Source of the DNA: a virus
DNA: 64,000 bases
Reading direction: 5' to 3' (one strand)
IMG/VR virus record: IMGVR_UViG_3300042864_000640
Location: 1 to 64,000 of that record
Shown: piece by piece, positions 1 through 64,000 of the stretch
Layout: every line of letters begins with the position of its first letter
How positions within the stretch are numbered: the stretch's first letter is position 1
Notes under the pieces: model-generated
Seen by the model: only the letters and a program-made list of their open reading frames with translations
Database searches by the model: none
What the model was told of the DNA's origin: nothing
Program-made: the position numbers and the translations under genes

Positions 1-1
1 G

Positions 2-124
2 GAAGCCAATTCATATGGATTGTGGAAAGAAGTATTAGATGCGGCTAAAAAACTTATGGAGGAAAATCCTAAGAGAGATAGAGTATCTGCCTTTGAAGAA
101 GCATTCAATGATTGGGTAAAATAG
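2..124 (+). CDS. C-terminal end of an unidentified protein (partial)
   Basis: An open frame enters from the left edge and stops with TAG at 122-124, giving the last 40 residues of a protein. The tail is mixed helical and charged (it contains LWKEVLDAAKKLMEEN) and shows no family motif. The next gene starts 4 bases downstream, so it probably belongs to the same transcript. Function unknown. Confidence 0.6.
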   Translation, partial: EANSYGLWKEVLDAAKKLMEENPKRDRVSAFEEAFNDWVK

Positions 125-128
125 TTAT

Positions 129-884
129 ATGAAAGTAGAAGGAAAAGATTATTGCGATATATCCAAACTTTCGATAAGACTAGTAAGTAAAGATATAGCA
201 AAAGATATTATTGTTAATAACCATTATAGTGGGATATGGACAAAAGTATCTTATGCTATTGGTTTATTTTATATATCAAATGATGAACACAAATTTTTTG
301 GTGGCGTAAATGAAAAATTAATTGGAGTTGCCTGTTATGGCGACCCAATTGGTAGACATTCCGGCGCATCCATATCTGAAACGTTAGATAGAACGGAGGT
401 TTTAGAACTTACCCGTTTATTTGTATTTGATGGGTATGGTAGTAATATTGAGAGTTGGTTTGTAGGACAAACTTTTAATTGGTTAAGAGAAAACGCACCA
501 CACATTAAAGCATTGGTATCATATTCAGACCCAAAGGTTGGACATTTGGGAACTGTTTATCAAGCAACTAATTGGGTATATCAGGGAAATCGAATCAGAC
601 CAAATGATAGTTGGTCTTTTAAATGGAGTGAGATTGATGAGTGGCATCATAGCAGAACATCTTATGTGAAGTATGGAACGAATGACCCAAAGATAATTCA
701 AACAATGGTAACATCCCCATTTTGGATTAAAAAAGAACCACGCAAACATAGGTATGTTTATATACTATTGTATGGTAAAGAAAAAAAGAAATTATTTAAA
801 TCATTGAAATACCCATCCCTACCATATCCAAAATTAAATGTGGAATTTGTGGAGGAGATACTCAAATTAGAGCCAATAAAATAA
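129..884 (+). CDS. Mom-like DNA modification protein (copy 1)
   Basis: The 251-residue product resembles the phage Mom family, a GNAT-fold group that includes the Mu protein that modifies adenine in DNA. Matching features are an early HY pair (HYSGIW), LELTRLF followed by a glycine-rich segment, a KALVSYSD block and GTVYQATNWVYQG. These are seen in the sequence; the biochemical role is inferred from the family. It is followed after 4 bases by a paralogue with the same block order, so this is a tandem duplication. The chemical group added and the target base cannot be read from sequence. Another GNAT-type function is possible. Confidence 0.65.
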   Translation: MKVEGKDYCDISKLSIRLVSKDIAKDIIVNNHYSGIWTKVSYAIGLFYISNDEHKFFGGVNEKLIGVACYGDPIGRHSGASISETLDRTEVLELTRLFVFDGYGSNIESWFVGQTFNWLRENAPHIKALVSYSDPKVGHLGTVYQATNWVYQGNRIRPNDSWSFKWSEIDEWHHSRTSYVKYGTNDPKIIQTMVTSPFWIKKEPRKHRYVYILLYGKEKKKLFKSLKYPSLPYPKLNVEFVEEILKLEPIK

Positions 885-888
885 AGTT

Positions 889-1692
889 ATGAAAGAAGAA
901 GGCAAAAACTATTGTGATACATCCAAAGTATATATCGCACCAATCAGTAAAGATATAGCTAAAGATATCATCGTAAAGAAGCACTACACACACGCTTGGA
1001 CAGCTTGTAGATATGCTTTAGGTATTTTTTATAAAATGGATGAAACTAATGCATTGGGTGAAGATAATAAATTAATTGGATGTTTAGTTTATGGATTCCC
1101 CGTTGGGGCAAGGGCAGCAACTTCTATTTCAGATTTACTTACAAAAGATAATGTATTAGAATTGACTCGTTTATATTGTGATGATGGATATGGCTCTAAT
1201 ATTGAATCATACGCAATGGGACAATCATTCAAATGGTTTAGAGAAAACGATAAGGCTATTAAAGCACTTATTTCTTATGCAGATAATGGACAAGAACATT
1301 TAGGTGGAATTTATCAGGCAACTAATTGGATTTATCAAGGATTAAATACCGATATTGCCTTAATGCCTAACTATGGTATTTCATTATCAAATGACCCTTA
1401 TAAATGGATTCATAGTAGGACTGTGTTTACAAAGTGGGGTAGTGGTAATTTAGAACATCTTCGTAGAGAAATTGGTAAGGATGGATATAAGCAATTTTGG
1501 AGAAGAGAAGAGCCACCAAAGCATAGATATCTTCAAATTGTTACGGCTGATAAGAAAGAAAAGAAAGCAATTATGAAAACGTTCAAACACGAAATCAGAC
1601 CATATCCAAAAGATACTCGAGCTTTCAACAAAGATATTCAAGTGTGGGAAACAATTGCACCTGAATCAGAAATAGATACCAAATTTTGGTAA
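889..1692 (+). CDS. Mom-like DNA modification protein (copy 2)
   Basis: This 267-residue paralogue of the preceding gene shares the N-terminal KDIAKDIIV segment, an HY pair (HYTHAW), VLELTRLY, YGSNIES, KALISYAD and GIYQATNWIYQG. It carries about 15 extra residues after the QATNW block (around NTDIALMPNYG), so the two copies have diverged near the probable substrate site. Two copies may have different sequence specificity or may act together, which is inference. It lies in the same operon as copy 1 with a 4-base gap. Confidence 0.65.
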   Translation: MKEEGKNYCDTSKVYIAPISKDIAKDIIVKKHYTHAWTACRYALGIFYKMDETNALGEDNKLIGCLVYGFPVGARAATSISDLLTKDNVLELTRLYCDDGYGSNIESYAMGQSFKWFRENDKAIKALISYADNGQEHLGGIYQATNWIYQGLNTDIALMPNYGISLSNDPYKWIHSRTVFTKWGSGNLEHLRREIGKDGYKQFWRREEPPKHRYLQIVTADKKEKKAIMKTFKHEIRPYPKDTRAFNKDIQVWETIAPESEIDTKFW

Positions 1693-1720
1693 TTTAAAAT
1701 TAATTAGTTATATTTGTAAT

Positions 1721-2947
1721 ATGAAATTTTGGAACACAGGCGAAGAAACAAACACAACCACATTTGATTATGATGTGATGAAAAGAAAGTTCATTGAAAA
1801 TTTGGACTATCTTAAAGAAATGTCAGTAGAGCAACAAACTTTATATAAGAAGTGGATTGAATGGAATGCTGATAGAGTTTCTAATATGAAGAGATTACCT
1901 GCGTTACAATCATACTACGATTCATTGTGGAAGCCAGCTGATATTAATAATAAGGAATTGACTATTTCTGAAATAGAGCAATTAGACCCTTATGTGGAAA
2001 TCGTTGAAGATGACCCAAAAGAATCTACTCGTTGGACTGAAATCCGTAAGTTAATACATACTATGGAATTTTCAGCAAATCCTGGCAGAAACGTAAAAAT
2101 ATATGTTAAGGATAGAGTAAGTAATAAAATATTAGGGCAAATATGTTTAGGTTCTGATATTACATCATTGGGTGTTAGAGATGAATATATTGGTTGGAGT
2201 AAAGAAGATAAGTTTGAAAAAGGTAAATTAAATTGTACATCTATTGCTACAACGATTGTATCTACACAACCATTTGGTTATAATTTTTTAGGTGGTAAGT
2301 TAATCGCAGCATTAGCAACTGCACCCGAAGTTAGAGCATATTGGAAAACTAAATATGATAATCCATTAGTTGGAGTAGGCACAACATCCCTTTACGGAAT
2401 TCATTCACAATATAATGGTATTCCACATTTCAAAACATTGGGGGAATCCAAAGGTAAGATTTCTACAAAGCCAGATGATTCGGTCTACAATCCTTGGCAT
2501 CAATGGATTAAAGAAAATCGTTCGGAATGGTATAAGACGCATATTATGGATGAAAGAGAACGTAATGGTGCTAATATGGGTTACGAAAAGAACGGACCTG
2601 TAAGTGGAATTAAACAAAAGATTATTCAGGCAATTTTCAAAGAATTAGGAATCAAAGGAAACGCTTATGACCACGGATTTCAAAGAGGTGTATATTTTGC
2701 TCCAATATACCAAAATGGTAATGAGTTCTTAAAATCAAAAATCGAAGAAAAGGATTTAATTCTTAATGAAAAGTTTGCAAAAGGAAACGAATATACCACT
2801 AAGTGGTGGAAGGATAAAGCCATCAAACGATATACAAAACTACACGATGAGGGTAGAATCAAACCCGAAGTACTATTCTACGTTGATGCAATTGGTATGA
2901 CGTGGGAGCAAATGCAAGAAGCATATTTAAAAGAGGTGGGTAGATAA
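1721..2947 (+). CDS. DUF4338-like (DruA-related) protein
   Basis: The 408-residue protein has a central block typical of the DUF4338 group: LGQICLGSDI, then VRDEYIGW, then a long stretch with QPFGYNFLGGKL, and a TTSLYG-SQYN segment. DUF4338 proteins include DruA of the Druantia defence system and many phage proteins of unknown activity. None of the other Druantia genes are present, so a defence system is not claimed. The position directly after two Mom-like genes suggests a role in DNA modification or its handling. A hairpin terminator follows the stop. The family call is by eye and moderate. Confidence 0.5.
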   Translation: MKFWNTGEETNTTTFDYDVMKRKFIENLDYLKEMSVEQQTLYKKWIEWNADRVSNMKRLPALQSYYDSLWKPADINNKELTISEIEQLDPYVEIVEDDPKESTRWTEIRKLIHTMEFSANPGRNVKIYVKDRVSNKILGQICLGSDITSLGVRDEYIGWSKEDKFEKGKLNCTSIATTIVSTQPFGYNFLGGKLIAALATAPEVRAYWKTKYDNPLVGVGTTSLYGIHSQYNGIPHFKTLGESKGKISTKPDDSVYNPWHQWIKENRSEWYKTHIMDERERNGANMGYEKNGPVSGIKQKIIQAIFKELGIKGNAYDHGFQRGVYFAPIYQNGNEFLKSKIEEKDLILNEKFAKGNEYTTKWWKDKAIKRYTKLHDEGRIKPEVLFYVDAIGMTWEQMQEAYLKEVGR

Positions 2948-2972
2948 CATATTGATTATCAACCTGTTATAT
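2947..2972. repeat. Short dyad element with core TTGATTATCAA
   Basis: Immediately after the stop codon lies TTGATTATCAA followed by CCTGTTAT. Read on the other strand this is ATAAC-N3-TTGATAATCAA. The same core recurs between genes near 44.6, 47.2 and 62.6 kb. It may be a protein-binding palindrome or part of a termination signal. Confidence 0.4.
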
Positions 2973-2973
2973 A

Positions 2974-3010
2974 AAATATCCCTAATTATTTGGTAATTTG
3001 GGATATTTTT
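2974..3010 (+). terminator. Rho-independent terminator after the DUF4338-like gene
   Basis: AAATATCCC at 2974-2982 pairs with GGGATATTT at 3000-3008, followed by a T-run. The loop contains the TTTGG -33 element of the next promoter, so terminator and promoter overlap. Confidence 0.6.
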
Positions 3011-3020
3011 CGTATCTTTA
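2989..3020 (+). promoter_or_regulatory. Bacteroidota-type promoter
   Basis: TTTGG at 2989-2993 and TATCTTTA at 3013-3020 are separated by 19 bases, close to the host primary-sigma consensus. It drives the DUF262/HNH gene 85 bases downstream. Confidence 0.6.
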
Positions 3021-3104
3021 CATAGTAAACAATTTATAAAGTGTTGCTAAATGTTGGGTTACTATTACTCAATTGACCAACGCTTTCACATTAAAACATA
3101 AAAT

Positions 3105-4589
3105 ATGTATTTAAACTGCGAAAACGCCGAAAAACAATTCGGACAAACACAAGACCCAATATCACACAATGGTGATATTTCAGTTCAATTTTTAAAAGAT
3201 GCACATGGTGTATCATTAGAAACCGGTGCTAGAGAGTACCAAAGAGAGAAAGTTGCAAGGTTAGATTGGAAGCAAGCAATTATTCTTACAATTCTTTCAA
3301 AGAGCTACGCTCGTATTCCACAAATTCACATTAGAGTAGAACCAACCGAAGGTGGTGGTTTCAGATTTGAAATCGTTGATGGACAACAACGTGTTAGTGC
3401 TCCATTAGATTTTATTGATGGTAAATTTAAATTACCAACGGATGATGATGCATATATCATAGATGGTATGGATTGTCGTGGTTGTGATATTAAAAAAATT
3501 AAAAGTAAATTTCCAAAACTATATTCTAAAATAATGGAATATCGTATATCATGTTTGTGGTATGAAAATTTAGAAGATGATATGGTTTCAGATTTATTTG
3601 TAAACATATTGAATAATGTGAATGATATGAAAGAGCAGGAAATACGAAACGCTGTTCGTGGTTTGTTATCATCTTATATTCGTGATACCGCTAGGTTTGA
3701 AGAAATGCATGATTTATTTGAAAGACAAACTATTATCACCGATAAGAGAGGTAATAAGACTAAAGATGTACTTAAACATTTTTCACCATCATTTGCTTTA
3801 AAAGGTAGAATGGAAGTTGATGAATGGTTTTCTGAAATCATATTTTTGAAAAAGCACGGATTTGAAAATGGCGTAACTCCTGCCGCACTTACAAAGTGGG
3901 TTAAAGATGTACAAAGAGGTAGTGGCGATTTTACAAAAAAAGTTTTATTCAATAAATTTAAGAAAGAAGTAGATGAGTTATTAGATTTTTCTTATAAAGT
4001 AATTACATCAGTTGAAAAAATACACAAAGATAAGCTAACACCTTGGCTATCTATGATACTTGTACTTTACGCAGATTCATTGAGAAATCAATCATATGCG
4101 GTTGATGTAAAAACATATACAAAGAAGTTTTTTGAAATATACAGAAAATGGAGTAATACGAATGATAAGTTGTATATGAATGAAACGATGTTAAATGGTA
4201 ATCAAATGCAACCATTCAATGAGTTATTTGGTGGTAAAAACAAAAATGCAATTGGTACAATTTGTTGGGTTCTTAATAAAGAAAAAGAAGCTGATAAAAA
4301 CCAATTTGGTGATGTTGAATCATTCGGCTTGTTAGCATTAGACCCCAAAGAAACATTTAGTGAAGCTCAAATCTTACAAAAATGGGAAGAGCAAGATGGT
4401 AAATGCTTTTATACGGGTGAAGAACTTGAAAGAAATGAATTGGCAGGAGACCATCACATTCCTAGAAGTTGGGGAATCGCTAAGGGTGGCGTTACCGAAT
4501 ATAATAATTTGCGTGTAACTTCAAAATCTTTAAATTTGAAGAAAGGCGCTAGGCATGGTGATGAGTTTTTATCCGAATTAAAAAAATAA
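3105..4589 (+). CDS. DUF262 + HNH nuclease (GmrSD/type IV restriction-like)
   Basis: The 494-residue product has an N-terminal ParB/Srx-like DUF262 domain, with YQREK at residues 45-49 and the hallmark VDGQQR near 91-96. It ends in an HNH nuclease with CFYTGEEL, GDHHIPRSWG near 447-457 and an N-rich YNNL segment. This order matches single-chain relatives of GmrSD, where the DUF262 part hydrolyses nucleotides and the HNH part cuts modified DNA. A phage copy next to Mom-like modifying genes could attack competing phage DNA or host DNA, which is inference. It has its own promoter, and the following glycosyltransferase starts 3 bases after its stop. Confidence 0.75.
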   Translation: MYLNCENAEKQFGQTQDPISHNGDISVQFLKDAHGVSLETGAREYQREKVARLDWKQAIILTILSKSYARIPQIHIRVEPTEGGGFRFEIVDGQQRVSAPLDFIDGKFKLPTDDDAYIIDGMDCRGCDIKKIKSKFPKLYSKIMEYRISCLWYENLEDDMVSDLFVNILNNVNDMKEQEIRNAVRGLLSSYIRDTARFEEMHDLFERQTIITDKRGNKTKDVLKHFSPSFALKGRMEVDEWFSEIIFLKKHGFENGVTPAALTKWVKDVQRGSGDFTKKVLFNKFKKEVDELLDFSYKVITSVEKIHKDKLTPWLSMILVLYADSLRNQSYAVDVKTYTKKFFEIYRKWSNTNDKLYMNETMLNGNQMQPFNELFGGKNKNAIGTICWVLNKEKEADKNQFGDVESFGLLALDPKETFSEAQILQKWEEQDGKCFYTGEELERNELAGDHHIPRSWGIAKGGVTEYNNLRVTSKSLNLKKGARHGDEFLSELKK

Positions 4590-4592
4590 TAA

Positions 4593-5705
4593 ATGAATTT
4601 TTGGGAAAGTATAGATTATAATAAAGCAAGGAAAGTGTTGGTGATACCTAATATCACCAACTCTTCCAATATTGAAAAGGATTCGTTTGTGGATGTTATA
4701 TACAACCATATCAAAGGATTAGAATCGGAGGGTGAATTCTTTTGGAATATTATATTGCCACAGCCTGTTAAGAAATTAAATCTAATAAATGTGAAGCAGC
4801 ATATACTTCAATTTTCAGGCGATATGATTAAGATGAGAACGTATCCGCCGGATATGAATCGTTTGTTGGAAACATTGGAATATGATGTAATATATTCTCA
4901 TTTGCCTGATTGGCCGCAAGTTGGCAGATATAAGAACGATTTCAAAACCAATGTAATTGGATATTGCCATTGGTGGGAAATGAAATCTTGTAATGCAGAA
5001 GATAGAAAAAACAAATGGAGATGGATGCCGATTGAACTTTTGGGTGTATCTCAAATGGAAACTTGCTTCCTAAATACACAAGAACAAAAAGATAGAGTTT
5101 TAGAAGAAGCAAAATTATGGTTCAATGATTTGTTTATTCAAAAATTAAGTAGTATATTAGTAGTGTGGAATTTAGGAATAGATGTTACAAAAATTATCGA
5201 ATCGCCTAAACCAAAAGAAAAAGTTATTGTATTCAATCATAGAGCAGCTGCATATAAAGGATATCCATCATTTATTAAGTTGATGGAAGAGTATAGAGGA
5301 CGTAGACAAGATTTCAAAGTTTGGGTGCCTCAATTGGATGGTAAGCCTGAATTTAATTGGATTGATAATACCAAAGTAGCTAAGCACGATTACTATAAGA
5401 AATTACAATCTTGCTCCGTTGGAATTCAAATGAGGCAGACTAACTATGGTTGGAGTGTAGCAGCTACCGATTGTATGATGAATGGAACTACTATGATATT
5501 TCAGGAATCAGATTGTTACAAAGAGATAGACCCAAAAGGGTTGTTCTTTAAATATAAAAAAGATTTGTTTGATATGCTTGATAAAATATTAGATGATGAA
5601 AATCATAGATTAGAATTATCAATAAAAGCAATTGAAAGAGCAAAGGAACTATCTGAAAACGATAGTAGGATGATTAAAATATTAAACGAAAAACTAAGAG
5701 CTTAA
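4593..5705 (+). CDS. GT-B type glycosyltransferase
   Basis: The 370-residue protein has a C-terminal half typical of GT-B (GT4-like) enzymes: a strand-loop segment VIVFNHRAAAYKGYPSF and a donor-binding-like region GWSVAATDCMMNGTTMIF. The N-terminal half is less conserved. Its stop overlaps the polymerase start by one base. Placement between a modification-dependent nuclease gene and the DNA polymerase leaves open whether it sugars DNA bases, as T4 glucosyltransferases do, or another acceptor. Confidence 0.6.
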   Translation: MNFWESIDYNKARKVLVIPNITNSSNIEKDSFVDVIYNHIKGLESEGEFFWNIILPQPVKKLNLINVKQHILQFSGDMIKMRTYPPDMNRLLETLEYDVIYSHLPDWPQVGRYKNDFKTNVIGYCHWWEMKSCNAEDRKNKWRWMPIELLGVSQMETCFLNTQEQKDRVLEEAKLWFNDLFIQKLSSILVVWNLGIDVTKIIESPKPKEKVIVFNHRAAAYKGYPSFIKLMEEYRGRRQDFKVWVPQLDGKPEFNWIDNTKVAKHDYYKKLQSCSVGIQMRQTNYGWSVAATDCMMNGTTMIFQESDCYKEIDPKGLFFKYKKDLFDMLDKILDDENHRLELSIKAIERAKELSENDSRMIKILNEKLRA

Positions 5706-8266
5706 TGTATCAAAACATTTATTACGAAAGACAGAAAAATTTAATCCATCTATGGGATGATAAGAGTGGATATCAAACATTCCCATATCGAAAGTATGCA
5801 TACAAACGAGATGCATATGGTGAATACCTTTCTATGTATGGTGATAAATTGAGTAAAGTTGGTAAATGGGAAAAAGAAGATGCCGAAGATTTATTCGAAT
5901 CAGATGTTCCCGAAACAACGAGAGTATTGGTAGATATATACGAAAACGATTTACCATCAAATGGACATAGAGTTCTTACATTTGATATTGAGGTAGAAAT
6001 GATAACGGGTCTACCAAATACAAAAGATGCAAAGAATGAAATTACGGCAATTGCAGCACATGATGGAGCAACAAAACTCTATGATGTGTTCGTATTAGAT
6101 AAGGAGAGAAAAGTAAAGAACAAAGCCAAAAACTTTAATAAAGATGGTAGAGAAGTTACTCTTCATATATTTGATAATGAACGTAATCTATTACAGGCAT
6201 TTCTTAACTATTACGAAGAAGTAAATCCAACAATCCTAACGGGTTGGAATATTGATTTCTTTGATATTCCATATTTGTATAACCGATTAAAGAATGTATG
6301 TGGCGAAGGACATGCTAAACGATTATCACCAATAGGACAGGCATTCTGGTCTCCATATAGAGAGAAGTTTAGTTTTGGTGGTGTATCCATTTTGGATTAT
6401 ATCAATCTATATAAAACTTACACATATACGTTAGAAGCATCTTATACTCTAAACTATATCGCTACCAAAGAATTGGGTAGAGGTAAGATTGAGTATGAAG
6501 GAAGTTTGGATGATTTATTCGAAAATGATTTAGAAAAGTTTATTGAGTATAACATTGTCGATGTGGACTTAGTTGTATCGATGGATGAGAAACTTCAATT
6601 CATTGAATTATGTAGAGCCGTTTGTCACGCCGGATATGTACCATATGAGGATTACATATATTCATCGAAGTGGTTGGAAGGAGCTTGTTTAGGGTATCTT
6701 AAAAAGAAAGGATTGGTAGCAACAAATAAACCACGAGATAGGAAAGAAAGGATGCAGGCTCTTAGAGATAATAACCAAGAGAAGTTTATTGGAGCTTATG
6801 TAAAAGAACCTATCGTTGGTAAGTATGATTGGATATATGATTTGGATTTAACTTCACTATATCCATCAATCATTATGACTCTAAATATTTCGCCAGAAAC
6901 TAAAGTTGGTAAGATTACAAATTGGGATGCCGAAGCCAATATTAGAGGATTGGATACGACATATAAGTTAGTTGGTAAAGATGGTGATACATACGAATAT
7001 ACGACTCAGGAGTTAACGGAAGTTATCAAAGATAGTAACTTGGGTGTTGCAGCAAATGGGGTTCTATATACACAGGATAAGAAGGGTCTTATTGCTGATA
7101 TCTTAAATGATTGGTTTGAAAAGCGTGTTGAGTTCAGAAAATTAGAAAAACAATATGGTGAAGCGGGTGATACGGAGAAATATGACTTTTATGCTAAAAG
7201 GCAGCTTGTTCAGAAGATTCTTCTTAATTCTATGTATGGTGTTCTTGGCCTTCCTGCCTTTCGGTTTTACGATATTGATAATGCAGAGGCAGTTACGGTT
7301 ACGGGTCAAACTGTTATTAAGAAAACGGCGGAGATGGCAAATAGAAAATATTGGAAAGAATTAGGAACAACTGATGACTACAATGTTTATATTGATACGG
7401 ATTCAATTTATATGATGGCAGAACCATTGGTAAAACATAGATACCCAGAATATAAAACATTTGATGAAAAGAGAATGGCAGTTGAGGTGGATAATATTGC
7501 AACCGAAACACAAACATTCTTAAATTCATTCTATGATATGTTGGCTGAAAGATTCTTCTTTATTCCAAAAGAGAAACATAGATTTGAAATCAAAAAGGAG
7601 TATATCAGTAAAGCAGGATTTTGGGTAGCTAAGAAACGATACGCACAATGGATGGTATTAAAGAATGGTATTCCGTGTGATAAGTTAGATGTAAAGGGAT
7701 TGGATGTAGTACGTTCATCATTCCCCAAAGCATTTCAGGACCAAATGAGTGCTATGTTGAAGGATATTCTAATGGGTAAAGATAATGAATACGTTGATAC
7801 AAAACTATTAGCATTTAAAGCTAGTATGGCTACTTTGCCTGTTAATAAGATAGCAAAGGGTGGAGCAATTAAAGAGTTAAGTAAATATGATAATGGTACT
7901 TGGAGAAAAGATAGTGGGTTATCAATTGCATCTTTTGAGAAAGGAACTCCGGCGCACGTTAAAGCTGGGATTACTTACAATCGATTATTGAAGTTCTTTA
8001 ATGCACCATATAAGCACGAACCAATTAGAGATGGTGATAAAGTAAAGTGGGTATATCTTAAAAATAATCCATTGGGATTGGATACTGTGGCATTTAAGGA
8101 TTATAACGACCCTAAAGAAATTATGGATTTCGTAGAACAATATATTGATAGAGATAAATTATATGTATCGGATATGGAAAATAAGGTAGATGATTTCTAT
8201 ACCGCACTTAAATGGCAAAAGGCTTCAACTGAAGCTCTAACTGCCAAAAAGTTTTTCTCATTTTAA
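5705..8266 (+). CDS. 43: DNA polymerase, family B, with 3'-5' exonuclease (T4 gp43-like)
   Basis: The 853-residue replicative polymerase has all expected motifs. Exo I is TFDIEVE near residue 92, Exo II is GWNIDFFDIPYL and Exo III is YNIVDVDLV. Polymerase motif A is DLTSLYPSI near 381, motif B is KILLNSMYG near 505 and motif C is YIDTDS near 561. The length is close to T4 gp43. It overlaps the upstream glycosyltransferase gene by one base, and the clamp gene follows after its own promoter. Very secure. Confidence 0.97.
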   Translation: MYQNIYYERQKNLIHLWDDKSGYQTFPYRKYAYKRDAYGEYLSMYGDKLSKVGKWEKEDAEDLFESDVPETTRVLVDIYENDLPSNGHRVLTFDIEVEMITGLPNTKDAKNEITAIAAHDGATKLYDVFVLDKERKVKNKAKNFNKDGREVTLHIFDNERNLLQAFLNYYEEVNPTILTGWNIDFFDIPYLYNRLKNVCGEGHAKRLSPIGQAFWSPYREKFSFGGVSILDYINLYKTYTYTLEASYTLNYIATKELGRGKIEYEGSLDDLFENDLEKFIEYNIVDVDLVVSMDEKLQFIELCRAVCHAGYVPYEDYIYSSKWLEGACLGYLKKKGLVATNKPRDRKERMQALRDNNQEKFIGAYVKEPIVGKYDWIYDLDLTSLYPSIIMTLNISPETKVGKITNWDAEANIRGLDTTYKLVGKDGDTYEYTTQELTEVIKDSNLGVAANGVLYTQDKKGLIADILNDWFEKRVEFRKLEKQYGEAGDTEKYDFYAKRQLVQKILLNSMYGVLGLPAFRFYDIDNAEAVTVTGQTVIKKTAEMANRKYWKELGTTDDYNVYIDTDSIYMMAEPLVKHRYPEYKTFDEKRMAVEVDNIATETQTFLNSFYDMLAERFFFIPKEKHRFEIKKEYISKAGFWVAKKRYAQWMVLKNGIPCDKLDVKGLDVVRSSFPKAFQDQMSAMLKDILMGKDNEYVDTKLLAFKASMATLPVNKIAKGGAIKELSKYDNGTWRKDSGLSIASFEKGTPAHVKAGITYNRLLKFFNAPYKHEPIRDGDKVKWVYLKNNPLGLDTVAFKDYNDPKEIMDFVEQYIDRDKLYVSDMENKVDDFYTALKWQKASTEALTAKKFFSF

Positions 8267-8298
8267 TTTGGAACATTCGAAATATTTTCGTATATTTA
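8267..8298 (+). promoter_or_regulatory. Bacteroidota-type promoter before the clamp gene
   Basis: TTTGG at 8267-8271 and TATATTTA at 8291-8298 have 19-base spacing. It lies at the end of the polymerase gene and would let the clamp be expressed independently and more strongly. Confidence 0.6.
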
Positions 8299-8334
8299 CA
8301 CAATAACAATAAAATAAAATTTAAAAATTAGATT

Positions 8335-9048
8335 ATGAACAAACAAAATTTACAAAGATTCATTCAAAAGTATTCACTAGGTGGAGTTATTGAATCAGTA
8401 GCATGGAATGCAGAAGGAAACAAACTATCTGTACGCTTCATTTCAGATGATAAGACTATGTTGGGTGAAGTGGATTTTAATGGCTTTACATCAAAACCAT
8501 TCAATGTTGGTATTTACACTACATCATTGTTAAAAAATTTATTAGGCATTTTGGATAATGACTTATCTTTAAATGTTGACATGGTTGGCGATAGAGCAAC
8601 TGTATTAAAGTTGAATTCAGATGAAACTGAAACTTCGTATCAATTAGCAGATTTAGGTGTAATTCCTGTTGTACCTGATTTGAAGCAAATGCCTGAATTT
8701 GGTATCTCAATCGAAATGGCATCTACTATGATTGATAAATTTATCAAAGCAAAAGGTGCATTATCAGATATCGATACATTCACTGTATTTACTGAAAATG
8801 GTGATTTGAAAATGGCTATTGGTTATTCAACTATTTCTACAAATAGAGTAACCTTCACTTGCCAGAAAGGATATGCCGGTGAAGTTAAACCAATTTCTTT
8901 CTCCGCTAAGTATCTTAAAGAAATCTTAACGGCTAACAAAGAAGCAACATCTGCTAAACTTAACGTATCGGCTGATGGATTGGCGCACGTTGAATTCATT
9001 ATCGATGAGTTCGTATGTAAATATTATTTAGTAGAAATTTCAAATTAA
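8335..9048 (+). CDS. 45: Sliding clamp (T4 gp45-like)
   Basis: The 237-residue protein has the size and block pattern of T4-type trimeric clamps, including an N-terminal helix region, a central SYQLADLGVIPVVPD segment resembling an interdomain linker, and a C-terminal KYYLVEISN strand. It sits between the polymerase and clamp-loader genes, the usual T4 arrangement, and has its own promoter and an A-rich leader. Sequence identity within this family is low, so the call rests partly on context. Confidence 0.8.
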   Translation: MNKQNLQRFIQKYSLGGVIESVAWNAEGNKLSVRFISDDKTMLGEVDFNGFTSKPFNVGIYTTSLLKNLLGILDNDLSLNVDMVGDRATVLKLNSDETETSYQLADLGVIPVVPDLKQMPEFGISIEMASTMIDKFIKAKGALSDIDTFTVFTENGDLKMAIGYSTISTNRVTFTCQKGYAGEVKPISFSAKYLKEILTANKEATSAKLNVSADGLAHVEFIIDEFVCKYYLVEISN

Positions 9049-9054
9049 TAAAAA

Positions 9055-9363
9055 ATGGCAGAACAATTAGATTTATTTCCAGAAGAGAAATTACAACAAC
9101 AGGATGCAGGTAGTATTGGAGTACCTGAAGCAACCCCAATCTTAGATGCAGAATGGTGTTTTCAATTTTTTAATAATGAGCCGGTGGTATTTGCATTCTC
9201 AAATGAAGGCGAAACAGCTGCACCATTACAAATGAAAATTGAACCAACCGAAGGACAAGGATTGAACTTCCAACAAAATGGAATGGTATTCAGAGTGTTC
9301 CCAAGACCAATTTCGGAAGAAACAAAATTAGAAAGAAAAAAAGAAAATGAAAGTAAAGATTAA
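9055..9363 (+). CDS. Small protein with an N-terminal clamp-binding motif
   Basis: The 102-residue protein begins MAEQLDLFPEE. QLDLF is the canonical bacterial beta-clamp-binding pentapeptide (QL[SD]LF). The rest (WCFQFFNNEPVVFAF, then GMVFRVFPRP) is not recognised and the C-terminus is highly charged. It starts 6 bases after the clamp gene and overlaps the dUTPase gene by 17 bases. The motif could tether a factor to a clamp or capture the host beta clamp. Only the motif is seen; the role is inference. Confidence 0.6.
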   Translation: MAEQLDLFPEEKLQQQDAGSIGVPEATPILDAEWCFQFFNNEPVVFAFSNEGETAAPLQMKIEPTEGQGLNFQQNGMVFRVFPRPISEETKLERKKENESKD

Positions 9364-9772
9364 AAAATTACATTCCGATGCCGTTATCCCCACCTATGCA
9401 AAACGTGGGGATGCCGGTATGGATTTAGTAGCAACTGAAATACTATCCAATACAACATTTGATATTACTTATGGATTGGGCGTTGCATTAGAAATACCTG
9501 AAGGATTCGTGGGATTGGTATTTCCTCGTTCATCAATTAGAAAATATGAATTAGCATTATCTAATTCAGTAGGGGTAATTGATAGTGGATATAGGGGAGA
9601 ATTACAAGCTACATTTAAGAAAACAAATGGATTGGATTCATTATCGTATAAAGTAGGTGATAGAGTTGTACAAATTATGATTATCCCACATCCAACGATT
9701 GAATTTGAAGAAGTAAATGAATTAAATAACACCGAAAGAGGCGAAGGCGGATTCGGTTCAACAGGAAAATAA
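9347..9772 (+). CDS. dut: dUTPase
   Basis: The 141-residue trimeric-type dUTPase converts dUTP to dUMP and keeps uracil out of DNA. The family motifs are in order: AGMDLVA (motif 1), PRSSI (motif 2), GVIDSGYRGELQ (motif 3), GDRVVQIMI (motif 4) and the C-terminal RGEGGFGSTG arm (motif 5). It lies among replication genes and starts inside the preceding gene. Confidence 0.96.
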   Translation: MKVKIKKLHSDAVIPTYAKRGDAGMDLVATEILSNTTFDITYGLGVALEIPEGFVGLVFPRSSIRKYELALSNSVGVIDSGYRGELQATFKKTNGLDSLSYKVGDRVVQIMIIPHPTIEFEEVNELNNTERGEGGFGSTGK

Positions 9773-9778
9773 TATAAT

Positions 9779-10726
9779 ATGAGCTTTTTCGCAAACGATA
9801 TAAATAAAAGAGAGCATAGTTTATGGGTGGAGAAATACCGACCACAAACATTAGCTGATTACGTTGGTAATGAAACCATCAAAGAAACTATCCAACAATA
9901 TTTGGATAACAACGATATTCCGCATTTACTATTGTATGGAAAAGCGGGTACGGGTAAAACCACATTGGCTAAGTTAATCGTAAACACAATTAAATGTGAC
10001 CATATGATTATCAATGCATCGGATGAGAATAACGTTGATACAGTTCGTAACAAAGTAAAAGGATTCGCATCATCGGTAGGTTTCGCAGGATTCAAAGTTG
10101 TAATTTTGGATGAGTTTGATTATATGACTCCAAACGCACAGGCAATTCTTCGTAACTTAATGGAAACATTCAGTAAGCATTGTAGATTCATTTTGACGTG
10201 TAACTACATTGAGAAGATTATTGACCCGATTCAAAGTAGATGTCAATCATTTGCAATTACACCTCCAACTAAGAAAGATGTAGCAATTCAGGTTAGTAAG
10301 ATTTTGGATACCGAAAAGATTACATATGATATTAAGAATGTAGCTGATATAGTTAGTTCATATTATCCAGATATCCGTAGAATCCTAAATACTTGCCAAC
10401 TACAATCGGCTAAAGGTGAATTGAAAGTAGACCATGCAATTATGGTTGAATCTAATTTCCAAACTAAGTTGATTGACCTTCTTAAATCATCCAATGATAA
10501 AAGAAACTTATTCATAAACATTAGACAGGCGGTAGCTGATAATCGATTAAATGATTATTCAGAAATGTATTCTATGTTATATGATAAGGTAGATGATTAC
10601 GCTGCTGGAAATACAGCAAATGTGATACTTACCATAGCAGATGGATTATCAAAAGATGCTTTAGTAGTAGATAAAGAGATAGTGTTTATGAGCACAATTA
10701 TTCAAATTTTAAATATTATAAAATGA
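9779..10726 (+). CDS. 44: Clamp loader ATPase subunit (T4 gp44-like)
   Basis: The 315-residue AAA+ protein of the RFC-small type begins WVEKYRPQTLADYVG. It has Walker A GKAGTGKTT near residues 54-62, Walker B VVILDEFD near 106-113, and an SRC motif (QSRCQSF). It loads the sliding clamp using ATP. The next gene starts within its stop codon region (4-base overlap). Confidence 0.93.
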   Translation: MSFFANDINKREHSLWVEKYRPQTLADYVGNETIKETIQQYLDNNDIPHLLLYGKAGTGKTTLAKLIVNTIKCDHMIINASDENNVDTVRNKVKGFASSVGFAGFKVVILDEFDYMTPNAQAILRNLMETFSKHCRFILTCNYIEKIIDPIQSRCQSFAITPPTKKDVAIQVSKILDTEKITYDIKNVADIVSSYYPDIRRILNTCQLQSAKGELKVDHAIMVESNFQTKLIDLLKSSNDKRNLFINIRQAVADNRLNDYSEMYSMLYDKVDDYAAGNTANVILTIADGLSKDALVVDKEIVFMSTIIQILNIIK

Positions 10727-10962
10727 TAAACGAACAATTTCAACAACCACAAATTGATTTAAAAGATACACGAGATGTAGCTTGTGAATGTGGTAATATT
10801 ATTTTTATGCCAGGATTTAGATTTCGTAAGGCTTCTAAATTATTAACGGGTGGTGATAAAGATACCATTATGCCATTCGAAGCATTCTTATGTACAAATT
10901 GTGGTAAACCATTGCAAGAGTTTTTACCCGATGAATTAAAAACTCCAAAAGAAGAAAAATAA
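10723..10962 (+). CDS. Small zinc-ribbon protein
   Basis: The 79-residue protein has two cysteine pairs, CEC near residue 22 and CTNC near residue 58, that could bind zinc. The pairs are separated by a basic stretch (GFRFRKASKLL). It is wedged between the two clamp-loader subunit genes with overlaps on both sides (4 bases and 1 base), implying translational coupling and perhaps a replication or late-transcription role. The family is not recognised. Confidence 0.6.
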   Translation: MINEQFQQPQIDLKDTRDVACECGNIIFMPGFRFRKASKLLTGGDKDTIMPFEAFLCTNCGKPLQEFLPDELKTPKEEK

Positions 10963-11414
10963 TGGCAGCTAAAAAGTTATTCGACCATCTTAATGCAATT
11001 ACGGCGGAGCAAGACCCTAAATATTTCGATAAGTTATCGGAAGAGGATTTGAAATCGTGGAGTAACTTTATGATTAATCGATTCCTGTCTATGAAGCCGG
11101 AATGGGTTGAACTCATTGCATCATTATTACCATTAACACAAACTCTTCAGCCAAAGGAGATGTACAAATTGTATATTGGTGTATTACCAAAAGGTAAGCA
11201 GTATTTAAAATATACTAAAGGTAAATCTGAAGATAAGTATGAGGAGTTTTTAGTTGAATTGGTTAAGAAAGAGTATTCGGTGCCAGAATCACAGGCATTA
11301 GAATACATAGATATCCTCTATTCGACTAGAGAAGGTAGAGAAAATATCAAATACATTTGCGAGATGTATGGCATAGAAAAAAAACAAATTACGAAACTTA
11401 AATTAAAGATATAA
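10962..11414 (+). CDS. 62: Clamp loader small subunit (T4 gp62-like)
   Basis: The 150-residue helical protein contains KLFDHLNAIT, a D-rich loop and FMINRFLSMKPEW, the pattern of T4 gp62-type non-ATPase clamp-loader subunits. Its place just downstream of the gp44-like gene supports this. Expected role: one subunit with four gp44-like ATPases. It overlaps the upstream zinc-ribbon gene by one base. Confidence 0.7.
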   Translation: MAAKKLFDHLNAITAEQDPKYFDKLSEEDLKSWSNFMINRFLSMKPEWVELIASLLPLTQTLQPKEMYKLYIGVLPKGKQYLKYTKGKSEDKYEEFLVELVKKEYSVPESQALEYIDILYSTREGRENIKYICEMYGIEKKQITKLKLKI

Positions 11415-11417
11415 TTC

Positions 11418-11449
11418 TTTGGTTTATTGAAATAAAATTCGTATATTTG
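11418..11449 (+). promoter_or_regulatory. Bacteroidota-type promoter
   Basis: TTTGG at 11418-11422 and TATATTTG at 11442-11449 have 19-base spacing, only 5 bases before the next ATG. The mRNA leader would be very short. Confidence 0.6.
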
Positions 11450-11453
11450 TTAT

Positions 11454-12314
11454 ATGGCTAGAGTATCATTTTCACAATATAGTATGTGGAGTAATTGTCC
11501 ACAACAATATAAACTATCTTATATAGATGGTTTATCCACATCAAAATCCAATATACATTCTGTATTTGGTTCAGCAATGCACGAAACATTGCAAGAGTAT
11601 TTAAGTAGATGCCTTCGTATCTCCAAATCACAAGCTGATAAGGGAATGGATACGAAGGCTTTTCTTAAAGAAAAGATGAGAGAATTCTTCATCAAAGAAT
11701 CTAATGATGGTAAAGACCCGATATGTTCTAAGGAAGAGTTGGTAGAATTCTTAGAAGATGGGTATCTAATTTTAGATTACTTTCAGAAATCAAAAAACTT
11801 TAATAATTTCTTTTCTTTAAAAGATGATGAATTAGTTGCAATTGAGCAAGTGATTAATACTAAGATAGCCGAACACGTTAATTTTTTGGGATTTATAGAT
11901 TTCATTGTTAGAAGTAAAGCAACCGGTAGATATCGTATTACCGATTTCAAAACATCTACAAAAGGTTGGAGTAAGTATCAAAAATCAGACCCGGTTAAAA
12001 ATACTCAAATACTTTTATATAAGAAATTTTACGCAGAGTTATTAAATATTTCGCCTGATATTATTGATGTCGAATTTATGATTTTAAAACGTAAGGTTTC
12101 TGAAAATGCAGATTATCATATTCCTCGTATTAGTAGACACGTACCTGCTAGCGGTAAACCATCTATGAATAAAGCATGGAAAGGATTTACTGAATTCGTT
12201 GATACGGTATTTAATGAAGATGGTTCATATAGAACCGATATAGAATTTTTCAAAAAGCCATCAAAACTTTGTAGTTGGTGTGAGTTTTTTGAAACACATT
12301 GTGATGGAAAATAA
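11454..12314 (+). CDS. PD-(D/E)XK nuclease with probable Fe-S cluster (RecB/AddB/Cas4-type)
   Basis: The 286-residue protein has the RecB-family nuclease pattern: FSQYSMWSNCPQQYKLSY at the N-terminus, GSAMHETLQEYL, FLGFIDFIV, TDFKTSTKG (the D-x-K core) and QILLYKKFY. A C-terminal CSWCEFFETHC together with the N-terminal Cys gives four cysteines arranged as in AddB/Cas4 4Fe-4S nucleases. It probably processes DNA ends in recombination-dependent replication. It follows its own promoter. Confidence 0.85.
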   Translation: MARVSFSQYSMWSNCPQQYKLSYIDGLSTSKSNIHSVFGSAMHETLQEYLSRCLRISKSQADKGMDTKAFLKEKMREFFIKESNDGKDPICSKEELVEFLEDGYLILDYFQKSKNFNNFFSLKDDELVAIEQVINTKIAEHVNFLGFIDFIVRSKATGRYRITDFKTSTKGWSKYQKSDPVKNTQILLYKKFYAELLNISPDIIDVEFMILKRKVSENADYHIPRISRHVPASGKPSMNKAWKGFTEFVDTVFNEDGSYRTDIEFFKKPSKLCSWCEFFETHCDGK

Positions 12315-12352
12315 TTTTTTGTATATATATGTATATACAAATATTATCAACT

Positions 12353-12550
12353 ATGGCAGATTTAAAATTAACAACTGTTAAGGTTATAAAAAGGTTATAC
12401 GATGAGGACTTTAAGATTATCACAATACATGGTGGTATAAATTTTCAAAAACTCGTTAATAGAACCTTAGACCTTTACACAAAAAACGAAGAATTTAGAA
12501 AACAATTAAATGAATACACTATTTTACAAATAAGTGGTTCACAATTTTAA
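12353..12550 (+). CDS. Small protein, possibly ribbon-helix-helix
   Basis: The product has 65 residues from the ATG at 12353; an upstream in-frame ATG at 12329 lies in TATATATGTATATAC and looks like promoter sequence. A short strand (LTTVKVIKRLYDE) followed by two helices (INFQKLVNRTLDLY) is reminiscent of RHH/Arc-type DNA-binding proteins. It could be a small regulator of the glycosyltransferase region that follows. Fold call by eye only. Confidence 0.5.
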   Translation: MADLKLTTVKVIKRLYDEDFKIITIHGGINFQKLVNRTLDLYTKNEEFRKQLNEYTILQISGSQF

Positions 12551-12565
12551 GAAACAAAATAAGTT

Positions 12566-13945
12566 ATGGCAAAAAAGAAGATTCTGTTACTTTCGGATGA
12601 CCTTAGAATGACGAGTGGTATAGCTAATGTATCCAAACAATTAGTGTTGGGTACAGTAGATAAATACGATTGGGTTCAGTTAGGCGCAGCAATTAAACAT
12701 CCCGAAGCAGGGAAAGTTTTGGATTTGAATGATAGTGTTAGAGAGCAAACTGGCGTAAAGGATGCATTGGTTAAAATTTATCCATCGGATGGGTATGGTA
12801 ATCCTGATATTATTCGTCAGTTATTAATGATTGAAAAGCCCGATGCTATTCTACACTTTACTGACCCGAGATATTGGTTATGGCTATATGATATTGAGCA
12901 TGAAATCCGCCAATCAGTTCCCCTTTTCTTCTATCATATTTGGGATGATTTACCAGACCCAAAATATAATCGAAATTATTACGAAAGTTGTGATTGGATT
13001 GGGTGTATTTCAAAACAAACGTATGGTATTACCAAAAGAGTTTGGAGTTGGGATAAGGAAGCATATTGGACACCACCCGCTGATTGGCAAGTAAGCTATG
13101 TACCACACGGTATTAATGCAGATTTATATAAACCAGTAGAAGTTCCAAAGGAATTTAAACAATCTATTTTTGGTGATAAAGAATACGAATTTGTTCTATA
13201 TTGGAATAATAGAAATATTCGTAGAAAACAACCAATGGATGCTATGTTGGCATTTGATAAATTTAGAGAAGCATTGCCTGAAGATAAGAGAGATAAAGTT
13301 TGTATGGTAATGCACACTGCTCCGGTCGAAGAGCATGGTACTGATTTACCTACATTTATAGAACATTGTATTCCTGAATCTAATATTATATTTGCACCTA
13401 ACAAATATACGGAGCAAGAATTAAACTATCTTTACAATATAGCTGATGTAACAATTAATATTGCATCTAATGAAGGATTTGGATTAGCAACTGCTGAATC
13501 AGTAATGGCTGGAACACCTATCATTGTAAACGTAACAGGCGGTATGCAAGACCAATGTGGATTTAGAGAAAGAGGTACAGGTAAATTATTAACTGCAGAA
13601 GATTATGTTGAGATTGGTTCTTTACACGATAGACATAAAAAAGCAGGCGTAGTATATGGTGATTGGGTTAAACCAATTTGGCCAGTTCGTTCAACAACGG
13701 GTTCAGTTCCTACTCCATATATTTTCGATGATAGAGTTGATTTTGAAGATGTTGCTCCTTTGATTATGGATTGGTATAAAATGGGTAGAGAAGAAAGAAA
13801 GATAGCTGGACTAAAGGGTAGAAATTTTTTCTTAGGAGAAGGAAAATTAAGTAAGGAAGCAATGTGTGATTCATTAGTTGAAGGTATGGAAGGGGCATTT
13901 GAAAATTGGAAACCAAAACAAAAATTTAAGTTAATAGAGTTATAA
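12566..13945 (+). CDS. Glycosyltransferase, GT4 family
   Basis: The 459-residue GT-B enzyme starts KKILLLSDDLRMTSGIANVS (N-terminal Rossmann strand and glycine loop). It carries the retaining-GT signature SNEGFGLATAESVMAGTPII near residues 307-326, whose first acidic residue contacts the donor sugar in GT4 enzymes. It is the first enzyme of a gene run of about 10 kb devoted to glycan building. Acceptor unknown. Confidence 0.85.
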   Translation: MAKKKILLLSDDLRMTSGIANVSKQLVLGTVDKYDWVQLGAAIKHPEAGKVLDLNDSVREQTGVKDALVKIYPSDGYGNPDIIRQLLMIEKPDAILHFTDPRYWLWLYDIEHEIRQSVPLFFYHIWDDLPDPKYNRNYYESCDWIGCISKQTYGITKRVWSWDKEAYWTPPADWQVSYVPHGINADLYKPVEVPKEFKQSIFGDKEYEFVLYWNNRNIRRKQPMDAMLAFDKFREALPEDKRDKVCMVMHTAPVEEHGTDLPTFIEHCIPESNIIFAPNKYTEQELNYLYNIADVTINIASNEGFGLATAESVMAGTPIIVNVTGGMQDQCGFRERGTGKLLTAEDYVEIGSLHDRHKKAGVVYGDWVKPIWPVRSTTGSVPTPYIFDDRVDFEDVAPLIMDWYKMGREERKIAGLKGRNFFLGEGKLSKEAMCDSLVEGMEGAFENWKPKQKFKLIEL

Positions 13946-13946
13946 T

Positions 13947-15215
13947 ATGAAACCAACATTAGTATTTCAAGCACCGGTAGCAACAAGAAGTGGATATGGT
14001 GACCACGCGAGAGATTTATTACATTCTCTTTATAAATTGGATAAATTTGAAATTAAAGTTATTAGTACTCGTTGGGGACAAACTCCAATGGATGCTCTTA
14101 ATTATGATAGACCATTTCATAAATGGGTAGTAGATAATATCATACCCGGCATTCAACAAAAGCCGGATATATACATTCAGGTTACTGTACCAAATGAATT
14201 TCAACCATTGGGACATTATAACATCGGAATTACTGCAGCAATCGAAACAACGCATTCTCCATTAGATTGGATACATGGTTGTAATAGAATGGACTTAATC
14301 ATAGTACCATCGGAACATTCTAAAAAGAGTTTAATTGATAGTGTATATAATGAAGCAGATAAACAAACTAACCAACTTATCAGACAATTTAAAATCGAAA
14401 AACCAATTGAAATTTTATTTGAAGGATTTGATGAATTTGATTTCGGAACTGATGAGGTGGCGCATGTAACCGAATTAGACCAAATCAAAGAAGATTTTGC
14501 ATTCTTATTCGTAGGACATTGGTTAAGAGGCGATTTGGGAGAGGACAGAAAGAATGTGGGAATGATGATTAAAACATTCGCAATGGCTTTTAAAAACGAA
14601 AAGGTTAAACCCGCATTGGTTCTTAAAACATCATCAGCTGGATTTAGTGTTATTGATAGAGAAACCACAATTAAAAAAATCAAACAGGTATTAGGAAAAG
14701 ATTATAAATCAGTTCCAATTTATCTTTTACATGGTGATTTAACTCCATCGCAAATGAATGGATTATATGAGCATAAAAAGGTAAAGGCAATGTTAAACTT
14801 TACAAAGGGTGAAGGATTTGGTAGACCACTATTGGAATTTAGTTTAACAGGTAAGCCTGTAATTGTATCCAATTGGAGTGGTCATATCGATTTCTTAAAG
14901 AAAGGTGCAGTATTATTGGAGGGTGAGTTAAAGCCAGTACACGAATCGGCAGCTGACCAATTCCTTTTAAAAGAAGCACAATGGTTTAATGTAAATGTTT
15001 CAAAAGCATTACCAATTATCAAAGATGTTTATAAAAATTATGATAAATATAAATCTGAAGCATCTAAGTTAGGTAAGCATAATTTGGCAACATTTAGTTT
15101 AGCAAAAATGACAGAAGGATTTGATGGTATTCTAAATCAATATGGTATTTATACTAAAATACAACCAAAGTTTCAACAACTTCAGTTACCTAAATTAAAA
15201 AGTTTAAATAAATAA
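13947..15215 (+). CDS. Glycosyltransferase, GT4 family
   Basis: The 422-residue GT-B enzyme has an N-terminal APVATRSGYGDHARDLL segment and the donor-site signature KGEGFGRPLLEFSLTGKPVI. It starts one base after the previous gene and overlaps the next by one base. With the preceding enzyme it forms a GT4 pair that may build consecutive linkages. Confidence 0.85.
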   Translation: MKPTLVFQAPVATRSGYGDHARDLLHSLYKLDKFEIKVISTRWGQTPMDALNYDRPFHKWVVDNIIPGIQQKPDIYIQVTVPNEFQPLGHYNIGITAAIETTHSPLDWIHGCNRMDLIIVPSEHSKKSLIDSVYNEADKQTNQLIRQFKIEKPIEILFEGFDEFDFGTDEVAHVTELDQIKEDFAFLFVGHWLRGDLGEDRKNVGMMIKTFAMAFKNEKVKPALVLKTSSAGFSVIDRETTIKKIKQVLGKDYKSVPIYLLHGDLTPSQMNGLYEHKKVKAMLNFTKGEGFGRPLLEFSLTGKPVIVSNWSGHIDFLKKGAVLLEGELKPVHESAADQFLLKEAQWFNVNVSKALPIIKDVYKNYDKYKSEASKLGKHNLATFSLAKMTEGFDGILNQYGIYTKIQPKFQQLQLPKLKSLNK

Positions 15216-15688
15216 TGGTAAATTACAATCCAATATATCGTAGATTTATAGATGATAGAAATTCAGTTAGTCCATCTAGAATGGTTAGAGCAAAATTCTA
15301 TCTTATAAAAGAATACGAATATGTGGATGGTACTAAAGGTAGATATACAGAAACTACTGCGCCTATAATTTATACATTGTTTGTATCTAAAGCTAAAAAT
15401 ATAGTACATGCTGTAAAAGTATCAAATGTTAACCCAAATTTAATAAAAAGGTTTTTTGGTAAGTTTGTAAACGAAGAAGAAGAAACATTACAAATGAAAG
15501 GTGGAGCTAAGAAATTTTACACAAACGTTGTATCTAAAGTTCCGATAATAACAAATGATGCATATAGAACTTATAAAATTGATGGCTTTGGTAAAGTTAT
15601 AGAATTGAATATGGATGTTAACGAACTTACACCTAAAAATGTAACTGTAACTGGTATAGATAAAAAATCACAAAAAGGAAATATATAA
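15215..15688 (+). CDS. Protein of unknown function
   Basis: The 157-residue protein begins NYNPIYRRFIDDRN and is mostly beta-strand-like, with a KGRYTETTAPIIYTLFVSKAKN segment in the middle. No catalytic motif is visible. It is coupled by one-base overlaps to a glycosyltransferase gene upstream and another unknown gene downstream. It might be a structural or adaptor protein. Confidence 0.65.
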   Translation: MVNYNPIYRRFIDDRNSVSPSRMVRAKFYLIKEYEYVDGTKGRYTETTAPIIYTLFVSKAKNIVHAVKVSNVNPNLIKRFFGKFVNEEEETLQMKGGAKKFYTNVVSKVPIITNDAYRTYKIDGFGKVIELNMDVNELTPKNVTVTGIDKKSQKGNI

Positions 15689-16125
15689 TGACATCAAAAG
15701 AATTTGTCCTTTGGTTAAAAGGATTTACAGAGGGAGTACATGAGTTTAATATTACTCCTAAACAATGGGATTTATTAAAAGATAAATTAGCAGAGGTTAA
15801 AGATGATAGTACGTTATCACCATTTCCATTTGGAGTTCCAAATACTGCACCAATTGTAACATTACCACATATTACACCATCTCCCACATATCCACATAGA
15901 CCATATGAGGTTTATTGTGGAGATGCCAATGGTACAACAATAACAACAACACCAGGCGGTGGTTCTATTACAATTGGTAATCCACCATTTGGATTTGGAA
16001 GTACATCAACTACATATAAATATCCTAGTGGTTCTGCATGGAGTTATACAAATGCAGGATATAACCCACCATACACAACAGGCGAAGGATTAGATGATAA
16101 TAAAAAACCACATAACGAAGATTAA
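15688..16125 (+). CDS. Gly/Pro/Thr-rich protein of unknown function
   Basis: The 145-residue protein has a helical N-terminus (SKEFVLWLKGFTEGVHEFN, then WDLLKDKLAEV). This is followed by a low-complexity tail rich in Pro, Thr, Gly and Tyr (for example NPPFGFGSTSTTYKYPSG). The head-plus-flexible-tail plan suggests an anchoring or virion-surface element. Family not recognised. The next gene starts directly after its stop. Confidence 0.6.
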   Translation: MTSKEFVLWLKGFTEGVHEFNITPKQWDLLKDKLAEVKDDSTLSPFPFGVPNTAPIVTLPHITPSPTYPHRPYEVYCGDANGTTITTTPGGGSITIGNPPFGFGSTSTTYKYPSGSAWSYTNAGYNPPYTTGEGLDDNKKPHNED

Positions 16126-16989
16126 ATGAAAAAAGTATTAGTTACGGGTGGAGCAGGGTTTGTAGGATATGCTCTTACATTGGAATTACTCAAACGAAAG
16201 TATGAAGTAGATGTAATAGATAATTTATCAATTGGAGCTGAAGCAAAGATTTCTCCATTTGTAAATTTTTTAGGTGGCGATGTTAGGGCTATGGATAATA
16301 TCAAAGATACTCCATATGAATACATCTTTCACCTTGCAGCATTAAGTAGAATACAACCATCGTTTCAGAATCCAACATTAACTTTTAGTTGTAATGTGGA
16401 TGGTACAAAGCAAGTTACCGAATATGCATATCGAAATAAATCCAAATTGATTTACGCAGGTTCATCATCCCGACATCATAATCCAATGCTATCACCATAC
16501 GCTTTAACGAAGCATATGGGAGAAGAATGGATAAAGATGTTTAAGGGGGTATATGGTTTGAATGCAGAGATAGCTAGATTTTATAATGTATATGGTCCAG
16601 GTGAGTTGGTAGATAGTAATATGGCAGCTGTTATTGGTATTTGGAGAAATGCTATATCAAAAGAAGAACCAATTCTAATACATGGCGATGGTGAACAAAG
16701 AAGAGATTTCACACATATAGATGATATTGTTGATGGGTTAATTAGAATTGCTGAAACCGATGAAAAGCATGAAGATGCTTGGGAATTAGGAACAGGTTGT
16801 AATTACTCATTAAATGAATTGGCTGATATGTTTAGTTACCCAAATATAAAATATGTAAATGATGTAAAGGGTAATTATCGAAAAACATTAAGATTAAATA
16901 ATGATGCGATTGAACGTTTAAATTGGAAACCAACAGATAAATTAAAAAGTTATATAGATGAAATTAAGTTACGCAATAACGGCTTGTAA
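16126..16989 (+). CDS. NAD-dependent sugar epimerase/dehydratase (extended SDR)
   Basis: The 287-residue nucleotide-sugar enzyme has the cofactor site VTGGAGFVGYAL at the N-terminus, FHLAALSRIQPS, the catalytic YALTK pair in SPYALTKHMGE, and RFYNVYGPGE. It probably epimerises or dehydrates an NDP-sugar feeding the surrounding glycosyltransferases. It overlaps the next gene by 32 bases. Confidence 0.9.
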   Translation: MKKVLVTGGAGFVGYALTLELLKRKYEVDVIDNLSIGAEAKISPFVNFLGGDVRAMDNIKDTPYEYIFHLAALSRIQPSFQNPTLTFSCNVDGTKQVTEYAYRNKSKLIYAGSSSRHHNPMLSPYALTKHMGEEWIKMFKGVYGLNAEIARFYNVYGPGELVDSNMAAVIGIWRNAISKEEPILIHGDGEQRRDFTHIDDIVDGLIRIAETDEKHEDAWELGTGCNYSLNELADMFSYPNIKYVNDVKGNYRKTLRLNNDAIERLNWKPTDKLKSYIDEIKLRNNGL

Positions 16990-17584
16990 TGAAGTCGAAG
17001 AAACCATTCGTTTGGTTAATCAGTTATTAAACTACAAAGAAGAAAATTCTGAAATAGTAGTTCTATTGGATACACCCAAAGCTCCTACTGAATTGGTAGA
17101 GTATTTAGAATTGCAAGCAAATGCAGACCATATTACTCTCATTGAATCCGAATTTGATAATGATTTTGCACAATGGAAAAACTTTTTAAATTCACAATGT
17201 AAAGGTGAGTGGATATTTCAGTTGGATGCAGATGAATACCTTACTCCTGATTTAATTGTAAATTTAGAAGCATTATTGGAAGCCAACGCCGATAAAGACC
17301 TTATTTTAGTTCCTCGTATCAATACAGTTGAAGGATTAACTGAATCACATATTCAAAAATGGAAATGGAATGTAAATGAAAAAGGATGGGTAAACTTTCC
17401 GGATATTCAGACTCGTATTTACAAAAATAAACCAGAGCAAATTGGATGGAATGGGAAAGTACACGAACGAATTGGTGGATATGAGAACTATACAAATTTT
17501 CCGATAGAAGAATTATATTGTATTATACATCCAAAGGTAATCGAAAGACAAGAGAAGCAAAATAATTACTACGATACTCTATAA
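16958..17584 (+). CDS. Glycosyltransferase, GT2 family
   Basis: The 208-residue GT-A enzyme has an N-terminal SYAITACNEVEETIRLV, a QLDADEYL segment holding the D-x-D-type metal site, and FPDIQTRIYKN downstream. It is similar to small GT2 enzymes (WaaE/SunS-like) that act on lipopolysaccharide cores or proteins. Start and stop overlap the neighbouring genes. Confidence 0.82.
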   Translation: MKLSYAITACNEVEETIRLVNQLLNYKEENSEIVVLLDTPKAPTELVEYLELQANADHITLIESEFDNDFAQWKNFLNSQCKGEWIFQLDADEYLTPDLIVNLEALLEANADKDLILVPRINTVEGLTESHIQKWKWNVNEKGWVNFPDIQTRIYKNKPEQIGWNGKVHERIGGYENYTNFPIEELYCIIHPKVIERQEKQNNYYDTL

Positions 17585-18222
17585 TGGTACACATTTATTA
17601 TCACATATATGCAATAGAAGGCGTTGATGCGATAGTGAAAGAGCAATTGGCTTTAATAAAAACTAATTTTGATTTCCCATATAGGTTAAATATAGGTATT
17701 TCAATTGCAAACGATAACACTCCAATCACCGATATACTTAGTTTGTTTAATACATCAAATTTGAGAGATGTTAGAGCAAAAGGAAATGAATTTGTAACAT
17801 TGGATTTAATAGAAAAAGATAGAGATAAATTTGGTGATTCCGATTATATTTTGTATCTTCATACGAAAGGCGCATCAAAGCAAAGTAATGAAAATGTTAT
17901 CAGCTGGAGACAGTTAATGAATTATTTTAATATTGAAAAATATAAAAATATTTTTAAAATTTTTGAAAAAACCTCATATAATACATATGGTGTATTATTG
18001 ACAGATGTAGGAAATTTTAAATTACATTATTCTGGAAACTTTTGGTGGGCCAAAGCATCTTATTTGAAAACAATAGATATGGATGGAGTAAGGCTAAATA
18101 GATTTAATGCGGAAGTTAATTATATACAAAATGGAATAGATTGGAAACCATATTCGCCATATAATTCAGAAGTAACGAATCATTATCCGATTTTATTTAA
18201 AAGAGAAGAATATACATTATGA
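17584..18222 (+). CDS. Putative glycosyltransferase of the LHTKG type
   Basis: The 212-residue protein has YILYLHTKGASKQS followed by WRQLMNYFNIE and GNFWWAKASYLKTI. This pattern occurs in small capsule and cell-surface glycan proteins that resemble GT-A enzymes. Overlaps on both ends keep it in the same operon. The specific reaction is unknown. Confidence 0.55.
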   Translation: MVHIYYHIYAIEGVDAIVKEQLALIKTNFDFPYRLNIGISIANDNTPITDILSLFNTSNLRDVRAKGNEFVTLDLIEKDRDKFGDSDYILYLHTKGASKQSNENVISWRQLMNYFNIEKYKNIFKIFEKTSYNTYGVLLTDVGNFKLHYSGNFWWAKASYLKTIDMDGVRLNRFNAEVNYIQNGIDWKPYSPYNSEVTNHYPILFKREEYTL

Positions 18223-19103
18223 AAATAACATTTTTGTACGCATACGATGGTGAGGAATGGTCTACACCAATGGCAATAGTTAAAGAATTTCAACTAAGAG
18301 GTTGGCAAACCGAAATAGTTTCAATTGGTTCTAATAAAACAGGCAGCTACCACGATTTAAAATTACAAAGATGGTTAGAACTAAAACCTCAAACCGATAT
18401 AGTAATGTTTTTAGATTGGGGTAGATTCGATTCGCCATATTTAGATAAAGCATTATTGCCAAACGCATTTTGGATACAAGAAAGCGGAGATGACCCTCAA
18501 AACTTTGAAAGAAATTTCCCAAAATCAAATAGATTTCATTACACAATTACCCCTGATAAACAATCTGCTGAAGAATATAGAAATAGAGGAATTAATGCGG
18601 AATGGATAAATCACTTTGCAGACACTATGGTTCAGTTTCCAATGAATATAGAACCTAAGTATGTAGCAGTTACAAGTAGAGGGGTTGGTAATTCTACATT
18701 TTTAGATTATTTAACTGAATGGGCAGAAGGTTCGGTTGGAAATAGGAATGGATTAAATGCAAAAGAACATACCGAATTTCTAAATAGTGGCTTAATGGTT
18801 ATTCAGAATAGTAGATGGAAAGAAATAACTCGTAGAATATTTGAAGGAATGGCTTGTGGCAAATTAGTAATTACCGATAGATTACCGGAAGAAACAGGTC
18901 TTTCTGAAATGTTTATAGATGGGGAAGATATTGTGTATTACGATGAGATGTTCGATTGTATAGAGAAAATGAACTACTACAATGAAAACGAAGAGGAGAG
19001 AGAAAGAATAGCACACAATGGGATGATGAAAGTATTACACAATTATACACAAATTCAATTAGTAGATAAATTAATAGCAGCATATGAAAGAAGTAGGAAA
19101 TAA
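18219..19103 (+). CDS. Glycosyltransferase, CgeB/GT1-like
   Basis: The 294-residue protein has a FEGMACGKLVITDRLPEE segment typical of the C-terminal domain of CgeB-type GT-B enzymes, preceded by WKEITRRI. The N-terminal domain has FLYAYDGEEWSTPMAIVKEF and a QESGDDPQNF stretch. It overlaps the next gene by 20 bases. Acceptor unknown. Confidence 0.75.
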   Translation: MKITFLYAYDGEEWSTPMAIVKEFQLRGWQTEIVSIGSNKTGSYHDLKLQRWLELKPQTDIVMFLDWGRFDSPYLDKALLPNAFWIQESGDDPQNFERNFPKSNRFHYTITPDKQSAEEYRNRGINAEWINHFADTMVQFPMNIEPKYVAVTSRGVGNSTFLDYLTEWAEGSVGNRNGLNAKEHTEFLNSGLMVIQNSRWKEITRRIFEGMACGKLVITDRLPEETGLSEMFIDGEDIVYYDEMFDCIEKMNYYNENEEERERIAHNGMMKVLHNYTQIQLVDKLIAAYERSRK

Positions 19104-19602
19104 CACATACGGACACAATGGTATAAAAATAATAGAATCGGGAGAAGGTAAAACATTGAGAATTGGCAAATTTTGCTCAATAGCAGAAGGAGTTGTTGTA
19201 TTTTTAGGAGCAAACCATAGAGTAGATTGGTTTACTACCTATCCATTTGGACATATACACGAAAATAAATTCCCAAAAGTAAGTAGGCACCACGGACATC
19301 CCGCAACAAAGGGTGATGTTGTAATTGGAAATGATGTGTGGATTGCAACCAATGCGGTTATAATGAGTGGTATAACAATAGGCGATGGTGCAGTAATTGG
19401 GGCATATAGTATTGTTACAAAAGATGTACCACCATATACAATAGTTGCAGGAAATCCTGCAAAGCAAATTCGTAAAAGATTTAGTGATGAAATTATTAAT
19501 AAACTTTTAGAATTGAAATGGTGGGATATGGATGAAAATAGAATAAATGAAATTTCAGATATACTTTGTTCAAATGACTTAGAAAAATTAAATAACATAT
19601 AA
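19084..19602 (+). CDS. Hexapeptide acetyltransferase (CatB/xenobiotic type)
   Basis: The 172-residue left-handed beta-helix acyltransferase has hexad repeats (GDVVIGNDVWIATNAVIMSG, then GAVIGAYSIVTKDVP) and the terminal VAGNPAKQIRKRF signature. Catalytic-type histidines are present in ANHRVDWF and RHHGHP. It probably O- or N-acetylates a sugar made by this cluster. The start lies within the previous gene. Confidence 0.88.
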   Translation: MKEVGNNTYGHNGIKIIESGEGKTLRIGKFCSIAEGVVVFLGANHRVDWFTTYPFGHIHENKFPKVSRHHGHPATKGDVVIGNDVWIATNAVIMSGITIGDGAVIGAYSIVTKDVPPYTIVAGNPAKQIRKRFSDEIINKLLELKWWDMDENRINEISDILCSNDLEKLNNI

Positions 19603-20195
19603 TGAAAAGAACGGACATACTTAATATTTTAATCCAAAAATATGGATACAAATCTTATTTAGAAGTTGGAACGCAAGACCCGGCATCTAATTTTGATTTA
19701 ATAAATACGGATTGTAAAGTATCAGTAGACCCATTTCCAAGAGGTGAGGTTACATTCGTTGGTACATCCGATGAATACTTTAAATCAATTACTGATGATG
19801 TAAAATTTGATATTATCTTTATAGATGGATTGCATCACGATGACCAAGTTTTGAAAGATATTGAAAACTCATTGAATCATTTATCAGAAAACGGAACTAT
19901 CGTTTGCCACGACTGCTTACCAACAACCGAATTAATGCAAGCTAGAGATGACCACGGTGGAGAATGGACCGGAGATGTATGGAAAGCAATTGCCGAACTA
20001 AGAGTTGAAAGAATTGATTTGGATATTAAAGTAGTGAATACCGATTATGGATGTGGTATTATTCGTAGAGGAACAAATATACCATATGAAACAACTGCTA
20101 ATTATAAATCATATTATCATTACTCTACAAATAAATGGAATATGTTAAATGTTATATCACCCGAACAATTTATACAATGGATAAATATAGCGTAA
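19602..20195 (+). CDS. Class I methyltransferase-like protein
   Basis: The 197-residue protein has a YLEVGTQDPASNF motif I, VSVDPFPRG with the acidic residue of motif II, and DIIFIDGLHHDDQVLKDIE. These match the Methyltransf_24 group often found in glycan clusters. It probably methylates a sugar or glycan end. Its 3' end overlaps the next gene. Confidence 0.75.
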   Translation: MKRTDILNILIQKYGYKSYLEVGTQDPASNFDLINTDCKVSVDPFPRGEVTFVGTSDEYFKSITDDVKFDIIFIDGLHHDDQVLKDIENSLNHLSENGTIVCHDCLPTTELMQARDDHGGEWTGDVWKAIAELRVERIDLDIKVVNTDYGCGIIRRGTNIPYETTANYKSYYHYSTNKWNMLNVISPEQFIQWINIA

Positions 20196-20824
20196 TTATA
20201 CCAACACTTTGGAAATCAAATAGAATTGGAAAGTTACTATTTAGTTTGATAGAATGTGAATTTGTTGATGAAATTATATTAATAGATAATGCTGGAAAGT
20301 TCTTTGAGTATTTCGAAGGATTAGATAAAGTTAAATTAGTTCAAGTAGAAGAAAACATTTATGTTAATCCTGCGTGGAATTTAGGAATTAAAATTGCTAA
20401 AAATAATTGTATAGCAATATTGAATGATGATATAAATTTTAACCCAAATATATTTGAAGTGATAACCGAAGATATATTAAATCAGTTTGGCATAATCGGT
20501 ATGGGTGAAGGTAATTATAAATCATTAAACATAGAGGGCGACCCAATTTTGGAAGTATGGCAACCTGGTGTAAATGATTGGGGTTGGGGATGTTTTATTA
20601 TGCTACACAAAAAGGATTGGATTGAGATTCCTGATAATATTAAAATATGGTATGGTGATAATTTTATTAAAGATGTAAATCCTGCACCAAAAGCATGTTT
20701 ACGAAATTTTAGAGTTGATACTGAAATGAGTACAACTTCGGATGAAAAAGAATGGGATGAAATAAAAAAATTAGATTACGAAAACTTTATAAATTATTTA
20801 AGAAATGCAAAAGCTACCAATTAG
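20177..20824 (+). CDS. Glycosyltransferase-like protein, GT2 type
   Basis: The product has 215 residues from the ATG at 20177, chosen because MDKYSVIIPTLWKSNRIGK is the usual GT2 start; an upstream ATG at 20135 lies deep in the preceding gene. NPAWNLGIKIAKNN and AILNDDINFNP supply the GT-A acidic metal site. It overlaps neighbours on both sides. Confidence 0.72.
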   Translation: MDKYSVIIPTLWKSNRIGKLLFSLIECEFVDEIILIDNAGKFFEYFEGLDKVKLVQVEENIYVNPAWNLGIKIAKNNCIAILNDDINFNPNIFEVITEDILNQFGIIGMGEGNYKSLNIEGDPILEVWQPGVNDWGWGCFIMLHKKDWIEIPDNIKIWYGDNFIKDVNPAPKACLRNFRVDTEMSTTSDEKEWDEIKKLDYENFINYLRNAKATN

Positions 20825-21545
20825 TATAGGTATATTGGCTTGGAATAGTGGGCAAGTATTAGTGGATACATTAAGTACTTATCATCGGAATGGATTGTTT
20901 GATATGGTAAGCGATACTACCATTTTATTCCAAGAGTTTTCGGAGCAAGATTATCAAATAGCAAAACACTTTGGATTAGATTTTATAGGACTAACACAAA
21001 ATGTTGGTATTGGCAAAGCATTTATAAAATTAACTGAAAATGCAGAATCTGAAAATGTACTAATATTAGAACACGATTGGAATCTAATAGAGAATAAAGA
21101 AACCACATATCAAAGATTGGAATCGGGATTAGAATTATTGGGTGGTAGTGTTGATGTTGTAAGATATAGACATAGAGAGCAACCGGGTAATCCACATTTC
21201 TCATTCAAATATCAAGGTAAAGAACTTACTTACTACGATGATGAAATTGGGTGTACTTCACCTCACCTATTAGATTCAGTCCATTGGTGTGACCCTAAGA
21301 AATCATTTCCGGATTACATTGGACAATTTGGAGAATATTTTTTAACGGGTTCTAGATATGGTAATTGGACAAATAATCCTTGCTTATATAAAAAGCAATT
21401 TTACTTAGATACCGTTAAACCATTCGCAGGTGAGGGTATTGGATTGGAAGGAAATATCAGTAAATGGTGGGCACAACAAAACTATTCAGTTGCACATGGT
21501 GAAGGATTATTTATGCATAACGATTGGCAAAAATACGGAAGATAA
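20805..21545 (+). CDS. Glycosyltransferase-like protein, GT2 type
   Basis: The 246-residue protein starts ISIGILAWNSGQVLVDTL, a GT-A strand and loop, with VLILEHDWNLIE in the place of the usual acidic DxD motif. The C-terminal half (FGEYFLTGSRYGNW, then GNISKWWAQQNYSVAHGEGLF) is specific to this subgroup. It overlaps the previous gene by 20 bases and the next by one. Confidence 0.65.
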   Translation: MQKLPISIGILAWNSGQVLVDTLSTYHRNGLFDMVSDTTILFQEFSEQDYQIAKHFGLDFIGLTQNVGIGKAFIKLTENAESENVLILEHDWNLIENKETTYQRLESGLELLGGSVDVVRYRHREQPGNPHFSFKYQGKELTYYDDEIGCTSPHLLDSVHWCDPKKSFPDYIGQFGEYFLTGSRYGNWTNNPCLYKKQFYLDTVKPFAGEGIGLEGNISKWWAQQNYSVAHGEGLFMHNDWQKYGR

Positions 21546-22300
21546 TGAAAGATTTAGTTATATCGGCAATAGCAAATTATTTGCCAGAAAAGATTAAAAT
21601 ATATGTGGAATCCCTAAATGATAGTGGTTTCGATGGAGATAAGATAATGATATGTTATAATCTTCCAAATGAAACTATTGAATATCTTACGTTAAAGGGA
21701 TGGGAATGTTATGGAGCCGAATTGGTGGGGCATCCGCATATGAAAAGATTGATTGATATTTGGTGGTTTTTACAAAATGATGAAAGAGAGTGGAATCATA
21801 TTATAACAACCGATGTTAGGGATATTATATGGCAAACTAACCCATCAGATTGGTTAGGTAAAAATTTAAAAAAAGAAATATTATGCGCATCGGAATGTGT
21901 AACATATGAAAATGAACCATGGGGTCATAAAAACATACACGAAGGATACGGGCCAATGTTTTGGGAATGGATTAAGCCGAATACTATTGGTAATGTTGGA
22001 GTAATAGCTGGAAAGTATAAATCGGTGAAAGATATGCTAATGTTAAATTGGTTAGTATCTCAATCGGGAGATATTAGACACTTTACTGACCAAAGTAGTT
22101 TTAATTTTATAATACACAACGAATTAATAAAAGATAAATTAGATATTAATTCAGAATTTGGATTACAAGTTGGAACTACAACAAAAGATTTGAAAATAGA
22201 AAATGATATAATTATGAATGGAGATGAACCATATGTATTAGTTCACCAATATGATAGAAACACAGAATTAAATAATTTAGTTATAAACAAATACAAATGA
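21545..22300 (+). CDS. Putative glycosyltransferase
   Basis: The product has 251 residues from the ATG at 21545, which shares a base with the preceding stop (TAATG); an upstream ATG at 21524 is less likely. HIITTDVRDIIWQTNPSDWL contains a probable metal-binding D-x-R-D segment, and NVGVIAGKYKSVKDML resembles acceptor-site regions of surface-glycan GT-A enzymes. The family is not certain. Confidence 0.55.
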   Translation: MKDLVISAIANYLPEKIKIYVESLNDSGFDGDKIMICYNLPNETIEYLTLKGWECYGAELVGHPHMKRLIDIWWFLQNDEREWNHIITTDVRDIIWQTNPSDWLGKNLKKEILCASECVTYENEPWGHKNIHEGYGPMFWEWIKPNTIGNVGVIAGKYKSVKDMLMLNWLVSQSGDIRHFTDQSSFNFIIHNELIKDKLDINSEFGLQVGTTTKDLKIENDIIMNGDEPYVLVHQYDRNTELNNLVINKYK

Positions 22301-23196
22301 AAAAAATAGTTATTACAACATTTATAATGCCAAATGAAATTGATGATTTGGAAAGAATCTTAATGGATTTAAATAAAGCATCTAAATACGTTAAAGGTGA
22401 AAATTATGAATTATATTTAGCACTTACGGTATCTGATTTTTTAGTTGATTGGGATAATTCCAAATTAGATAAGCAATATTTTATTGATAGATTTAATAAA
22501 CTAAAATCATTAACCGAATGGGCAGGTAAAACCTCATTTCATATCAGAGAGGATATAATGGGTTGTACATCATTAAGAAGAATTGCTCACAATGAATGTA
22601 CTGATGCAACTCATTTTATTTGGTTGGATACTGATATATGTTTTGATGATAGAATTTTATATTACATTGAAGCAAGTATTGATAGAATCGCTGAAACCGA
22701 TAATTTACAAAAATACATTATCAGTCCCGAATGTGTTAAGATATGGGATACAACTTGGGATTGTTTAGTAAATGAAAATTTCCTAAATAAAGAAGTTGGA
22801 TATTGCAGAATTAATAATCCATTTATAGATAGTGGTGAAGTTGGTGATGTTACATTGGAAACAGTATTAAATAATGTACCGGGTCAACCTAAGATGAAAT
22901 TTGGTGGAGGTTGGTTTAATTGTTTTTCGAAACCATTATTGGACAGAGCTCCGTTGCCAGAATCGATGGGACACTATGGACCGGATGATACATTTATTAT
23001 GTGGGCTTCTGAAAAGTTGAATCAAAATGGCGAACAAATGTATCAGTTTAAATTGAAAAACTATGTTGTTTGTGAAAATTATGTGTATAGAGATAGAACA
23101 CATTATGATACATTAATAAAGAGAATTGATAGAAAAGATGATTTTAGAAATCAAGCTAATAAATCATTTGAATTGGAAATTAATAAAATAGTATAG
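22297..23196 (+). CDS. Glycosyltransferase-like protein, GT-A fold
   Basis: The 299-residue protein has FIWLDTDICFDDRILYYIE, a clear D-x-D metal site, and a GGGWFNCFSKPLLDRAPLPE segment with HYGPDDTFIMW, where the paired aspartates could serve catalysis. It closes the main glycosyltransferase run and overlaps the previous gene by 4 bases. Confidence 0.68.
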   Translation: MKKIVITTFIMPNEIDDLERILMDLNKASKYVKGENYELYLALTVSDFLVDWDNSKLDKQYFIDRFNKLKSLTEWAGKTSFHIREDIMGCTSLRRIAHNECTDATHFIWLDTDICFDDRILYYIEASIDRIAETDNLQKYIISPECVKIWDTTWDCLVNENFLNKEVGYCRINNPFIDSGEVGDVTLETVLNNVPGQPKMKFGGGWFNCFSKPLLDRAPLPESMGHYGPDDTFIMWASEKLNQNGEQMYQFKLKNYVVCENYVYRDRTHYDTLIKRIDRKDDFRNQANKSFELEINKIV

Positions 23197-23259
23197 TAAT
23201 TATTAACGGTTCTTATTTTTTTGGATATTTATATCCGTATATATACAACTAATAGCAAT

Positions 23260-23667
23260 ATGAAATTTGAAGTAACCAACCCAAAAGCTTGGAAAGCTGT
23301 AAACGAGAAGAAAATTCCAATGAAACATAAAATTAAAGTTTATGAAAAATTGGGTGGAGCATATCGTTTAGGAGAAGATGGGGGAGAGCAAGTATTCAAC
23401 AAAATGACTGAATTACTTAAACATAGAATGCAAGAAGGCGATGATAATTCTTCACCAGAAGAAACATTGGCAGGATTGAAAGATATGGCAATGGGTAATT
23501 TAGAAAGAATTGCCGATTATGCGAATATGATTGAAACCAGAATGAAAGATGGACAGGAGTTAGACTCTTGGATGTACTCTCAACTTACAGTTGCATTGGA
23601 AAATCTAAATTCAGTACACGATGCAATGGATGGAGATGATGGTAAGCGTGAACCTTTTAAAATTTAA
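23260..23667 (+). CDS. Conserved-looking phage protein of unknown function
   Basis: The product has 135 residues from the ATG at 23260; an alternative at 23221 would add an implausible DIYIRIYTTNS segment. The C-terminal half (GNLERIADYANMIETRMKDG, then WMYSQLTVALENLNSVHDAM) resembles a short helical module present in many T4-superfamily phage proteins. Its role is unknown, though a packaged or structural protein is plausible. Confidence 0.6.
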   Translation: MKFEVTNPKAWKAVNEKKIPMKHKIKVYEKLGGAYRLGEDGGEQVFNKMTELLKHRMQEGDDNSSPEETLAGLKDMAMGNLERIADYANMIETRMKDGQELDSWMYSQLTVALENLNSVHDAMDGDDGKREPFKI

Positions 23668-23673
23668 TAATTA

Positions 23674-23991
23674 ATGGAAAATTTGTATTCAGTATTAATT
23701 ACGGCAATTACCGTATTAGGTGGGACAGGGGCTTGGAGATACTATGAAAAAAGAGCTTTAAATAAAGAAAGAGATGATGAGTTTATCAGACATGATTGTA
23801 AAGACCGCATTTCTAAATTAGAAGGATTATTAGAATCATCATCGAGAGAAAAAGATGACCTTCGTCAAATGATTTTAGCTCTTACAAAAGAAGTAGCAGC
23901 ACTATCTGTTAAAGTTGAATATCTTACAAAAGAAAACGAAGAACTTTATAAGAAAGCTAGAACTCCAAAGAAGCAAACATTAAATGGTTAA
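23674..23991 (+). CDS. Single-TM coiled-coil protein
   Basis: The 105-residue protein has one N-terminal membrane segment (LYSVLITAITVLGGTGAW) and a long coiled coil, with ISKLEGLLESS and VAALSVKVEYLTKENEELY showing heptad spacing. The architecture is like an inner-membrane spanin or a membrane-tethered scaffold. No lysis genes are adjacent, so a spanin role is only a suggestion. It overlaps the next gene by 8 bases. Confidence 0.6.
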   Translation: MENLYSVLITAITVLGGTGAWRYYEKRALNKERDDEFIRHDCKDRISKLEGLLESSSREKDDLRQMILALTKEVAALSVKVEYLTKENEELYKKARTPKKQTLNG

Positions 23992-24823
23992 TAACTTTAC
24001 ATCTGGTATGTGGAATGGTATGAAAGTTGAGTTCGGAAAAGTATATTCGAACTTAAACGCTTTCGCATTTAATCCATTAAACGAAGCCGGTGATAAAAAG
24101 TTAAGAGTATTCGATTTTGATGATACATTAGTTCAAACGAATTCACATATATACATTACAAATAAAAATGGTAAGGAATCAAAATTAACACCCGGTGAAT
24201 ATGCAATATATGAACCAAAAGAAGGTGATAAATTTGATTTTTCTGATTTTGAAAAAGTAAAGCAACCACAAGAAATCAAAGGTGTTACACGATTACTCAA
24301 AAATATCGTAAGAGTGGGTGGTTCAGAAATTGTTATACTAACCGCTAGAGCCGCATATAAACCAATTAAGAAGTATTTATCGGATATCGGATTAAAGGAC
24401 ATATTTGTAGTAGCATTAGCCGATGCCAATCCACAAAAGAAAGCAGATTGGATTGAAGATAAAATAAAAGATGGAGTAAATGATGTATTCTTTATAGATG
24501 ATTCTCACAAAAATGTTGCAGCTGTAAAAGAATTATCTAAAAAATATCCAAAAATATCATTGAAGGTTAAGCATGTTCAACATACAACGCCGGCTTTACC
24601 TAAGAATAATGATAAAACTTCTACTCAATCTAAAAAAGAACCAACTAAATCAAATGATATGAGGGGAAACGATATGAAATTAAAATCACTACTTCCAAAA
24701 GATTTAGAAAAGAAAATTAAAAACCCAGAGACGGGTAAAATGATTAAAGTAACTTCGGCATTAAAATACGATAAAGATACAAAAGCATATAAAGCAGCTC
24801 AATTTGCATTAAAAAAGAAATAG
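23984..24823 (+). CDS. HAD-family phosphatase with a C-terminal LKSLL/KNPETG module
   Basis: The 279-residue protein has HAD motif I as RVFDFDDTLVQT near residue 43, motif II ILTAR and motif IV FFIDDS. The N-terminus contains NPLNEAG, a possible prohead-protease-type L-x-E cleavage site. After a Lys/Ser/Thr linker, the last roughly 50 residues carry LKSLLPKDLEKK and KNPETGKMIKV, a module repeated at the end of the unrelated protein at 61861-62607. This suggests a targeting tag. It might alternatively supply the missing heptose phosphatase step, since it lies near the heptose genes. Confidence 0.72.
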   Translation: MVNNFTSGMWNGMKVEFGKVYSNLNAFAFNPLNEAGDKKLRVFDFDDTLVQTNSHIYITNKNGKESKLTPGEYAIYEPKEGDKFDFSDFEKVKQPQEIKGVTRLLKNIVRVGGSEIVILTARAAYKPIKKYLSDIGLKDIFVVALADANPQKKADWIEDKIKDGVNDVFFIDDSHKNVAAVKELSKKYPKISLKVKHVQHTTPALPKNNDKTSTQSKKEPTKSNDMRGNDMKLKSLLPKDLEKKIKNPETGKMIKVTSALKYDKDTKAYKAAQFALKKK

Positions 24824-24825
24824 TT

Positions 24826-25272
24826 ATGATATACCTTTTCACAGGTCAACCAGGTAGTGGTAAAACTACTTTGGCAAAAAAATTACAATACTTTCTTCAA
24901 ACTGATAAGAAGAATTGGAGAAAATCGGTATTTCATATCGATGGAGACCAATTAAGAGAACTATTCCCAAATACCGATTATTCCAAAGAAGGTAGAGAAC
25001 GTAATATTCAAAAAGCATTTGATATTGCTAAGTATTTGGATAGTAACAATAACGATGTTGTAGTATCATTAGTTTCTCCTTATAGAGATTTGAGAGAAAA
25101 GTTAAAATCCGAATGTAATGTTCAGGAAATATATTGTCATACTAAAAAAATGAGAGGGAGAGAAAGCTTCTTTGCATTAGACTATGAACCACCAATTGAG
25201 TTTTATATGGATTTAGATACATCCGATTCTCCAGATAGTACATTTAATAAACTAATAAAAATTTTGATTTGA
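24826..25272 (+). CDS. Adenylylsulfate-kinase-like P-loop kinase
   Basis: The 148-residue protein has Walker A GQPGSGKTT near residues 7-15, FHIDGDQLRELF, EGRERNIQKAFDIAKYL and VSLVSPYRDLRE. These blocks follow the APS-kinase pattern. The substrate may be adenylylsulfate or another nucleotide-like small molecule. It follows the HAD gene after 2 bases. Confidence 0.78.
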   Translation: MIYLFTGQPGSGKTTLAKKLQYFLQTDKKNWRKSVFHIDGDQLRELFPNTDYSKEGRERNIQKAFDIAKYLDSNNNDVVVSLVSPYRDLREKLKSECNVQEIYCHTKKMRGRESFFALDYEPPIEFYMDLDTSDSPDSTFNKLIKILI

Positions 25273-25306
25273 TATACTTATTAGTATAAAATTAAATGTT
25301 ATTAGT

Positions 25307-25897
25307 ATGGAAAATGAAGAAGTAGAAGAATTCTTCCCAAACATAGAACCCAATAGTAGAACTACAAAACGAGGATTAGGCGCAAAGCCTCTATTGGAAT
25401 CTCAAATTAAAGCCGCACAAGAAAAATCACGATCTGCATTTGAAGCAGCGAGAACATTGGGTGTATCATATAACACCTATAAAAAATATGCTAAATTATA
25501 TGGTTTATTTGAAGATTTAAAAAATCCATATGGTATTGGAATTGAGAAAGCTAAGAAAATAAAAAACAAAAAATATCATATAGATGATTTAATTGCCGGA
25601 AAGCATATTAGATATCCATTGCATAAATTTAAAAATAAATTATTCGATAGTGGGTATGTGCCAAAAGTATGTGGTAGCTGTGGATTTGGCGAAGAAAGAG
25701 TTACCGATGGTAAAATGCCATTACTTATAGATTTTTTAGATGGGAACTTAAATAATAGAGTATTAGATAATATTCGACCTCTTTGTTATAATTGCTTTTT
25801 CCTATTAGTAGGTGATAGAAATGTAAAACATTGGTACGAAGAAAACGGATATGCAGATGAACAAAATATACAGGAGCAAAGTCCCGTTCAGGATTAG
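25307..25897 (+). CDS. HTH + zinc-finger HNH-like protein
   Basis: The 196-residue protein has a helix-turn-helix-like segment (AARTLGVSYNTYKKYAKLYG) followed by an HNH-type zinc module with CGSCGFGE, IDFLDGNLNNRVLDNIRPLC and CYNC. The usual catalytic histidines are not obvious, so it may be a DNA-binding relic of an HNH homing endonuclease or a regulator. It overlaps the next gene by about 40 bases. Confidence 0.6.
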   Translation: MENEEVEEFFPNIEPNSRTTKRGLGAKPLLESQIKAAQEKSRSAFEAARTLGVSYNTYKKYAKLYGLFEDLKNPYGIGIEKAKKIKNKKYHIDDLIAGKHIRYPLHKFKNKLFDSGYVPKVCGSCGFGEERVTDGKMPLLIDFLDGNLNNRVLDNIRPLCYNCFFLLVGDRNVKHWYEENGYADEQNIQEQSPVQD

Positions 25898-26888
25898 TTT
25901 AGGAGGTGGTGGAACTGATATGGTATCATATTCAAAAAACCACACCGGTGCCGTTATCAATGTAACTTTACATTTATTTACGCATACGTCTCTTCGATTG
26001 AGAGATGATATGTCGGTTACGTTTGAATGGGTAAATAAGAATGAAATAGAGGAGCATTCCTTTTCGAATGAGTTAGATTGTTCATATGGATTAAAGCTCT
26101 TTAAAGCAACGCATAATCACATATTCAAGCGTTTTAATTTAGAACCGATTGGATATGATATAGTTACATATCAAGATGTACCAACGGGTAGCGGATTAGG
26201 CACATCATCTACGCTTATAGTTTCTTTAATTGGGGTTTATCAGGAATTATTCAATCTACCATTGGGTGAGTATGATATTGCCGATATGGCAGTTCAAATT
26301 GAACGTAATGAATTAAAAGAGAATGGTGGTAAGCAAGACCAATACGCAGCCGCATTTGGTGGTTGGAACTATATGGAATTTAAAGGTGAAGATGTTATTG
26401 TAAATCCATTACGGATTAAAGATAAAATACAAAATGAATTAGCAAATAACATAGTTTTATATTATACGAATTCATCTCGTAAAAGTACTGATATATTAGA
26501 AGAGCAGATAAAACGAATTGAAAATAATAGTAAAACATCTTTACTTTCTTTACATGCATTAGTTGAACAAGCGAAAATGATTAAAGATTGTTTAATCAAA
26601 GGTAACATAGATGGATTGGGTGAAATATTAGATTATGGATTCAAACAAAAATCTCAATTAGCAAGTAATGTTATCAATCCAAAAATTAATAAAATTTATG
26701 AAACAGCTATACAAGCCGGCGCAACCGGTGGTAAGATAAGCGGAGCCGGTGGGGGTGGGTTTATGATTTTCTATTGCCCGAATAATACAAAGTATAAAGT
26801 TATAAATGAATTGGATAAATTAAACATTGGATATTATCAACCATTTACTTGGACACAATTTGGTCTTAGGACTTGGCAAATTGAATAA
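25857..26888 (+). CDS. GHMP kinase, HddA-like (heptose-7-phosphate kinase type)
   Basis: The 343-residue protein has RSKVPFRISLGGGGTD at the N-terminus, the ATP-binding PTGSGLGTSSTL motif, QDQYAAAFGGWNYMEF and the C-terminal KISGAGGGGFMIFYC. This is the D-glycero-D-manno-heptose 7-phosphate 1-kinase subgroup of GHMP kinases. A start at 25851 would add two residues. With the GmhA-like isomerase 340 bases downstream it implies heptose-phosphate synthesis. Confidence 0.82.
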   Translation: MNKIYRSKVPFRISLGGGGTDMVSYSKNHTGAVINVTLHLFTHTSLRLRDDMSVTFEWVNKNEIEEHSFSNELDCSYGLKLFKATHNHIFKRFNLEPIGYDIVTYQDVPTGSGLGTSSTLIVSLIGVYQELFNLPLGEYDIADMAVQIERNELKENGGKQDQYAAAFGGWNYMEFKGEDVIVNPLRIKDKIQNELANNIVLYYTNSSRKSTDILEEQIKRIENNSKTSLLSLHALVEQAKMIKDCLIKGNIDGLGEILDYGFKQKSQLASNVINPKINKIYETAIQAGATGGKISGAGGGGFMIFYCPNNTKYKVINELDKLNIGYYQPFTWTQFGLRTWQIE

Positions 26889-26903
26889 TTTTCCGTATAT
26901 TTG
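26873..26903 (+). promoter_or_regulatory. Bacteroidota-type promoter before the IscA-like gene
   Basis: TTGG at 26873-26876 and TATATTTG at 26896-26903 have 19-base spacing. The -33 element lies inside the end of the kinase gene. Confidence 0.55.
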
Positions 26904-26909
26904 TAAACT

Positions 26910-27233
26910 ATGATTACAGTAACAGAAACAGCAGCTAAAAAACTAAATTCACTCATTGAAGAAAGTGGGTTTAAAACGCCGTATGTTAGAGTATCAGTAA
27001 AAGGTGGTGGATGTAGTGGTTTATCATATGACCTTTCATTTGATACCGAACAAAATCCGGCAGATACATTGGCAGAAGATAAGGGAGTAAAAATATTAGT
27101 AGATAATAAATCATTACTTTATCTATTTGGAACTGAATTGGAGTTTTCGGATGGACTAAATGGTAAAGGATTTCAGTTTATCAACCCCAACGCATCTAGA
27201 ACATGTGGATGTGGTGAATCATTTTCATTATGA
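26910..27233 (+). CDS. A-type iron-sulfur carrier (IscA/ErpA/HesB family)
   Basis: The 107-residue protein has the three conserved cysteines of A-type carriers: GGGCSGLSYDLSF near residue 35 and the C-terminal SRTCGCGESF. The family receives and delivers Fe-S clusters to apoproteins. This is unusual in a phage; possible clients here are the Fe-S-type RecB nuclease at 11454 or host enzymes. It has its own promoter and a 4-base overlap with the isomerase gene. Confidence 0.92.
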   Translation: MITVTETAAKKLNSLIEESGFKTPYVRVSVKGGGCSGLSYDLSFDTEQNPADTLAEDKGVKILVDNKSLLYLFGTELEFSDGLNGKGFQFINPNASRTCGCGESFSL

Positions 27234-27793
27234 TATCTGATATAATAAAAAAATCAATAGAATTAAAGGAGAATATTTTATTGGATAAATCATTACATAC
27301 AATGATTTACAATTCAATAGATGTTATAGTAAACGCTTTTCAAAGTGGTAACAAAGTTATGTTTTGTGGTAATGGTGGAAGCGCAGCAGATGCACAACAT
27401 TTAGCAGCTGAATTATCTGGTAGATTTTATAAAGATAGAAAGGCATTACCTTCTGATGCATTACATTGCAACACTTCATATTTAACCGCAGTAGCAAATG
27501 ATTATAGTTATGATGTTGTATATTCGAGATTAGTTGATGGTACTATGAATAGTGGTGATGTATTAATTGGATTATCAACATCAGGCAATTCTAAAAATAT
27601 CATCAACGCATTCAAAACCGCTAAAGAAAATGGAATTATCACAATTGCATTGACAGGAGCATCCGGAGGTAATATGGGAACATTGGTAGATTATTTAATA
27701 AATGTACCCAGCACCGATACACCGAGAATACAAGAAGCACATATAATGGTAGGACATATTATTTGTGAATTAGTAGAATTAAAATTATTTTAG
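27230..27793 (+). CDS. gmhA: Phosphoheptose isomerase (GmhA-like)
   Basis: The 187-residue SIS-domain protein has FCGNGGSAADAQHLAAELSG, LTAVANDYSYDVVYSR, the phosphate-binding LSTSGNSKNI and a C-terminal QEAHIMVGHIICE. These are diagnostic of sedoheptulose-7-phosphate isomerase, the first step of bacterial heptose synthesis. The length equals the family's usual length. Confidence 0.92.
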   Translation: MISDIIKKSIELKENILLDKSLHTMIYNSIDVIVNAFQSGNKVMFCGNGGSAADAQHLAAELSGRFYKDRKALPSDALHCNTSYLTAVANDYSYDVVYSRLVDGTMNSGDVLIGLSTSGNSKNIINAFKTAKENGIITIALTGASGGNMGTLVDYLINVPSTDTPRIQEAHIMVGHIICELVELKLF

Positions 27794-27795
27794 TT

Positions 27796-27987
27796 ATGGC
27801 TAGATTAGAACCAAACGTTAAAGACAAACCACGTAAATTTGAACACATCTACAAAGATGATGATGGATGCGAATCGATTTGGAAATACGATTTAGATAAA
27901 TTTCCAAATGGACCTATATCAGTAGAAAATAAATATCCTGCTGGTTATATTAAAGAAATGGAGTTGAGAAGAAAAAGAGGAAGATAA
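27796..27987 (+). CDS. Small protein of unknown function
   Basis: The 63-residue, highly charged protein (KDDDGCESIWKYDLDKFPNG) has a basic C-terminus (RRKRGR). It starts 2 bases after the GmhA-like gene. No motif recognised. Confidence 0.55.
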   Translation: MARLEPNVKDKPRKFEHIYKDDDGCESIWKYDLDKFPNGPISVENKYPAGYIKEMELRRKRGR

Positions 27988-28019
27988 TTTGGAAATGAAA
28001 AAAAGTTTCCTTATATTTG
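27988..28019 (+). promoter_or_regulatory. Bacteroidota-type promoter before the histone-like gene
   Basis: TTTGG at 27988-27992 and TATATTTG at 28012-28019 have 19-base spacing, a perfect match to the window consensus. An A-rich leader follows. Confidence 0.65.
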
Positions 28020-28042
28020 TTTAATAATTAAAAACTTAAATT

Positions 28043-28216
28043 ATGGCTAAGAAGCAAGAATTGTTCGAACAAATGACCAAATTGTGGGTAACATTTGTAG
28101 ACGAACACAACAAAACAACAAAGGTATCTCAAAAGAATGCTAGAACAGCAATTGGCGACTTGAAAAAGTTGGTAACCGAATATCGTTCAGCTTCTGTAGA
28201 AGAAACCAAAAATTAA
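28043..28216 (+). CDS. Bacteroidota histone-H1-like small protein
   Basis: The 57-residue protein has ELFEQMTKLWVTFVDEHNK, then KVSQKNARTAIGDLKKL and VTEYR. The pattern of a short helix, an N-rich turn and a KNARTAI-DLKKL helix resembles the histone H1-like proteins common in Bacteroidota. It may bind DNA or the nucleoid. It has a dedicated promoter and terminator, so it is a stand-alone and probably highly expressed transcript. Confidence 0.6.
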   Translation: MAKKQELFEQMTKLWVTFVDEHNKTTKVSQKNARTAIGDLKKLVTEYRSASVEETKN

Positions 28217-28219
28217 CCC

Positions 28220-28254
28220 AAAGGGGTGCATGAAAGTGTACCCCTTTATTTTAA
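28220..28254 (+). terminator. Rho-independent terminator
   Basis: AAAGGGGT at 28220-28227 pairs with ACCCCTTT at 28240-28247, followed by a short T-rich tract. It ends the histone-like transcript. Confidence 0.7.
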
Positions 28255-28293
28255 ACAATTAATAATTATTTTAAAAACAAAAACAAAAAAGTT

Positions 28294-28500
28294 ATGGCAA
28301 AGTTTTATTCAGTATGTGTAGCAATCGAAGTAGAAGATGCTAAAGGTAAAATCAAAAAACAAAAGGAAAACTATTTAGTAGATGCGTTATCCGTAACGGA
28401 AGCAGAAGCTAAGTTAGTTAAGAAGTTCGTAGCAGAAGCAGTTAAGCTTGAATACGAAGTAGTAAAAGTATCAGAAACAAACATTATTGAAGTATTCTAA
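28294..28500 (+). CDS. DUF4494-like protein
   Basis: The 68-residue protein has ENYLVDALSVTEAEAKLVK followed by a strand with YEVVKVSETNIIEVF, the pattern of the Bacteroidota DUF4494 family. The function of that family is unknown. It ends 1 base before the next start. Confidence 0.6.
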   Translation: MAKFYSVCVAIEVEDAKGKIKKQKENYLVDALSVTEAEAKLVKKFVAEAVKLEYEVVKVSETNIIEVF

Positions 28501-28501
28501 T

Positions 28502-28750
28502 ATGGAAAAAGAACTCAAAGAAGAAAAGATACTAGTTCTTAAAAGAGTTCCGCCAGGAGATAGATGGGTATTTGCCGATGGTAATCAGAAAGGCATTTAC
28601 CCATCTCTTACTGATGCTTTAGAAGGTTGGTATCAAATCAATGGCGATACCAATTTTTACATAGAAGCAAGAAAGGGAACTGTGGAAATAGTAAAACAAG
28701 CTGAAGTGGAAAAGGTAGTAAAAAGATTCTCATTATATGGCGAAGATTAA
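28502..28750 (+). CDS. Small protein of unknown function
   Basis: The product has 82 residues from the ATG at 28502, chosen because it lies just after the upstream stop; an earlier ATG at 28487 overlaps that gene. It contains KRVPPGDRWVFADGN and a DALEGWYQINGD segment. It overlaps the nucleotidyltransferase gene by 14 bases. Family not recognised. Confidence 0.55.
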   Translation: MEKELKEEKILVLKRVPPGDRWVFADGNQKGIYPSLTDALEGWYQINGDTNFYIEARKGTVEIVKQAEVEKVVKRFSLYGED

Positions 28751-29165
28751 AAAATTAGTAATCGCAAGTGGATATTTCAATCCATTACATAAAGGACATA
28801 TAGAATATCTTAAAAAAAGTAAAGAGTTAGGAGATTCACTTATAGTCATTATTAACAATGATATGCAAGTTGGGTTGAAGGGCTCTAAGGTGTTCCAAGA
28901 TGAATTAGAAAGGAGGGATATTATTGATGAATTAAAATGCGTTAATTACACTCTAATATCGATAGATGATGATAGAAGTGTAAAACGCAGTATAGAATTC
29001 ATTTATAAATTCATAAAAGCTGATAAATACATATTTACCAATGGTGGTGACCAATTTGGTGATACCATTTTGGAAAAGGATTTATGTAATGAACTTGGAA
29101 TAGAATTAGTAGATGGGTTGGGTGATAAAATCCAATCTTCATCAGAATTAAAAAATCAACTCTAA
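28737..29165 (+). CDS. Cytidylyltransferase-fold nucleotidyltransferase (HldE/TagD-like)
   Basis: The 142-residue protein has the class signature SGYFNPLHKGHIEYLKKSKE with the HxGH nucleotide site, and ends with IQSSSELKNQL in the place of the usual ISSS-R motif. Relatives attach NMP to glycerol-phosphate, phosphocholine or heptose-1-phosphate. With HddA-like and GmhA-like genes nearby, activation of heptose is the best guess. Confidence 0.82.
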   Translation: MAKIKKLVIASGYFNPLHKGHIEYLKKSKELGDSLIVIINNDMQVGLKGSKVFQDELERRDIIDELKCVNYTLISIDDDRSVKRSIEFIYKFIKADKYIFTNGGDQFGDTILEKDLCNELGIELVDGLGDKIQSSSELKNQL

Positions 29166-29222
29166 TCACTTAATCTAAAATTTTTTATATTTATATTTAA
29201 TTGTAAACAAAAACAAAAACAA

Positions 29223-29480
29223 ATGAGCACATTCGTATTATTAGTAGTTGCCGTAGCCGTAGCAGGCGCAGTTACTTATATCCTTATGAAGAAGGGTACA
29301 ATCGCTGATGAAAACAACAACAACATTCCTGATGCAATCGAAGAGAAAGTTGAAGAAGTTAAGGTTGTAGTTAAAAAAGCAAAAGCTAAAGTTGAAAAAG
29401 CTAAAGAAGTTGTAGCAGAAGTTAAAAAAGTAGCTGATAAAGTTACAAAGCCTGCAACTAAGAAAGCCTCAAAAAAGTAA
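29223..29480 (+). CDS. Membrane-anchored Lys/Ala-rich protein
   Basis: The 85-residue protein has an N-terminal membrane helix (FVLLVVAVAVAGAVTYILM), a calcium-loop-like DENNNNIPDAIE, and a Lys/Ala/Val helical tail ending in a basic stretch. It could tether nucleic acid or a partner to a membrane. The upstream 57 bases are AT-rich with no clear promoter. Confidence 0.6.
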   Translation: MSTFVLLVVAVAVAGAVTYILMKKGTIADENNNNIPDAIEEKVEEVKVVVKKAKAKVEKAKEVVAEVKKVADKVTKPATKKASKK

Positions 29481-29516
29481 TTAATTACATCAATCAGAGA
29501 ATAACTTAATTTTTAC

Positions 29517-29645
29517 ATGGCAAAGGCAAAATCTGCGAATACCGCACAAAAGACTTCTTTTGGAAAAAAGGGAACTGGTAAAATTAAAAAAAACTACGGC
29601 CCTAAAGAACAAAAGCCAAAAAGATATAGAGGACAAGGTAGATAA
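29517..29645 (+). CDS. Small basic protein
   Basis: The 42-residue protein contains KTSFGKKGTGKIKKNYGPKE and ends RYRGQGR. It is strongly basic and probably binds nucleic acid. It stops 1 base before the next start, which supports translation of both. Short basic proteins of this style occur in other Bacteroidota phages by my recollection. Confidence 0.6.
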   Translation: MAKAKSANTAQKTSFGKKGTGKIKKNYGPKEQKPKRYRGQGR

Positions 29646-29646
29646 A

Positions 29647-30639
29647 ATGATAAAACTCAAATCATTATTAACGGAGGAAGATGTTGTAAAAAACAAAAAA
29701 ACGGGTAATGTTTACGTGGTTCAATCATTTGACCCATCTAAGCACGACAAACCATCTCCTGCTGAAATTGAAAAAACTAAGCAAGCTAATAATGGAGTAC
29801 TTCCAAAAAGTGAACCTCAACCAAAACAAATCCCACAAAATACTGCACCCCAAAATCCAAAACAGGGGCAAAAGTTAGGTGGTAGCGATTTGAAAACATC
29901 TGCTGAAAAAGATAGTGGAATGCCAAAATTGAAAGATTTGATGCCAGGAATGGATACATCATCAAAATCCCTTTCACAGGTAACCCCAATTGAAAGACAA
30001 CAAATCTCTACTATTATAGATAAGTTGGCTGAATTGGGTAATCAGGCAAAAGCCAATGGTGAAAAAGCACCTAACTTTAATTTATGCCAGGTTTCAATTC
30101 CAGGTACTAATTTATATTGTGATGGTAACAAAGGAATTGAAAGAGCAGATATGCCTCAATTCAAAGGAACACCTCAACCTGGTTCACCGGCAGATAAACT
30201 TCCAAAAGATGAAAGTGGGGAAGCTGATACTGAAGAGTTCTTCAAACAAATGTTGAATAAGAAAGGTATTAAAGTATCAGAACCAACATCAGTTCCACCA
30301 GATAGGTTAAAAGCGACACAAAGTGAGCTTGTAGGGGTTAAAGTAGCAGGTATGAGTAAAGTATTGGCTGATAAGAACCATCCTGCATACGGAAAGATTA
30401 CCGCACCTATATACGTTTCAAACGATGGATATGTATTAGATGGACACCATAGATGGGCGGCAGTTGTTGCACATAACGCAGCAAATCCAAAAAATCAAAT
30501 TCCAATGAATGTTAGAGTTATCGATGAACCAATCATTCCGTTGGTGAAACGTTCAAACGCATTCGCAGAGCAAATGGGTATTAGAGCTAAAGCCGCTGAT
30601 ACGGGTGCAGCTGGAGGACCATCACCAATTACAAAATAA
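29647..30639 (+). CDS. ParB/Srx-like protein with a capsid-targeting-like N-terminus
   Basis: The product has 330 residues from the ATG at 29647; an upstream ATG at 29560 overlaps the small basic gene and is rejected. It begins MIKLKSLLTEED, similar to T4 capsid-targeting peptides that end in L-x-E. A Pro/Gln/Lys-rich linker follows, then a ParB-like fold with VLDGHHRWAA near residues 262-271 and MNVRVID. ParB-like domains hydrolyse nucleotides or cut DNA. A possible injected internal protein. Confidence 0.65.
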   Translation: MIKLKSLLTEEDVVKNKKTGNVYVVQSFDPSKHDKPSPAEIEKTKQANNGVLPKSEPQPKQIPQNTAPQNPKQGQKLGGSDLKTSAEKDSGMPKLKDLMPGMDTSSKSLSQVTPIERQQISTIIDKLAELGNQAKANGEKAPNFNLCQVSIPGTNLYCDGNKGIERADMPQFKGTPQPGSPADKLPKDESGEADTEEFFKQMLNKKGIKVSEPTSVPPDRLKATQSELVGVKVAGMSKVLADKNHPAYGKITAPIYVSNDGYVLDGHHRWAAVVAHNAANPKNQIPMNVRVIDEPIIPLVKRSNAFAEQMGIRAKAADTGAAGGPSPITK

Positions 30640-30640
30640 T

Positions 30641-31411
30641 ATGTACCCAGTTAGAGGATATCAAAAACCAGAAGCAACTTTTCACACAATAAGTGAGTGG
30701 GAAGCAATTGCGAATGAGTTTTTGGTTTTACAAAAAAAAGGATACGATGTTAGAGGTGGTATGGTTGATGATAATGCCGAATTAGTTGGATTAATAAACA
30801 AATATTTTGGATATCAATTATATATTGAAACCGAATTATATTCAGACCTTACAAAAAAGAATGTATTAGATTTCATAGAAGATTTCATAAACCATAGAGT
30901 TTGGGGATTGGCTGATGAATTTGCGGAATACATTGTTAATATACAAAACGATAAGATAGCATTTTTTCAAAGTAGAGGGGCAATCGAACCTTATATCTTA
31001 TTAGATAAACAATTCACTAAAGATACATATGGTGATATTAATATGGAGGTTGTAACAATGCATTGGACTTCGCCGGAAGGTATGAAGAACTTAGTAGATA
31101 GTTTACAATCGGGTTACACTTATGCGTTATCAACTTTTACTGCACAACAAAAGGAGTTTTTTAGACCTGAAAGTAATGTTTTAGTAAAACTAAAAGGTAG
31201 GTTGGTAGCCGCTTTTCAATCGGATGTGAAATCTTTCGCAACCGATAAAGGAAATAGAGCAGCTAATTTATTTAGATTCTCTTATCCTGATAATGAGAAC
31301 AATCTTTGTAAGAATTGGAATGAATGTAAAGAAAATAAAACTTCTTTATGGAACGAAATCATCGTTCAACCAATATCTATACTTGATTATAAAATAGTAA
31401 CTAAATATTAA
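30641..31411 (+). CDS. Phage protein, possibly ADP-ribosyltransferase-like
   Basis: The product has 256 residues from the ATG at 30641, 1 base after the previous stop. A TMHWTSPEGMKNLVDSL block, YTYALSTFT and VLVKLKGRLVAAF are faintly like the R/H, STS and strand order of ADP-ribosyltransferases, but no clear catalytic glutamate motif is seen. The safe call is unknown function. It might act together with the ParB-like gene product. Confidence 0.5.
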   Translation: MYPVRGYQKPEATFHTISEWEAIANEFLVLQKKGYDVRGGMVDDNAELVGLINKYFGYQLYIETELYSDLTKKNVLDFIEDFINHRVWGLADEFAEYIVNIQNDKIAFFQSRGAIEPYILLDKQFTKDTYGDINMEVVTMHWTSPEGMKNLVDSLQSGYTYALSTFTAQQKEFFRPESNVLVKLKGRLVAAFQSDVKSFATDKGNRAANLFRFSYPDNENNLCKNWNECKENKTSLWNEIIVQPISILDYKIVTKY

Positions 31412-31423
31412 ATTCAAAAAATT

Positions 31424-32266
31424 ATGCTACTTAAAAAAGGAGACAACAACGAAAACGTAAAATTAATGCAGCAAAAGCTTGGTATTGAGCCAGCTGTAAC
31501 TAACTTTGGACCTAAAACTGAAGCAGCTGTAAAAGCTTGGCAAGCAGCAAATGGGTTAACCGCAGACGGTATCGTAGGACCGGCAACTTGGGCAAAAATA
31601 ATGGGAGAATCTACGGTAGTAGTTCCTGAACCAGTAGCACCTGCACCAATAGCACCGATAGGTGGATTGAAATTAGATAAATTAAAGGGACATATTCCTG
31701 ATGCAGTAATCGCAATGATTCCTGATACGGCAGCTAAGTTCCAAATTAATACTCCATTAAGATTAGCACACTTCTTAGCACAATGTGGACACGAAAGTGG
31801 TGGATTTAGAGCAACACAAGAAAACTTAAACTATTCAGCAAAAGGATTGGCGGGTATCTTTAAAAAATATTTCCCAACTGAAGCAGCTGCAGCTCCATAT
31901 GCTAGAAATCCACAAAAGATTGCATCTAAAGTATATGGTGGTAGAATGGGTAACGGACCTGAATCAACGGGTGAAGGCTACAAATTCAGAGGTAGAGGAT
32001 ATATTCAATTGACAGGTAAAGAAAACTATACCGCATTTGGTAAATCAATTGGTGAAGATATGGTAGCAAATCCGGATAAGGTAGCATCTCAATACGCTTT
32101 ATTATCAGCAGCGTGGTTTTTCTCTAAAAACGGATTGCATAAGATGGCTGATGAAGGAGCAAGTGATTTAGTTGTAACAAAGATTACTAAAAGAGTAAAC
32201 GGAGGAACAATCGGATTACCTGACAGAATTAAACATTTTAAAGAATATTATCATTTATTAGCATAA
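31424..32266 (+). CDS. Endolysin: peptidoglycan-binding domain + GH19-type lysozyme
   Basis: The 280-residue protein has an N-terminal PG_binding_1 domain (NVKLMQQKLGI, then ADGIVGPATWAKI), a Pro/Ala linker, and a GH19/chitinase-like catalytic domain. The catalytic domain has AHFLAQCGHESGGF holding the probable catalytic glutamate, then GYKFRGRGYIQLTGKENY. It cuts host peptidoglycan at lysis. There is no signal peptide, so release needs a holin. A terminator follows. Confidence 0.93.
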   Translation: MLLKKGDNNENVKLMQQKLGIEPAVTNFGPKTEAAVKAWQAANGLTADGIVGPATWAKIMGESTVVVPEPVAPAPIAPIGGLKLDKLKGHIPDAVIAMIPDTAAKFQINTPLRLAHFLAQCGHESGGFRATQENLNYSAKGLAGIFKKYFPTEAAAAPYARNPQKIASKVYGGRMGNGPESTGEGYKFRGRGYIQLTGKENYTAFGKSIGEDMVANPDKVASQYALLSAAWFFSKNGLHKMADEGASDLVVTKITKRVNGGTIGLPDRIKHFKEYYHLLA

Positions 32267-32270
32267 TAAC

Positions 32271-32302
32271 AAAAGGGAGAACATAAAAATTCTCCCTTTT
32301 TT
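32271..32302 (+). terminator. Rho-independent terminator after the endolysin gene
   Basis: AAAAGGGAGAA at 32271-32281 pairs perfectly with TTCTCCCTTTT at 32290-32300, and the T-run continues. Confidence 0.85.
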
Positions 32303-32303
32303 A

Positions 32304-32335
32304 TTTGGATTTGTAACAAACTTTTCGTATATTTG
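32304..32335 (+). promoter_or_regulatory. Bacteroidota-type promoter
   Basis: TTTGG at 32304-32308 and TATATTTG at 32328-32335 have 19-base spacing, directly after the terminator. It drives the small membrane gene at 32357. Confidence 0.65.
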
Positions 32336-32356
32336 TTACAATATAAACTAAAAAAA

Positions 32357-32539
32357 ATGAAAGAAAGATTACAAATAGTTATCAATGTCACTTTAGTAAC
32401 GTGTGTATTAGGGTTAGCATTATCATATCTTACACAAATAGTTCCAAACTTTCCAAAATTGAATTTTTTAGAAGCAATCGGAGTATATTGTATTTGGACA
32501 CCAATTCACAATTTTTTAATGAGAAAAGATGATGAATAA
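32357..32539 (+). CDS. Small membrane protein next to the endolysin
   Basis: The product has 60 residues from the ATG at 32357; an ATG at 32333 lies in the promoter. It has one strong membrane helix (INVTLVTCVLGLALSYLTQI) and a second weaker hydrophobic stretch (FLEAIGVYCIWTPIHNFLM). Position after the endolysin makes a holin possible, but nothing in the sequence proves it. Confidence 0.55.
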   Translation: MKERLQIVINVTLVTCVLGLALSYLTQIVPNFPKLNFLEAIGVYCIWTPIHNFLMRKDDE

Positions 32540-32633
32540 TATTGTGGTTAAATAAAAATTTTTATATTTATATGAGTAAATAGTAAATAAATCAATTGGT
32601 TATGTATAAGTTAATGCAAAATTATCATAACCA

Positions 32634-33296
32634 ATGGTCACACAAGATGTTTATTCAGTAAACTTTGTAGAAAAGTTAAAACAAAAGTTATTAGGACTTT
32701 TTGTTTATTCAGTATTAGGATTTATAACTTTAGCGTTATTAACGCAAGTAACATTCTTAGTTCTTACCGCTTTAGATAAAGATGAAATTATCCAAAGAGC
32801 GGTTAATGCATTTGATTGGAAATTCGATGGAAACTTTAAAAACAGCCCAGGCAACATTATGTACGATGCCGATGAGCATGTTTGGGTTGAATCGGTAACT
32901 AATAACGTTAAGATTGGAAAATTGGCTGGAAACAGACAATTGGAATTTGGCGTTAAAAATGTATTGGAAGAATATTTGCAAGAAAAAGGATTGGATTTAA
33001 CTCCAACCGCACAAAATAAATTACAAGTACAAATCGTATATTTGGATGTTTTAACAACAAAGAAAAACGTCTCTGTATTTCACAAAAACGAAGAAGAAGT
33101 TGTTATCAGAATGAAGGGTATCCTTTATAAAGATGGCAAAAAGACAAAAGAGGTTATGGTTGAAGAGTCATCATCTGAAATCTCTATGTCAACTCTCATA
33201 GTGGATGAAGGTGGTAAGTTCAATCAAACTTCTTTAAGTAACGCATTAAAGAAAGCTTCAGAAAAACTTATAACCAAAATCTTTGAGGGAAAATAA
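32634..33296 (+). CDS. Membrane-anchored CsgG-like protein
   Basis: The 220-residue protein has an N-terminal membrane helix (FVYSVLGFITLALLTQVTFLVL). Its C-terminal domain has KLQVQIVYLDVLTTKKNV and FNQTSLSNALKKASEKLI, which parallels FNQSTISIATKKALDIA in the protein at 39221. The strand-helix pattern is like CsgG/LpoB-type periplasmic domains. Role unknown; it lies in the exported-protein region. Confidence 0.55.
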   Translation: MVTQDVYSVNFVEKLKQKLLGLFVYSVLGFITLALLTQVTFLVLTALDKDEIIQRAVNAFDWKFDGNFKNSPGNIMYDADEHVWVESVTNNVKIGKLAGNRQLEFGVKNVLEEYLQEKGLDLTPTAQNKLQVQIVYLDVLTTKKNVSVFHKNEEEVVIRMKGILYKDGKKTKEVMVEESSSEISMSTLIVDEGGKFNQTSLSNALKKASEKLITKIFEGK

Positions 33297-33297
33297 A

Positions 33298-34950
33298 ATG
33301 AAAAAAATCTTATTGTTTTTAGCGGTATTTTTAGTATCTCTATCATCATTTGCACAATTGACAATTAGTCAATCTTTAACACCTGCTACCGGCTTAAAAG
33401 TGGGTGATACTGTTACCGTAAAATACAATCTAACGAAAGGACAGGTAATCAAAAACCCTCGTTATCTTTGGTTTAGATACCAATTTAATAATAAGGCATT
33501 AACATATGTATCTACTACATTTAATCAAGGTGCATCGGCGCAGACATTCTATACTGGTTGGACTAATTATAAATTTACTCCAAATGGTACTGTAAGTGAT
33601 AACGATTTAAGTGCTCAATACGGGTTAACACCTTGGGGATATGCGGTAAATGCAGATTGGAATGTTGGACAATTGACAGTTCAAAGAGCAGATGCATCTA
33701 TTAGTGGTCTAATTGCTACTCAAAAGTATATCTTAAAAGACCAGAATACTTATCCAAATATTTTTAAAATAGATATAGCAACTGGTACTGATACTACCGG
33801 TGCAAATGTTGGAACTATTACAGGTGGTGGATTCTCATCTATAATAGGTGTAACAGGTAACACATCTCAATTTAAAGTAAAAGTTCTTTACCCACAAGGA
33901 TACACTATTACTGACCACAATGTTCAATTAATGAAATTGAAATCGGATGGTAGTGGTGATATAGATTGGTCACAAGCTCCAATTACACAATTACCATTAG
34001 ATGCTAGTGGTGAAGCACTTTTCACAACACAAGTTAAAGTTGGTGATTCAGTTGGCGTATTTGTTGGACCTGCAATGCAAAAAAGTTGGATGAATAACAT
34101 CGTAACTGTATCCGATGCATATAAAGCATTTTTAGGACATTCACAAACTGATATTAGTGGAACTACAAACTTCTTTACTTTACCTGCTTTAGAAAAGAAA
34201 GTTGGTAAGGTAACTAATAATCAAAACGCATTTGGTGAAGGAGATTCATACGCATTATTTGCGCATGTAATAGGACAAAATATGGATTCTAATGCAATGA
34301 TTCCTACATCAACTTCAACATCGGTAAGATGGTATAGTGGACTATTAAATCAAAGTTGGTTAGATGGTGTTGTTAAGAATAGAGTATTAATCGATTCACC
34401 TGTAAAAGAAGTTTATGCAGTATTCGCATGGGGTGGCGATTTAAACTGGTCACATTCATCTGACCCGGCTGTAATTGCAACTAAAATAACGGCAGGACAA
34501 TATACAAATGCAGTAAATGATAAAGCTACAAATTCAATCAAATCTATGAGTACTGCACCAATGTCTTATAAAACTCAAGCAGCTGAAATTGCTAAATTGA
34601 GTGTAACATCTACATTGGAAAATGGTAAGGTTGTATTAACTACAACTTTAACAAAAGAAGGTTTAGCTGGATTGCAAGTTATAATGAACTATGATGAATC
34701 TAAATTATCATTAGATAATATAATGTTTGATTCGGGTTCTACAATTACCAACTTTTCAACTCACAAAGATGGTAGATTAACATTTGGTTCTATTGACCAA
34801 TTAAAAACTGCAAGAATTAAAGTTGGAACTCCTTATAAATTAATATTCACACCAAAAACAACTTTAACAAATACAGCAGGATTATTTTTCTTTGTTCTTT
34901 CAGATGCAGTAGATGCAAGTGGTAAGAAAATAGACTTAATAGTTGAATAA
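33298..34950 (+). CDS. Exported protein with dockerin-like and cohesin-like domains (1)
   Basis: The product has 550 residues from the ATG at 33298; an upstream ATG at 33283 overlaps the previous gene. A Sec signal (KKILLFLAVFLVSLSSFA then Q) starts the protein. The C-terminal third shares its plan with the next protein: SDAYKAFLGH, a GEGDSYALFAHVIG dockerin-like segment, FAWGGDLNWSHSSDP, then a cohesin-like strand set with LAGLQVIMNYDESKLSLD. An exported or virion adhesin is the simplest reading. Confidence 0.68.
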   Translation: MKKILLFLAVFLVSLSSFAQLTISQSLTPATGLKVGDTVTVKYNLTKGQVIKNPRYLWFRYQFNNKALTYVSTTFNQGASAQTFYTGWTNYKFTPNGTVSDNDLSAQYGLTPWGYAVNADWNVGQLTVQRADASISGLIATQKYILKDQNTYPNIFKIDIATGTDTTGANVGTITGGGFSSIIGVTGNTSQFKVKVLYPQGYTITDHNVQLMKLKSDGSGDIDWSQAPITQLPLDASGEALFTTQVKVGDSVGVFVGPAMQKSWMNNIVTVSDAYKAFLGHSQTDISGTTNFFTLPALEKKVGKVTNNQNAFGEGDSYALFAHVIGQNMDSNAMIPTSTSTSVRWYSGLLNQSWLDGVVKNRVLIDSPVKEVYAVFAWGGDLNWSHSSDPAVIATKITAGQYTNAVNDKATNSIKSMSTAPMSYKTQAAEIAKLSVTSTLENGKVVLTTTLTKEGLAGLQVIMNYDESKLSLDNIMFDSGSTITNFSTHKDGRLTFGSIDQLKTARIKVGTPYKLIFTPKTTLTNTAGLFFFVLSDAVDASGKKIDLIVE

Positions 34951-34951
34951 T

Positions 34952-37240
34952 ATGAGAAAATTATTAGTTACTCTTTTATTATTAATAACATCATTTTTAG
35001 GGTTCGGGCAGAGTATATCTGCTCCGGACTCTAAATCATTTATACCATCTACAACTGCACAAGATGCAAGTGGATTCCAATTGAGTGGTTTTAGTGCAAC
35101 ATCGACTTTATTAGCATCAATCAGTTTAATCAACCCATCAACAAATACTACATTCTATCTTAATGATACGAGAGGTTTAGTTGCTGCAAGTGGATTTACT
35201 TTAAGTGGTAATAAAACTCGTTTGGTAGTAACTGGTACAATGGCTAGTATCAATACCGCTTTAGAAGCTTTAAAAATAAATACAGGTTCGGTAGTTGGAA
35301 ATGTTCAATTATCAGTAGCGGCAACTGTTAATCCCGTTGGATATTTCTACAATGGTGTAAACGGACACTTTTATAGACCTATATCAACTGGGGCAACTTA
35401 TACAAATGCAAGAACACTATCATCTCAACAAACATTCAAAGGACAAACGGGATATTTGGTAACGATAACATCAGCAGATGAAGATGCTTTTATATTTGCT
35501 AATGTTCCACAATCTAGTATTTGGTTTGCATTGACGGATGAAGTAGAGGAAGCTAGATGGACAATAGATGCTGGGCCTGAAAAGGGAACTTTAATTAAAA
35601 TAAATAACGGACAACTAAACGGAAACATTCCTGGTCAATATAATAACTGGGCACCGGGTGAACCAAATAATAGTGGTAACGAAGATTACGCAGTAACTAA
35701 ATGGGGTGGAGGTTCTCAATGGAATGATTTACCTAATAATTTTAGTTGTGCTTATGTGGTTGAATTTGGAACTTGGAGTAATCCTGATGATGCTACATTT
35801 ACTGAATTTTATAGTAATAGTGTAACTCACTCAAACGGAGAAGTATTAAGAGCTGCATTCAATGTTGATTTTGGTGGCAATGTGGATGAAACTAAATTTT
35901 CAGCAAAAGGATATACATACACAAATAATAATTGGAATATAGTAAATGGAACTGCTAAACAATTAAGTGGTTTGGGTAAAGTTGATTTGACAAGTTTGTT
36001 GGATACTGCAAAGGTTTCAGGTGGTGGGATTAGAGCAACAACATCCGCAGGACAAGTTGAATGGGCAATAATAAATCCATATGATGCAAATTTAGGTGGG
36101 CATCAATTGTTAATAGACGAAAGAGAATTTGATGGAACGGGAGTATCTCCAAACGATATAACATCAATTAAATTATTCGATATATACGATGGCCCAGTTA
36201 CTGTTCATAGTGTAAGTGGTTGGTGGAAAACCTATGTAATGCCAGGCAATTTGACAACCAAAATAACTTCATCTACATTTCAAGCTCAATTAAGATTGCA
36301 AGATGGTTGGTATGGAACGAGAGCTGAATTTACTTTCTCACCAATATTAGCTTATAAACCACATGGAATAGAATTAACACATTCAAACCAAACGGAACTA
36401 AACACATTATATAGTAGTATCGTAGGTGTATCGGATGTATATTTGGCATTCAAAGAATTGGCAGATAAAGGTATATTGGGAAATCAAAGTGGGTTGGGAT
36501 TAACAAATGGTATTCAGTATTTAAATGCGGATGTGGATGGCAATGGTGTATTCAATGAGGCAGATACCTACAAACTATTACAACATCTTACAGGTGTTCA
36601 ATCACTTTCACAATCTACGGCATTAACTTATTTGATGAAATTATACAATAAAGCAGATTACGATGCGGTAACACCATCAAATTGGGAAACTAAATTTAAT
36701 TCAACTCGTAACCTACTTCCATTTACATTGAGTAGTTTAAATAACACATACAATGTGAGTGTAACTTGGTTAGGAGATGTAAACTTATCACATTCTGCAC
36801 AACAAAGTGTAAGTAGTGTGGCTAGTAATTCAATTAGAACAATGAGTTTATCAACTCAATCAGTTTCAAATCAAATCAACGCATATCTAATGGGTGAAAA
36901 TATTGGTGGTAAATTAGTAGTAACGATATCAGTAGACCCATTACAGCAAGAATTAGTAGGTACGCAATTCAATTTAAACTACGATAATACCGCTCTAAAA
37001 TTTGAAAAGGTAGAATTCACTACAAAGGGAACTCCTACGAATTTTGGAACTAATAGGGGCACATATGTGACAGTGGGTTCATTGATAACTGATGGCTCGA
37101 CTACATTGGATAAAACGACTGAATATAAAATAACATTTTTACCATCAATCGGATTAAATGGTACATTGGGATTAACTTCAATTTCAAATACCGATGCCGT
37201 TAATAAAAGTGGTACACAATTAAAAGTAAAGGTAAACTAA
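34952..37240 (+). CDS. Exported C-type-lectin protein with dockerin and cohesin-like domains (2)
   Basis: The product has 762 residues from the ATG at 34952 with a Sec signal (RKLLVTLLLLITSFLGFG then Q). A C-type lectin-like domain spans roughly residues 130-270, with YNNWAPGEPNNSGNEDY and WNDLPNNFSCAYVVEFG. A type I dockerin-like loop follows (LNADVDGNGVFNEADTYKLL near residue 525), then NLSHSAQ and a cohesin-like C-terminus (LVGTQFNLNYDNTALKFEKV). It probably binds host glycans. The gene starts 1 base after the preceding stop. Confidence 0.78.
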   Translation: MRKLLVTLLLLITSFLGFGQSISAPDSKSFIPSTTAQDASGFQLSGFSATSTLLASISLINPSTNTTFYLNDTRGLVAASGFTLSGNKTRLVVTGTMASINTALEALKINTGSVVGNVQLSVAATVNPVGYFYNGVNGHFYRPISTGATYTNARTLSSQQTFKGQTGYLVTITSADEDAFIFANVPQSSIWFALTDEVEEARWTIDAGPEKGTLIKINNGQLNGNIPGQYNNWAPGEPNNSGNEDYAVTKWGGGSQWNDLPNNFSCAYVVEFGTWSNPDDATFTEFYSNSVTHSNGEVLRAAFNVDFGGNVDETKFSAKGYTYTNNNWNIVNGTAKQLSGLGKVDLTSLLDTAKVSGGGIRATTSAGQVEWAIINPYDANLGGHQLLIDEREFDGTGVSPNDITSIKLFDIYDGPVTVHSVSGWWKTYVMPGNLTTKITSSTFQAQLRLQDGWYGTRAEFTFSPILAYKPHGIELTHSNQTELNTLYSSIVGVSDVYLAFKELADKGILGNQSGLGLTNGIQYLNADVDGNGVFNEADTYKLLQHLTGVQSLSQSTALTYLMKLYNKADYDAVTPSNWETKFNSTRNLLPFTLSSLNNTYNVSVTWLGDVNLSHSAQQSVSSVASNSIRTMSLSTQSVSNQINAYLMGENIGGKLVVTISVDPLQQELVGTQFNLNYDNTALKFEKVEFTTKGTPTNFGTNRGTYVTVGSLITDGSTTLDKTTEYKITFLPSIGLNGTLGLTSISNTDAVNKSGTQLKVKVN

Positions 37241-37581
37241 TGAAAAAGATAATATTAATATCATTGATTTTATTGGTAGGATGTACTAAACCTGAATTAC
37301 CAACTCCAACTATGCCTGTTGAAAAAATATTTGAAGTAAAAGAAAGTAAGGTAGTAAACGGACAATCTATTTTCTTTGATTTACCATCAGCAGGTACATA
37401 TACTCTAACTTTAATTGATAAAGAGAGTGGACAAGTAATCAGCAGAGAAAGATTTATTGGACAAACTGGAGAAAATATAAAAAAGATTTATACGAATTCG
37501 ATACAATATCAATATTTATATTTGTTATTGGAAGATGTTACTAAAAATCAAATAGGTAAAACAACAATAATAATAAAATAA
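37240..37581 (+). CDS. Lipoprotein with a sorting-domain-like beta fold (1)
   Basis: The 113-residue protein has a signal peptide and lipobox LLVGC-TK near residues 12-17. The mature part (GTYTLTLIDKESGQVISRERF, then GENIKKIY) resembles the beta-sandwich tail of Bacteroidota type A sorting domains. It would be membrane-anchored by lipid. It overlaps the upstream stop by one base and is paralogous to the next gene. Confidence 0.68.
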   Translation: MKKIILISLILLVGCTKPELPTPTMPVEKIFEVKESKVVNGQSIFFDLPSAGTYTLTLIDKESGQVISRERFIGQTGENIKKIYTNSIQYQYLYLLLEDVTKNQIGKTTIIIK

Positions 37582-37582
37582 G

Positions 37583-37960
37583 ATGAGAAAATTAATCGTA
37601 TTAGCATTAGTAATTATTGGATTCGTGGGATGTACAAAAGATGATATATTCCCAGAACCAACAAACCAATTGATATCACCGGAACTTGCAATTGCAAATT
37701 CGGTTGGTATTAAATTGCAGACACCATTCGTAACATCGGAAGTTGCTATGAATGTTAAAATGGAAACCGCTCAACCGGTTACAATTAAAATATTTGATAT
37801 AGCTAATAGAGTTGTATCCAAAGAAACAGTGAATGTTAAAGCAGGTGATAATGTACTCAAAGTATATACATCAGCGTTACCATCATCAGCGTATAGAATT
37901 GGATTATTTGATTCAAAAAATACGCAATTAGGAATAACGGATTTTAATAAAATAAACTAA
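37583..37960 (+). CDS. Lipoprotein with a sorting-domain-like beta fold (2)
   Basis: The 125-residue protein has a signal peptide and lipobox GFVGC-TK. The mature part (VTIKIFDIANRVVSKETVNV, then GDNVLKVYTSALPSSAYRIG) has the strand and G-D-N pattern of Por-type sorting tails. It is a likely paralogue of the preceding lipoprotein, 1 base apart. Confidence 0.68.
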   Translation: MRKLIVLALVIIGFVGCTKDDIFPEPTNQLISPELAIANSVGIKLQTPFVTSEVAMNVKMETAQPVTIKIFDIANRVVSKETVNVKAGDNVLKVYTSALPSSAYRIGLFDSKNTQLGITDFNKIN

Positions 37961-37972
37961 AAATAAAAAAAG

Positions 37973-38290
37973 ATGTCAGAAGAAGTAGAAAACTCAAATG
38001 ATGGTACTCTATCAGGATTAAAGAAAACTATTATTGGTGTGGTAACAACCGCAGTAATGGGATTAGGAACTTGGGGTGTAACTCAATTAACAGGTGGCGA
38101 TGAAGCTCCTGCTCCCGCCGCAGCACCAGTAATTAATATTACAAACTCTAACCAACAATCTCAAGCAGCAGGTGGTGGTAAGACTGTAATTATTAAAGAA
38201 AAAGAAACTGTTAAAGAAAAAGCCGCTCCAGCGCCAGCACCTAAAAAGAAAGAAGGTGATGAGTTCAAAGAAGAAGCACCTAAGTGGTAA
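37973..38290 (+). CDS. Single-TM Ala/Pro/Lys-rich protein
   Basis: The 105-residue protein has one membrane helix (KTIIGVVTTAVMGLGTWGVT) and then a low-complexity tail with APAPAAAP, INITNSNQQSQ and alternating Lys/Glu. It probably spans an envelope membrane. Role unknown. Confidence 0.58.
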   Translation: MSEEVENSNDGTLSGLKKTIIGVVTTAVMGLGTWGVTQLTGGDEAPAPAAAPVINITNSNQQSQAAGGGKTVIIKEKETVKEKAAPAPAPKKKEGDEFKEEAPKW

Positions 38291-38316
38291 TTTAAAATAT
38301 AAAAAATTTATATAAA

Positions 38317-38913
38317 ATGGCAGAGCAACAACCGAGTGGTTTTAAAGATTTATTAAGTAATATGATGGCCAGAAGATGGTACATCACCGCATTGGTATTG
38401 GGTGGATTTATGTTAATTATAGGAGGAATGTTCTTCGCTATACTAAATAAATCGGATATAGCAGGAGAGTGGAAAGAACTTCTTCTATTATTATTAGGAG
38501 CATTTATTGGTTCTTATGGTAAAATCATCGACTATTGGTTTAGTGATACCGATAAGGATAAGATGTTAGTTCAGAAAATGGATGAAGAAGATGGAACTTC
38601 ATTATCAAATACTGCAGATTTACCAAACAATCCAATTATTCCAACTGATGTATCTCCATTAGTACTACCGATATCGGAAGTAGTTGAATCAGCTACAATC
38701 GTTGAAGTACCTAAAGCTAAAGTTGGTGTAGAAGTTGATGAGGATGGGGATGGTGTAATGGATGGTTTAGATTTTGATGGTGATGGTAAGATTGATGAAT
38801 ACTTCGCACATAGACAATGTGAGCACGTTTGGGGTGACTTAGATGGTGATGGCGATGAGGAGTGTTTGAAGTGTGGAAAAATTAAAGATGAAGATGCTGA
38901 AATGGCAGGATAA
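38317..38913 (+). CDS. Two-TM protein with calcium-type loops and a CxxC knuckle
   Basis: The 198-residue protein has two membrane helices near the N-terminus (ALVLGGFMLIIGGMFFAIL and LLLLLLGAFIGSYG). The tail has repeated Asp/Gly loops (VDEDGDGVMDGLDFDGDGK and LDGDGDEE) typical of calcium-binding repeats, and a CLKCG knuckle. The membrane part resembles holin-like proteins of Bacteroidota phages. Function unknown. Confidence 0.58.
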   Translation: MAEQQPSGFKDLLSNMMARRWYITALVLGGFMLIIGGMFFAILNKSDIAGEWKELLLLLLGAFIGSYGKIIDYWFSDTDKDKMLVQKMDEEDGTSLSNTADLPNNPIIPTDVSPLVLPISEVVESATIVEVPKAKVGVEVDEDGDGVMDGLDFDGDGKIDEYFAHRQCEHVWGDLDGDGDEECLKCGKIKDEDAEMAG

Positions 38914-38950
38914 ATAAGTTACATAGTATTAACAATTTAAATTAAAAACT

Positions 38951-39205
38951 ATGGGATTTTGGAAAGAATTATTTAGCGATGACAATCAAATAAATGAAAA
39001 ATCGGTTGTAGGTTTCGCAGCTTTTGCTGTAATGGTATTGGCAATGTTTGCCGATTTAGTAACCGGATATTTTGGTAAAGATTTAGTTATTAATGAATTC
39101 ATTTATAATTCATTTTTAGTTATTTGTTTGGGTTCATTTGGAATCGGTTCAATTGATAAGTTCATCAACAGCAAAAAGCCAACTTCAGAAGAAGAGGAAG
39201 GATAA
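38951..39205 (+). CDS. Holin-like two-TM protein
   Basis: The 84-residue protein has membrane helices VVGFAAFAVMVLAMFADLVT and FLVICLGSFGIGSID, with a charged C-terminus. Its size and topology match many small phage membrane proteins called holin-like. It is not next to the endolysin gene, so a lysis role is only possible. Confidence 0.55.
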   Translation: MGFWKELFSDDNQINEKSVVGFAAFAVMVLAMFADLVTGYFGKDLVINEFIYNSFLVICLGSFGIGSIDKFINSKKPTSEEEEG

Positions 39206-39220
39206 ATAAATTATTTATGT

Positions 39221-39943
39221 ATGAAAAAATTATTCGTATTATTAAGTTTATTTTTGTTAAGCAGTGTTGTGGTTGTTGCTCAAACAATAGGAAAAACACA
39301 AACCGAACAATATAAAGCATCATTCGAAACTGCAATTGATATTTCTCGTTTTTTAGATTATGAGGGAAAGCAAATTCCTATTCAAATTCTAAAAGCAGGT
39401 ATTTCGGATGAGATGTATGAAATGTATCCCGAACTCAAAGAAAAAAGAGTTGGATTGGGTGTTGCTAATATATCAATGGAATATTTGGAAAACCTTAATC
39501 GTTTCAAATTCACCGAAGATAAAACGGAAATTAAGAATAGAATGGTTAAGCAATTCCAAGCATCGCAAGCTGGAATTTCCGAAAACAAATTAGATGGTAG
39601 AGGAAAGATTAACTTAGCAGAATACTTTGTAACAATTGAATGTTATGATTATTCAGTATCGGAAGATGAGACAGTAAACCTTAAAGATGGTGTAAAGAAC
39701 CTAATGGTAACTCGTATTGGTTTACAGGTTCGTTTCACAAATGCAGAAACTGGTGTAGTATTCGGAGCAAGTGGACTAGGTGAAGCAAAAACGACTAGAG
39801 AACTAACACTATTATCAGATGCAACTGTAGATGAAATGAAATTCAATCAATCAACTATTTCAATCGCAACTAAGAAAGCATTGGATATTGCTTGTGCTAG
39901 AATTTTGGATAGAATGATTAAAAAAGGAATATTTGAAAAATAA
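39221..39943 (+). CDS. Exported CsgG-like protein
   Basis: The 240-residue protein has a Sec signal (KKLFVLLSLFLLSSVVVVA then Q). The mature part has GRGKINLAEYFVTIECYDYS and VTRIGLQVRFTNAETGVVFG, then a C-terminal helix FNQSTISIATKKALDIACAR, like CsgG/LpoB-type domains and the protein at 32634. Periplasmic or outer-membrane location expected. A terminator follows. Confidence 0.6.
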   Translation: MKKLFVLLSLFLLSSVVVVAQTIGKTQTEQYKASFETAIDISRFLDYEGKQIPIQILKAGISDEMYEMYPELKEKRVGLGVANISMEYLENLNRFKFTEDKTEIKNRMVKQFQASQAGISENKLDGRGKINLAEYFVTIECYDYSVSEDETVNLKDGVKNLMVTRIGLQVRFTNAETGVVFGASGLGEAKTTRELTLLSDATVDEMKFNQSTISIATKKALDIACARILDRMIKKGIFEK

Positions 39944-39968
39944 TATCTTAATAATTTATTAACATTGA

Positions 39969-39996
39969 AACCCCATCATTAAAATGGGGTTTTTTA
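39969..39996 (+). terminator. Rho-independent terminator
   Basis: AACCCCAT at 39969-39976 pairs with ATGGGGTT at 39984-39991, followed by a T-run. It ends the exported-protein operon. Confidence 0.85.
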
Positions 39997-40005
39997 TTTA
40001 TTACT

Positions 40006-40701
40006 ATGAAAGAACTACTAACTATTGTAATCCCTTGTAAAAACGAAAAGGATAATATTTACGAATGTGTTTCATTTATAGCGAAACAAATTGGTATAGC
40101 TGGAACTAGGATTATTATTGCAGATACTTCCGATGAGGGTGTTAGTTTAGATTTTTTAGAATATACGAAAAATGACTACCGATATTCATTAAATATTGAA
40201 CTAATCAAAGGTGGTTTTCCGGCTAAAGCCCGATTGGAGGGAAGTAAATTAGTAACTACTCCTTATATTCTTTTTTTAGATGCAGATATAATGTTATTCA
40301 ACAAATTCCTATTAGGCGAATGTTTAGCATATAATACTGATTTAGTAACTGTACCATTCCAAACGGAAAAAGGATTTAATTGGATATTCCGTTTATTTGA
40401 TATTCAACAAAGAATAAGTAATTGGATAGGAACTCCATTTGCAGTAGGTGGATTCCAATTATGGAAAACCGAAGCATATTGGAAAACGGGTGGATATGAT
40501 GAAACACATTTATTTGCAGAAGATTATTGGGTTTCTCAAAAAGCAGAAAGTATGAAGATACACAAAACAAAGGGTGTATGGACATCTGCAAGAAGATTTA
40601 AAAACAAAGGATTTCTTTACATGTTTATATTAAGTATCAAATGCTACATCAACCGAAACAATACAAACTTCTTCAAAAACCATCAAAATTATTGGATATG
40701 A
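40006..40701 (+). CDS. Glycosyltransferase, GT2 family
   Basis: The 231-residue GT-A enzyme has LTIVIPCKNEKDNIYECV, LFLDADIMLFNKF with the D-x-D site, and a HLFAEDYWVSQKA segment in the place of the catalytic ED motif. It starts 10 bases after a terminator with no obvious separate promoter. It is paired with a lipid-A-type phosphoesterase gene by a 4-base overlap, which hints at envelope glycolipid work. Confidence 0.85.
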   Translation: MKELLTIVIPCKNEKDNIYECVSFIAKQIGIAGTRIIIADTSDEGVSLDFLEYTKNDYRYSLNIELIKGGFPAKARLEGSKLVTTPYILFLDADIMLFNKFLLGECLAYNTDLVTVPFQTEKGFNWIFRLFDIQQRISNWIGTPFAVGGFQLWKTEAYWKTGGYDETHLFAEDYWVSQKAESMKIHKTKGVWTSARRFKNKGFLYMFILSIKCYINRNNTNFFKNHQNYWI

Positions 40702-41426
40702 AACATCAAGCAATAATAGTATCCGATTTACATTTGGGAACAAAAGATAGTAAAGCAGACGAGTTTATTGAATTTTTGGATTCACATCCAACCGATTTAC
40801 TAATCCTTAATGGGGATATCGTAGATGGTTGGGCTTTAAGTAGAGGAACTAAGTGGAAAAAGCAGCATACTAAAGTTATATCAAAATTATTAAAATTATC
40901 AAAGAAAACCAAAATCATTTGGATAAGGGGAAACCATGATGAGTTTATACAAGAGTTCATTGGAACACATTTGGGAGCAATTGAAATTAGAGAAGATTAT
41001 AAGTTGGATATCAATAATACTATGGAGAGTTACTATATTTTCCACGGAGATGTTATTGATGTTTTTATAACCAAATACAAATGGTTATCAAAGATAGGTT
41101 CAGTAGGATATGATTTTGCACTCTGGTTAAACAGAGTATATAACACATATCGTAAATGGAGAAAGTTACCTTATATATCCATTTCACAAAAGATTAAAGA
41201 AAGTGTTAAGGTAGCAACAAACTATGTAAACGATTTCGAAGTTACTGCATTATCTATGGCCGCTAAAAAAGGGTGTAATGGGGTGATTTGCGGACACATT
41301 CACCAACCTGCGGATAGAGTTATTAATGGTAAAAGATATCTCAATAGTGGGGATTGGGTAGAAAATATGAGTGCTATTTGTATAGATAATATTGGAAAGA
41401 TATATTTATATAAAAATAGATTATGA
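40698..41426 (+). CDS. LpxH-like metallophosphoesterase
   Basis: The product has 242 residues from the ATG at 40698, which overlaps the previous stop as ATGA. Metal-binding motifs are in order: VSDLHLG, NGDIVDGW, RGNHDEF, FHGDVID and GHIHQPAD. The pattern matches UDP-2,3-diacylglucosamine pyrophosphatase-like enzymes widespread in Bacteroidota. It might alter lipid A or related lipids. Confidence 0.85.
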   Translation: MKHQAIIVSDLHLGTKDSKADEFIEFLDSHPTDLLILNGDIVDGWALSRGTKWKKQHTKVISKLLKLSKKTKIIWIRGNHDEFIQEFIGTHLGAIEIREDYKLDINNTMESYYIFHGDVIDVFITKYKWLSKIGSVGYDFALWLNRVYNTYRKWRKLPYISISQKIKESVKVATNYVNDFEVTALSMAAKKGCNGVICGHIHQPADRVINGKRYLNSGDWVENMSAICIDNIGKIYLYKNRL

Positions 41427-41605
41427 ATAAAAGATTGTTATCAATTTTATTAACAACTGCTATATTATTATTAGTAATTGGAATTGGATATTTATTTTAT
41501 AATTTCCACAGTCAATCATTATCAGTATTAATAGGGATTATAGGTTTGTTGTTCATAAAACATATATACGTTGCAGTATATCATTCATTAGATGACAAAG
41601 TGTAA
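41423..41605 (+). CDS. Small two-TM protein
   Basis: The 60-residue protein has two hydrophobic segments (ILLTTAILLLVIGIGYLFY and LIGIIGLLFIKHIYVAVY). It overlaps the phosphoesterase gene by 4 bases and the next gene by 1. Function unknown. Confidence 0.55.
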   Translation: MNKRLLSILLTTAILLLVIGIGYLFYNFHSQSLSVLIGIIGLLFIKHIYVAVYHSLDDKV

Positions 41606-43005
41606 TGAATAAATGGCTATTATCCTTAACGATAATTGTTATATCATTATTCGCTGAACAAGCGATAGGGCAAACCTATACCCAAACATTCGTAGATAAG
41701 TGTACGGGTGAAAAAAAGATAGCCACAACTACGATAATAAATGGAAACGCAACTGTATCCTTTTATAATCAGGTCAGAACATTCACTCCATTAGAAGTAC
41801 AAACGGGTTTAATTCAAAGTTGGTTACTAACAACTAAAACTACATACGAAGCATTAACTTGCCCCGTTATCAATAATCCAATAGTACAACAAGCCGTAGC
41901 AAATGCAGCTGCAACGGCAGCTAGTAGTGCAGCAGCTAGTGCGGCATCTTCGGCGGCTAGCTCAGCAGCTTCATCATCAGCATCTTCGGCGGCAAGTAGT
42001 TCAGCTAGTTCGGCTGCAGCTAGTTCGGCATCATCAACACCACCACCTACATCAACTCCACCGCCAGCAAGTGGTGGTTCATCACAAAGTGGGGGTAGTT
42101 CTTCATCATCTTCGTCACAAAGTTCGGGTAGTTCATCTGAAAGTAAAACGGAAGCAAAGACTGAAACCAAATCGGAAACAAAGAGTGAATCCAAATCGGA
42201 AAGCAAATCCGAAAGTAAGAGTGAGGAGAAAAAGGAAGAAGCTAAATCGGAATCCAAAGAGGAGAAGAAAGAAGAATCTAAATCAGAAGAAAAGAAGGAA
42301 GAGAAAAAAGAGGAGAAGAAGGAAGAAAAGAAAAAAGAAAAGCAAGCTGTATCTAATCCAATGTTATTATCATCAGATTTATCTACAATAGAATCACCGG
42401 ATGGTAGATGGTTACAATCAGCTACAATTGGTGTATCTAAAGCATCTATGGCTGGCGATGAAAGTTATACGGGAACTGCCGTTATTATGAGTGATTTAAA
42501 AACATTCGTATTAAGTGGTGGATATACTAAGTTAGATTTTTCGGAAGGTAAATTAAACGCCATACATTCTTACTCATCTGCATTCGCATATTTGAATGGT
42601 AACTATATGAACTTATTAGGTTATACATGGATTAAACCAACTGCAAAGTATGGAGTATTTGGATATAATTTGGGGGTAATCAATTTACTGCTTGAAAATG
42701 GAAAAGGTGGATATGATTATAATATGTCAACATCAGCCGTAGCATTTTGGACAAAACCATATCAGTATAGTAAGAAACTAACGGTATCACCTCAAATATT
42801 TACAATGTTTGCTCCAATATCATATAATACAGTAGCAGGAATGACCACTGTGAATAGGCATATGGGATTCCTATTGGGTTCATCCTTTGATTATAAAATC
42901 AGTAAAAGATTTGGACTTAGTATAAACTATAAGTTAAGTGGTAATACAGCACCCGGTTCACCATTCCTAAGCAACATTTTGATTGGAAGTAGAATGATAC
43001 TTTAA
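41605..43005 (+). CDS. Predicted outer-membrane beta-barrel with low-complexity stalk
   Basis: The 466-residue protein has a Sec signal (NKWLLSLTIIVISLFAEQAIG), a small folded head (about 24-95), an Ala/Ser tract, a Pro/Gly/Ser hinge, a long Lys/Ser/Glu tract (about 175-250) and a C-terminal barrel-like domain. The domain has alternating strands with aromatic girdles and ends SRMIL. The plan is like an adhesin or autotransporter. A phage-encoded outer-membrane protein is uncommon. Confidence 0.65.
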   Translation: MNKWLLSLTIIVISLFAEQAIGQTYTQTFVDKCTGEKKIATTTIINGNATVSFYNQVRTFTPLEVQTGLIQSWLLTTKTTYEALTCPVINNPIVQQAVANAAATAASSAAASAASSAASSAASSSASSAASSSASSAAASSASSTPPPTSTPPPASGGSSQSGGSSSSSSSQSSGSSSESKTEAKTETKSETKSESKSESKSESKSEEKKEEAKSESKEEKKEESKSEEKKEEKKEEKKEEKKKEKQAVSNPMLLSSDLSTIESPDGRWLQSATIGVSKASMAGDESYTGTAVIMSDLKTFVLSGGYTKLDFSEGKLNAIHSYSSAFAYLNGNYMNLLGYTWIKPTAKYGVFGYNLGVINLLLENGKGGYDYNMSTSAVAFWTKPYQYSKKLTVSPQIFTMFAPISYNTVAGMTTVNRHMGFLLGSSFDYKISKRFGLSINYKLSGNTAPGSPFLSNILIGSRMIL

Positions 43006-43046
43006 TTAATTTATGTTATATATATAGCTAAAATAAACGCAATCGG

Positions 43047-43649
43047 ATGAAGAAATTTTTATTATCAATTATCACTATTGTAGTGATATCGTTATCAACA
43101 TTCGCACAGGATGTTACAATTAAGAACCACGTATTTCAAGTGTTGTACTCACAAACATTAGAGCAACCATTAGTAATTAAATATCGTTCAACTAATAGAC
43201 CAACTAAAGTTAATAGAGGGGCTATGGATTTCTATAAAGAAAAGGATATCAAAACATCTGATGCGGACGATTATAAGGCTAACATATATGATAAAGGACA
43301 TGGTGCACCTGCTGCAACGTTTTCGGATAATATGGAAAACCTAAAACAAACCTTTTCATATTTGAATTGTATAATGCAAGACCAATACCTTAACAGAGGT
43401 GAGTGGAGATTATTAGAAGAGCAAGAAAGAAAATGGGATGATACTGAAAACTTAACAATCATCATCAAATGTATATTCGATAAAACACCTAAGAGAGTAC
43501 CAACGGGAGCAGCAATTCCATTGGTATTACATAAACATATCTATTTCGAAACACAAAAGAAATGGAAGTGTTATGTATTCTTAAATGAAAAACCTAAATA
43601 TAAGTGGGATGAGCTAGAAATGGTTTGCCCACCATCTGACCACCAATAA
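43047..43649 (+). CDS. Exported DNA/RNA non-specific endonuclease (NUC1/NucA-like)
   Basis: The 200-residue protein has a Sec signal (KKFLLSIITIVVISLSTFA then Q). The nuclease core has YDKGHGAPAATFSDNMENL near residues 81-99, with the D-x-GH-AP motif of the His-Me NUC family. SYLNCIMQDQYLNRGEWRLLE and VPTGAAIPLVLHKHIYF follow. It would degrade DNA or RNA in the periplasm or outside the cell. Confidence 0.82.
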   Translation: MKKFLLSIITIVVISLSTFAQDVTIKNHVFQVLYSQTLEQPLVIKYRSTNRPTKVNRGAMDFYKEKDIKTSDADDYKANIYDKGHGAPAATFSDNMENLKQTFSYLNCIMQDQYLNRGEWRLLEEQERKWDDTENLTIIIKCIFDKTPKRVPTGAAIPLVLHKHIYFETQKKWKCYVFLNEKPKYKWDELEMVCPPSDHQ

Positions 43650-43666
43650 AACAAAAATTAAAAGTA

Positions 43667-44080
43667 GTGTTTGTACCAAATCATTTACATCTATTAGTAA
43701 AGGGGTATATGAGCAACCCACCAAAAGAAGAAGCTCGTTTGAATGAATTTTTCAAAAGTTTAGTAAATAAAGTTAGAATGGTAGTAGTTGCCGGCCCCAC
43801 ATCGGTGTATGTGAATGAGGAAGGTAATGAAGGAATTACGGGAACTGTAACATTGGCAACATCGCACTCATCGATACACGTTTGGGATGCACAAAGTCCA
43901 TCGATGTTTCAGTTTGATTTATATAGTTGTTCGTGTTTTACGGCAGAAGAAGTATTAGAAGAATTAAATAGTTGGTTTCAGTTGGAATCGGCTAATTGGA
44001 TTATGTTAGATAGAAATGGTGAAAACTTCTTATCAGCCGGTGCCGGAAAATGGGAAGGGGCTGGGGTAACGAAGTCGTAA
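43667..44080 (+). CDS. S-adenosylmethionine-decarboxylase-like protein
   Basis: The product has 137 residues from a GTG at 43667; this start keeps the N-terminal HLHLLVKGYM strand expected in the family. TVTLATSHSSIHVWD contains the S-H-x3-H processing-site pattern, and FDLYSCSCF lies where SpeD has FTCG. It could make decarboxylated AdoMet for polyamines that neutralise packaged DNA. An ATG at 43709 would cut the first strand. Confidence 0.65.
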   Translation: MFVPNHLHLLVKGYMSNPPKEEARLNEFFKSLVNKVRMVVVAGPTSVYVNEEGNEGITGTVTLATSHSSIHVWDAQSPSMFQFDLYSCSCFTAEEVLEELNSWFQLESANWIMLDRNGENFLSAGAGKWEGAGVTKS

Positions 44081-44100
44081 CCTCAAAAATTTTTGATAGT

Positions 44101-44613
44101 ATGCGACCAATCAAGTTCGTAAGCCGTACCGAAGAGTTCGAGCTTATCGATGCATTAGGGGATGAGTTGTTAGAAGCCGGATGGAATGCTTTTAATTCTA
44201 CTATCATAACGGTATCTACGGATTATTCGGCTATTGTTGGTCAAATCCTACGACATCACCTTTCATACGATGGTGAGATATGTGATGGATTCGGAATCGA
44301 TGTTCCATACCCTGATGAAGAATGGGATGATAAATACATATTTGAAATGAGAACCGCCTTTCAAACCCATAAACACACATTTAGGTATAAGACCCCTATA
44401 TTGGTGGAAGCTGGGGTAATAAGGGGAGGGAACTACACATACGTTGTTGATTGGATGAGGAGGTATTTAGGTTACGACCAAAAGATAATTACTCTCACTC
44501 TATATGAGAACTTAGGGAGTAAGTTCAAATCCGATTTTGTGGGCGACTACTATGATGATACAATCCAAGACCTTACTTTTTGGTGGGAAAGGGATAATAA
44601 CCATTGGAAATAG
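44101..44613 (+). CDS. Phage protein of unknown function
   Basis: The product has 170 residues from the ATG at 44101; an ATG at 44050 lies inside the previous gene. It contains ILVEAGVIRGGNYTYVVDWM and LYENLGSKFKSDFVGDYYDD, then DLTFWWERDNNHW. I recall similar blocks in T4-type cyanophage proteins of unknown function; a phosphoribosyltransferase-like fold is possible. A terminator-like repeat follows. Confidence 0.55.
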   Translation: MRPIKFVSRTEEFELIDALGDELLEAGWNAFNSTIITVSTDYSAIVGQILRHHLSYDGEICDGFGIDVPYPDEEWDDKYIFEMRTAFQTHKHTFRYKTPILVEAGVIRGGNYTYVVDWMRRYLGYDQKIITLTLYENLGSKFKSDFVGDYYDDTIQDLTFWWERDNNHWK

Positions 44614-44624
44614 GGTATCTCGCT

Positions 44625-44680
44625 AACCCATTGATTTTTAACGACTTATAACTCATTGATAACCAATGGGTTATTTTTTT
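44625..44680 (+). terminator. Terminator containing the palindromic intergenic repeat
   Basis: AACCCATTG at 44625-44633 pairs with CAATGGGTT at 44664-44672, followed by a T-run. Inside lies an ATAACTC-ATTGAT-AACCAATG-GGTTAT dyad (about 44650-44675) related to repeats near 2.9, 47.2 and 62.6 kb. Confidence 0.65.
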
Positions 44681-44765
44681 GCCCCATATTAAGGTTTTTT
44701 CTATATGTAACGGGTTGATGTTCTATAAAAAATTTTTGACTTTTACAACTTTTTTTTATAAAAAG

Positions 44766-44797
44766 CTTGTGCAATCCAATCTTTTTTTGTATCTTTA
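44766..44797 (+). promoter_or_regulatory. Promoter with the conserved ATGAGAGACAT leader (copy 1)
   Basis: CTTGT at 44766-44770 and TATCTTTA at 44790-44797 have 19-base spacing. The 25 bases at 44794-44818, including an ATGAGAGACATTA segment, are repeated identically at 47441-47465. Confidence 0.6.
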
Positions 44798-44838
44798 CTA
44801 AGTAAATGAGAGACATTAATAATCTAAATCAATCAAAA

Positions 44839-45156
44839 ATGAGTAAAAGTTACATTAGTTCAGAAGAAATCTTAAAAGAAGTTTCAGAAATCGGTAATTT
44901 CAAAGGGTATATCGATAGTATGAGTGGTACATTGGAATGGTGGGATAAGGAAAACGATATTACTATATTAGCTACCCCAAATTGGGAAACCGATGGTGAA
45001 GTACCTTTCGATGTAGATAGAGGTGATGGGATGGAAATATGGAATGTGTGTACTATTAAAATGATAGATGGTACTAAGGGTGAACAATTTACTCACTATC
45101 TTAATGTGTTAATGATGATAATGAATCATTACAAAAATATCAACGATAACAAATAA
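44839..45156 (+). CDS. Small acidic protein of unknown function
   Basis: The product has 105 residues from the ATG at 44839. An in-frame ATG at 44806 would add MRDINNLNQSK, but that segment belongs to a leader shared with another gene, so the later start is preferred. Contains TLEWWDKENDITIL and a HYLNVLMMIMNHY helix. First gene of a run of small unknown genes. Confidence 0.55.
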   Translation: MSKSYISSEEILKEVSEIGNFKGYIDSMSGTLEWWDKENDITILATPNWETDGEVPFDVDRGDGMEIWNVCTIKMIDGTKGEQFTHYLNVLMMIMNHYKNINDNK

Positions 45157-45178
45157 TTTAACCTTAAAATTTAAAAAT

Positions 45179-45538
45179 ATGAGTTTACCATTTAATCTTA
45201 ATTCAGTATTAGCAACCGCTTCTTTAATCGAAGGGTTCGATGTAGTTAGAAACGCTTTCCCTGTTGAAGGACGTTTTACTAAACGTGTTATCACTTATTC
45301 AGATGCCGTATATGAGGCGTTGAATGATGTGATGGAAGATTATTCAGATTGGCCTGAAGACCAGGGGTTTGGTAGTTCCGATATGACTTACGTTCGTAAA
45401 TCATTCGTTGATTCAATGATTAGTTTAGCTAATCTTAATGGTTATTATATGACCGATTTCAAACCCTACTTAAAAGTGGTTGAGTATTCGGAAATTGAGA
45501 AGGAAGAATATGACCTTCGTAGAGAGCAGGGATTGTAA
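45179..45538 (+). CDS. Small protein of unknown function
   Basis: The 119-residue protein contains LIEGFDVVRNAFPVEG, then ALNDVMEDYSDWPEDQGFG. It is preceded by the CTTAAAATTTAAAA-type leader found before many genes here. No family recognised. Confidence 0.55.
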   Translation: MSLPFNLNSVLATASLIEGFDVVRNAFPVEGRFTKRVITYSDAVYEALNDVMEDYSDWPEDQGFGSSDMTYVRKSFVDSMISLANLNGYYMTDFKPYLKVVEYSEIEKEEYDLRREQGL

Positions 45539-45563
45539 TTATTAAACTTAAAACTTAAAAGAT

Positions 45564-45791
45564 ATGAAAATTAGAGAATTTTATTTAGAGGCTTACCCAA
45601 CCGATGAATTGGGATTAGAACTTAACGAAACCCCAACGTTTCCTGGTTTATTAAATCAACTGATTGTTGATGGTGATGTGTATAGATACATTGGTGTTAG
45701 TGATAGTATTGTTAGAGAACGATTGTTTGAAAAACTGGCAGAGACTTTGAATGTTAGTTATGATTATATTTACAATTTATGGTTAAACTAA
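45564..45791 (+). CDS. Small protein of unknown function
   Basis: The 75-residue protein begins KIREFYLEAYPTDELGLEL. An AAACTTAAAAGAT-type leader precedes it. I recall the N-terminal FYLEAYPTDELG style in small phage proteins (gp-type hypothetical). Function unknown. Confidence 0.55.
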   Translation: MKIREFYLEAYPTDELGLELNETPTFPGLLNQLIVDGDVYRYIGVSDSIVRERLFEKLAETLNVSYDYIYNLWLN

Positions 45792-45795
45792 ACAT

Positions 45796-45942
45796 ATGAG
45801 TAAATTACCTAAACATCGTATTTTAATGATGGAATCATTAGAATTGTTATTCAGCGGTAAGAAAGCTGAATTTAAAAAGAAACTTACAAAGGCTAAAGCC
45901 GAAACCAACAAATTTTATTCAATCAAATCTAAAACTAAATAA
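45796..45942 (+). CDS. Small basic protein of unknown function
   Basis: The 48-residue, Lys-rich, helical protein contains MMESLELLFSGKKAEFKKKL. It starts 4 bases after the preceding stop and ends 2 bases before the next start, so the tiling supports a real gene. Confidence 0.5.
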   Translation: MSKLPKHRILMMESLELLFSGKKAEFKKKLTKAKAETNKFYSIKSKTK

Positions 45943-45944
45943 CT

Positions 45945-46409
45945 ATGGCTACTTCAAATTTCCACAATGTAAATGCTACTCACATATTCGCCGTTCAATT
46001 AGAAGATGAATGGGCTTATGATGACTTAGTAGAAAACTTAGAATCAGAATTCAGTAAACATTCCGACTATTATGATTATGGTAAAAGTGACCCGAATGAA
46101 TTACGTTCGTTTCCATCCAAATCATTAGGTTCATTCAGTAATTCAGTAACCATCGAAGATGATGAAATTGAAATATATGTTACACCTGTTATTCGTAGTG
46201 GTTACTATGAAGGTGTTAACTTAGATTGGCATGTTAGATTGTATGTAAATGGATACGATGATGATACATACTCGGATGATGCCAGAGTGAGTGTAATCGC
46301 TAATGATTATATAGAGTTCATCGAAGATATCTTTGAGCAATATTCACAACCATTGGGAGTTACTGCCAGATTCAGTAACGGAGAAACTATTTATCACGCT
46401 ATAAAATAA
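45945..46409 (+). CDS. Acidic protein of unknown function
   Basis: The 154-residue protein has strong acidic character (YVNGYDDDTYSDDARVSV) and regular strands. No motif recognised. Such acidic small proteins in early phage regions are sometimes DNA mimics or host inhibitors, which is speculation. Confidence 0.55.
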   Translation: MATSNFHNVNATHIFAVQLEDEWAYDDLVENLESEFSKHSDYYDYGKSDPNELRSFPSKSLGSFSNSVTIEDDEIEIYVTPVIRSGYYEGVNLDWHVRLYVNGYDDDTYSDDARVSVIANDYIEFIEDIFEQYSQPLGVTARFSNGETIYHAIK

Positions 46410-46415
46410 TAAAAT

Positions 46416-46937
46416 ATGAATTTAAGTATCAGAGAATTAAACGAATTAATTTATTCGTTAGGTATTACCGCACATCACGGTATGTTAGTAAATAAAGAAT
46501 TAAATGAATCTTTATTGGAAAAATTGTATGGAGAATTAAATAGTAAGTTATCCGAAGAAGATGATGATGATGGGAATTATCTTACTATACCATCGGAAGA
46601 TGAAATTCGTTCTCACTATGTAAGTAACGAAGAAGCTGATGAAGATTATCGTTCTACATTAGTACAAGATGAGGAAAGGTATGAAAAAAGTAAAGTTAAT
46701 AAAGGTGTTACACAATCTATTTTGGATGTGGTAGAAATATTGGGCGAAATGTCACATACTGATATGCACAATTTTTATAGAAATACATTTGGTTCAAATA
46801 GTTTCTCACATATATTGAAAAGTTTGATTATACCTTATAAAAATAGACCTACTCGCCGTTATTTACATAAAGCTGCAAATGGAAAGTATGTAGTTAAAAT
46901 AGCGGGGTTACATAATTGGGTAGTAAATGAATATTAA
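46416..46937 (+). CDS. Protein of unknown function
   Basis: The 173-residue protein has an acidic N-terminal half (SKLSEEDDDDGNYLTI) and a basic C-terminal half (LIIPYKNRPTRRYLHKAANG) that looks like a winged-helix or fork domain. No family recognised. Confidence 0.55.
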   Translation: MNLSIRELNELIYSLGITAHHGMLVNKELNESLLEKLYGELNSKLSEEDDDDGNYLTIPSEDEIRSHYVSNEEADEDYRSTLVQDEERYEKSKVNKGVTQSILDVVEILGEMSHTDMHNFYRNTFGSNSFSHILKSLIIPYKNRPTRRYLHKAANGKYVVKIAGLHNWVVNEY

Positions 46938-46947
46938 AATTTAATTT

Positions 46948-47193
46948 ATGAAAGTAATAGAAATGATGCAATGTGTAAAATGTAATGGACATATGCCATT
47001 ATTACGTTTTACTAAATATGGCTATCGTAGTTGTGTTAATTGTTCTACTACACAAAAAGTAGGAGGAGTTCCAATTACGAATCATAAAACGGGTAACGAA
47101 ATTCAGATAATGCCGATGGAAGATGCCCAACGATTATATAAATTATCCCAAAGGCAGGGATATGGCGTGTGTAAAGGAATGAAACATAACTAA
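46948..47193 (+). CDS. Small zinc-ribbon protein
   Basis: The 81-residue protein has CVKCNGHM and CVNC pairs forming a probable zinc ribbon, followed by a KTGNEIQIMP block and RQGYGVCKGM. Likely nucleic-acid or protein binding. It is followed by a strong inverted repeat. Confidence 0.6.
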   Translation: MKVIEMMQCVKCNGHMPLLRFTKYGYRSCVNCSTTQKVGGVPITNHKTGNEIQIMPMEDAQRLYKLSQRQGYGVCKGMKHN

Positions 47194-47199
47194 AAGTTA

Positions 47200-47262
47200 A
47201 ATAGGTTATAACCCGTTGATTATCAATGAGTTATAACCTATTGGTTTTCAACGAGTTATGTA
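47200..47262. repeat. Perfect 13-bp inverted repeat around the palindromic element
   Basis: AATAGGTTATAAC at 47200-47212 is perfectly complementary to GTTATAACCTATT at 47230-47242. The loop carries a nested TTGATTATCAA dyad, and a degenerate further copy follows to about 47262. There is no T-run, so it may be an operator or processing site and not a standard terminator. Confidence 0.6.
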
Positions 47263-47283
47263 TATAAACCGCTATAATATACC

Positions 47284-47329
47284 GGGTGGATTTGGGACCT
47301 GATTGGGGCATTTGAGGGGGATTTTGGGG
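47284..47329 (+). other. G-rich tract with G-quadruplex potential
   Basis: There are five G-runs (GGG at 47284, GGG at 47294, GGGG at 47305, GGGGG at 47316, GGGG at 47326) separated by 5-8 bases, in a genome that is otherwise AT-rich. A CCCCC run follows about 20 bases later. The tract lies in the 290-base gap between 47193 and 47486 upstream of a promoter. Its role is unknown. Confidence 0.5.
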
Positions 47330-47412
47330 TGTTTCTGTACGTTTTAGACCCCCTTATATCTAACTACACTATAAAAATATTTTGATATTTCCAAAAAATA
47401 ATTGAAAAAATC

Positions 47413-47444
47413 CATTGCTATATCGGGAATATTTCGTATATTTA
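47413..47444 (+). promoter_or_regulatory. Promoter with the conserved ATGAGAGACAT leader (copy 2)
   Basis: ATTG at 47414-47417 and TATATTTA at 47437-47444 have 19-base spacing. The 25-base leader that follows (47441-47465) is identical to that at 44794-44818. Confidence 0.6.
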
Positions 47445-47452
47445 CTAAGTAA

Positions 47453-47482
47453 ATGAGAGACATTATTAATCAAATCAAATAA
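47453..47482 (+). CDS. Possible 9-residue leader peptide
   Basis: The ATGAGAGACAT leader encodes MRDIINQIK and then stops, 3 bases before the next gene's ATG at 47486. The start of the same leader near 44806 is in frame with the downstream gene. A translated leader or coupling peptide is possible; it may also be chance. Confidence 0.3.
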   Translation: MRDIINQIK

Positions 47483-47485
47483 GTT

Positions 47486-47833
47486 ATGAGAACTACAAAT
47501 CAAAAAGCCATCGATTATTTAGAGGCTAATCCAATCGTTAAAAACTTCTTAGATAAGGTAAACGCTGAACGTAAAGAGTATTACGAAAAAGCTGATATGC
47601 CGAATCAATACAAAGAACTGACTGTTGAAATCGGTAACAAATTTATCCGATTATGGCAGGGTACAGGTTGTTGGGGATTCATCAGTAGAGTTGATGATGT
47701 ATTAAAAGGTTCACCGATTAAGAAAGGTGACTTGTTAAAAGCAGCAACGTGGAAAGCTCCGGCAAAGCATGCTAGAGGTAATATCATTGATGGTAGTGCC
47801 CGCTTTGGTGTTTATGGTCCTGAATATCTTTAA
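47486..47833 (+). CDS. Small protein of unknown function
   Basis: The 115-residue protein contains IRLWQGTGCWGFISRVDDVL, KKGDLLKAATWKAPAKHARG and ends with RFGVYGPEYL. These blocks recur in unrelated phages as far as I recall, without known function. Preceded by promoter and leader. Confidence 0.6.
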   Translation: MRTTNQKAIDYLEANPIVKNFLDKVNAERKEYYEKADMPNQYKELTVEIGNKFIRLWQGTGCWGFISRVDDVLKGSPIKKGDLLKAATWKAPAKHARGNIIDGSARFGVYGPEYL

Positions 47834-47850
47834 TCTTTAAATTAAGAGTT

Positions 47851-48060
47851 ATGAACAAAATAGAAGAATTAAAATCAGTAGTTGGTAAGGATGTATCGGA
47901 GAATCGTTCGCCAACATTAAGAGCTAAATTAATTAAAGTTAATAAAGCAACGTGTTTATTTGAGGTGGTACAATCACCTTATCGTAGTGGTGATGAAAGT
48001 AGAATAGGTGAGCGGTATAGAGTACCAAATGCATGGGCTTGGAACGCATTTTTCTTTTAA
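47851..48060 (+). CDS. Small protein of unknown function
   Basis: The 69-residue protein contains NRSPTLRAKLIKVNKATCLF and ends RVPNAWAWNAFFF. It is probably a small beta-barrel-like domain. Family unknown. Confidence 0.55.
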   Translation: MNKIEELKSVVGKDVSENRSPTLRAKLIKVNKATCLFEVVQSPYRSGDESRIGERYRVPNAWAWNAFFF

Positions 48061-48078
48061 TCTTTAAAATCTAAAACA

Positions 48079-48291
48079 ATGATAAAATCTAAAAAAAGTA
48101 CAGGCATTGAAATTGACCTTACAGGCCCACAGGGTAACGTATTCTTTCTTATAGGTACGGCTAAAAATTTGGCTAAACAATTGGGAATGGATGCATCTGA
48201 AATTCAAAAACAAATGATGAGTGGTGATTATGAAAATGCAGTAAATGTATTTGATAAAAACTTTGGTAGTTTTGTAACCTTATATAGATAA
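48079..48291 (+). CDS. Small protein of unknown function
   Basis: The 70-residue protein contains EIDLTGPQGNVFFLIGTAKN and MMSGDYENAVNVFDKNFGSF. I recall this type as a common small phage or plasmid protein of unknown role. It ends 4 bases before the next start. Confidence 0.58.
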   Translation: MIKSKKSTGIEIDLTGPQGNVFFLIGTAKNLAKQLGMDASEIQKQMMSGDYENAVNVFDKNFGSFVTLYR

Positions 48292-48295
48292 ACAT

Positions 48296-48712
48296 ATGAA
48301 AGCAATTCAATTACCCGAATCCTTTTACAAAGGTTTAATTTGTAAAATACACGTTTCTCTTAATGGTAAAAAAGCCACTAAGGAATTAAAAGTATGTATG
48401 GTTAAAGCCCGTTCAATTACTTTTATAGAAGTTGATAAGGCTAATCGCCAAAACATTTTCCGTAAAGTTGATAGAAAGGATATCGTAGGATTTTCACCTA
48501 CGGCTATTTGTGAAATTACTGTTAGGGATGGTATTTTGCCTGTTAGGTGGGAAAGTGCTTGGGATAGTATCGGACAACCATCTAATTCAGTAAAAAGTTA
48601 TGGTAGGTTTGCACAAGCAGCTAAACCGTTTAGTAATCATTCAAAGGGATGGAGTGCAAACGCACCCCAATATCGTTCAACGGTAAACATCAATGGATTT
48701 CCAATGGTATAA
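48296..48712 (+). CDS. Protein of unknown function
   Basis: The 138-residue protein has a strand-rich N-terminal half (VSLNGKKATKELKVCMVKAR) and a polar, poorly ordered C-terminus. No motif. It is the last gene before a promoter. Confidence 0.52.
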   Translation: MKAIQLPESFYKGLICKIHVSLNGKKATKELKVCMVKARSITFIEVDKANRQNIFRKVDRKDIVGFSPTAICEITVRDGILPVRWESAWDSIGQPSNSVKSYGRFAQAAKPFSNHSKGWSANAPQYRSTVNINGFPMV

Positions 48713-48749
48713 AAAATAATCGATATTTCCAAAAATAATCGATAAAATA

Positions 48750-48781
48750 TTTGGCAATATCAAAACTATTTCGTATATTTA
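48750..48781 (+). promoter_or_regulatory. Bacteroidota-type promoter
   Basis: TTTGG at 48750-48754 and TATATTTA at 48774-48781 have 19-base spacing. Its leader contains ATGAGAGAT, a variant of the conserved leader. Confidence 0.62.
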
Positions 48782-48803
48782 CTATGTAATAAAAATGAGA
48801 GAT

Positions 48804-49382
48804 ATGAAAAATAAAATGAAATTTAACTACGCTGGGATGATTTGTGAAGTACCATCCAATTGTTTAATCACTACCAATCATTGGGGTGAACCAATAGAAA
48901 CTCCTTACATCCGTATCGGACGTAAAGAAGTTGCTTCCATTTCAAAGCAATTCGTTAAGAAAAACTTCCCTAACTTATTAGTATGGGCTAGTTCACAAAC
49001 CTTCGCTAATGGTAATTCAGTTTCAATCGATGTGTGTAACGCCGATGGTACTGACTTAGATAGAGGTAGTGTCGAATGGAACAAAATCAGTTCGTTTGTT
49101 AATTCACTTAGTGGTGGTCGTTATAATGGTTACGAAGATATCTACGAATATGGTACAGGCAATGTAACTGAAAATGGTACTAAGATAGAATCTTACGCTA
49201 AGTATGTTCATTGTAACAACGCCGCTCCGCATGGAACTTGGCCATCGGCAATCAAAACTCTTAGAGGGTTAGTTGCTGGTGAGTATGTGTTTGGTGTGTT
49301 ATCCTTAGAGAAAGCAATTGAGAAAGCTAAAACGTATGGTTATTCAGAAAGTAATATTGAAAAAGCAATAGCTTGTTTGTAA
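48804..49382 (+). CDS. Protein of unknown function
   Basis: The product has 192 residues from the ATG at 48804; an ATG at 48795 is part of the repeated ATGAGAGA leader and would add three residues. Contains RIGRKEVASISKQFVKKNFP and NKISSFVNSLSGGRYNGYED. I recall related proteins in phage-type regions, known only as hypothetical (large polyvalent-protein-associated style). Function unknown. Confidence 0.55.
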   Translation: MKNKMKFNYAGMICEVPSNCLITTNHWGEPIETPYIRIGRKEVASISKQFVKKNFPNLLVWASSQTFANGNSVSIDVCNADGTDLDRGSVEWNKISSFVNSLSGGRYNGYEDIYEYGTGNVTENGTKIESYAKYVHCNNAAPHGTWPSAIKTLRGLVAGEYVFGVLSLEKAIEKAKTYGYSESNIEKAIACL

Positions 49383-49409
49383 TTAGTTAAACCTTAAAAT
49401 TTAAAATAT

Positions 49410-49679
49410 ATGGATATCAGAGAAAAATGTAGAGAGCGAGCTACTAAATTCGCTATTGAGTATGGATTCACAAATGTAAGTGAACATATTCTGGATATTA
49501 TGGTTTCTATTATGTGTACGCGTGATAAGAGTTCTTACGCAGGTGGTGGGTTCGTTGAAGCAGTAATTGCTAACAACTTATACTTAGCTCTTAGTAGAGC
49601 AGATACCGATTGTAGAAACAATATTTTCCTATTGGCAATGTGTAAACAAAATTGTTTCTTAAATGAATACGATTACTAA
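49410..49679 (+). CDS. Small protein of unknown function
   Basis: The 89-residue, mostly helical protein contains VEAVIANNLYLALSRADTDC. A CTTAAAATTTAAAA-type leader sits directly upstream. No family recognised. Confidence 0.52.
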   Translation: MDIREKCRERATKFAIEYGFTNVSEHILDIMVSIMCTRDKSSYAGGGFVEAVIANNLYLALSRADTDCRNNIFLLAMCKQNCFLNEYDY

Positions 49680-49707
49680 TAAAAATTAAAACTTAAAATT
49701 TAAAACT

Positions 49708-50133
49708 ATGGGATTTTTCAGTTGGAAAACACAAGATACAGATAGAAGTATCGCTAACACTTACTCTAATACTAAAACGTTTAGAGTACAAATGATTGAT
49801 AATAAAGGTAATGTATGGACTGAAACACAATACGATGGATATGGTGTATTTGGTGGTAAAGATTACTACGAATTACTTGCTGAAATGAATGGATTCACAT
49901 CCGATAAAACAGGTGATGAATATACTGATGAGGCGAGAGCATTTGGTATTAACATAGCATTCAAAGATAATGATAGTGGTGTAGGTACTGAAGGTGTTTA
50001 CTATCCTAACTTAATTGAATTAGCTGATGGTTGGGTATATGAAATGGCTGGACCGGATAGCTGTGATTATCAGGGTTATTTCTATGATGAAACGGATTAC
50101 GATGATGAGGAAGATACTGAAGATGAATATTAA
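49708..50133 (+). CDS. Acidic protein of unknown function (GFFSW type)
   Basis: The 141-residue protein starts GFFSWKTQDTDRSIAN and contains VYYPNLIELADGWVYEMAGP, with a very acidic tail (DYDDEEDTEDE). I recall the N-terminal pattern in proteins from diverse phages and mobile elements. Function unknown. Confidence 0.6.
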   Translation: MGFFSWKTQDTDRSIANTYSNTKTFRVQMIDNKGNVWTETQYDGYGVFGGKDYYELLAEMNGFTSDKTGDEYTDEARAFGINIAFKDNDSGVGTEGVYYPNLIELADGWVYEMAGPDSCDYQGYFYDETDYDDEEDTEDEY

Positions 50134-50166
50134 AAATTAATTATATAAACTTTAAAACTTAAAATT

Positions 50167-50619
50167 ATGGGATTAGACATGTATTTAGACAAACGTAGTT
50201 ACGTTAGACAATGGGAACACATTGATGCTGATAAGCAATACAATGTAGAAGTTACGAGAGGTGGTGAACCTACAAATATTAACCCTAAAAAGGTTAAATA
50301 TATTATCGAAGAAGCTGGATATTGGCGTAAGCAAAATCAAATCCATCGTTGGTTCGTTGAGAATGTACAAAAAGGTATCGATGATTGTGGTGATTACTAT
50401 GTGGATAGAGAGGCATTAAAAACTTTATTGGAATTGTGCCAGAAAGTTAAAGCTGATAATTCATTAGCAGATGAGTTATTACCTTCCGCTAGTGGGTTCT
50501 TCTTTGGAGGAACTGAATATGATGAATGGTATTTTAGTGGTATTGATAATACAATTGATATCTTAAAAGAAGCATTAGAAGATGAGAATGCTGATTATTA
50601 TTATTCATCATCTTGGTAA
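50167..50619 (+). CDS. MGLDMYL-type protein of unknown function
   Basis: The 150-residue protein begins GLDMYLDKRSYV and contains EAGYWRKQNQIHRWFVENVQ and DEWYFSGIDNTIDIL. The family is common in phages and bacterial accessory regions and has no established role. It is the last gene of the small-gene block. Confidence 0.65.
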   Translation: MGLDMYLDKRSYVRQWEHIDADKQYNVEVTRGGEPTNINPKKVKYIIEEAGYWRKQNQIHRWFVENVQKGIDDCGDYYVDREALKTLLELCQKVKADNSLADELLPSASGFFFGGTEYDEWYFSGIDNTIDILKEALEDENADYYYSSSW

Positions 50620-50635
50620 AATAATTTAAATAAAG

Positions 50636-50667
50636 CTTTGATATATCAGATATATTATGTATATTTA
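50636..50667 (+). promoter_or_regulatory. Bacteroidota-type promoter
   Basis: CTTTG at 50636-50640 and TATATTTA at 50660-50667 have 19-base spacing, 23 bases before the HAD gene. Confidence 0.55.
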
Positions 50668-50690
50668 TAGTCAATAAAACGATAAGAGTT

Positions 50691-51068
50691 ATGAGTGAGA
50701 AAAATGTAAAAACTATCTTTTGTGATATCGATGGAACTATTTTAAGACAAGTAGATTTCAACGAATTAAATGAAAACAATTTTGAGGTTCTGCCAGGTGC
50801 TAGAGAAAAGTTTAGAGAATGGATTACCGCCGGACATCATATTGTAATCACTACTGCACGACCCGATTCTTTGAGAGGGGTGACCGTTAGACAATTAGGA
50901 AACGCGGGATTTCAATTCCATCAATTAGTAATGGGTATTGGTAGAGAGGAACGTATCCTAATCAATAACAACTCTTCAAAAGATGAAGAACGTAATAGAG
51001 CATTGGCGGTATCAGTTAAAAGAGATGCCGGATTTAATAATTCTAATTGGGAAGAAGTAGGATTATAA
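50691..51068 (+). CDS. HAD-family phosphatase
   Basis: The 125-residue protein has motif I as IFCDIDGTILRQVD and motif II as HIVITTARPDSL; a short C-terminal part ends with KDEERNRALAVSVKRDAG. It resembles small HAD enzymes acting on sugar or nucleotide phosphates. Substrate unknown. It has its own promoter. Confidence 0.82.
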   Translation: MSEKNVKTIFCDIDGTILRQVDFNELNENNFEVLPGAREKFREWITAGHHIVITTARPDSLRGVTVRQLGNAGFQFHQLVMGIGREERILINNNSSKDEERNRALAVSVKRDAGFNNSNWEEVGL

Positions 51069-51101
51069 TATTATCTTATATTTATAATAAACTTTCGAAT
51101 A

Positions 51102-51419
51102 ATGATAACATTAAAATCAATTATAGCTAATTCAAAATCTAAATCAGTTTTGAATGAAGCAGCTAAATTTGAAACATATCATAACACATATACTTCAGCT
51201 ATTAACGCAGCTAAAGCATACGCAGAAAAGCAAGGATATGAAATTAACGATGATGATTCTTTTAGAAAAATAGGGATGGGACCAAAACGACCATCGGAAG
51301 GTAAGACTAATAGATTTAGTATTGAGTTATCTAAAGATGGTAAAGTTCAGAGAAAGCAACTTCACATTCAAGTGTATGGTATGAAAAGTAAATACGAATT
51401 AAACTGCTATATAAACTAA
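51102..51419 (+). CDS. Small protein with a capsid-targeting-like N-terminus
   Basis: The 105-residue protein begins MITLKSIIANSKSKSVLNEA; the LNE-A tail fits the L-x-E cleavage rule of T4-type prohead protease. The rest is a compact alpha/beta domain (SAINAAKAYAEKQGYEINDD, then QRKQLHIQVYGMKSKYELNC). Possible internal virion protein. Confidence 0.6.
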   Translation: MITLKSIIANSKSKSVLNEAAKFETYHNTYTSAINAAKAYAEKQGYEINDDDSFRKIGMGPKRPSEGKTNRFSIELSKDGKVQRKQLHIQVYGMKSKYELNCYIN

Positions 51420-51601
51420 TGAAACTAAAAGAACTTTTAAAGAAACAACCTACTAACGAAGCTCTAATGCATAATATGACTAGAGAAACTTCTTTGGATA
51501 GATTAAAAGAAGTTAGACATAATATAGTACCTTATAGTAAAGAAGCAGTTAAACATATTGATGCGGCTATTAAGCTTATAGAAAAATTTGATGTAAGATG
51601 A
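51419..51601 (+). CDS. Small helical protein with a capsid-targeting-like N-terminus
   Basis: The 60-residue protein begins MKLKELLKKQPTNEAL and continues as a single amphipathic helical bundle (HIDAAIKLIEKFD). One-base overlap with the previous gene and 4-base overlap with the next. Function unknown. Confidence 0.55.
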   Translation: MKLKELLKKQPTNEALMHNMTRETSLDRLKEVRHNIVPYSKEAVKHIDAAIKLIEKFDVR

Positions 51602-51795
51602 TAAAATTAAAAACTTTAATAAAAGAATCAGCTCAATCTGATAAATTGGCATCTGAAATAAATAGAGCAATATCCAGAATAGATGATTCGATGTCATATG
51701 TTGATTTTGCTCATGCAGTAGGAAAAGTATTAAAGGATGAATATGGTTCTCACAACTATGAACTATTTATTAAAGAATTAAGAAAAAAATTATAA
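51598..51795 (+). CDS. Small helical protein with a capsid-targeting-like N-terminus
   Basis: The 65-residue protein begins MIKLKTLIKESA, where I-K-E-S matches the prohead-protease rule, and is followed by IDDSMSYVDFAHAVGKVL. Overlaps both neighbours, so it is translationally coupled. Confidence 0.55.
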   Translation: MIKLKTLIKESAQSDKLASEINRAISRIDDSMSYVDFAHAVGKVLKDEYGSHNYELFIKELRKKL

Positions 51796-52535
51796 TGATA
51801 CGATTATCAGATTTATTGAATGAGGGTGTATATGACCCAGGTATCCTTAAATGTATATTTATGGCGGGTGGTCCTGGTAGTGGCAAATCTAAGGTAACCG
51901 AAGAAATATTTGGAATTGGTCACGGATTAAGTAGAGTAAACGCCGCCGGATTAAAGATTGTAAATTCGGATACTGCATTTGAAGCTCAATTAAAAAAGAG
52001 TGGTATTGATTCAAAAGATTTAGCAAGAATAGAGAAAGAAGAGCCTGAATTTTGGAAGAAAATAACAGAAGACCCTAAAGGTGTAAGAGAATTAGCTAAG
52101 CAAACTACTCAAAAAATTAAATCATTTTACGAAGAGGGTAGATTAGGAATGATTATTGATGGTACAGGCGATGATGTAGCTAAAATTCAAAAGCAAAAAC
52201 AAAGAGCCGAAGCATTGGGATATGATACCTTTATGGTATTTGTAAATACTTCATTAGAAGTAGCTCAATATAGAAACTCTATGAGAGATAGGGTATTGCC
52301 TGATAATTTATTAATATCGAGTTGGAAAGAATGCCAAAACAATTTGGGTAAATTCCAAACAATGTTTTCATCAGCTAATTTTCGTATTGTAGATAATAGT
52401 AAGAATGGAAATAATGTATCAAGTGATTGTAGAAAGCATGTTGATATGTTTGTAAACTCTGGCATTAAAAACGCAATTGGTAAAAAGTGGGTAACCACAC
52501 AATTGATGTTAAAAAATGCAAATATTATAAAATAA
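51795..52535 (+). CDS. Zeta-toxin-like P-loop kinase with a capsid-targeting-like N-terminus
   Basis: The 246-residue protein begins MIRLSDLLNEGVYDP, with an L-N-E-G site, followed by a P-loop (FMAGGPGSGKSKVTEEIFG near 22-40), IVNSDTAFE and GMIIDGTGDDVAK. The order is like zeta/PezT and related nucleotide kinases that use a small-molecule or peptidoglycan precursor. It could be packaged and injected with the DNA. Substrate unknown. Confidence 0.7.
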   Translation: MIRLSDLLNEGVYDPGILKCIFMAGGPGSGKSKVTEEIFGIGHGLSRVNAAGLKIVNSDTAFEAQLKKSGIDSKDLARIEKEEPEFWKKITEDPKGVRELAKQTTQKIKSFYEEGRLGMIIDGTGDDVAKIQKQKQRAEALGYDTFMVFVNTSLEVAQYRNSMRDRVLPDNLLISSWKECQNNLGKFQTMFSSANFRIVDNSKNGNNVSSDCRKHVDMFVNSGIKNAIGKKWVTTQLMLKNANIIK

Positions 52536-52536
52536 A

Positions 52537-52568
52537 TTTGGAAGTTTAAAAAACTTTCTGTATATTTG
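52537..52568 (+). promoter_or_regulatory. Bacteroidota-type promoter for tmRNA
   Basis: TTTGG at 52537-52541 and TATATTTG at 52561-52568 have 19-base spacing, 20 bases before the tmRNA 5' end. Confidence 0.65.
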
Positions 52569-52588
52569 TAATAAGTTATTTGAAATAT

Positions 52589-52973
52589 GGGGGTGCCTGG
52601 TTTTGACAGGTACGATGAGTTAGTGATTTGATGCAAGCCGGGTTAGATGGAAATCCGTAAATACCTATCGAACAATAAACGCAGAAGAATTATCTTCATT
52701 CACCTTCGAAGATGCTATGGCATTCGTAGGTGCTGATTACGCTGTAGCAGCCTAATCAAAACAATAGGGCCGGTGCACATACGCCTAGTAACAGAAGTGT
52801 TTACAAAGAGCTGGTTTTTGGTTCAGGCTCTAAAAGTTGAACCATCTAAGTTTAATAGTAGCAACGGGGAATTAGAAACTATTTATTTTGTTTGTTAAGA
52901 AAAACAAACTAAGCTTGTGAACGATGGTTATTAAATCCGTATTTGGACAAGGGTTCGACTCCCTTCACCTCCA
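52589..52973 (+). ncRNA. ssrA: tmRNA (transfer-messenger RNA)
   Basis: The 5' end GGGGGTGCCTGGTTTTGACA and the 3' end with TTCGACTCCC then CACCTCC-A form the tRNA-like half, with acceptor pairing GGGGGTG/CACCTCC. The tag frame runs from about GCA at 52681 to TAA at 52753-52755 and ends DYAVAA, the expected proteolysis signal. From that GCA the tag would have 24 residues. It rescues stalled ribosomes and marks products for degradation. The 3' CCA is not encoded. Confidence 0.93.
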
Positions 52974-52984
52974 CAAAAAAAATA

Positions 52985-53016
52985 TTTTGTATTTTGGATT
53001 TTTTTCCGTATATTTG
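52985..53016 (+). promoter_or_regulatory. Promoter for the initiator tRNA
   Basis: TTTTG at 52985-52989 and TATATTTG at 53009-53016 have 19-base spacing, 40 bases upstream of the tRNA. Confidence 0.55.
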
Positions 53017-53055
53017 TATATATATAAATACAACGTAAGTTCTTTAAAATTATAT

Positions 53056-53127
53056 CGTGGCGTAGAGCAGTGGTAGCTCGTTAGGCTCATAACCTAAAGG
53101 TCGGTGGTTCGAATCCATCCGCCGCAA
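53056..53127 (+). tRNA. Initiator tRNA-fMet (CAT)
   Basis: The cloverleaf has anticodon loop CTCATAA. Two initiator hallmarks are present: the first acceptor pair is a C-A mismatch (CGTGGCG against CGCCGCA), and the D stem carries A11-T24. Two of the three anticodon-stem G-C pairs are kept (TTAGG/CCTAA). It closely resembles E. coli tRNA-fMet. Phage initiator tRNAs are uncommon. CCA is not encoded. Confidence 0.88.
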
Positions 53128-53146
53128 CAAATCTACACTACTAGAA

Positions 53147-53205
53147 TTTTGTGAAAGTAGTATTCAGACGGTATCCTTAACAGGGCTTGGATGAGGTTCA
53201 CAAAA
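53147..53205 (+). ncRNA. Structured element downstream of the initiator tRNA
   Basis: TTTTGTGAA at 53147-53155 pairs with TTCACAAAA at 53197-53205 (9 bp). The loop includes ATCC/GGAT pairing. ACTACT at about 53136 can pair alternatively with AGTAGT. It may be a processing or stability hairpin. Confidence 0.45.
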
Positions 53206-53221
53206 AATATTTACAAATAAA

Positions 53222-53253
53222 TTAGGAAATGTGAAAATGTTTTCGTATATTTG
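53222..53253 (+). promoter_or_regulatory. Bacteroidota-type promoter for a small RNA
   Basis: TTAGG at 53222-53226 and TATATTTG at 53246-53253 have 19-base spacing, immediately before the structured RNA at 53261. Confidence 0.55.
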
Positions 53254-53260
53254 TAACAAC

Positions 53261-53366
53261 AAAATGGGATGGTGGTTGAAGCCAACAACTAATAAAACCG
53301 ATTGTGTGACGCCCAGTCATATTTACTTATGACACGCTAAAAAGCCGGACACCACTAAAACATTTT
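53261..53366 (+). ncRNA. Small structured RNA (about 105 nt)
   Basis: AAAATG at 53261-53266 pairs with CATTTT at 53361-53366, GTGGT at 53272 pairs with ACCAC at 53351, and an inner hairpin GTCATA-TTTACT-TATGAC is perfect. It starts about 8 bases after a promoter and holds no open frame. Family not recognised. Confidence 0.55.
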
Positions 53367-53375
53367 GAAAAAAAA

Positions 53376-53407
53376 TTTGGAAGTTTGAAAAACTTTTCGT
53401 ATCTTTA
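53376..53407 (+). promoter_or_regulatory. Bacteroidota-type promoter for the large RNA
   Basis: TTTGG at 53376-53380 and TATCTTTA at 53400-53407 have 19-base spacing. No protein gene follows for over 1 kb, so it serves the large RNA and possibly the tRNA array. Confidence 0.62.
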
Positions 53408-54360
53408 CAATAAGTTTGAAACTTATAGGTGATGAAAGATACTCGGTATTCAAACGAAGAAGTTCTTTAAATTATTGAAAAGATTATACATAGTAGATTC
53501 GTTCTACATAGTATAACAACGGCCGCCTATGGTCGTGAAATAAACTACGAAAGTAGGATAAAGTGATTGTATTGGTTAATACGATTGCGGCTACTCCCCC
53601 GTAAGGGAGATAAGCTTGAGTAGGCAAATGGGATATCATTGTGGCTTTGTATGTGAGGGTAACACTTTAGCAGAAGAGTTGGAATGACTGGGCAACCATA
53701 GATTGTTCAGTTGAGGTAGGAATACCAATAAGAATAACCCATAGGATTATTGTAAGAAGTAAGGACTTAATCTCTCCTTATCATTGCGTGATTCAATACC
53801 AAAGTGGTCTTAAAATCAAGCTATACGAAAGGTAGTAAGATAAGACTGTGTACGCGTGGTGGCGTTACTATCCTTCAATGTAGGACACCAATCCTTATTG
53901 ATGAAGATGACTTGAAGTATGGTGTTAGGGATAACACATCGGGTAGTTAAGTATTCTGTTGTTCAAAAGATAACGGAGCTTGTGGCAAACCACTACCTGA
54001 ATCCATCTATAAACCAAAACTCATTTTTGATAGGACATCAAAATCTTAAATTAAAAATAAGCATGAGTGTTTGCCAGTTTCAGACGAAAGGTGTGTACAT
54101 AGTAGGGAGTTGTTCCCTGCCACGATACCTTCGCAAGAGGTCTGTGATTCTACTGAAAGGTTTCTAATTCCGCAAGAACTAATCAGGCTGCGAGGCTTGA
54201 AGAAAATGATTAAGTAGAGAGTAGTTTGAAACTCTATGAGTGGTTGGCATTACTAACCCACATTGAATTGGTACATCTCAAAAGGATGTGGAAACGGAAG
54301 GAAACAAATAATCTTTCTAAAGCTGGTTCGCCGAAAGGAGTATTCTCATCCTTTTTTTTT
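53408..54360 (+). ncRNA. Large structured RNA, about 950 nt (GOLLD/ROOL-like candidate)
   Basis: There is no credible reading frame, but many local helices are seen. They are CTACTC/GAGTAG enclosing CTCCC/GGGAG near 53573-53615, ACGC/GCGT near 53850, AAGGTAGTAA against TTACTATCCTT, AGGGA/TCCCT near 54105 and ACCT/AGGT near 54128. It begins 1-10 bases after a promoter and ends with AAAAGGATG at 54280 pairing CATCCTTTT at 54347, then a T-run. Large RNAs called GOLLD and ROOL are known beside phage tRNA genes. Membership cannot be confirmed by eye. Confidence 0.65.
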
Positions 54361-54363
54361 ATA

Positions 54364-54434
54364 AGCGGTGTTAGTGTAACAGTAGCACACCTATCGTCCA
54401 GATAGGAGGAGGGGGGCAGCACCTTTCACCGCTC
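54364..54434 (+). tRNA. tRNA-like RNA 1 (degenerate, TCC anticodon position)
   Basis: Acceptor AGCGGTG/CACCGCT is perfect, D arm GTGT-AACAGTA-GCAC is normal, and anticodon stem CCTAT/ATAGG is perfect. However, the loop CGTCCAG lacks T33, and the T loop is GGCAGCA instead of TTCGAAT. The T stem (AGGGG/CCTTT) relies on G-T pairs. It is probably not a decoding tRNA. It lies directly after the large RNA's T-run. Confidence 0.55.
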
Positions 54435-54436
54435 TA

Positions 54437-54504
54437 AGTAATTTAATGAGGCTAGTATTAACCGGAGCATGACTTGACGTGGCGTATTTTGAAATTAAAT
54501 TACT
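54437..54504 (+). ncRNA. Stem-closed RNA element before the leader peptide
   Basis: AGTAATTTAAT at 54437-54447 is perfectly complementary to ATTAAATTACT at 54494-54504 (11 bp), enclosing a 46-nt G/C-richer region with short helices. It lies between tRNA-like RNA 1 and the leader frame. Family unknown. Confidence 0.5.
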
Positions 54505-54533
54505 ATATTTTAAATATTAGATATATATTAACA

Positions 54534-54626
54534 ATGAAAACATCTTTAACACATACGATTTATAGCCAACCGAATCTAATTTGGGAAGGCAGACGTGCGT
54601 TGTTAGAGGATACGGATGTAGGATAA
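54534..54626 (+). CDS. Leader peptide with codons matching the tRNA array
   Basis: The 30-codon frame starts with ATG at 54534 and stops with TAA at 54624; it contains THTIYSQPNLIWEGRR. The 16 codons at 54549-54596 (ACA, CAT, ACG, ATT, TAT, AGC, CAA, CCG, AAT, CTA, ATT, TGG, GAA, GGC, AGA, CGT) are all for amino acids served by tRNAs in the array that follows. GGC by a TCC anticodon would need extended wobble. Amino acids whose tRNAs are absent from the array (Ala, Cys, Lys, Phe, Val) do not occur in this run. The frame overlaps the antiterminator strand, as in classic attenuators. Translation is inferred, not shown. Confidence 0.55.
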   Translation: MKTSLTHTIYSQPNLIWEGRRALLEDTDVG

Positions 54627-54684
54627 AATGTAAATAACATTTAGATTATATAAACCCTCTAACAACAAAGTTAGGGGGTTTTTT
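54599..54684 (+). promoter_or_regulatory. Transcription attenuator of the tRNA array
   Basis: GTTGTTAGAGG at 54599-54609 is perfectly complementary to CCTCTAACAAC at 54656-54666 (11 bp antiterminator). The second strand alternatively pairs within CCCTCTAAC (54655-54663) and GTTAGGGGG (54670-54678), followed by a T-run: a strong terminator. The two structures exclude each other. A ribosome stalled in the upstream codons would leave the antiterminator free; full translation would block it. Confidence 0.7.
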
Positions 54685-54689
54685 GTTTT

Positions 54690-54761
54690 GGGGAATTAGC
54701 TCAGCGGTAGAGCAATAGACTGTTAATCTATTGGTCGATGGTTCGAATCCATCATTCCCCT
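54690..54761 (+). tRNA. tRNA-Asn (GTT)
   Basis: The cloverleaf has anticodon loop CTGTTAA and acceptor GGGGAAT/ATTCCCC. It starts 6 bases after the attenuator T-run as the first tRNA of the array. CCA is not encoded. Confidence 0.93.
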
Positions 54762-54778
54762 CATAGGTTCTTTGAAAT

Positions 54779-54850
54779 GCGAATATCGTATAATGGTCAT
54801 TACTCCTTCCTTCCAAGTAGGAGATGTAGGTTCGATTCCTACTATTCGCT
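54779..54850 (+). tRNA. tRNA-Gly (TCC)
   Basis: Loop CTTCCAA, acceptor GCGAATA/TATTCGC. The anticodon stem CCTTC/GTAGG has one T-T mismatch. Confidence 0.88.
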
Positions 54851-54856
54851 CAAATT

Positions 54857-54938
54857 GGGAGTATCGTATAGCGGCAATTACAACTGACTGTAAATCAGTT
54901 CTCATTCGAGTTCGGAGGTTCGAGTCCTTCTACTCTCA
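54857..54938 (+). tRNA. tRNA-Tyr (GTA)
   Basis: Loop CTGTAAA with a class II variable arm (CTCATTCGAG). Acceptor GGGAGTA/TACTCTC. Confidence 0.92.
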
Positions 54939-54940
54939 CA

Positions 54941-55014
54941 ACTCAAGTACCCATACCGCCAACGATGGGCTAAGTAAGATACAATTCCGATTGCGGGGAG
55001 TAGAATGCTTGAGA
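54941..55014 (+). ncRNA. Structured spacer between tRNA-Tyr and tRNA-Gln
   Basis: CTCAAG at about 54941 pairs with CTTGAG at about 55008, and CCCAT pairs with ATGGG inside. The 74-nt spacer therefore looks like a folded unit. It may be a processing guide or a decayed tRNA. Confidence 0.4.
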
Positions 55015-55018
55015 ATTT

Positions 55019-55089
55019 TGCCCGATGGTGTATCGGTAGCACAACTCCCTTTGACGGAGTTAGGGTTGGTTCGAATCCAGCTCGGGTAA
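55019..55089 (+). tRNA. tRNA-Gln (TTG)
   Basis: Loop CTTTGAC, acceptor TGCCCGA/TCGGGTA, D arm GTGTATCGGTAGCAC, as in bacterial tRNA-Gln. Confidence 0.92.
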
Positions 55090-55095
55090 CAATAT

Positions 55096-55170
55096 AGGGT
55101 AATGGGCCAATGGCTAGGCCGCTTGCTTTGGGAGCAAGACATCGTGAAGGTTCGAGTCCTTCTTACCCTA
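55096..55170 (+). tRNA. tRNA-Pro (TGG)
   Basis: Loop TTTGGGA, acceptor AGGGTAA/TTACCCT. All arms pair well. Confidence 0.92.
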
Positions 55171-55176
55171 CAATAT

Positions 55177-55250
55177 TGGTAATTAGCTCATTTGGTTAGA
55201 GCATCTCGCTGATACCGAGAAGGTGGCAGGTTCGAATCCCGCATTACCAA
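55177..55250 (+). tRNA. tRNA-Ile (GAT)
   Basis: Loop CTGATAC, anticodon stem TCTCG/CGAGA, acceptor TGGTAAT/ATTACCA. Confidence 0.93.
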
Positions 55251-55255
55251 CAAAC

Positions 55256-55326
55256 ATCTCTTTGGTGCAATGGTAGCATATCGGTCTCCAAAACCGCAGA
55301 TGGAAGTTCGAATCTTTCAGGGGGTG
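55256..55326 (+). tRNA. tRNA-Trp (CCA)
   Basis: Loop CTCCAAA with discriminator G. The acceptor ATCTCTT/AGGGGGT contains several G-T pairs, more than usual. Confidence 0.88.
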
Positions 55327-55331
55327 CAAAT

Positions 55332-55404
55332 AGTTCTATGGTGTAATTGGATAGCACCTTTCACTACGGATGAAAAAGTTAGGGTTCGAGTCCTTATGGA
55401 ACTA
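55332..55404 (+). tRNA. tRNA-Arg (ACG)
   Basis: Loop CTACGGA, stem TTTCA/TGAAA, acceptor AGTTCTA/TGGAACT. The A34 would need host TadA conversion to inosine. Confidence 0.9.
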
Positions 55405-55466
55405 CAATGTTCACAAATTTAGAGTGTTCACTATCGGTGAACAAACAAAAAAAGTGAACAACAAAT
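55405..55466 (+). repeat. TGTTCAC/GTGAACA repeats in a spacer
   Basis: Two TGTTCAC and two GTGAACA copies occur between tRNA-Arg and tRNA-His. One pair forms the hairpin TGTTCAC-TATCG-GTGAACA. Alternative pairings are possible. Confidence 0.4.
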
Positions 55467-55540
55467 GGTGTTTATAGTGTTAATGGTTAGCACGTCAGTT
55501 TGTGGTACTGATAGTATGGGTTCGAATCCCATTAATCACC
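55467..55540 (+). tRNA. tRNA-His (GTG)
   Basis: Loop TTGTGGT. An extra 5' G opposite the C73 discriminator marks His identity. One T-T mismatch lies in the acceptor GTGTTTA/TAATCAC. Confidence 0.9.
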
Positions 55541-55546
55541 CCCAAT

Positions 55547-55632
55547 AGAGAGTTACCCAAGTTGGTGAAGGGGCCTGTTTGCTAAACAGGTAGGATGTTA
55601 AAGTCGCGAGGGTTCGAGCCCCTCACTCTCTA
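55547..55632 (+). tRNA. tRNA-Ser (GCT)
   Basis: Class II tRNA with loop TTGCTAA and acceptor AGAGAGT/ACTCTCT. The long variable arm is intact. Confidence 0.92.
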
Positions 55633-55633
55633 C

Positions 55634-55774
55634 ATGAAAACAAATAAATTGGAATCTAATAGTCGAATAAATCGATTGATTAGAATCAGAAAAATTATAA
55701 AAGAAAATGGAGCTTGTTTAATATGTGTTAGACGTTGGAGTGGAAGCGTTAAAAGATATAGAACAAGTTGCTAA
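55634..55774 (+). CDS. Small basic protein between tRNAs
   Basis: The 46-residue frame starts 1 base after tRNA-Ser and stops 3 bases before tRNA-Leu. It contains SRINRLIRIRKIIKENGACL and three cysteines (C-LIC, then a final C). It may be a zinc-binding or RNA-binding peptide, or a decayed gene. Support is limited to its neat fit between tRNAs. Confidence 0.4.
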   Translation: MKTNKLESNSRINRLIRIRKIIKENGACLICVRRWSGSVKRYRTSC

Positions 55775-55777
55775 AAT

Positions 55778-55851
55778 ACCCGTATGGCGGAATTGGCATA
55801 CGCACTGGCTTTAGACCCCAGGTTTTGAAGGTTCGAATCCTTCTATGGGTA
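55778..55851 (+). tRNA. tRNA-Leu (TAG) lacking the long variable arm
   Basis: Loop TTTAGAC, acceptor ACCCGTA/TATGGGT, D arm typical of tRNA-Leu. The variable region is only about 5 nt (GTTTT), while leucine tRNAs normally carry a class II arm. One C-C mismatch sits in the anticodon stem. Confidence 0.82.
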
Positions 55852-55873
55852 CTGAAAAAAATATATAGAAATA

Positions 55874-55905
55874 GTTGTTATTATAAAAAACTTTCTGTAT
55901 ATTTG
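55874..55905 (+). promoter_or_regulatory. Bacteroidota-type promoter within the tRNA array
   Basis: GTTGT at 55874-55878 and TATATTTG at 55898-55905 have 19-base spacing, upstream of tRNA-Glu. It would give attenuator-independent expression of the second half of the array. Confidence 0.5.
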
Positions 55906-55930
55906 TATAAGTTCTTTGGAAGATAGAAAT

Positions 55931-56002
55931 GCTCGGTTGGACTAGGGGTTAGGTCACATCCCTTTCACGGATGTAGCACGGGTTCGAATCCCGTACCGAG
56001 TA
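55931..56002 (+). tRNA. tRNA-Glu (TTC)
   Basis: Loop CTTTCAC, stem CATCC/GGATG, acceptor GCTCGGT/ACCGAGT. Confidence 0.92.
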
Positions 56003-56004
56003 CA

Positions 56005-56073
56005 AAAAGTTCCGAGCTTTGCAAGGCTGAAGTAATGATGTACACATTACACGATAGGAAGGGAAACCTATCA
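56005..56073 (+). ncRNA. Triple-hairpin spacer
   Basis: Three consecutive hairpins are seen: AGCTT/AAGGCT, then GTAATG-ATGTACA-CATTAC, then GATAGG-AAGGGAAA-CCTATC. They fill the gap between tRNA-Glu and tRNA-Thr. Confidence 0.42.
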
Positions 56074-56076
56074 ATT

Positions 56077-56149
56077 GCCTCCTTAGCTCAGCAGGTAGAG
56101 CAACTGATTTGTAATCAGTAGGTCGTTGGTTCGATTCCGACAGGAGGCT
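56077..56149 (+). tRNA. tRNA-Thr (TGT)
   Basis: Loop TTTGTAA, stem ACTGA/TCAGT, acceptor GCCTCCT/AGGAGGC. Confidence 0.93.
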
Positions 56150-56153
56150 CAAT

Positions 56154-56227
56154 GGATTGTTGGTGAAGTTGGTTATCATGCTACCCTGTCACGGTAGAGT
56201 TCACGGGTTCGAGTCCCGTACAGTCCG
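56154..56227 (+). tRNA. tRNA-Asp (GTC)
   Basis: Loop CTGTCAC, stem CTACC/GGTAG, acceptor GGATTGT/ACAGTCC, discriminator G. Confidence 0.93.
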
Positions 56228-56231
56228 CAAT

Positions 56232-56305
<74 letters not shown>

Positions 56306-56327
56306 CGTTAAACTATAAAACAATATT

Positions 56328-56774
56328 ATGAAAAGAAATTGGATTTTTATAGCTATATTATGTTTTTTTCCGTATAATCTAATAACATCAGCTTCAGATA
56401 CAAAGAAGTTTGTTATACATACGGAAAAGAAAGTAAAAGTTAAAATTGCTGATGAGTTTGAAAAGATAGTAACCTTAACAACTTATTCTACTTCAGCAGA
56501 AGAAACGGATGATTCGCCAAACATTACCGCAAGTGGTTTTGAAATTGATGAAGATAATCCAAAAAAGCATAGAATTATAGCTGTTAGTAGAGATTTGAAA
56601 CGAAGGCTCAGATTTGGTGAAAAAGTAGTATTGAGTAATGCCGGAAGGTTTAATGGAGTTTGGTACGTTAGAGATTTAATGAATAGTAGATTTAAAAACA
56701 AAATCGATGTATTGATTAATCAGAATGAAAAACATACAAAATTGCATAAAGTAATTATAAAAAAGCTTGATTAA
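56328..56774 (+). CDS. Exported 3D-domain protein
   Basis: The 148-residue protein has an N-terminal hydrophobic signal or anchor (WIFIAILCFFPYNLI). Its C-terminal domain has DDSPNITASGFEID, HRIIAVSRDLKRRL, GRFNGVWYVRDLMNSRFKNK and IDVLI. The spaced aspartates match the 3D/double-psi-barrel domain of murein-processing proteins. A cell-wall role is expected. It is the only sizeable protein gene inside the tRNA array. Confidence 0.75.
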   Translation: MKRNWIFIAILCFFPYNLITSASDTKKFVIHTEKKVKVKIADEFEKIVTLTTYSTSAEETDDSPNITASGFEIDEDNPKKHRIIAVSRDLKRRLRFGEKVVLSNAGRFNGVWYVRDLMNSRFKNKIDVLINQNEKHTKLHKVIIKKLD

Positions 56775-56797
56775 TTCAAAACTTTTTTGTATATTTG
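56766..56797 (+). promoter_or_regulatory. Bacteroidota-type promoter
   Basis: CTTGA at 56766-56770 and TATATTTG at 56790-56797 have 19-base spacing, 18 bases before tRNA-Leu(TAA). Confidence 0.55.
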
Positions 56798-56814
56798 ATT
56801 TAGTTATTTGAAAT

Positions 56815-56899
56815 GCCGGAGTGGTGGAATGGTAGACACGAAAGACTTAAAATCTTTTGAGCAGAAACGCTCGTGTGGGTTCGACTCCCACCTCTGGTA
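56815..56899 (+). tRNA. tRNA-Leu (TAA)
   Basis: Class II tRNA with loop CTTAAAA, acceptor GCCGGAG/CTCTGGT and an intact long variable arm. Decodes TTA/TTG. Confidence 0.92.
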
Positions 56900-56901
56900 C
56901 A

Positions 56902-56993
56902 TTGTAATGATTCGGAAACGAATGACGGAACAGACGCTAAGAATGAAATGGAAACTAGGGCTTGCCCGGACACAAACCGTACAGACATTACAA
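56902..56993 (+). ncRNA. Compact structured RNA with tetraloops
   Basis: TTGTAATG at 56902-56909 pairs perfectly with CATTACAA at 56986-56993. Inside are ATTCG-GAAA-CGAAT (a GNRA tetraloop), ACGG/CCGT and GGG-CTTG-CCC (a CUUG-type tetraloop). It sits between tRNA-Leu and tRNA-like RNA 2. Family not recognised. Confidence 0.58.
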
Positions 56994-57001
56994 CCTTATA
57001 T

Positions 57002-57117
57002 GCCGGAGTGGCGGAATAAACAATGTAGATTGACGAATCACATTGAGACGTGCCTGATTCGAAGTGGTGCAGTGACCGAAAAGGACTGCGTGAAGTTAAT
57101 CAATACTTCCTCCGGCA
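57002..57117 (+). tRNA. tRNA-like RNA 2 (Leu-derived, expanded D arm)
   Basis: The acceptor GCCGGAG/CTCCGGC is perfect, and a GCAGTGACCG variable-arm segment recalls tRNA-Leu. The D loop holds an inserted hairpin (CAATGT-a-GATT with AATC-ACATTG), the anticodon region is enlarged (TGATTCGAAGT), and the T arm GAAGT-TAATCAAT-ACTTC lacks TTC. It probably does not decode. Confidence 0.55.
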
Positions 57118-57172
57118 CCTTATTATCGTTGAAAGAAACGATATTAGATTTTATCGTTAGATTAAACGATAT

Positions 57173-57246
57173 GGACTTGTAGCTCAGTTGGTTAGAGCGC
57201 CTGACTCATAATCAGTAGGTCCCTGGTTCGAGCCCAGGCTGGTCCA
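57173..57246 (+). tRNA. tRNA with CAT anticodon (elongator Met, or Ile2)
   Basis: Loop CTCATAA, acceptor GGACTTG/CTGGTCC with one T-T mismatch, and a G1-C72 pair, so it is not an initiator. Whether it is Met or lysidine-modified Ile cannot be decided by eye. Confidence 0.85.
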
Positions 57247-57258
57247 CTTAAATGTAAA

Positions 57259-57789
57259 ATGATGAGAAGAAAAATAATATTCATAGATGTAGATGGTCCT
57301 TTGGCTTGGGCAACATGGGATGATGGTTGGGTAACTATTAATGAAGATTCTACCAAAGAATTTGGAATACCATATGCTTGGGTTAAAGAAGATTGTGAGG
57401 CACTACAAAAGATATGCAATGAAACAAACGCTGAGTTAGTAGTTAGTTCAGATTGGAAGATGCACTTTTCATTTTTACAACTGAAACAAATATTTCTACA
57501 CTATGGTATTACTGCCAGAGTATTGGATATAACCACACATCAAAATTTGTGGAATAAGATGAGTAGAACATCTTTAGAACATGAGAGAGCATTGCAAATT
57601 GCTAAATGGGCTAAAGATAATAAAATATCTAATTGGATAGCAATTGATGATTTAAAATTATCAGACCCGTTCAAATGGATGAAGCCTCGTATTCCAATGT
57701 GGAGACATGTATCGGTAGATGGCGACCACGGATATGGCGGGAGATTGCGAGATAAGGTCGATGAGTGTATTGAAAAATTAAATAGATGA
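57259..57789 (+). CDS. HAD-family phosphatase of an RNA-repair-like operon
   Basis: The 176-residue protein has motif I as IFIDVDGPLAWATWD and a AELVVSSDWK motif II, with WIAIDDLKLSD as motif IV. The form fits HAD domains associated with RNA-repair (Swiss-army-knife) proteins. It could remove a 3' or cyclic phosphate. First gene of a run of four overlapping or closely spaced genes, 12 bases after a tRNA. Confidence 0.72.
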   Translation: MMRRKIIFIDVDGPLAWATWDDGWVTINEDSTKEFGIPYAWVKEDCEALQKICNETNAELVVSSDWKMHFSFLQLKQIFLHYGITARVLDITTHQNLWNKMSRTSLEHERALQIAKWAKDNKISNWIAIDDLKLSDPFKWMKPRIPMWRHVSVDGDHGYGGRLRDKVDECIEKLNR

Positions 57790-58439
57790 AACTAAATTTA
57801 AATAAAGGACAGAGGTTATGGTTTACAAGTGATACCCACTATAACCATGCCAATATATGTTCATCTACAACTCAATGGTTAGACCCCGTAACAATAAGAG
57901 AGTTTAAATCATTAGAGCATATGAACGCCCACCTTGTTGGTAACATCAACGAATTGGTCGGACAAGATGATATTCTATTTCATTTAGGTGATTGGAGTTT
58001 TGGTGGGTTTGAACAAATACAAAAGTTCAGAGACCAAATCGTATGTAAGAATGTTCATCTAATATTAGGTAATCACGACCATCACATTGCTAATAACAAA
58101 GATGGTATTCAATCCTTATTCAGTTCAATAAACAAATATTTGGATTTGATTGTGAAGTATAATGTGGGTACTCCATTGCAGGGTGAAGCTCGTTTTGCTT
58201 TAATGCACTTTCCAATAGCAAGTTGGGATAATATGGCTAGAGGAGCAATCCATTTACATGGACACGTTCACTTTAATCCATCAATGAGATTACAACAAGG
58301 TAAGATGATGGATGTGGGATGTGAAGGAAATAACTTATACCCAATTGATATGAGTGAAATATTATCCATTATGAGAGATAGACCTGTAAAAAGTTTGTTT
58401 AGTAAAGACCATCACGAAATAGTTGAAAATTATAGATAA
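57786..58439 (+). CDS. Metallophosphoesterase
   Basis: The 217-residue protein has FTSDTHYNHANI, FHLGDWSFGG, LILGNHDHH, LMHFPIASWD and LHGHVHFNP, the calcineurin-type metal ligands in order. It could act as a nuclease or 2',3'-cyclic phosphodiesterase preparing RNA ends. Overlaps the previous gene by 4 bases and the next by 1. Confidence 0.88.
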   Translation: MKLNLNKGQRLWFTSDTHYNHANICSSTTQWLDPVTIREFKSLEHMNAHLVGNINELVGQDDILFHLGDWSFGGFEQIQKFRDQIVCKNVHLILGNHDHHIANNKDGIQSLFSSINKYLDLIVKYNVGTPLQGEARFALMHFPIASWDNMARGAIHLHGHVHFNPSMRLQQGKMMDVGCEGNNLYPIDMSEILSIMRDRPVKSLFSKDHHEIVENYR

Positions 58440-58852
58440 TGAATAAGATATTAACATTAGTAAGAGGATTGCCAGGAAGTGGTAAATCAACATTCGCCAA
58501 TTTTATTTGGAATGATTACGCAATATGTGAAGCTGATAAGTTTTTCTACGATAAAGAAGGAAACTACAACTATGATGGAACAAAGATAACGCAGGCACAT
58601 AAATGGTGTAGAGAGCAAGTGGAAACTCGTATGAAAGATAACGAAGCTAATCCACAATTCTATCCTGAAATTGTAGTATCAAATACATTCACAAAGGAAT
58701 GGGAGATGGCTGAATACTTTGATTTAGCTAAAAAATATGGCTATACTGTATTCACTATTATAGTAGAGAATAGACATGGTGGAGTAAATCAGCACGGAGT
58801 TCCTGCTGAAAAAATAGAACAAATGAAAAATAGATTTGAAGTAAAATTATAG
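58439..58852 (+). CDS. P-loop kinase, polynucleotide-kinase-like
   Basis: The 137-residue protein has Walker A LVRGLPGSGKSTFAN near residues 7-21, CEADKFFYD with a base-type acidic residue, and VVSNTFTKEWEM. It is like small RNA/DNA 5'-kinase domains (N4BP2/Pnkp group). It could phosphorylate 5'-OH ends produced by anticodon nucleases. Confidence 0.82.
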   Translation: MNKILTLVRGLPGSGKSTFANFIWNDYAICEADKFFYDKEGNYNYDGTKITQAHKWCREQVETRMKDNEANPQFYPEIVVSNTFTKEWEMAEYFDLAKKYGYTVFTIIVENRHGGVNQHGVPAEKIEQMKNRFEVKL

Positions 58853-58855
58853 AAT

Positions 58856-59992
58856 ATGGAAAATAATAATTCAGTTTGCTATATGGCAACAATCAATGAA
58901 ATCAAACCAATTGAAGGAGCTGATAACATTGAATTAGCAGTAGTTGGTGGTTGGAATTGTATTGCCCAAAAGGGTGTACAAAAAGTAGGCGATGTAGTTA
59001 TCATTGCTACAACTGATGCCGTTATACCGGAAGCCTTATCCGATGAAATAGGAGTAACTAGCTATCTTCGTAAAGGTGGTAGAGTTAGGACTGTAAAGTT
59101 AAGAGGTACATATTCAGAATGTTTAATCATTCCAGATAAATACTTACATGGTAGAGCTACTATCGGAGATTGGGATTTGAAAGATGGTTCTGATTGTATG
59201 CACATCTTTAATATCTTTAAATATGAGCCACCTGTTAAGATGGTTCAGCTATCGAATGGTAAGAAGATTCGTTATCAAACAAATCCAAACTTCCACGTTT
59301 ACTATAAGTTTCCTAACTTAAAGAATGTGCCGGATATGTTTACCGAAGAAGATGAAGTAGAAATTACTCGTAAAATTCACGGAACAAATGCAAGATATGG
59401 TATTATCAAAAAGATTAGATTATCATTTTGGGATAATGTTAAGGACTTCTTTGGATTTGGTGATAAATGGAATTGGTACGAATTCGTAGTTGGTTCACAT
59501 AATGTAGAGAAGGGCTCTGATTCTAATGGATTCTATGATACAAATGTTTGGTATGATATTGAAAAGAAATATGATATCAAAAATAAATTGTGGGAGTATG
59601 TTAAATCCGGTGCAGATATCGGCGATGGTATTACCTTATATGGTGAGATTTACGGCGCCGGAATTCAAAAGGGATATGATTATGGGTTGAAGGATATTGA
59701 GTTCGTAGGATTCGATGTAAAGGAGAATGGTGAGTATTTAAGTCCTAATGTAGCTAACTTACAAATTTCTGAAGTATTGGGATTACCATATGTTGATGTT
59801 TTACATTTTGGTAATTGGTCACAAGAAGTACAAGATAAATATGTATTCAATAATTTCATTCCAAATACAAAAGTGCCAGAGGAAGGAATTGTAATCAAAC
59901 ATTATACAGGTGTTAGGGAGAAGGTAGCAAAAGTTATCAATCCCGATTATTTAATCTTCGCTGAAAAACATAACGTTGGCGATTCGCATTAA
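58856..59992 (+). CDS. RNA ligase with an N-terminal OB-like domain (DraRnl type)
   Basis: The 378-residue protein has an N-terminal tRNA-binding/OB-like part (ATINEIKPIEGADNIELA). The adenylyltransferase motifs follow: motif I KIHGTN near residue 173 with the nucleophilic lysine, LYGEIYG near 261 (motif III), EEGIVIK near 342 (motif IV) and KVINPDYL (motif V). It seals RNA nicks. Its position after three end-processing genes and the tRNA array strongly suggests tRNA repair. Confidence 0.9.
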   Translation: MENNNSVCYMATINEIKPIEGADNIELAVVGGWNCIAQKGVQKVGDVVIIATTDAVIPEALSDEIGVTSYLRKGGRVRTVKLRGTYSECLIIPDKYLHGRATIGDWDLKDGSDCMHIFNIFKYEPPVKMVQLSNGKKIRYQTNPNFHVYYKFPNLKNVPDMFTEEDEVEITRKIHGTNARYGIIKKIRLSFWDNVKDFFGFGDKWNWYEFVVGSHNVEKGSDSNGFYDTNVWYDIEKKYDIKNKLWEYVKSGADIGDGITLYGEIYGAGIQKGYDYGLKDIEFVGFDVKENGEYLSPNVANLQISEVLGLPYVDVLHFGNWSQEVQDKYVFNNFIPNTKVPEEGIVIKHYTGVREKVAKVINPDYLIFAEKHNVGDSH

Positions 59993-59998
59993 AATAAA

Positions 59999-60030
59999 TT
60001 TGGAAAATTGAAAAAGTAATCGTATATTTA
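59999..60030 (+). promoter_or_regulatory. Bacteroidota-type promoter
   Basis: TTTGG at 59999-60003 and TATATTTA at 60023-60030 have 19-base spacing. Confidence 0.58.
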
Positions 60031-60049
60031 AAAACTAAATGATAAAACT

Positions 60050-60478
60050 ATGAACGTAAAGCAGGCATTAAAAGTAAAGAACAAATTGGTTACTGATTTA
60101 AAGACTCAGTATCAAATCCTTCAAAAGTATAACTCAATTGAGGAAGGCAATACTCGTAGATATTCTATGACGAATGCTTTAGCTAAAATCAAAACTCTAC
60201 AAACGGAGTTAGTGGGATTGAAAACACAAATCCATAGAGCAAACGCTCCGGTGTATGATAAAATCTTCGCATTGGCAGAATTGAAAGGAATGATTAAGGA
60301 ATTGAAAAAAATTCCAACCGATGAAGGAAAGCAAACCGAAAGGTATGGCAGTGTTCAATCCATTAAAGAAGTAGAATTAAATGTAACCGATATCGATAAT
60401 AGTATTTCAATATTGGAAACGCAAATTGAAGAACTTCAAAATGAATTGGATGTTCATAATGCAACAACCAATATCTAA
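60050..60478 (+). CDS. Coiled-coil protein, DIP1984-like
   Basis: The 142-residue, almost fully helical protein begins NVKQALKVKNKLVTDLKTQY, with VGLKTQIHRAN, QTERYGSVQSIKE and ISILETQIEELQNELD. This order matches the DIP1984/septicolysin-like family, whose function is unclear. It is followed by a structured non-coding region. Confidence 0.55.
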   Translation: MNVKQALKVKNKLVTDLKTQYQILQKYNSIEEGNTRRYSMTNALAKIKTLQTELVGLKTQIHRANAPVYDKIFALAELKGMIKELKKIPTDEGKQTERYGSVQSIKEVELNVTDIDNSISILETQIEELQNELDVHNATTNI

Positions 60479-60479
60479 A

Positions 60480-60596
60480 AATATTGAGTGAGTGGGGGTG
60501 ATGAAGTTTATTTAATATGGTCTTACAAGACAACTATGATGCCAAATAGCGGATGAACGAATAAGATAATGAAAATTAACAAACTTCAACAATATT
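60480..60596 (+). ncRNA. Structured RNA between 60478 and 60710
   Basis: AATATTG at 60480-60486 pairs with CAATATT at 60590-60596, TGAAGTTT at 60502-60509 pairs with AAACTTCA at 60581-60588, and GTCTT-ACA-AGAC forms an inner hairpin. No frame is credible across the roughly 230-base gap. After 60596 I see no further clear element. Family not recognised. Confidence 0.52.
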
Positions 60597-60709
60597 AGGG
60601 TCTCATGTCGGCGATTTCAATACAATCAAAACTCTCTGAAACTTGGCTATCTTATTTAAACGGATTCATTCTCACAAACTCATTTTTATTAAAAATTAAA
60701 AAATAATTT

Positions 60710-60967
60710 ATGTTTTGGACTTATTACGCAATTTGTGTTATCTATTGTTTCTATCAGCTATTCACAAAATATCAGGATAGATATAACGATGGTATGATTG
60801 GGTTATCACCCGGCTTAGATTCTATTATGGTAGTTATGATGGCTTGGGTATTAGCACCTATCGATGTATCATTGACCTGGGTTCGTTGGTATAAAGAAGC
60901 CGAAGAAGCTAGAAGAAGGCAGAATGTTTTAAATACCAAAGATTTTGGTGATGAAAAAATATTTTAA
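60710..60967 (+). CDS. Small membrane protein of unknown function
   Basis: The 85-residue protein has an N-terminal hydrophobic segment ([14 protein letters not shown]) and a second segment ([20 protein letters not shown]), then a charged helical tail. Function unknown. Confidence 0.58.
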
Positions 60968-60991
60968 TATATACATATAGGTATATATAAA

Positions 60992-61076
60992 GGAAGAATG
61001 GCAGAGTGGTTGAATGCACCGGTCTTGAAAACCGGCATACTGAAAGGTATCTGGGGTTCGAATCCCTGTTCTTCCG
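60992..61076 (+). tRNA. tRNA-Ser (TGA)
   Basis: Class II tRNA with loop CTTGAAA, acceptor GGAAGAA/TTCTTCC and discriminator G. The variable arm is intact. Confidence 0.93.
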
Positions 61077-61081
61077 CATAT

Positions 61082-61230
61082 TGTTAAGTGATGAAATTGG
61101 CAGACGTGCCCTCCTGTCTCGGGGGTGATGAGTACGAAATAGGTAAGTAATATGGGGTAGACCACCAGCCGGCCGGCGAAAGTGTTACTTACTGAATCGC
61201 ATCGTGGTGGTTCGAATCCATCCTTAACAG
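61082..61230 (+). tRNA. tRNA-like RNA 3 with an 80-nt variable region
   Basis: Acceptor TGTTAAG/CTTAACA and T arm GGTGG-TTCGAAT-CCATC are perfect. The anticodon arm is CCCTC-CTGTCTC-GGGGG (GTC in position 34-36, unusual T37). Between it and the T arm lie 80 nt (61126-61205) with a perfect GTAAGTAA/TTACTTAC helix and a GCCGGCCGGC palindrome. It is either a novel extended tRNA, an intron-bearing tRNA, or a non-decoding tRNA-like RNA. Confidence 0.6.
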
Positions 61231-61253
61231 CAAATAAACTATTATACTAAACT

Positions 61254-61430
61254 ATGAATATTAGCAAATTATTGAAACCGCTTACTATGATTTTTCAAAT
61301 GATATTAATTTATTTGATATTTTCATTTATAGAAGCAAATTTTAATCCAACTCAATGGACTTGGTGGGAACGAAGTATAGCAGTATTATGGTTATTTTAT
61401 GCTTGGAATAACACACTCAACGAAAAATAA
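61254..61430 (+). CDS. Small two-TM protein
   Basis: The 58-residue protein has hydrophobic segments MIFQMILIYLIFSFIEA and RSIAVLWLFYAW, separated by a Trp-rich loop. It ends 2 bases before the next gene. Function unknown. Confidence 0.5.
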   Translation: MNISKLLKPLTMIFQMILIYLIFSFIEANFNPTQWTWWERSIAVLWLFYAWNNTLNEK

Positions 61431-61432
61431 AT

Positions 61433-61642
61433 ATGGAACGGTCTCCCGCCGCTAGACGAAAATCATTAATAGCTCTATTTCTATCTAATGTTTTGAATAA
61501 ACGAATTCTTAATAAGAGAAAAAAATATCACAATTATAATAAGAAAGATATTTTTTCAAGTTGGGATGATGATGCTCACCGAAGAGCTGCCGCTGGTAGA
61601 GATGGGTGGGATGAAGATTGGTTTCCACATGAAACATTTTAA
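61433..61642 (+). CDS. Small basic/acidic protein of unknown function
   Basis: The 69-residue protein has an N-terminal basic helix (RRKSLIALFLSNVLNKRILN) and a C-terminal acidic, Trp-rich part (GRDGWDEDWFPHETF). No family recognised. Confidence 0.5.
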   Translation: MERSPAARRKSLIALFLSNVLNKRILNKRKKYHNYNKKDIFSSWDDDAHRRAAAGRDGWDEDWFPHETF

Positions 61643-61651
61643 ATAACATAT

Positions 61652-61831
61652 ATGGAAGTTGAACAATTTACAATCATTAAAACTCTATTAGAAGAGATTA
61701 GAGATGCTATAAAAGAGCAACAATCCAATCAGCAACCAACAACTAAGATTACAGTAGTTGGAAATAAACCACAAACTAATTCTCCAACTAAGGCAAAGGG
61801 GTTCAATCCAACCGATGATTTTCAGTTTTAG
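61652..61831 (+). CDS. Small helical protein of unknown function
   Basis: The 59-residue protein has a helical N-terminus (QFTIIKTLLEEIRDAIKEQ) and a flexible Pro/Thr/Asn-rich tail ending FNPTDDFQF. Packed between neighbouring genes. Function unknown. Confidence 0.48.
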   Translation: MEVEQFTIIKTLLEEIRDAIKEQQSNQQPTTKITVVGNKPQTNSPTKAKGFNPTDDFQF

Positions 61832-61860
61832 TTTATATTTATACAAAAGATACTATACAA

Positions 61861-62607
61861 ATGATAAAAGCGGGCAGATACGATTTAGATGAATCATCAA
61901 TAGGTAGAATACATCAACACGTTGTTTCCAATCCAAAAGTAAAAAATTGGGGAGTAGTAACGGCAAGTAGAGGTGAATTGACACCTGCTGAAAACAAACA
62001 AAGAAACAAAGAGTTAGAAAACGATTTGCGTAAAATGGGATATGGATTTGTTCACGTAGATGGTATGTGGCAAGAATGTAGAAAGCCCGATACTGAATAC
62101 AAAGATTGTCCAGATGATATGAAAGTACCAACAACAGAGAAATCTCTTTTTGTTCCAAACATATCACAAGAGCATATTCAATCATTGGGTAAGAAGTATC
62201 AGCAAGATAGTGTACTATTCGCTGATGAAGAAACTAAAGCAAAAGGTGAAGCAACTTTTATTGATTCAAAATCAGGCGAAGCATTTAACATTGGAAAGTT
62301 CTCACCTGGAAAAGTAGCACAAGGATATAGTAAATTGAAAGGTGGGCAAGTATTTACATTTGAACCAAAAGATGAACCACAAAAAGTTGATGAACCAAAA
62401 GTTCAAACAAAAGCTGAGCCGGGTTCTCAAAAGATGGTAACAAACCCAACACAATTAAAATCACTATTACCAAAAGGTATAGCTGATAAGTTGGTTAAGA
62501 ACCCTGAAACGGGTAAAATGATTAAAGTAAAATCTGCTTTGAAGTATGATAAGGAATCGCCGGTATATAAAGCAACGGTGGCTATGATAAAAAACACTAA
62601 AAAGTAG
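61861..62607 (+). CDS. DUF3293-like protein with a C-terminal LKSLL/KNPETG module
   Basis: The 248-residue protein's N-terminal domain has WGVVTASRGELTPAENKQRN, a MGYGFVHVDGMWQE block, EKSLFVPN and YQQDSVLFAD, like the DUF3293 family. The last roughly 50 residues have LKSLLPKGIADKL and KNPETGKMIKV, near-identical to the tail of the HAD protein at 23984. The shared tail suggests a common targeting or packaging signal. Confidence 0.62.
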   Translation: MIKAGRYDLDESSIGRIHQHVVSNPKVKNWGVVTASRGELTPAENKQRNKELENDLRKMGYGFVHVDGMWQECRKPDTEYKDCPDDMKVPTTEKSLFVPNISQEHIQSLGKKYQQDSVLFADEETKAKGEATFIDSKSGEAFNIGKFSPGKVAQGYSKLKGGQVFTFEPKDEPQKVDEPKVQTKAEPGSQKMVTNPTQLKSLLPKGIADKLVKNPETGKMIKVKSALKYDKESPVYKATVAMIKNTKK

Positions 62608-62613
62608 TATTTC

Positions 62614-62690
62614 ATAACTAATTGATAATCAAAGACTTACATATGTAGGTCTTTTTTTATGCGTAACTAATTGATAATCAATCTATTAAA
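62614..62690. repeat. Two copies of the palindromic TTGATAATCAA element
   Basis: TAACTAATTGATAATCAA occurs at about 62616 and again at about 62664, flanking the terminator hairpin. Confidence 0.5.
62631..62657 (+). terminator. Rho-independent terminator
   Basis: AAAGACTTACA at 62631-62641 pairs with TGTAGGTCTTT at 62644-62654 (one G-T pair), followed by a T-run. Confidence 0.75.
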
Positions 62691-62707
62691 AAATATTTCA
62701 ATAAATG

Positions 62708-62739
62708 CTTGGCAATACCGATTATTTTTCGTATATTGT
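62708..62739 (+). promoter_or_regulatory. Bacteroidota-type promoter (weak match)
   Basis: CTTGG at 62708-62712 and TATATTGT at 62732-62739 have 19-base spacing. The -7 element differs slightly from consensus. Confidence 0.45.
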
Positions 62740-62766
62740 AGAACAATTAAGAGTTAAACTATAAAA

Positions 62767-64000
62767 ATGAGTAATATGAGTTATCTATCTAAATTTAGTT
62801 CCAACAAAAAATCCAAAGTATCCTCCGCATCATCCTTTTGGGCTGATGAATGGAGTAACTACGATGACGAAATGTTTACCGAATCTTACTATGATGCGGA
62901 AACGGATTCATTTCAAACAAAAAAATTATCATCTTCACAATCATCGACTGTGGAAATGTTAAGGTTATCCGCTCACCGAAGAGCAATTGGTAACTTCGTT
63001 AATATCTTAACCAATAAAAACATCCCTGTTAAGTTTTACAAAAAAGGTGATTCTTATACCGATGGTAAATCGGTAGTATTATCAGCCGAAGTTAAGCCAG
63101 AGAAATTTGATGTGGCTGTTGGGTTGGCATTGCACGAAGCATCCCACATTAATCTAACAAACTTCGATACGTTTAGTAGTTATTCAGTTCCTCAAACTTT
63201 GAGAGAATTGTTTGAATCAAAAAATGTTCATAATTCTGATGCTTGGAGTTTGATTAAAAACCTTACCAATTGGATTGAAGATAGACGTATTGACCAATAC
63301 ATCTTCAATACCTGTCCAGGTTATAGAGATTACTATCGTGCATTATACGATGAATACTTCAATGATAAAGTAATTGATAAGGGTATTGTTTCCGATGAAT
63401 TTACCGATGAAACAATTGATTCGTATATGTTCCGTGTTATCAATCTTACAAACCCTAATACTAAGTTAAATAAACTTAAAGGTTTGGCTAAGATTTATTC
63501 ATTGGTTGAACTTAAAAACATTAGTAGATTGTTATCTACATATGATAGTTTGATGATAGCTGAACAAATAGCTGAAATCATTGGATTATCAATTGATACA
63601 CTCCCACAATCACAACCAAACCCACAAGATGGTGGACAGGGTGAGCAAGATAAAGATGGTGAACCACAACAAACCGAAGGTAATGGTGGACAAGGTGATT
63701 CCGATGTAAACGAAGATATTGATAATGATGCTTCAGATGATGAACAATCGCCATCAACAGGCGGTGGTTCTATGAAGAATCAACCAAATATGAATGGTAG
63801 TGAATCGGATAACGATAGTAATTCTGAAGCTGAAGGCGATAAGGATGATGCTAATGGTAAAGCCAAAGATACCTTATCCGATAATATTAAAAAGCAACTT
63901 GATAAAAAGATTCAGAATCAGAAAGATTTTATCAACAACCAAATCAAAAAGAAAGGTATCACCAAAAAAGATAGCCAATTGCTTGATTCGGTTGAAAAGA
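62767..64000 (+). CDS. CobT-like phage metallopeptidase (partial, runs off the edge)
   Basis: At least 411 residues, open to the right edge. LALHEASHINLTNFD near residues 121-135 is an HExxH zinc site, and NWIEDRRIDQYIF supplies a probable third ligand. A long Gln/Gly/Asp/Glu-rich linker (PNPQDGGQGEQDKDGEPQQ) follows, as in phage CobT-like proteins that carry a C-terminal VWA domain. A VWA domain would lie outside the window. Confidence 0.75.
   Translation, partial: MSNMSYLSKFSSNKKSKVSSASSFWADEWSNYDDEMFTESYYDAETDSFQTKKLSSSQSSTVEMLRLSAHRRAIGNFVNILTNKNIPVKFYKKGDSYTDGKSVVLSAEVKPEKFDVAVGLALHEASHINLTNFDTFSSYSVPQTLRELFESKNVHNSDAWSLIKNLTNWIEDRRIDQYIFNTCPGYRDYYRALYDEYFNDKVIDKGIVSDEFTDETIDSYMFRVINLTNPNTKLNKLKGLAKIYSLVELKNISRLLSTYDSLMIAEQIAEIIGLSIDTLPQSQPNPQDGGQGEQDKDGEPQQTEGNGGQGDSDVNEDIDNDASDDEQSPSTGGGSMKNQPNMNGSESDNDSNSEAEGDKDDANGKAKDTLSDNIKKQLDKKIQNQKDFINNQIKKKGITKKDSQLLDSVEK

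Follow-up and report, generated by a model that had tools for sequence, protein, structure and literature searches.

The region immediately upstream of the tRNA gene array in the analysed stretch of viral DNA (64,000 nucleotides, hereafter the window) is likely a ribosome-mediated transcription attenuator that reads tRNA supply and controls the phage tRNA array, probably together with RNA-repair genes further downstream. When a tRNA is missing, the ribosome would probably stall on a short leader, and the replacement tRNAs would be switched on. An array-controlling attenuator sampling many tRNAs had been proposed by a sequence-only reading of the window, and this proposal is now supported by conservation in related phages, by compensatory changes and, in the leader family to which the window belongs (family A), by the match between leader codons and array. 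The computational evidence is strong for the anatomy of the locus, its conservation, the compensatory change of its strands, the selection on its codon set and the covariation of codons and array in family A; stalling, readthrough and the polarity of the switch would follow from this architecture. The elements of the locus are the following.

54534..54626, plus strand: leader open reading frame (ORF) of 30 codons, MKTSLTHTIYSQPNLIWEGRRALLEDTDVG; homologous leaders precede the arrays of 28 further distinct variants of family A
54544..54552 (about), plus strand: segment 1, pairing with segment 2 when the ribosome is absent (MFE fold)
54549..54596, plus strand: sensing run of 16 codons, T H T I Y S Q P N L I W E G R R, addressing 14 tRNA species, every one of them encoded in the array
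54599..54609, plus strand: segment 2, the 5' strand of the antiterminator, GTTGTTAGAGG, a perfect complement of CCTCTAACAAC
54656..54666, plus strand: segment 3, which serves as 3' strand of the antiterminator as well as 5' arm of the terminator, CCTCTAACAAC, in an 11-bp pairing
54652..54687, plus strand: intrinsic terminator, consisting of the 3:4 hairpin (54652-54681, 12-bp stem) and a T-rich tail with a T-run
54690..56306, plus strand: array of 15 tRNA genes, in the order Asn, Gly, Tyr, Gln, Pro, Ile, Trp, Arg, His, Ser, Leu, Glu, Thr, Asp, Arg

The coordinates of the 30-codon frame were verified on the sequence, as was the claim that 16 successive codons are all served by array tRNAs. The run is decodable throughout, and random draws from the phage's own codon usage gave the same full decodability with 14 species at P = 1.6e-5; among 16,150 stretches of 16 codons in the long ORFs of the window, none matched this property. 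Ala, Cys, Lys, Phe and Val, reported as missing from the run, are indeed absent from it, but Lys, Ala and Val occur elsewhere in the ORF (codons 2, 22 and 29, respectively). The Ala and Val codons lie at or beyond segment 2, so a stall there cannot matter; Lys at codon 2 is an exception, being upstream and having no array tRNA. Folding of the nascent RNA with a 12-base leading edge of the ribosome placed the loss of sensing at codons 20-22. Substitution counts by codon position showed neither the ordinary purifying pattern nor ordinary protein constraint, and we therefore infer translation from the open frame and the kept codon set.

The pairing elements were also found as described. The perfect 11-bp complementarity of 54599-54609 with 54656-54666 was verified, and the terminator hairpin lies ahead of the array with its stem at 54652-54681 and the first array gene, tRNA-Asn, starting 8 bases on at 54690. 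It is the sole terminator detected by a scan of positions 53500-57500. The 157-base leader folds at -43.5 kcal/mol, compared with a mean of -24.9 kcal/mol for shuffled sequences (z -5.5, 0/200 shuffles as good). Its MFE fold contains the terminator and a helix joining the start of the ORF to segment 2, and this 1:2 helix, not listed in the sequence-only reading, completes the trp-type layout of 1:2, 2:3 and 3:4 helices. In ribosome-free nascent RNA ending at segment 3, the 2:3 pairing was the minimum.

In the proposed mechanism, the ribosome translating the leader would need nearly every tRNA species that the array supplies. With all tRNAs present, it would reach the stop codon beside segment 2 and hinder the 2:3 pairing, so that the 3:4 terminator would halt transcription short of the first tRNA gene. 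Scarcity of any single charged tRNA would stop the ribosome upstream and leave segment 2 free; the 2:3 antiterminator would then form and the array would be transcribed. When no translation takes place, the 1:2 helix would sequester segment 2 and termination would be favoured.

Relatives were collected by searching IMG/VR with the RNA ligase and kinase adjacent to the locus and with DNA patterns, which yielded many contigs of related large phages, after which the regions upstream of arrays were inspected. This gave 58 distinct leaders before tRNA arrays, falling into four families (A to D) without mutual sequence similarity. Family A comprises 29 distinct leaders, mostly beginning MKTL(T/N)LHT, before arrays that start with Asn or have seemingly lost it. 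The 24 distinct leaders of family B have 44-51 codons (e.g., MKAQQNIHQLNLTAQRAISIWSDSLCGDVIVGFTYNNEPKQGGTEV) and their arrays are Ser-first, while the four of family C (e.g., MQAIQQHIIFMEQPVLTTGSPICASYRNNGDWKHYGSFETKLVNMS) precede Cys-first arrays; family D has one leader, MQRIGQHIENMNLWFSVKPYGACDRSRALKLIIS. An intrinsic terminator between the leader and the first tRNA gene is present in relatives as well, and hairpin, frame and codon set are retained together.

In all 21 family A leaders examined, the 2:3 stem has 7-11 bp and the 3:4 stem 12-16 bp. Segment 1 was examined in family A alone, where the 1:2 duplex amounts to -7 to -14 kcal/mol in 21/21 leaders. Compensatory changes were found in both helices, with coordinated substitutions of all three strands in several lineages of family A (GTTAGAGG/CCTCTAAC/GTTAGGGG, GTTAGGGG/CCCCTAAC/GTTAGGGG and GTTAAGGG/CCCTTAAC/GTTAAGGG) and family B (CCGAG/CTCGG/TCGAG, CCGGG/CCCGG/TCGGG and GATTTGGG/CCCAAATC/GATTTGGG), and own duplexes outscore almost all other-family arms. 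In family C, where the hairpin was missed by the terminator script and the pairing was read by eye, GGTTCTTTTGAA within the leader can pair over 12 positions, including one G-U, with TTCAAAAGGACC at the terminator.

The position of the stop codon bears on the polarity of the switch. In family A it lies about 14 bases 3' of segment 2, a distance that is near-constant across leaders with the different tails LEDTDVG, LEEASGW, LEDIILG and LRDINKG. A terminating ribosome thus covers only the last few bases of segment 2, and the off state would then rely on kinetics. This geometry leaves some room for later 2:3 pairing and would suit an opposite polarity, in which a ribosome at the end of the leader opens the terminator and the array is made only with all tRNAs present. 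We consider this arrangement improbable. In family B, the stop codon finishes 4-6 bases after segment 2 does, and a terminating ribosome would cover this segment fully; moreover, folding of the nascent RNA gave full 2:3 pairing only with ribosomes upstream of segment 2, and such a switch would add tRNAs when none is missing.

Nearly all long leaders (38-53 codons) contain 19-20 amino acid kinds despite sequence drift, and across the four unrelated families such sets of 19-20 kinds fit into 34-53 codons. In family A, 19/29 leaders have all 20 kinds and 4/29 have 19, and the remaining six, with 15-18 kinds, are short (29-30 codons) and belong to phages whose arrays are reduced; in family B, 20/24 leaders have all 20. 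The chance of all 20 kinds is 0.5-5% for a single long leader, and in several leaders the full set is complete within 33-39 codons (P 0.0008-0.005 each). When residues were permuted within alignment columns, the number of kinds fell from the observed 19.93 to 19.16 in family A leaders of 39 or more codons (0/5,000 shuffles) and from 19.83 to 19.47 in family B (0/10,000), family C being too uniform for this test. Selection therefore retains the set, not the sequence, in families A and B. The residues that complete the set can move: Cys is found at codon 10 or near codon 17 in family A, and in family B His is found in NIHQ, or in LNH where NIHQ reads NIQQ. In a prospective check with a pattern made from the first eight codons only, every new family A leader followed by a tRNA array had 19-20 kinds; matches without a following array were short or unrelated frames.

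The ORF could also encode a small functional protein, with the hairpin merely terminating a transcript from upstream and the match to the array arising by chance. The ORF is conserved, and terminators can precede arrays without such a leader, as in Tenacibaculum phage Gundel_1 and in huge phages. However, the four leader sequences are unrelated and have in common only the codon-set property and their position, the peptide varies freely while the set is retained, segment 2 inside the ORF tracks the terminator arm, and family A and B leaders have no Pfam match. The upstream transcript in question would be that of the GOLLD RNA, which lies in the window with a second structured element.

53939..54352, plus strand: GOLLD RNA, conserved 3' domain (RF02032, 301 bits, full model length)
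54362..54436, plus strand: degenerate tRNA-like fold lying between GOLLD and the leader; it has an acceptor-like stem, its anticodon and T arms are odd, and ARAGORN does not call it as a tRNA

GOLLD is present as a single copy directly upstream of the leader in 21/21 other family A records; eight records from families B-D yielded none. It is thus linked to family A and not needed for the leader, and the small-protein explanation appears highly improbable. GOLLD RNA has been described near tRNA islands (PMC12286853); here it precedes the leader in all family A records examined, yet is a separate RNA. Other elements also occur in this part of the genome. In place of the degenerate fold, L086 has a real tRNA-Gly(tcc) between GOLLD and the leader. 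The gap between GOLLD and the leader holds a conserved block in most of family A (54448-54500, ACCRGAGCATGACTTG...GTATTTTGAA, flanked by complementary AT-rich arms), which is absent in L223, L225, L227, L230, L232 and L097. Upstream of GOLLD, a phage tmRNA (tag AEELSSFTFEDAMAFVGADYAVAA) is followed by a tRNA-Met (52589-53128), an order common to several relatives. A Zeta-toxin/AAA_33-like kinase (51795-52535) adjoins the tmRNA, and many environmental phages have relatives of it, frequently at different loci.

We then compared codon sets with arrays. In 24 leaders of family A that are followed by at least 3.4 kb of sequence, the codon species found ahead of the last ten codons were scored against the tRNA species of the array. 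Leader and array agreed in 473/528 cells, compared with a mean of 414 and a maximum of 455 in permutations (0/20,000 reaching the observed value); short leaders are scattered on the GOLLD tree, so leaders and arrays may have travelled together as single modules, in which case independent co-changes are fewer than these counts and the permutation values do not stand for independent events. Ala codons occur in 18/18 leaders whose array has the tRNA and in 0/6 of the others; the corresponding figures are 21/21 and 0/3 for Cys, 21/21 and 0/3 for Tyr, and 17/17 and 1/7 for Val. Agreement was near-complete or held for the most part for Val, Phe, Lys and Leu-UUR. In the six short leaders, the observed pairing of leaders and arrays was the best of all 720 assignments. 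Relative to that of L216, the leader of L217 has lost the codons for Ile (ATT to AAT and GGT) and AGY-Ser (AGT to AAC), and the L217 array lacks the Ile and AGY-Ser tRNAs that are both present in the L216 array. L095 has neither AGY/UCN Ser codons nor Ser tRNAs, on a contig that ends soon after. Agreement peaked for a sensing zone ending about 9 bases 5' of segment 2, which is where a stalled ribosome starts to cover segment 2, as its footprint predicts; nascent-RNA folding gave the same boundary. There are exceptions in family A, namely codons that the phage's own array cannot serve in L219 and L230, and His in L215/L216; in addition, one array-supplied kind is missing from each of several long leaders.

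The expectation that the codons of a leader would match its array thus held in family A and failed in families B and C, where the leaders contain nearly all 20 kinds even where ARAGORN finds no such array tRNA. In these two families the leader is a general sensor, and matching to the array is not a general rule. This would suit a role of the same attenuator in general amino acid starvation or slow translation, tRNAs being made whenever translation slows, rather than in tRNA cleavage; ribosome-mediated attenuators respond to charged tRNA, to which an uncharged and an absent tRNA look alike. We regard starvation as a possible but rather unlikely natural signal. The codon set of family A shrinks with the array, and sensing only those species that can be replaced suits tRNA supply better than amino acid supply. 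The genes downstream of the array also speak against it.

56815, 57173 and 60992: further tRNAs beyond the array, Leu-TAA, Met and Ser-TGA, respectively
57259..59992, plus strand: RNA-repair cassette 3' of the array, with a HAD_SAK_2 phosphatase, a metallophosphoesterase, an AAA_33 kinase and an RNA ligase

The metallophosphoesterase scored just below the Pfam cut-off. Among 12 related records, HAD_SAK_2 was found in nine and the RNA ligase in seven. Pnkp and Rnl1 of phage T4 are established menders of cleaved tRNA. The cassette appears to be the kind of set that mends cleaved tRNA, which fits a locus dedicated to tRNA damage, and array and repair genes would be carried on one transcript. Host tRNA cleavage by anticodon nucleases is a plausible usual trigger. 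We favour, with modest confidence, a function of the locus as an alarm for the whole tRNA pool: one leader would test nearly every tRNA in a single pass, the destruction of any of them by host defence would release the replacement array and the repair cassette, and the codon set would evolve to match the array.

Ribosome-mediated attenuation is classical, and ilv leaders sense up to three amino acids. Like the trp-type attenuators, including these multivalent leaders, the locus has a short leader ORF, mutually exclusive 1:2, 2:3 and 3:4 helices, an intrinsic terminator before the first gene and, in family A, codons that correspond to what the controlled genes make. Unlike them, it reads about 14 tRNA species (all 20 amino acids in relatives), mostly by one or two codons each instead of runs, it controls tRNA genes and not biosynthetic enzymes, it is found in phages, and its codon set covaries with the tRNA array. 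Leader-peptide attenuation has been described upstream of amino acid operons in Flavobacterium (PMC9723704). T-box leaders also sense tRNA charging and switch a terminator, but they bind the tRNA directly without translation, whereas sensing here would go through codons; an Rfam gathering scan of the whole window gave no T-box family match and detected only GOLLD, tmRNA and tRNAs. Phage tRNA arrays have been described as counter-defence against tRNA-cleaving systems (PMC10264068, PMC11555353). The phage tRNAs would likewise replace host tRNAs here; those papers mention no attenuation or leader control, and what we propose is a regulatory switch. No description of a leader-controlled phage tRNA array was found in a literature search mostly outside subscription papers. 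The locus would represent a known type of switch with a new input, the tRNA pool, and a new output, the tRNA array. It has long been asked why phages have tRNA arrays and when these are expressed; to this question the locus would bring a direct link from tRNA loss to array expression. If the proposal is true, sensing by attenuation is not limited to one to three amino acids but can extend to the whole tRNA pool, and the locus provides a natural genetic readout for tRNA-targeting immunity.

Searches for the locus outside environmental records gave no match: tblastn of family A and B leaders against cultured phages (even at E = 10), GOLLD DNA against cultured phages, and the pattern of the leader tail in 84,980 bacterial and archaeal genomes. 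Accordingly, neither a cultured host nor a close relative is known. Microcystis phage Mel-JY01, which has one tRNA only, carries the nearest cultured DNA polymerase (49% identity). A leader of this kind is absent before the tRNA clusters of the huge phages LR756501 and LR745206, of Tenacibaculum phage Gundel_1 and of phage PAU. Some huge phages have several tRNAs for one amino acid, with five for Leu in L234 (6385-6855) and three for Thr in L239 (12280-12433), in contrast to the one-per-species arrays of the leader-bearing phages.
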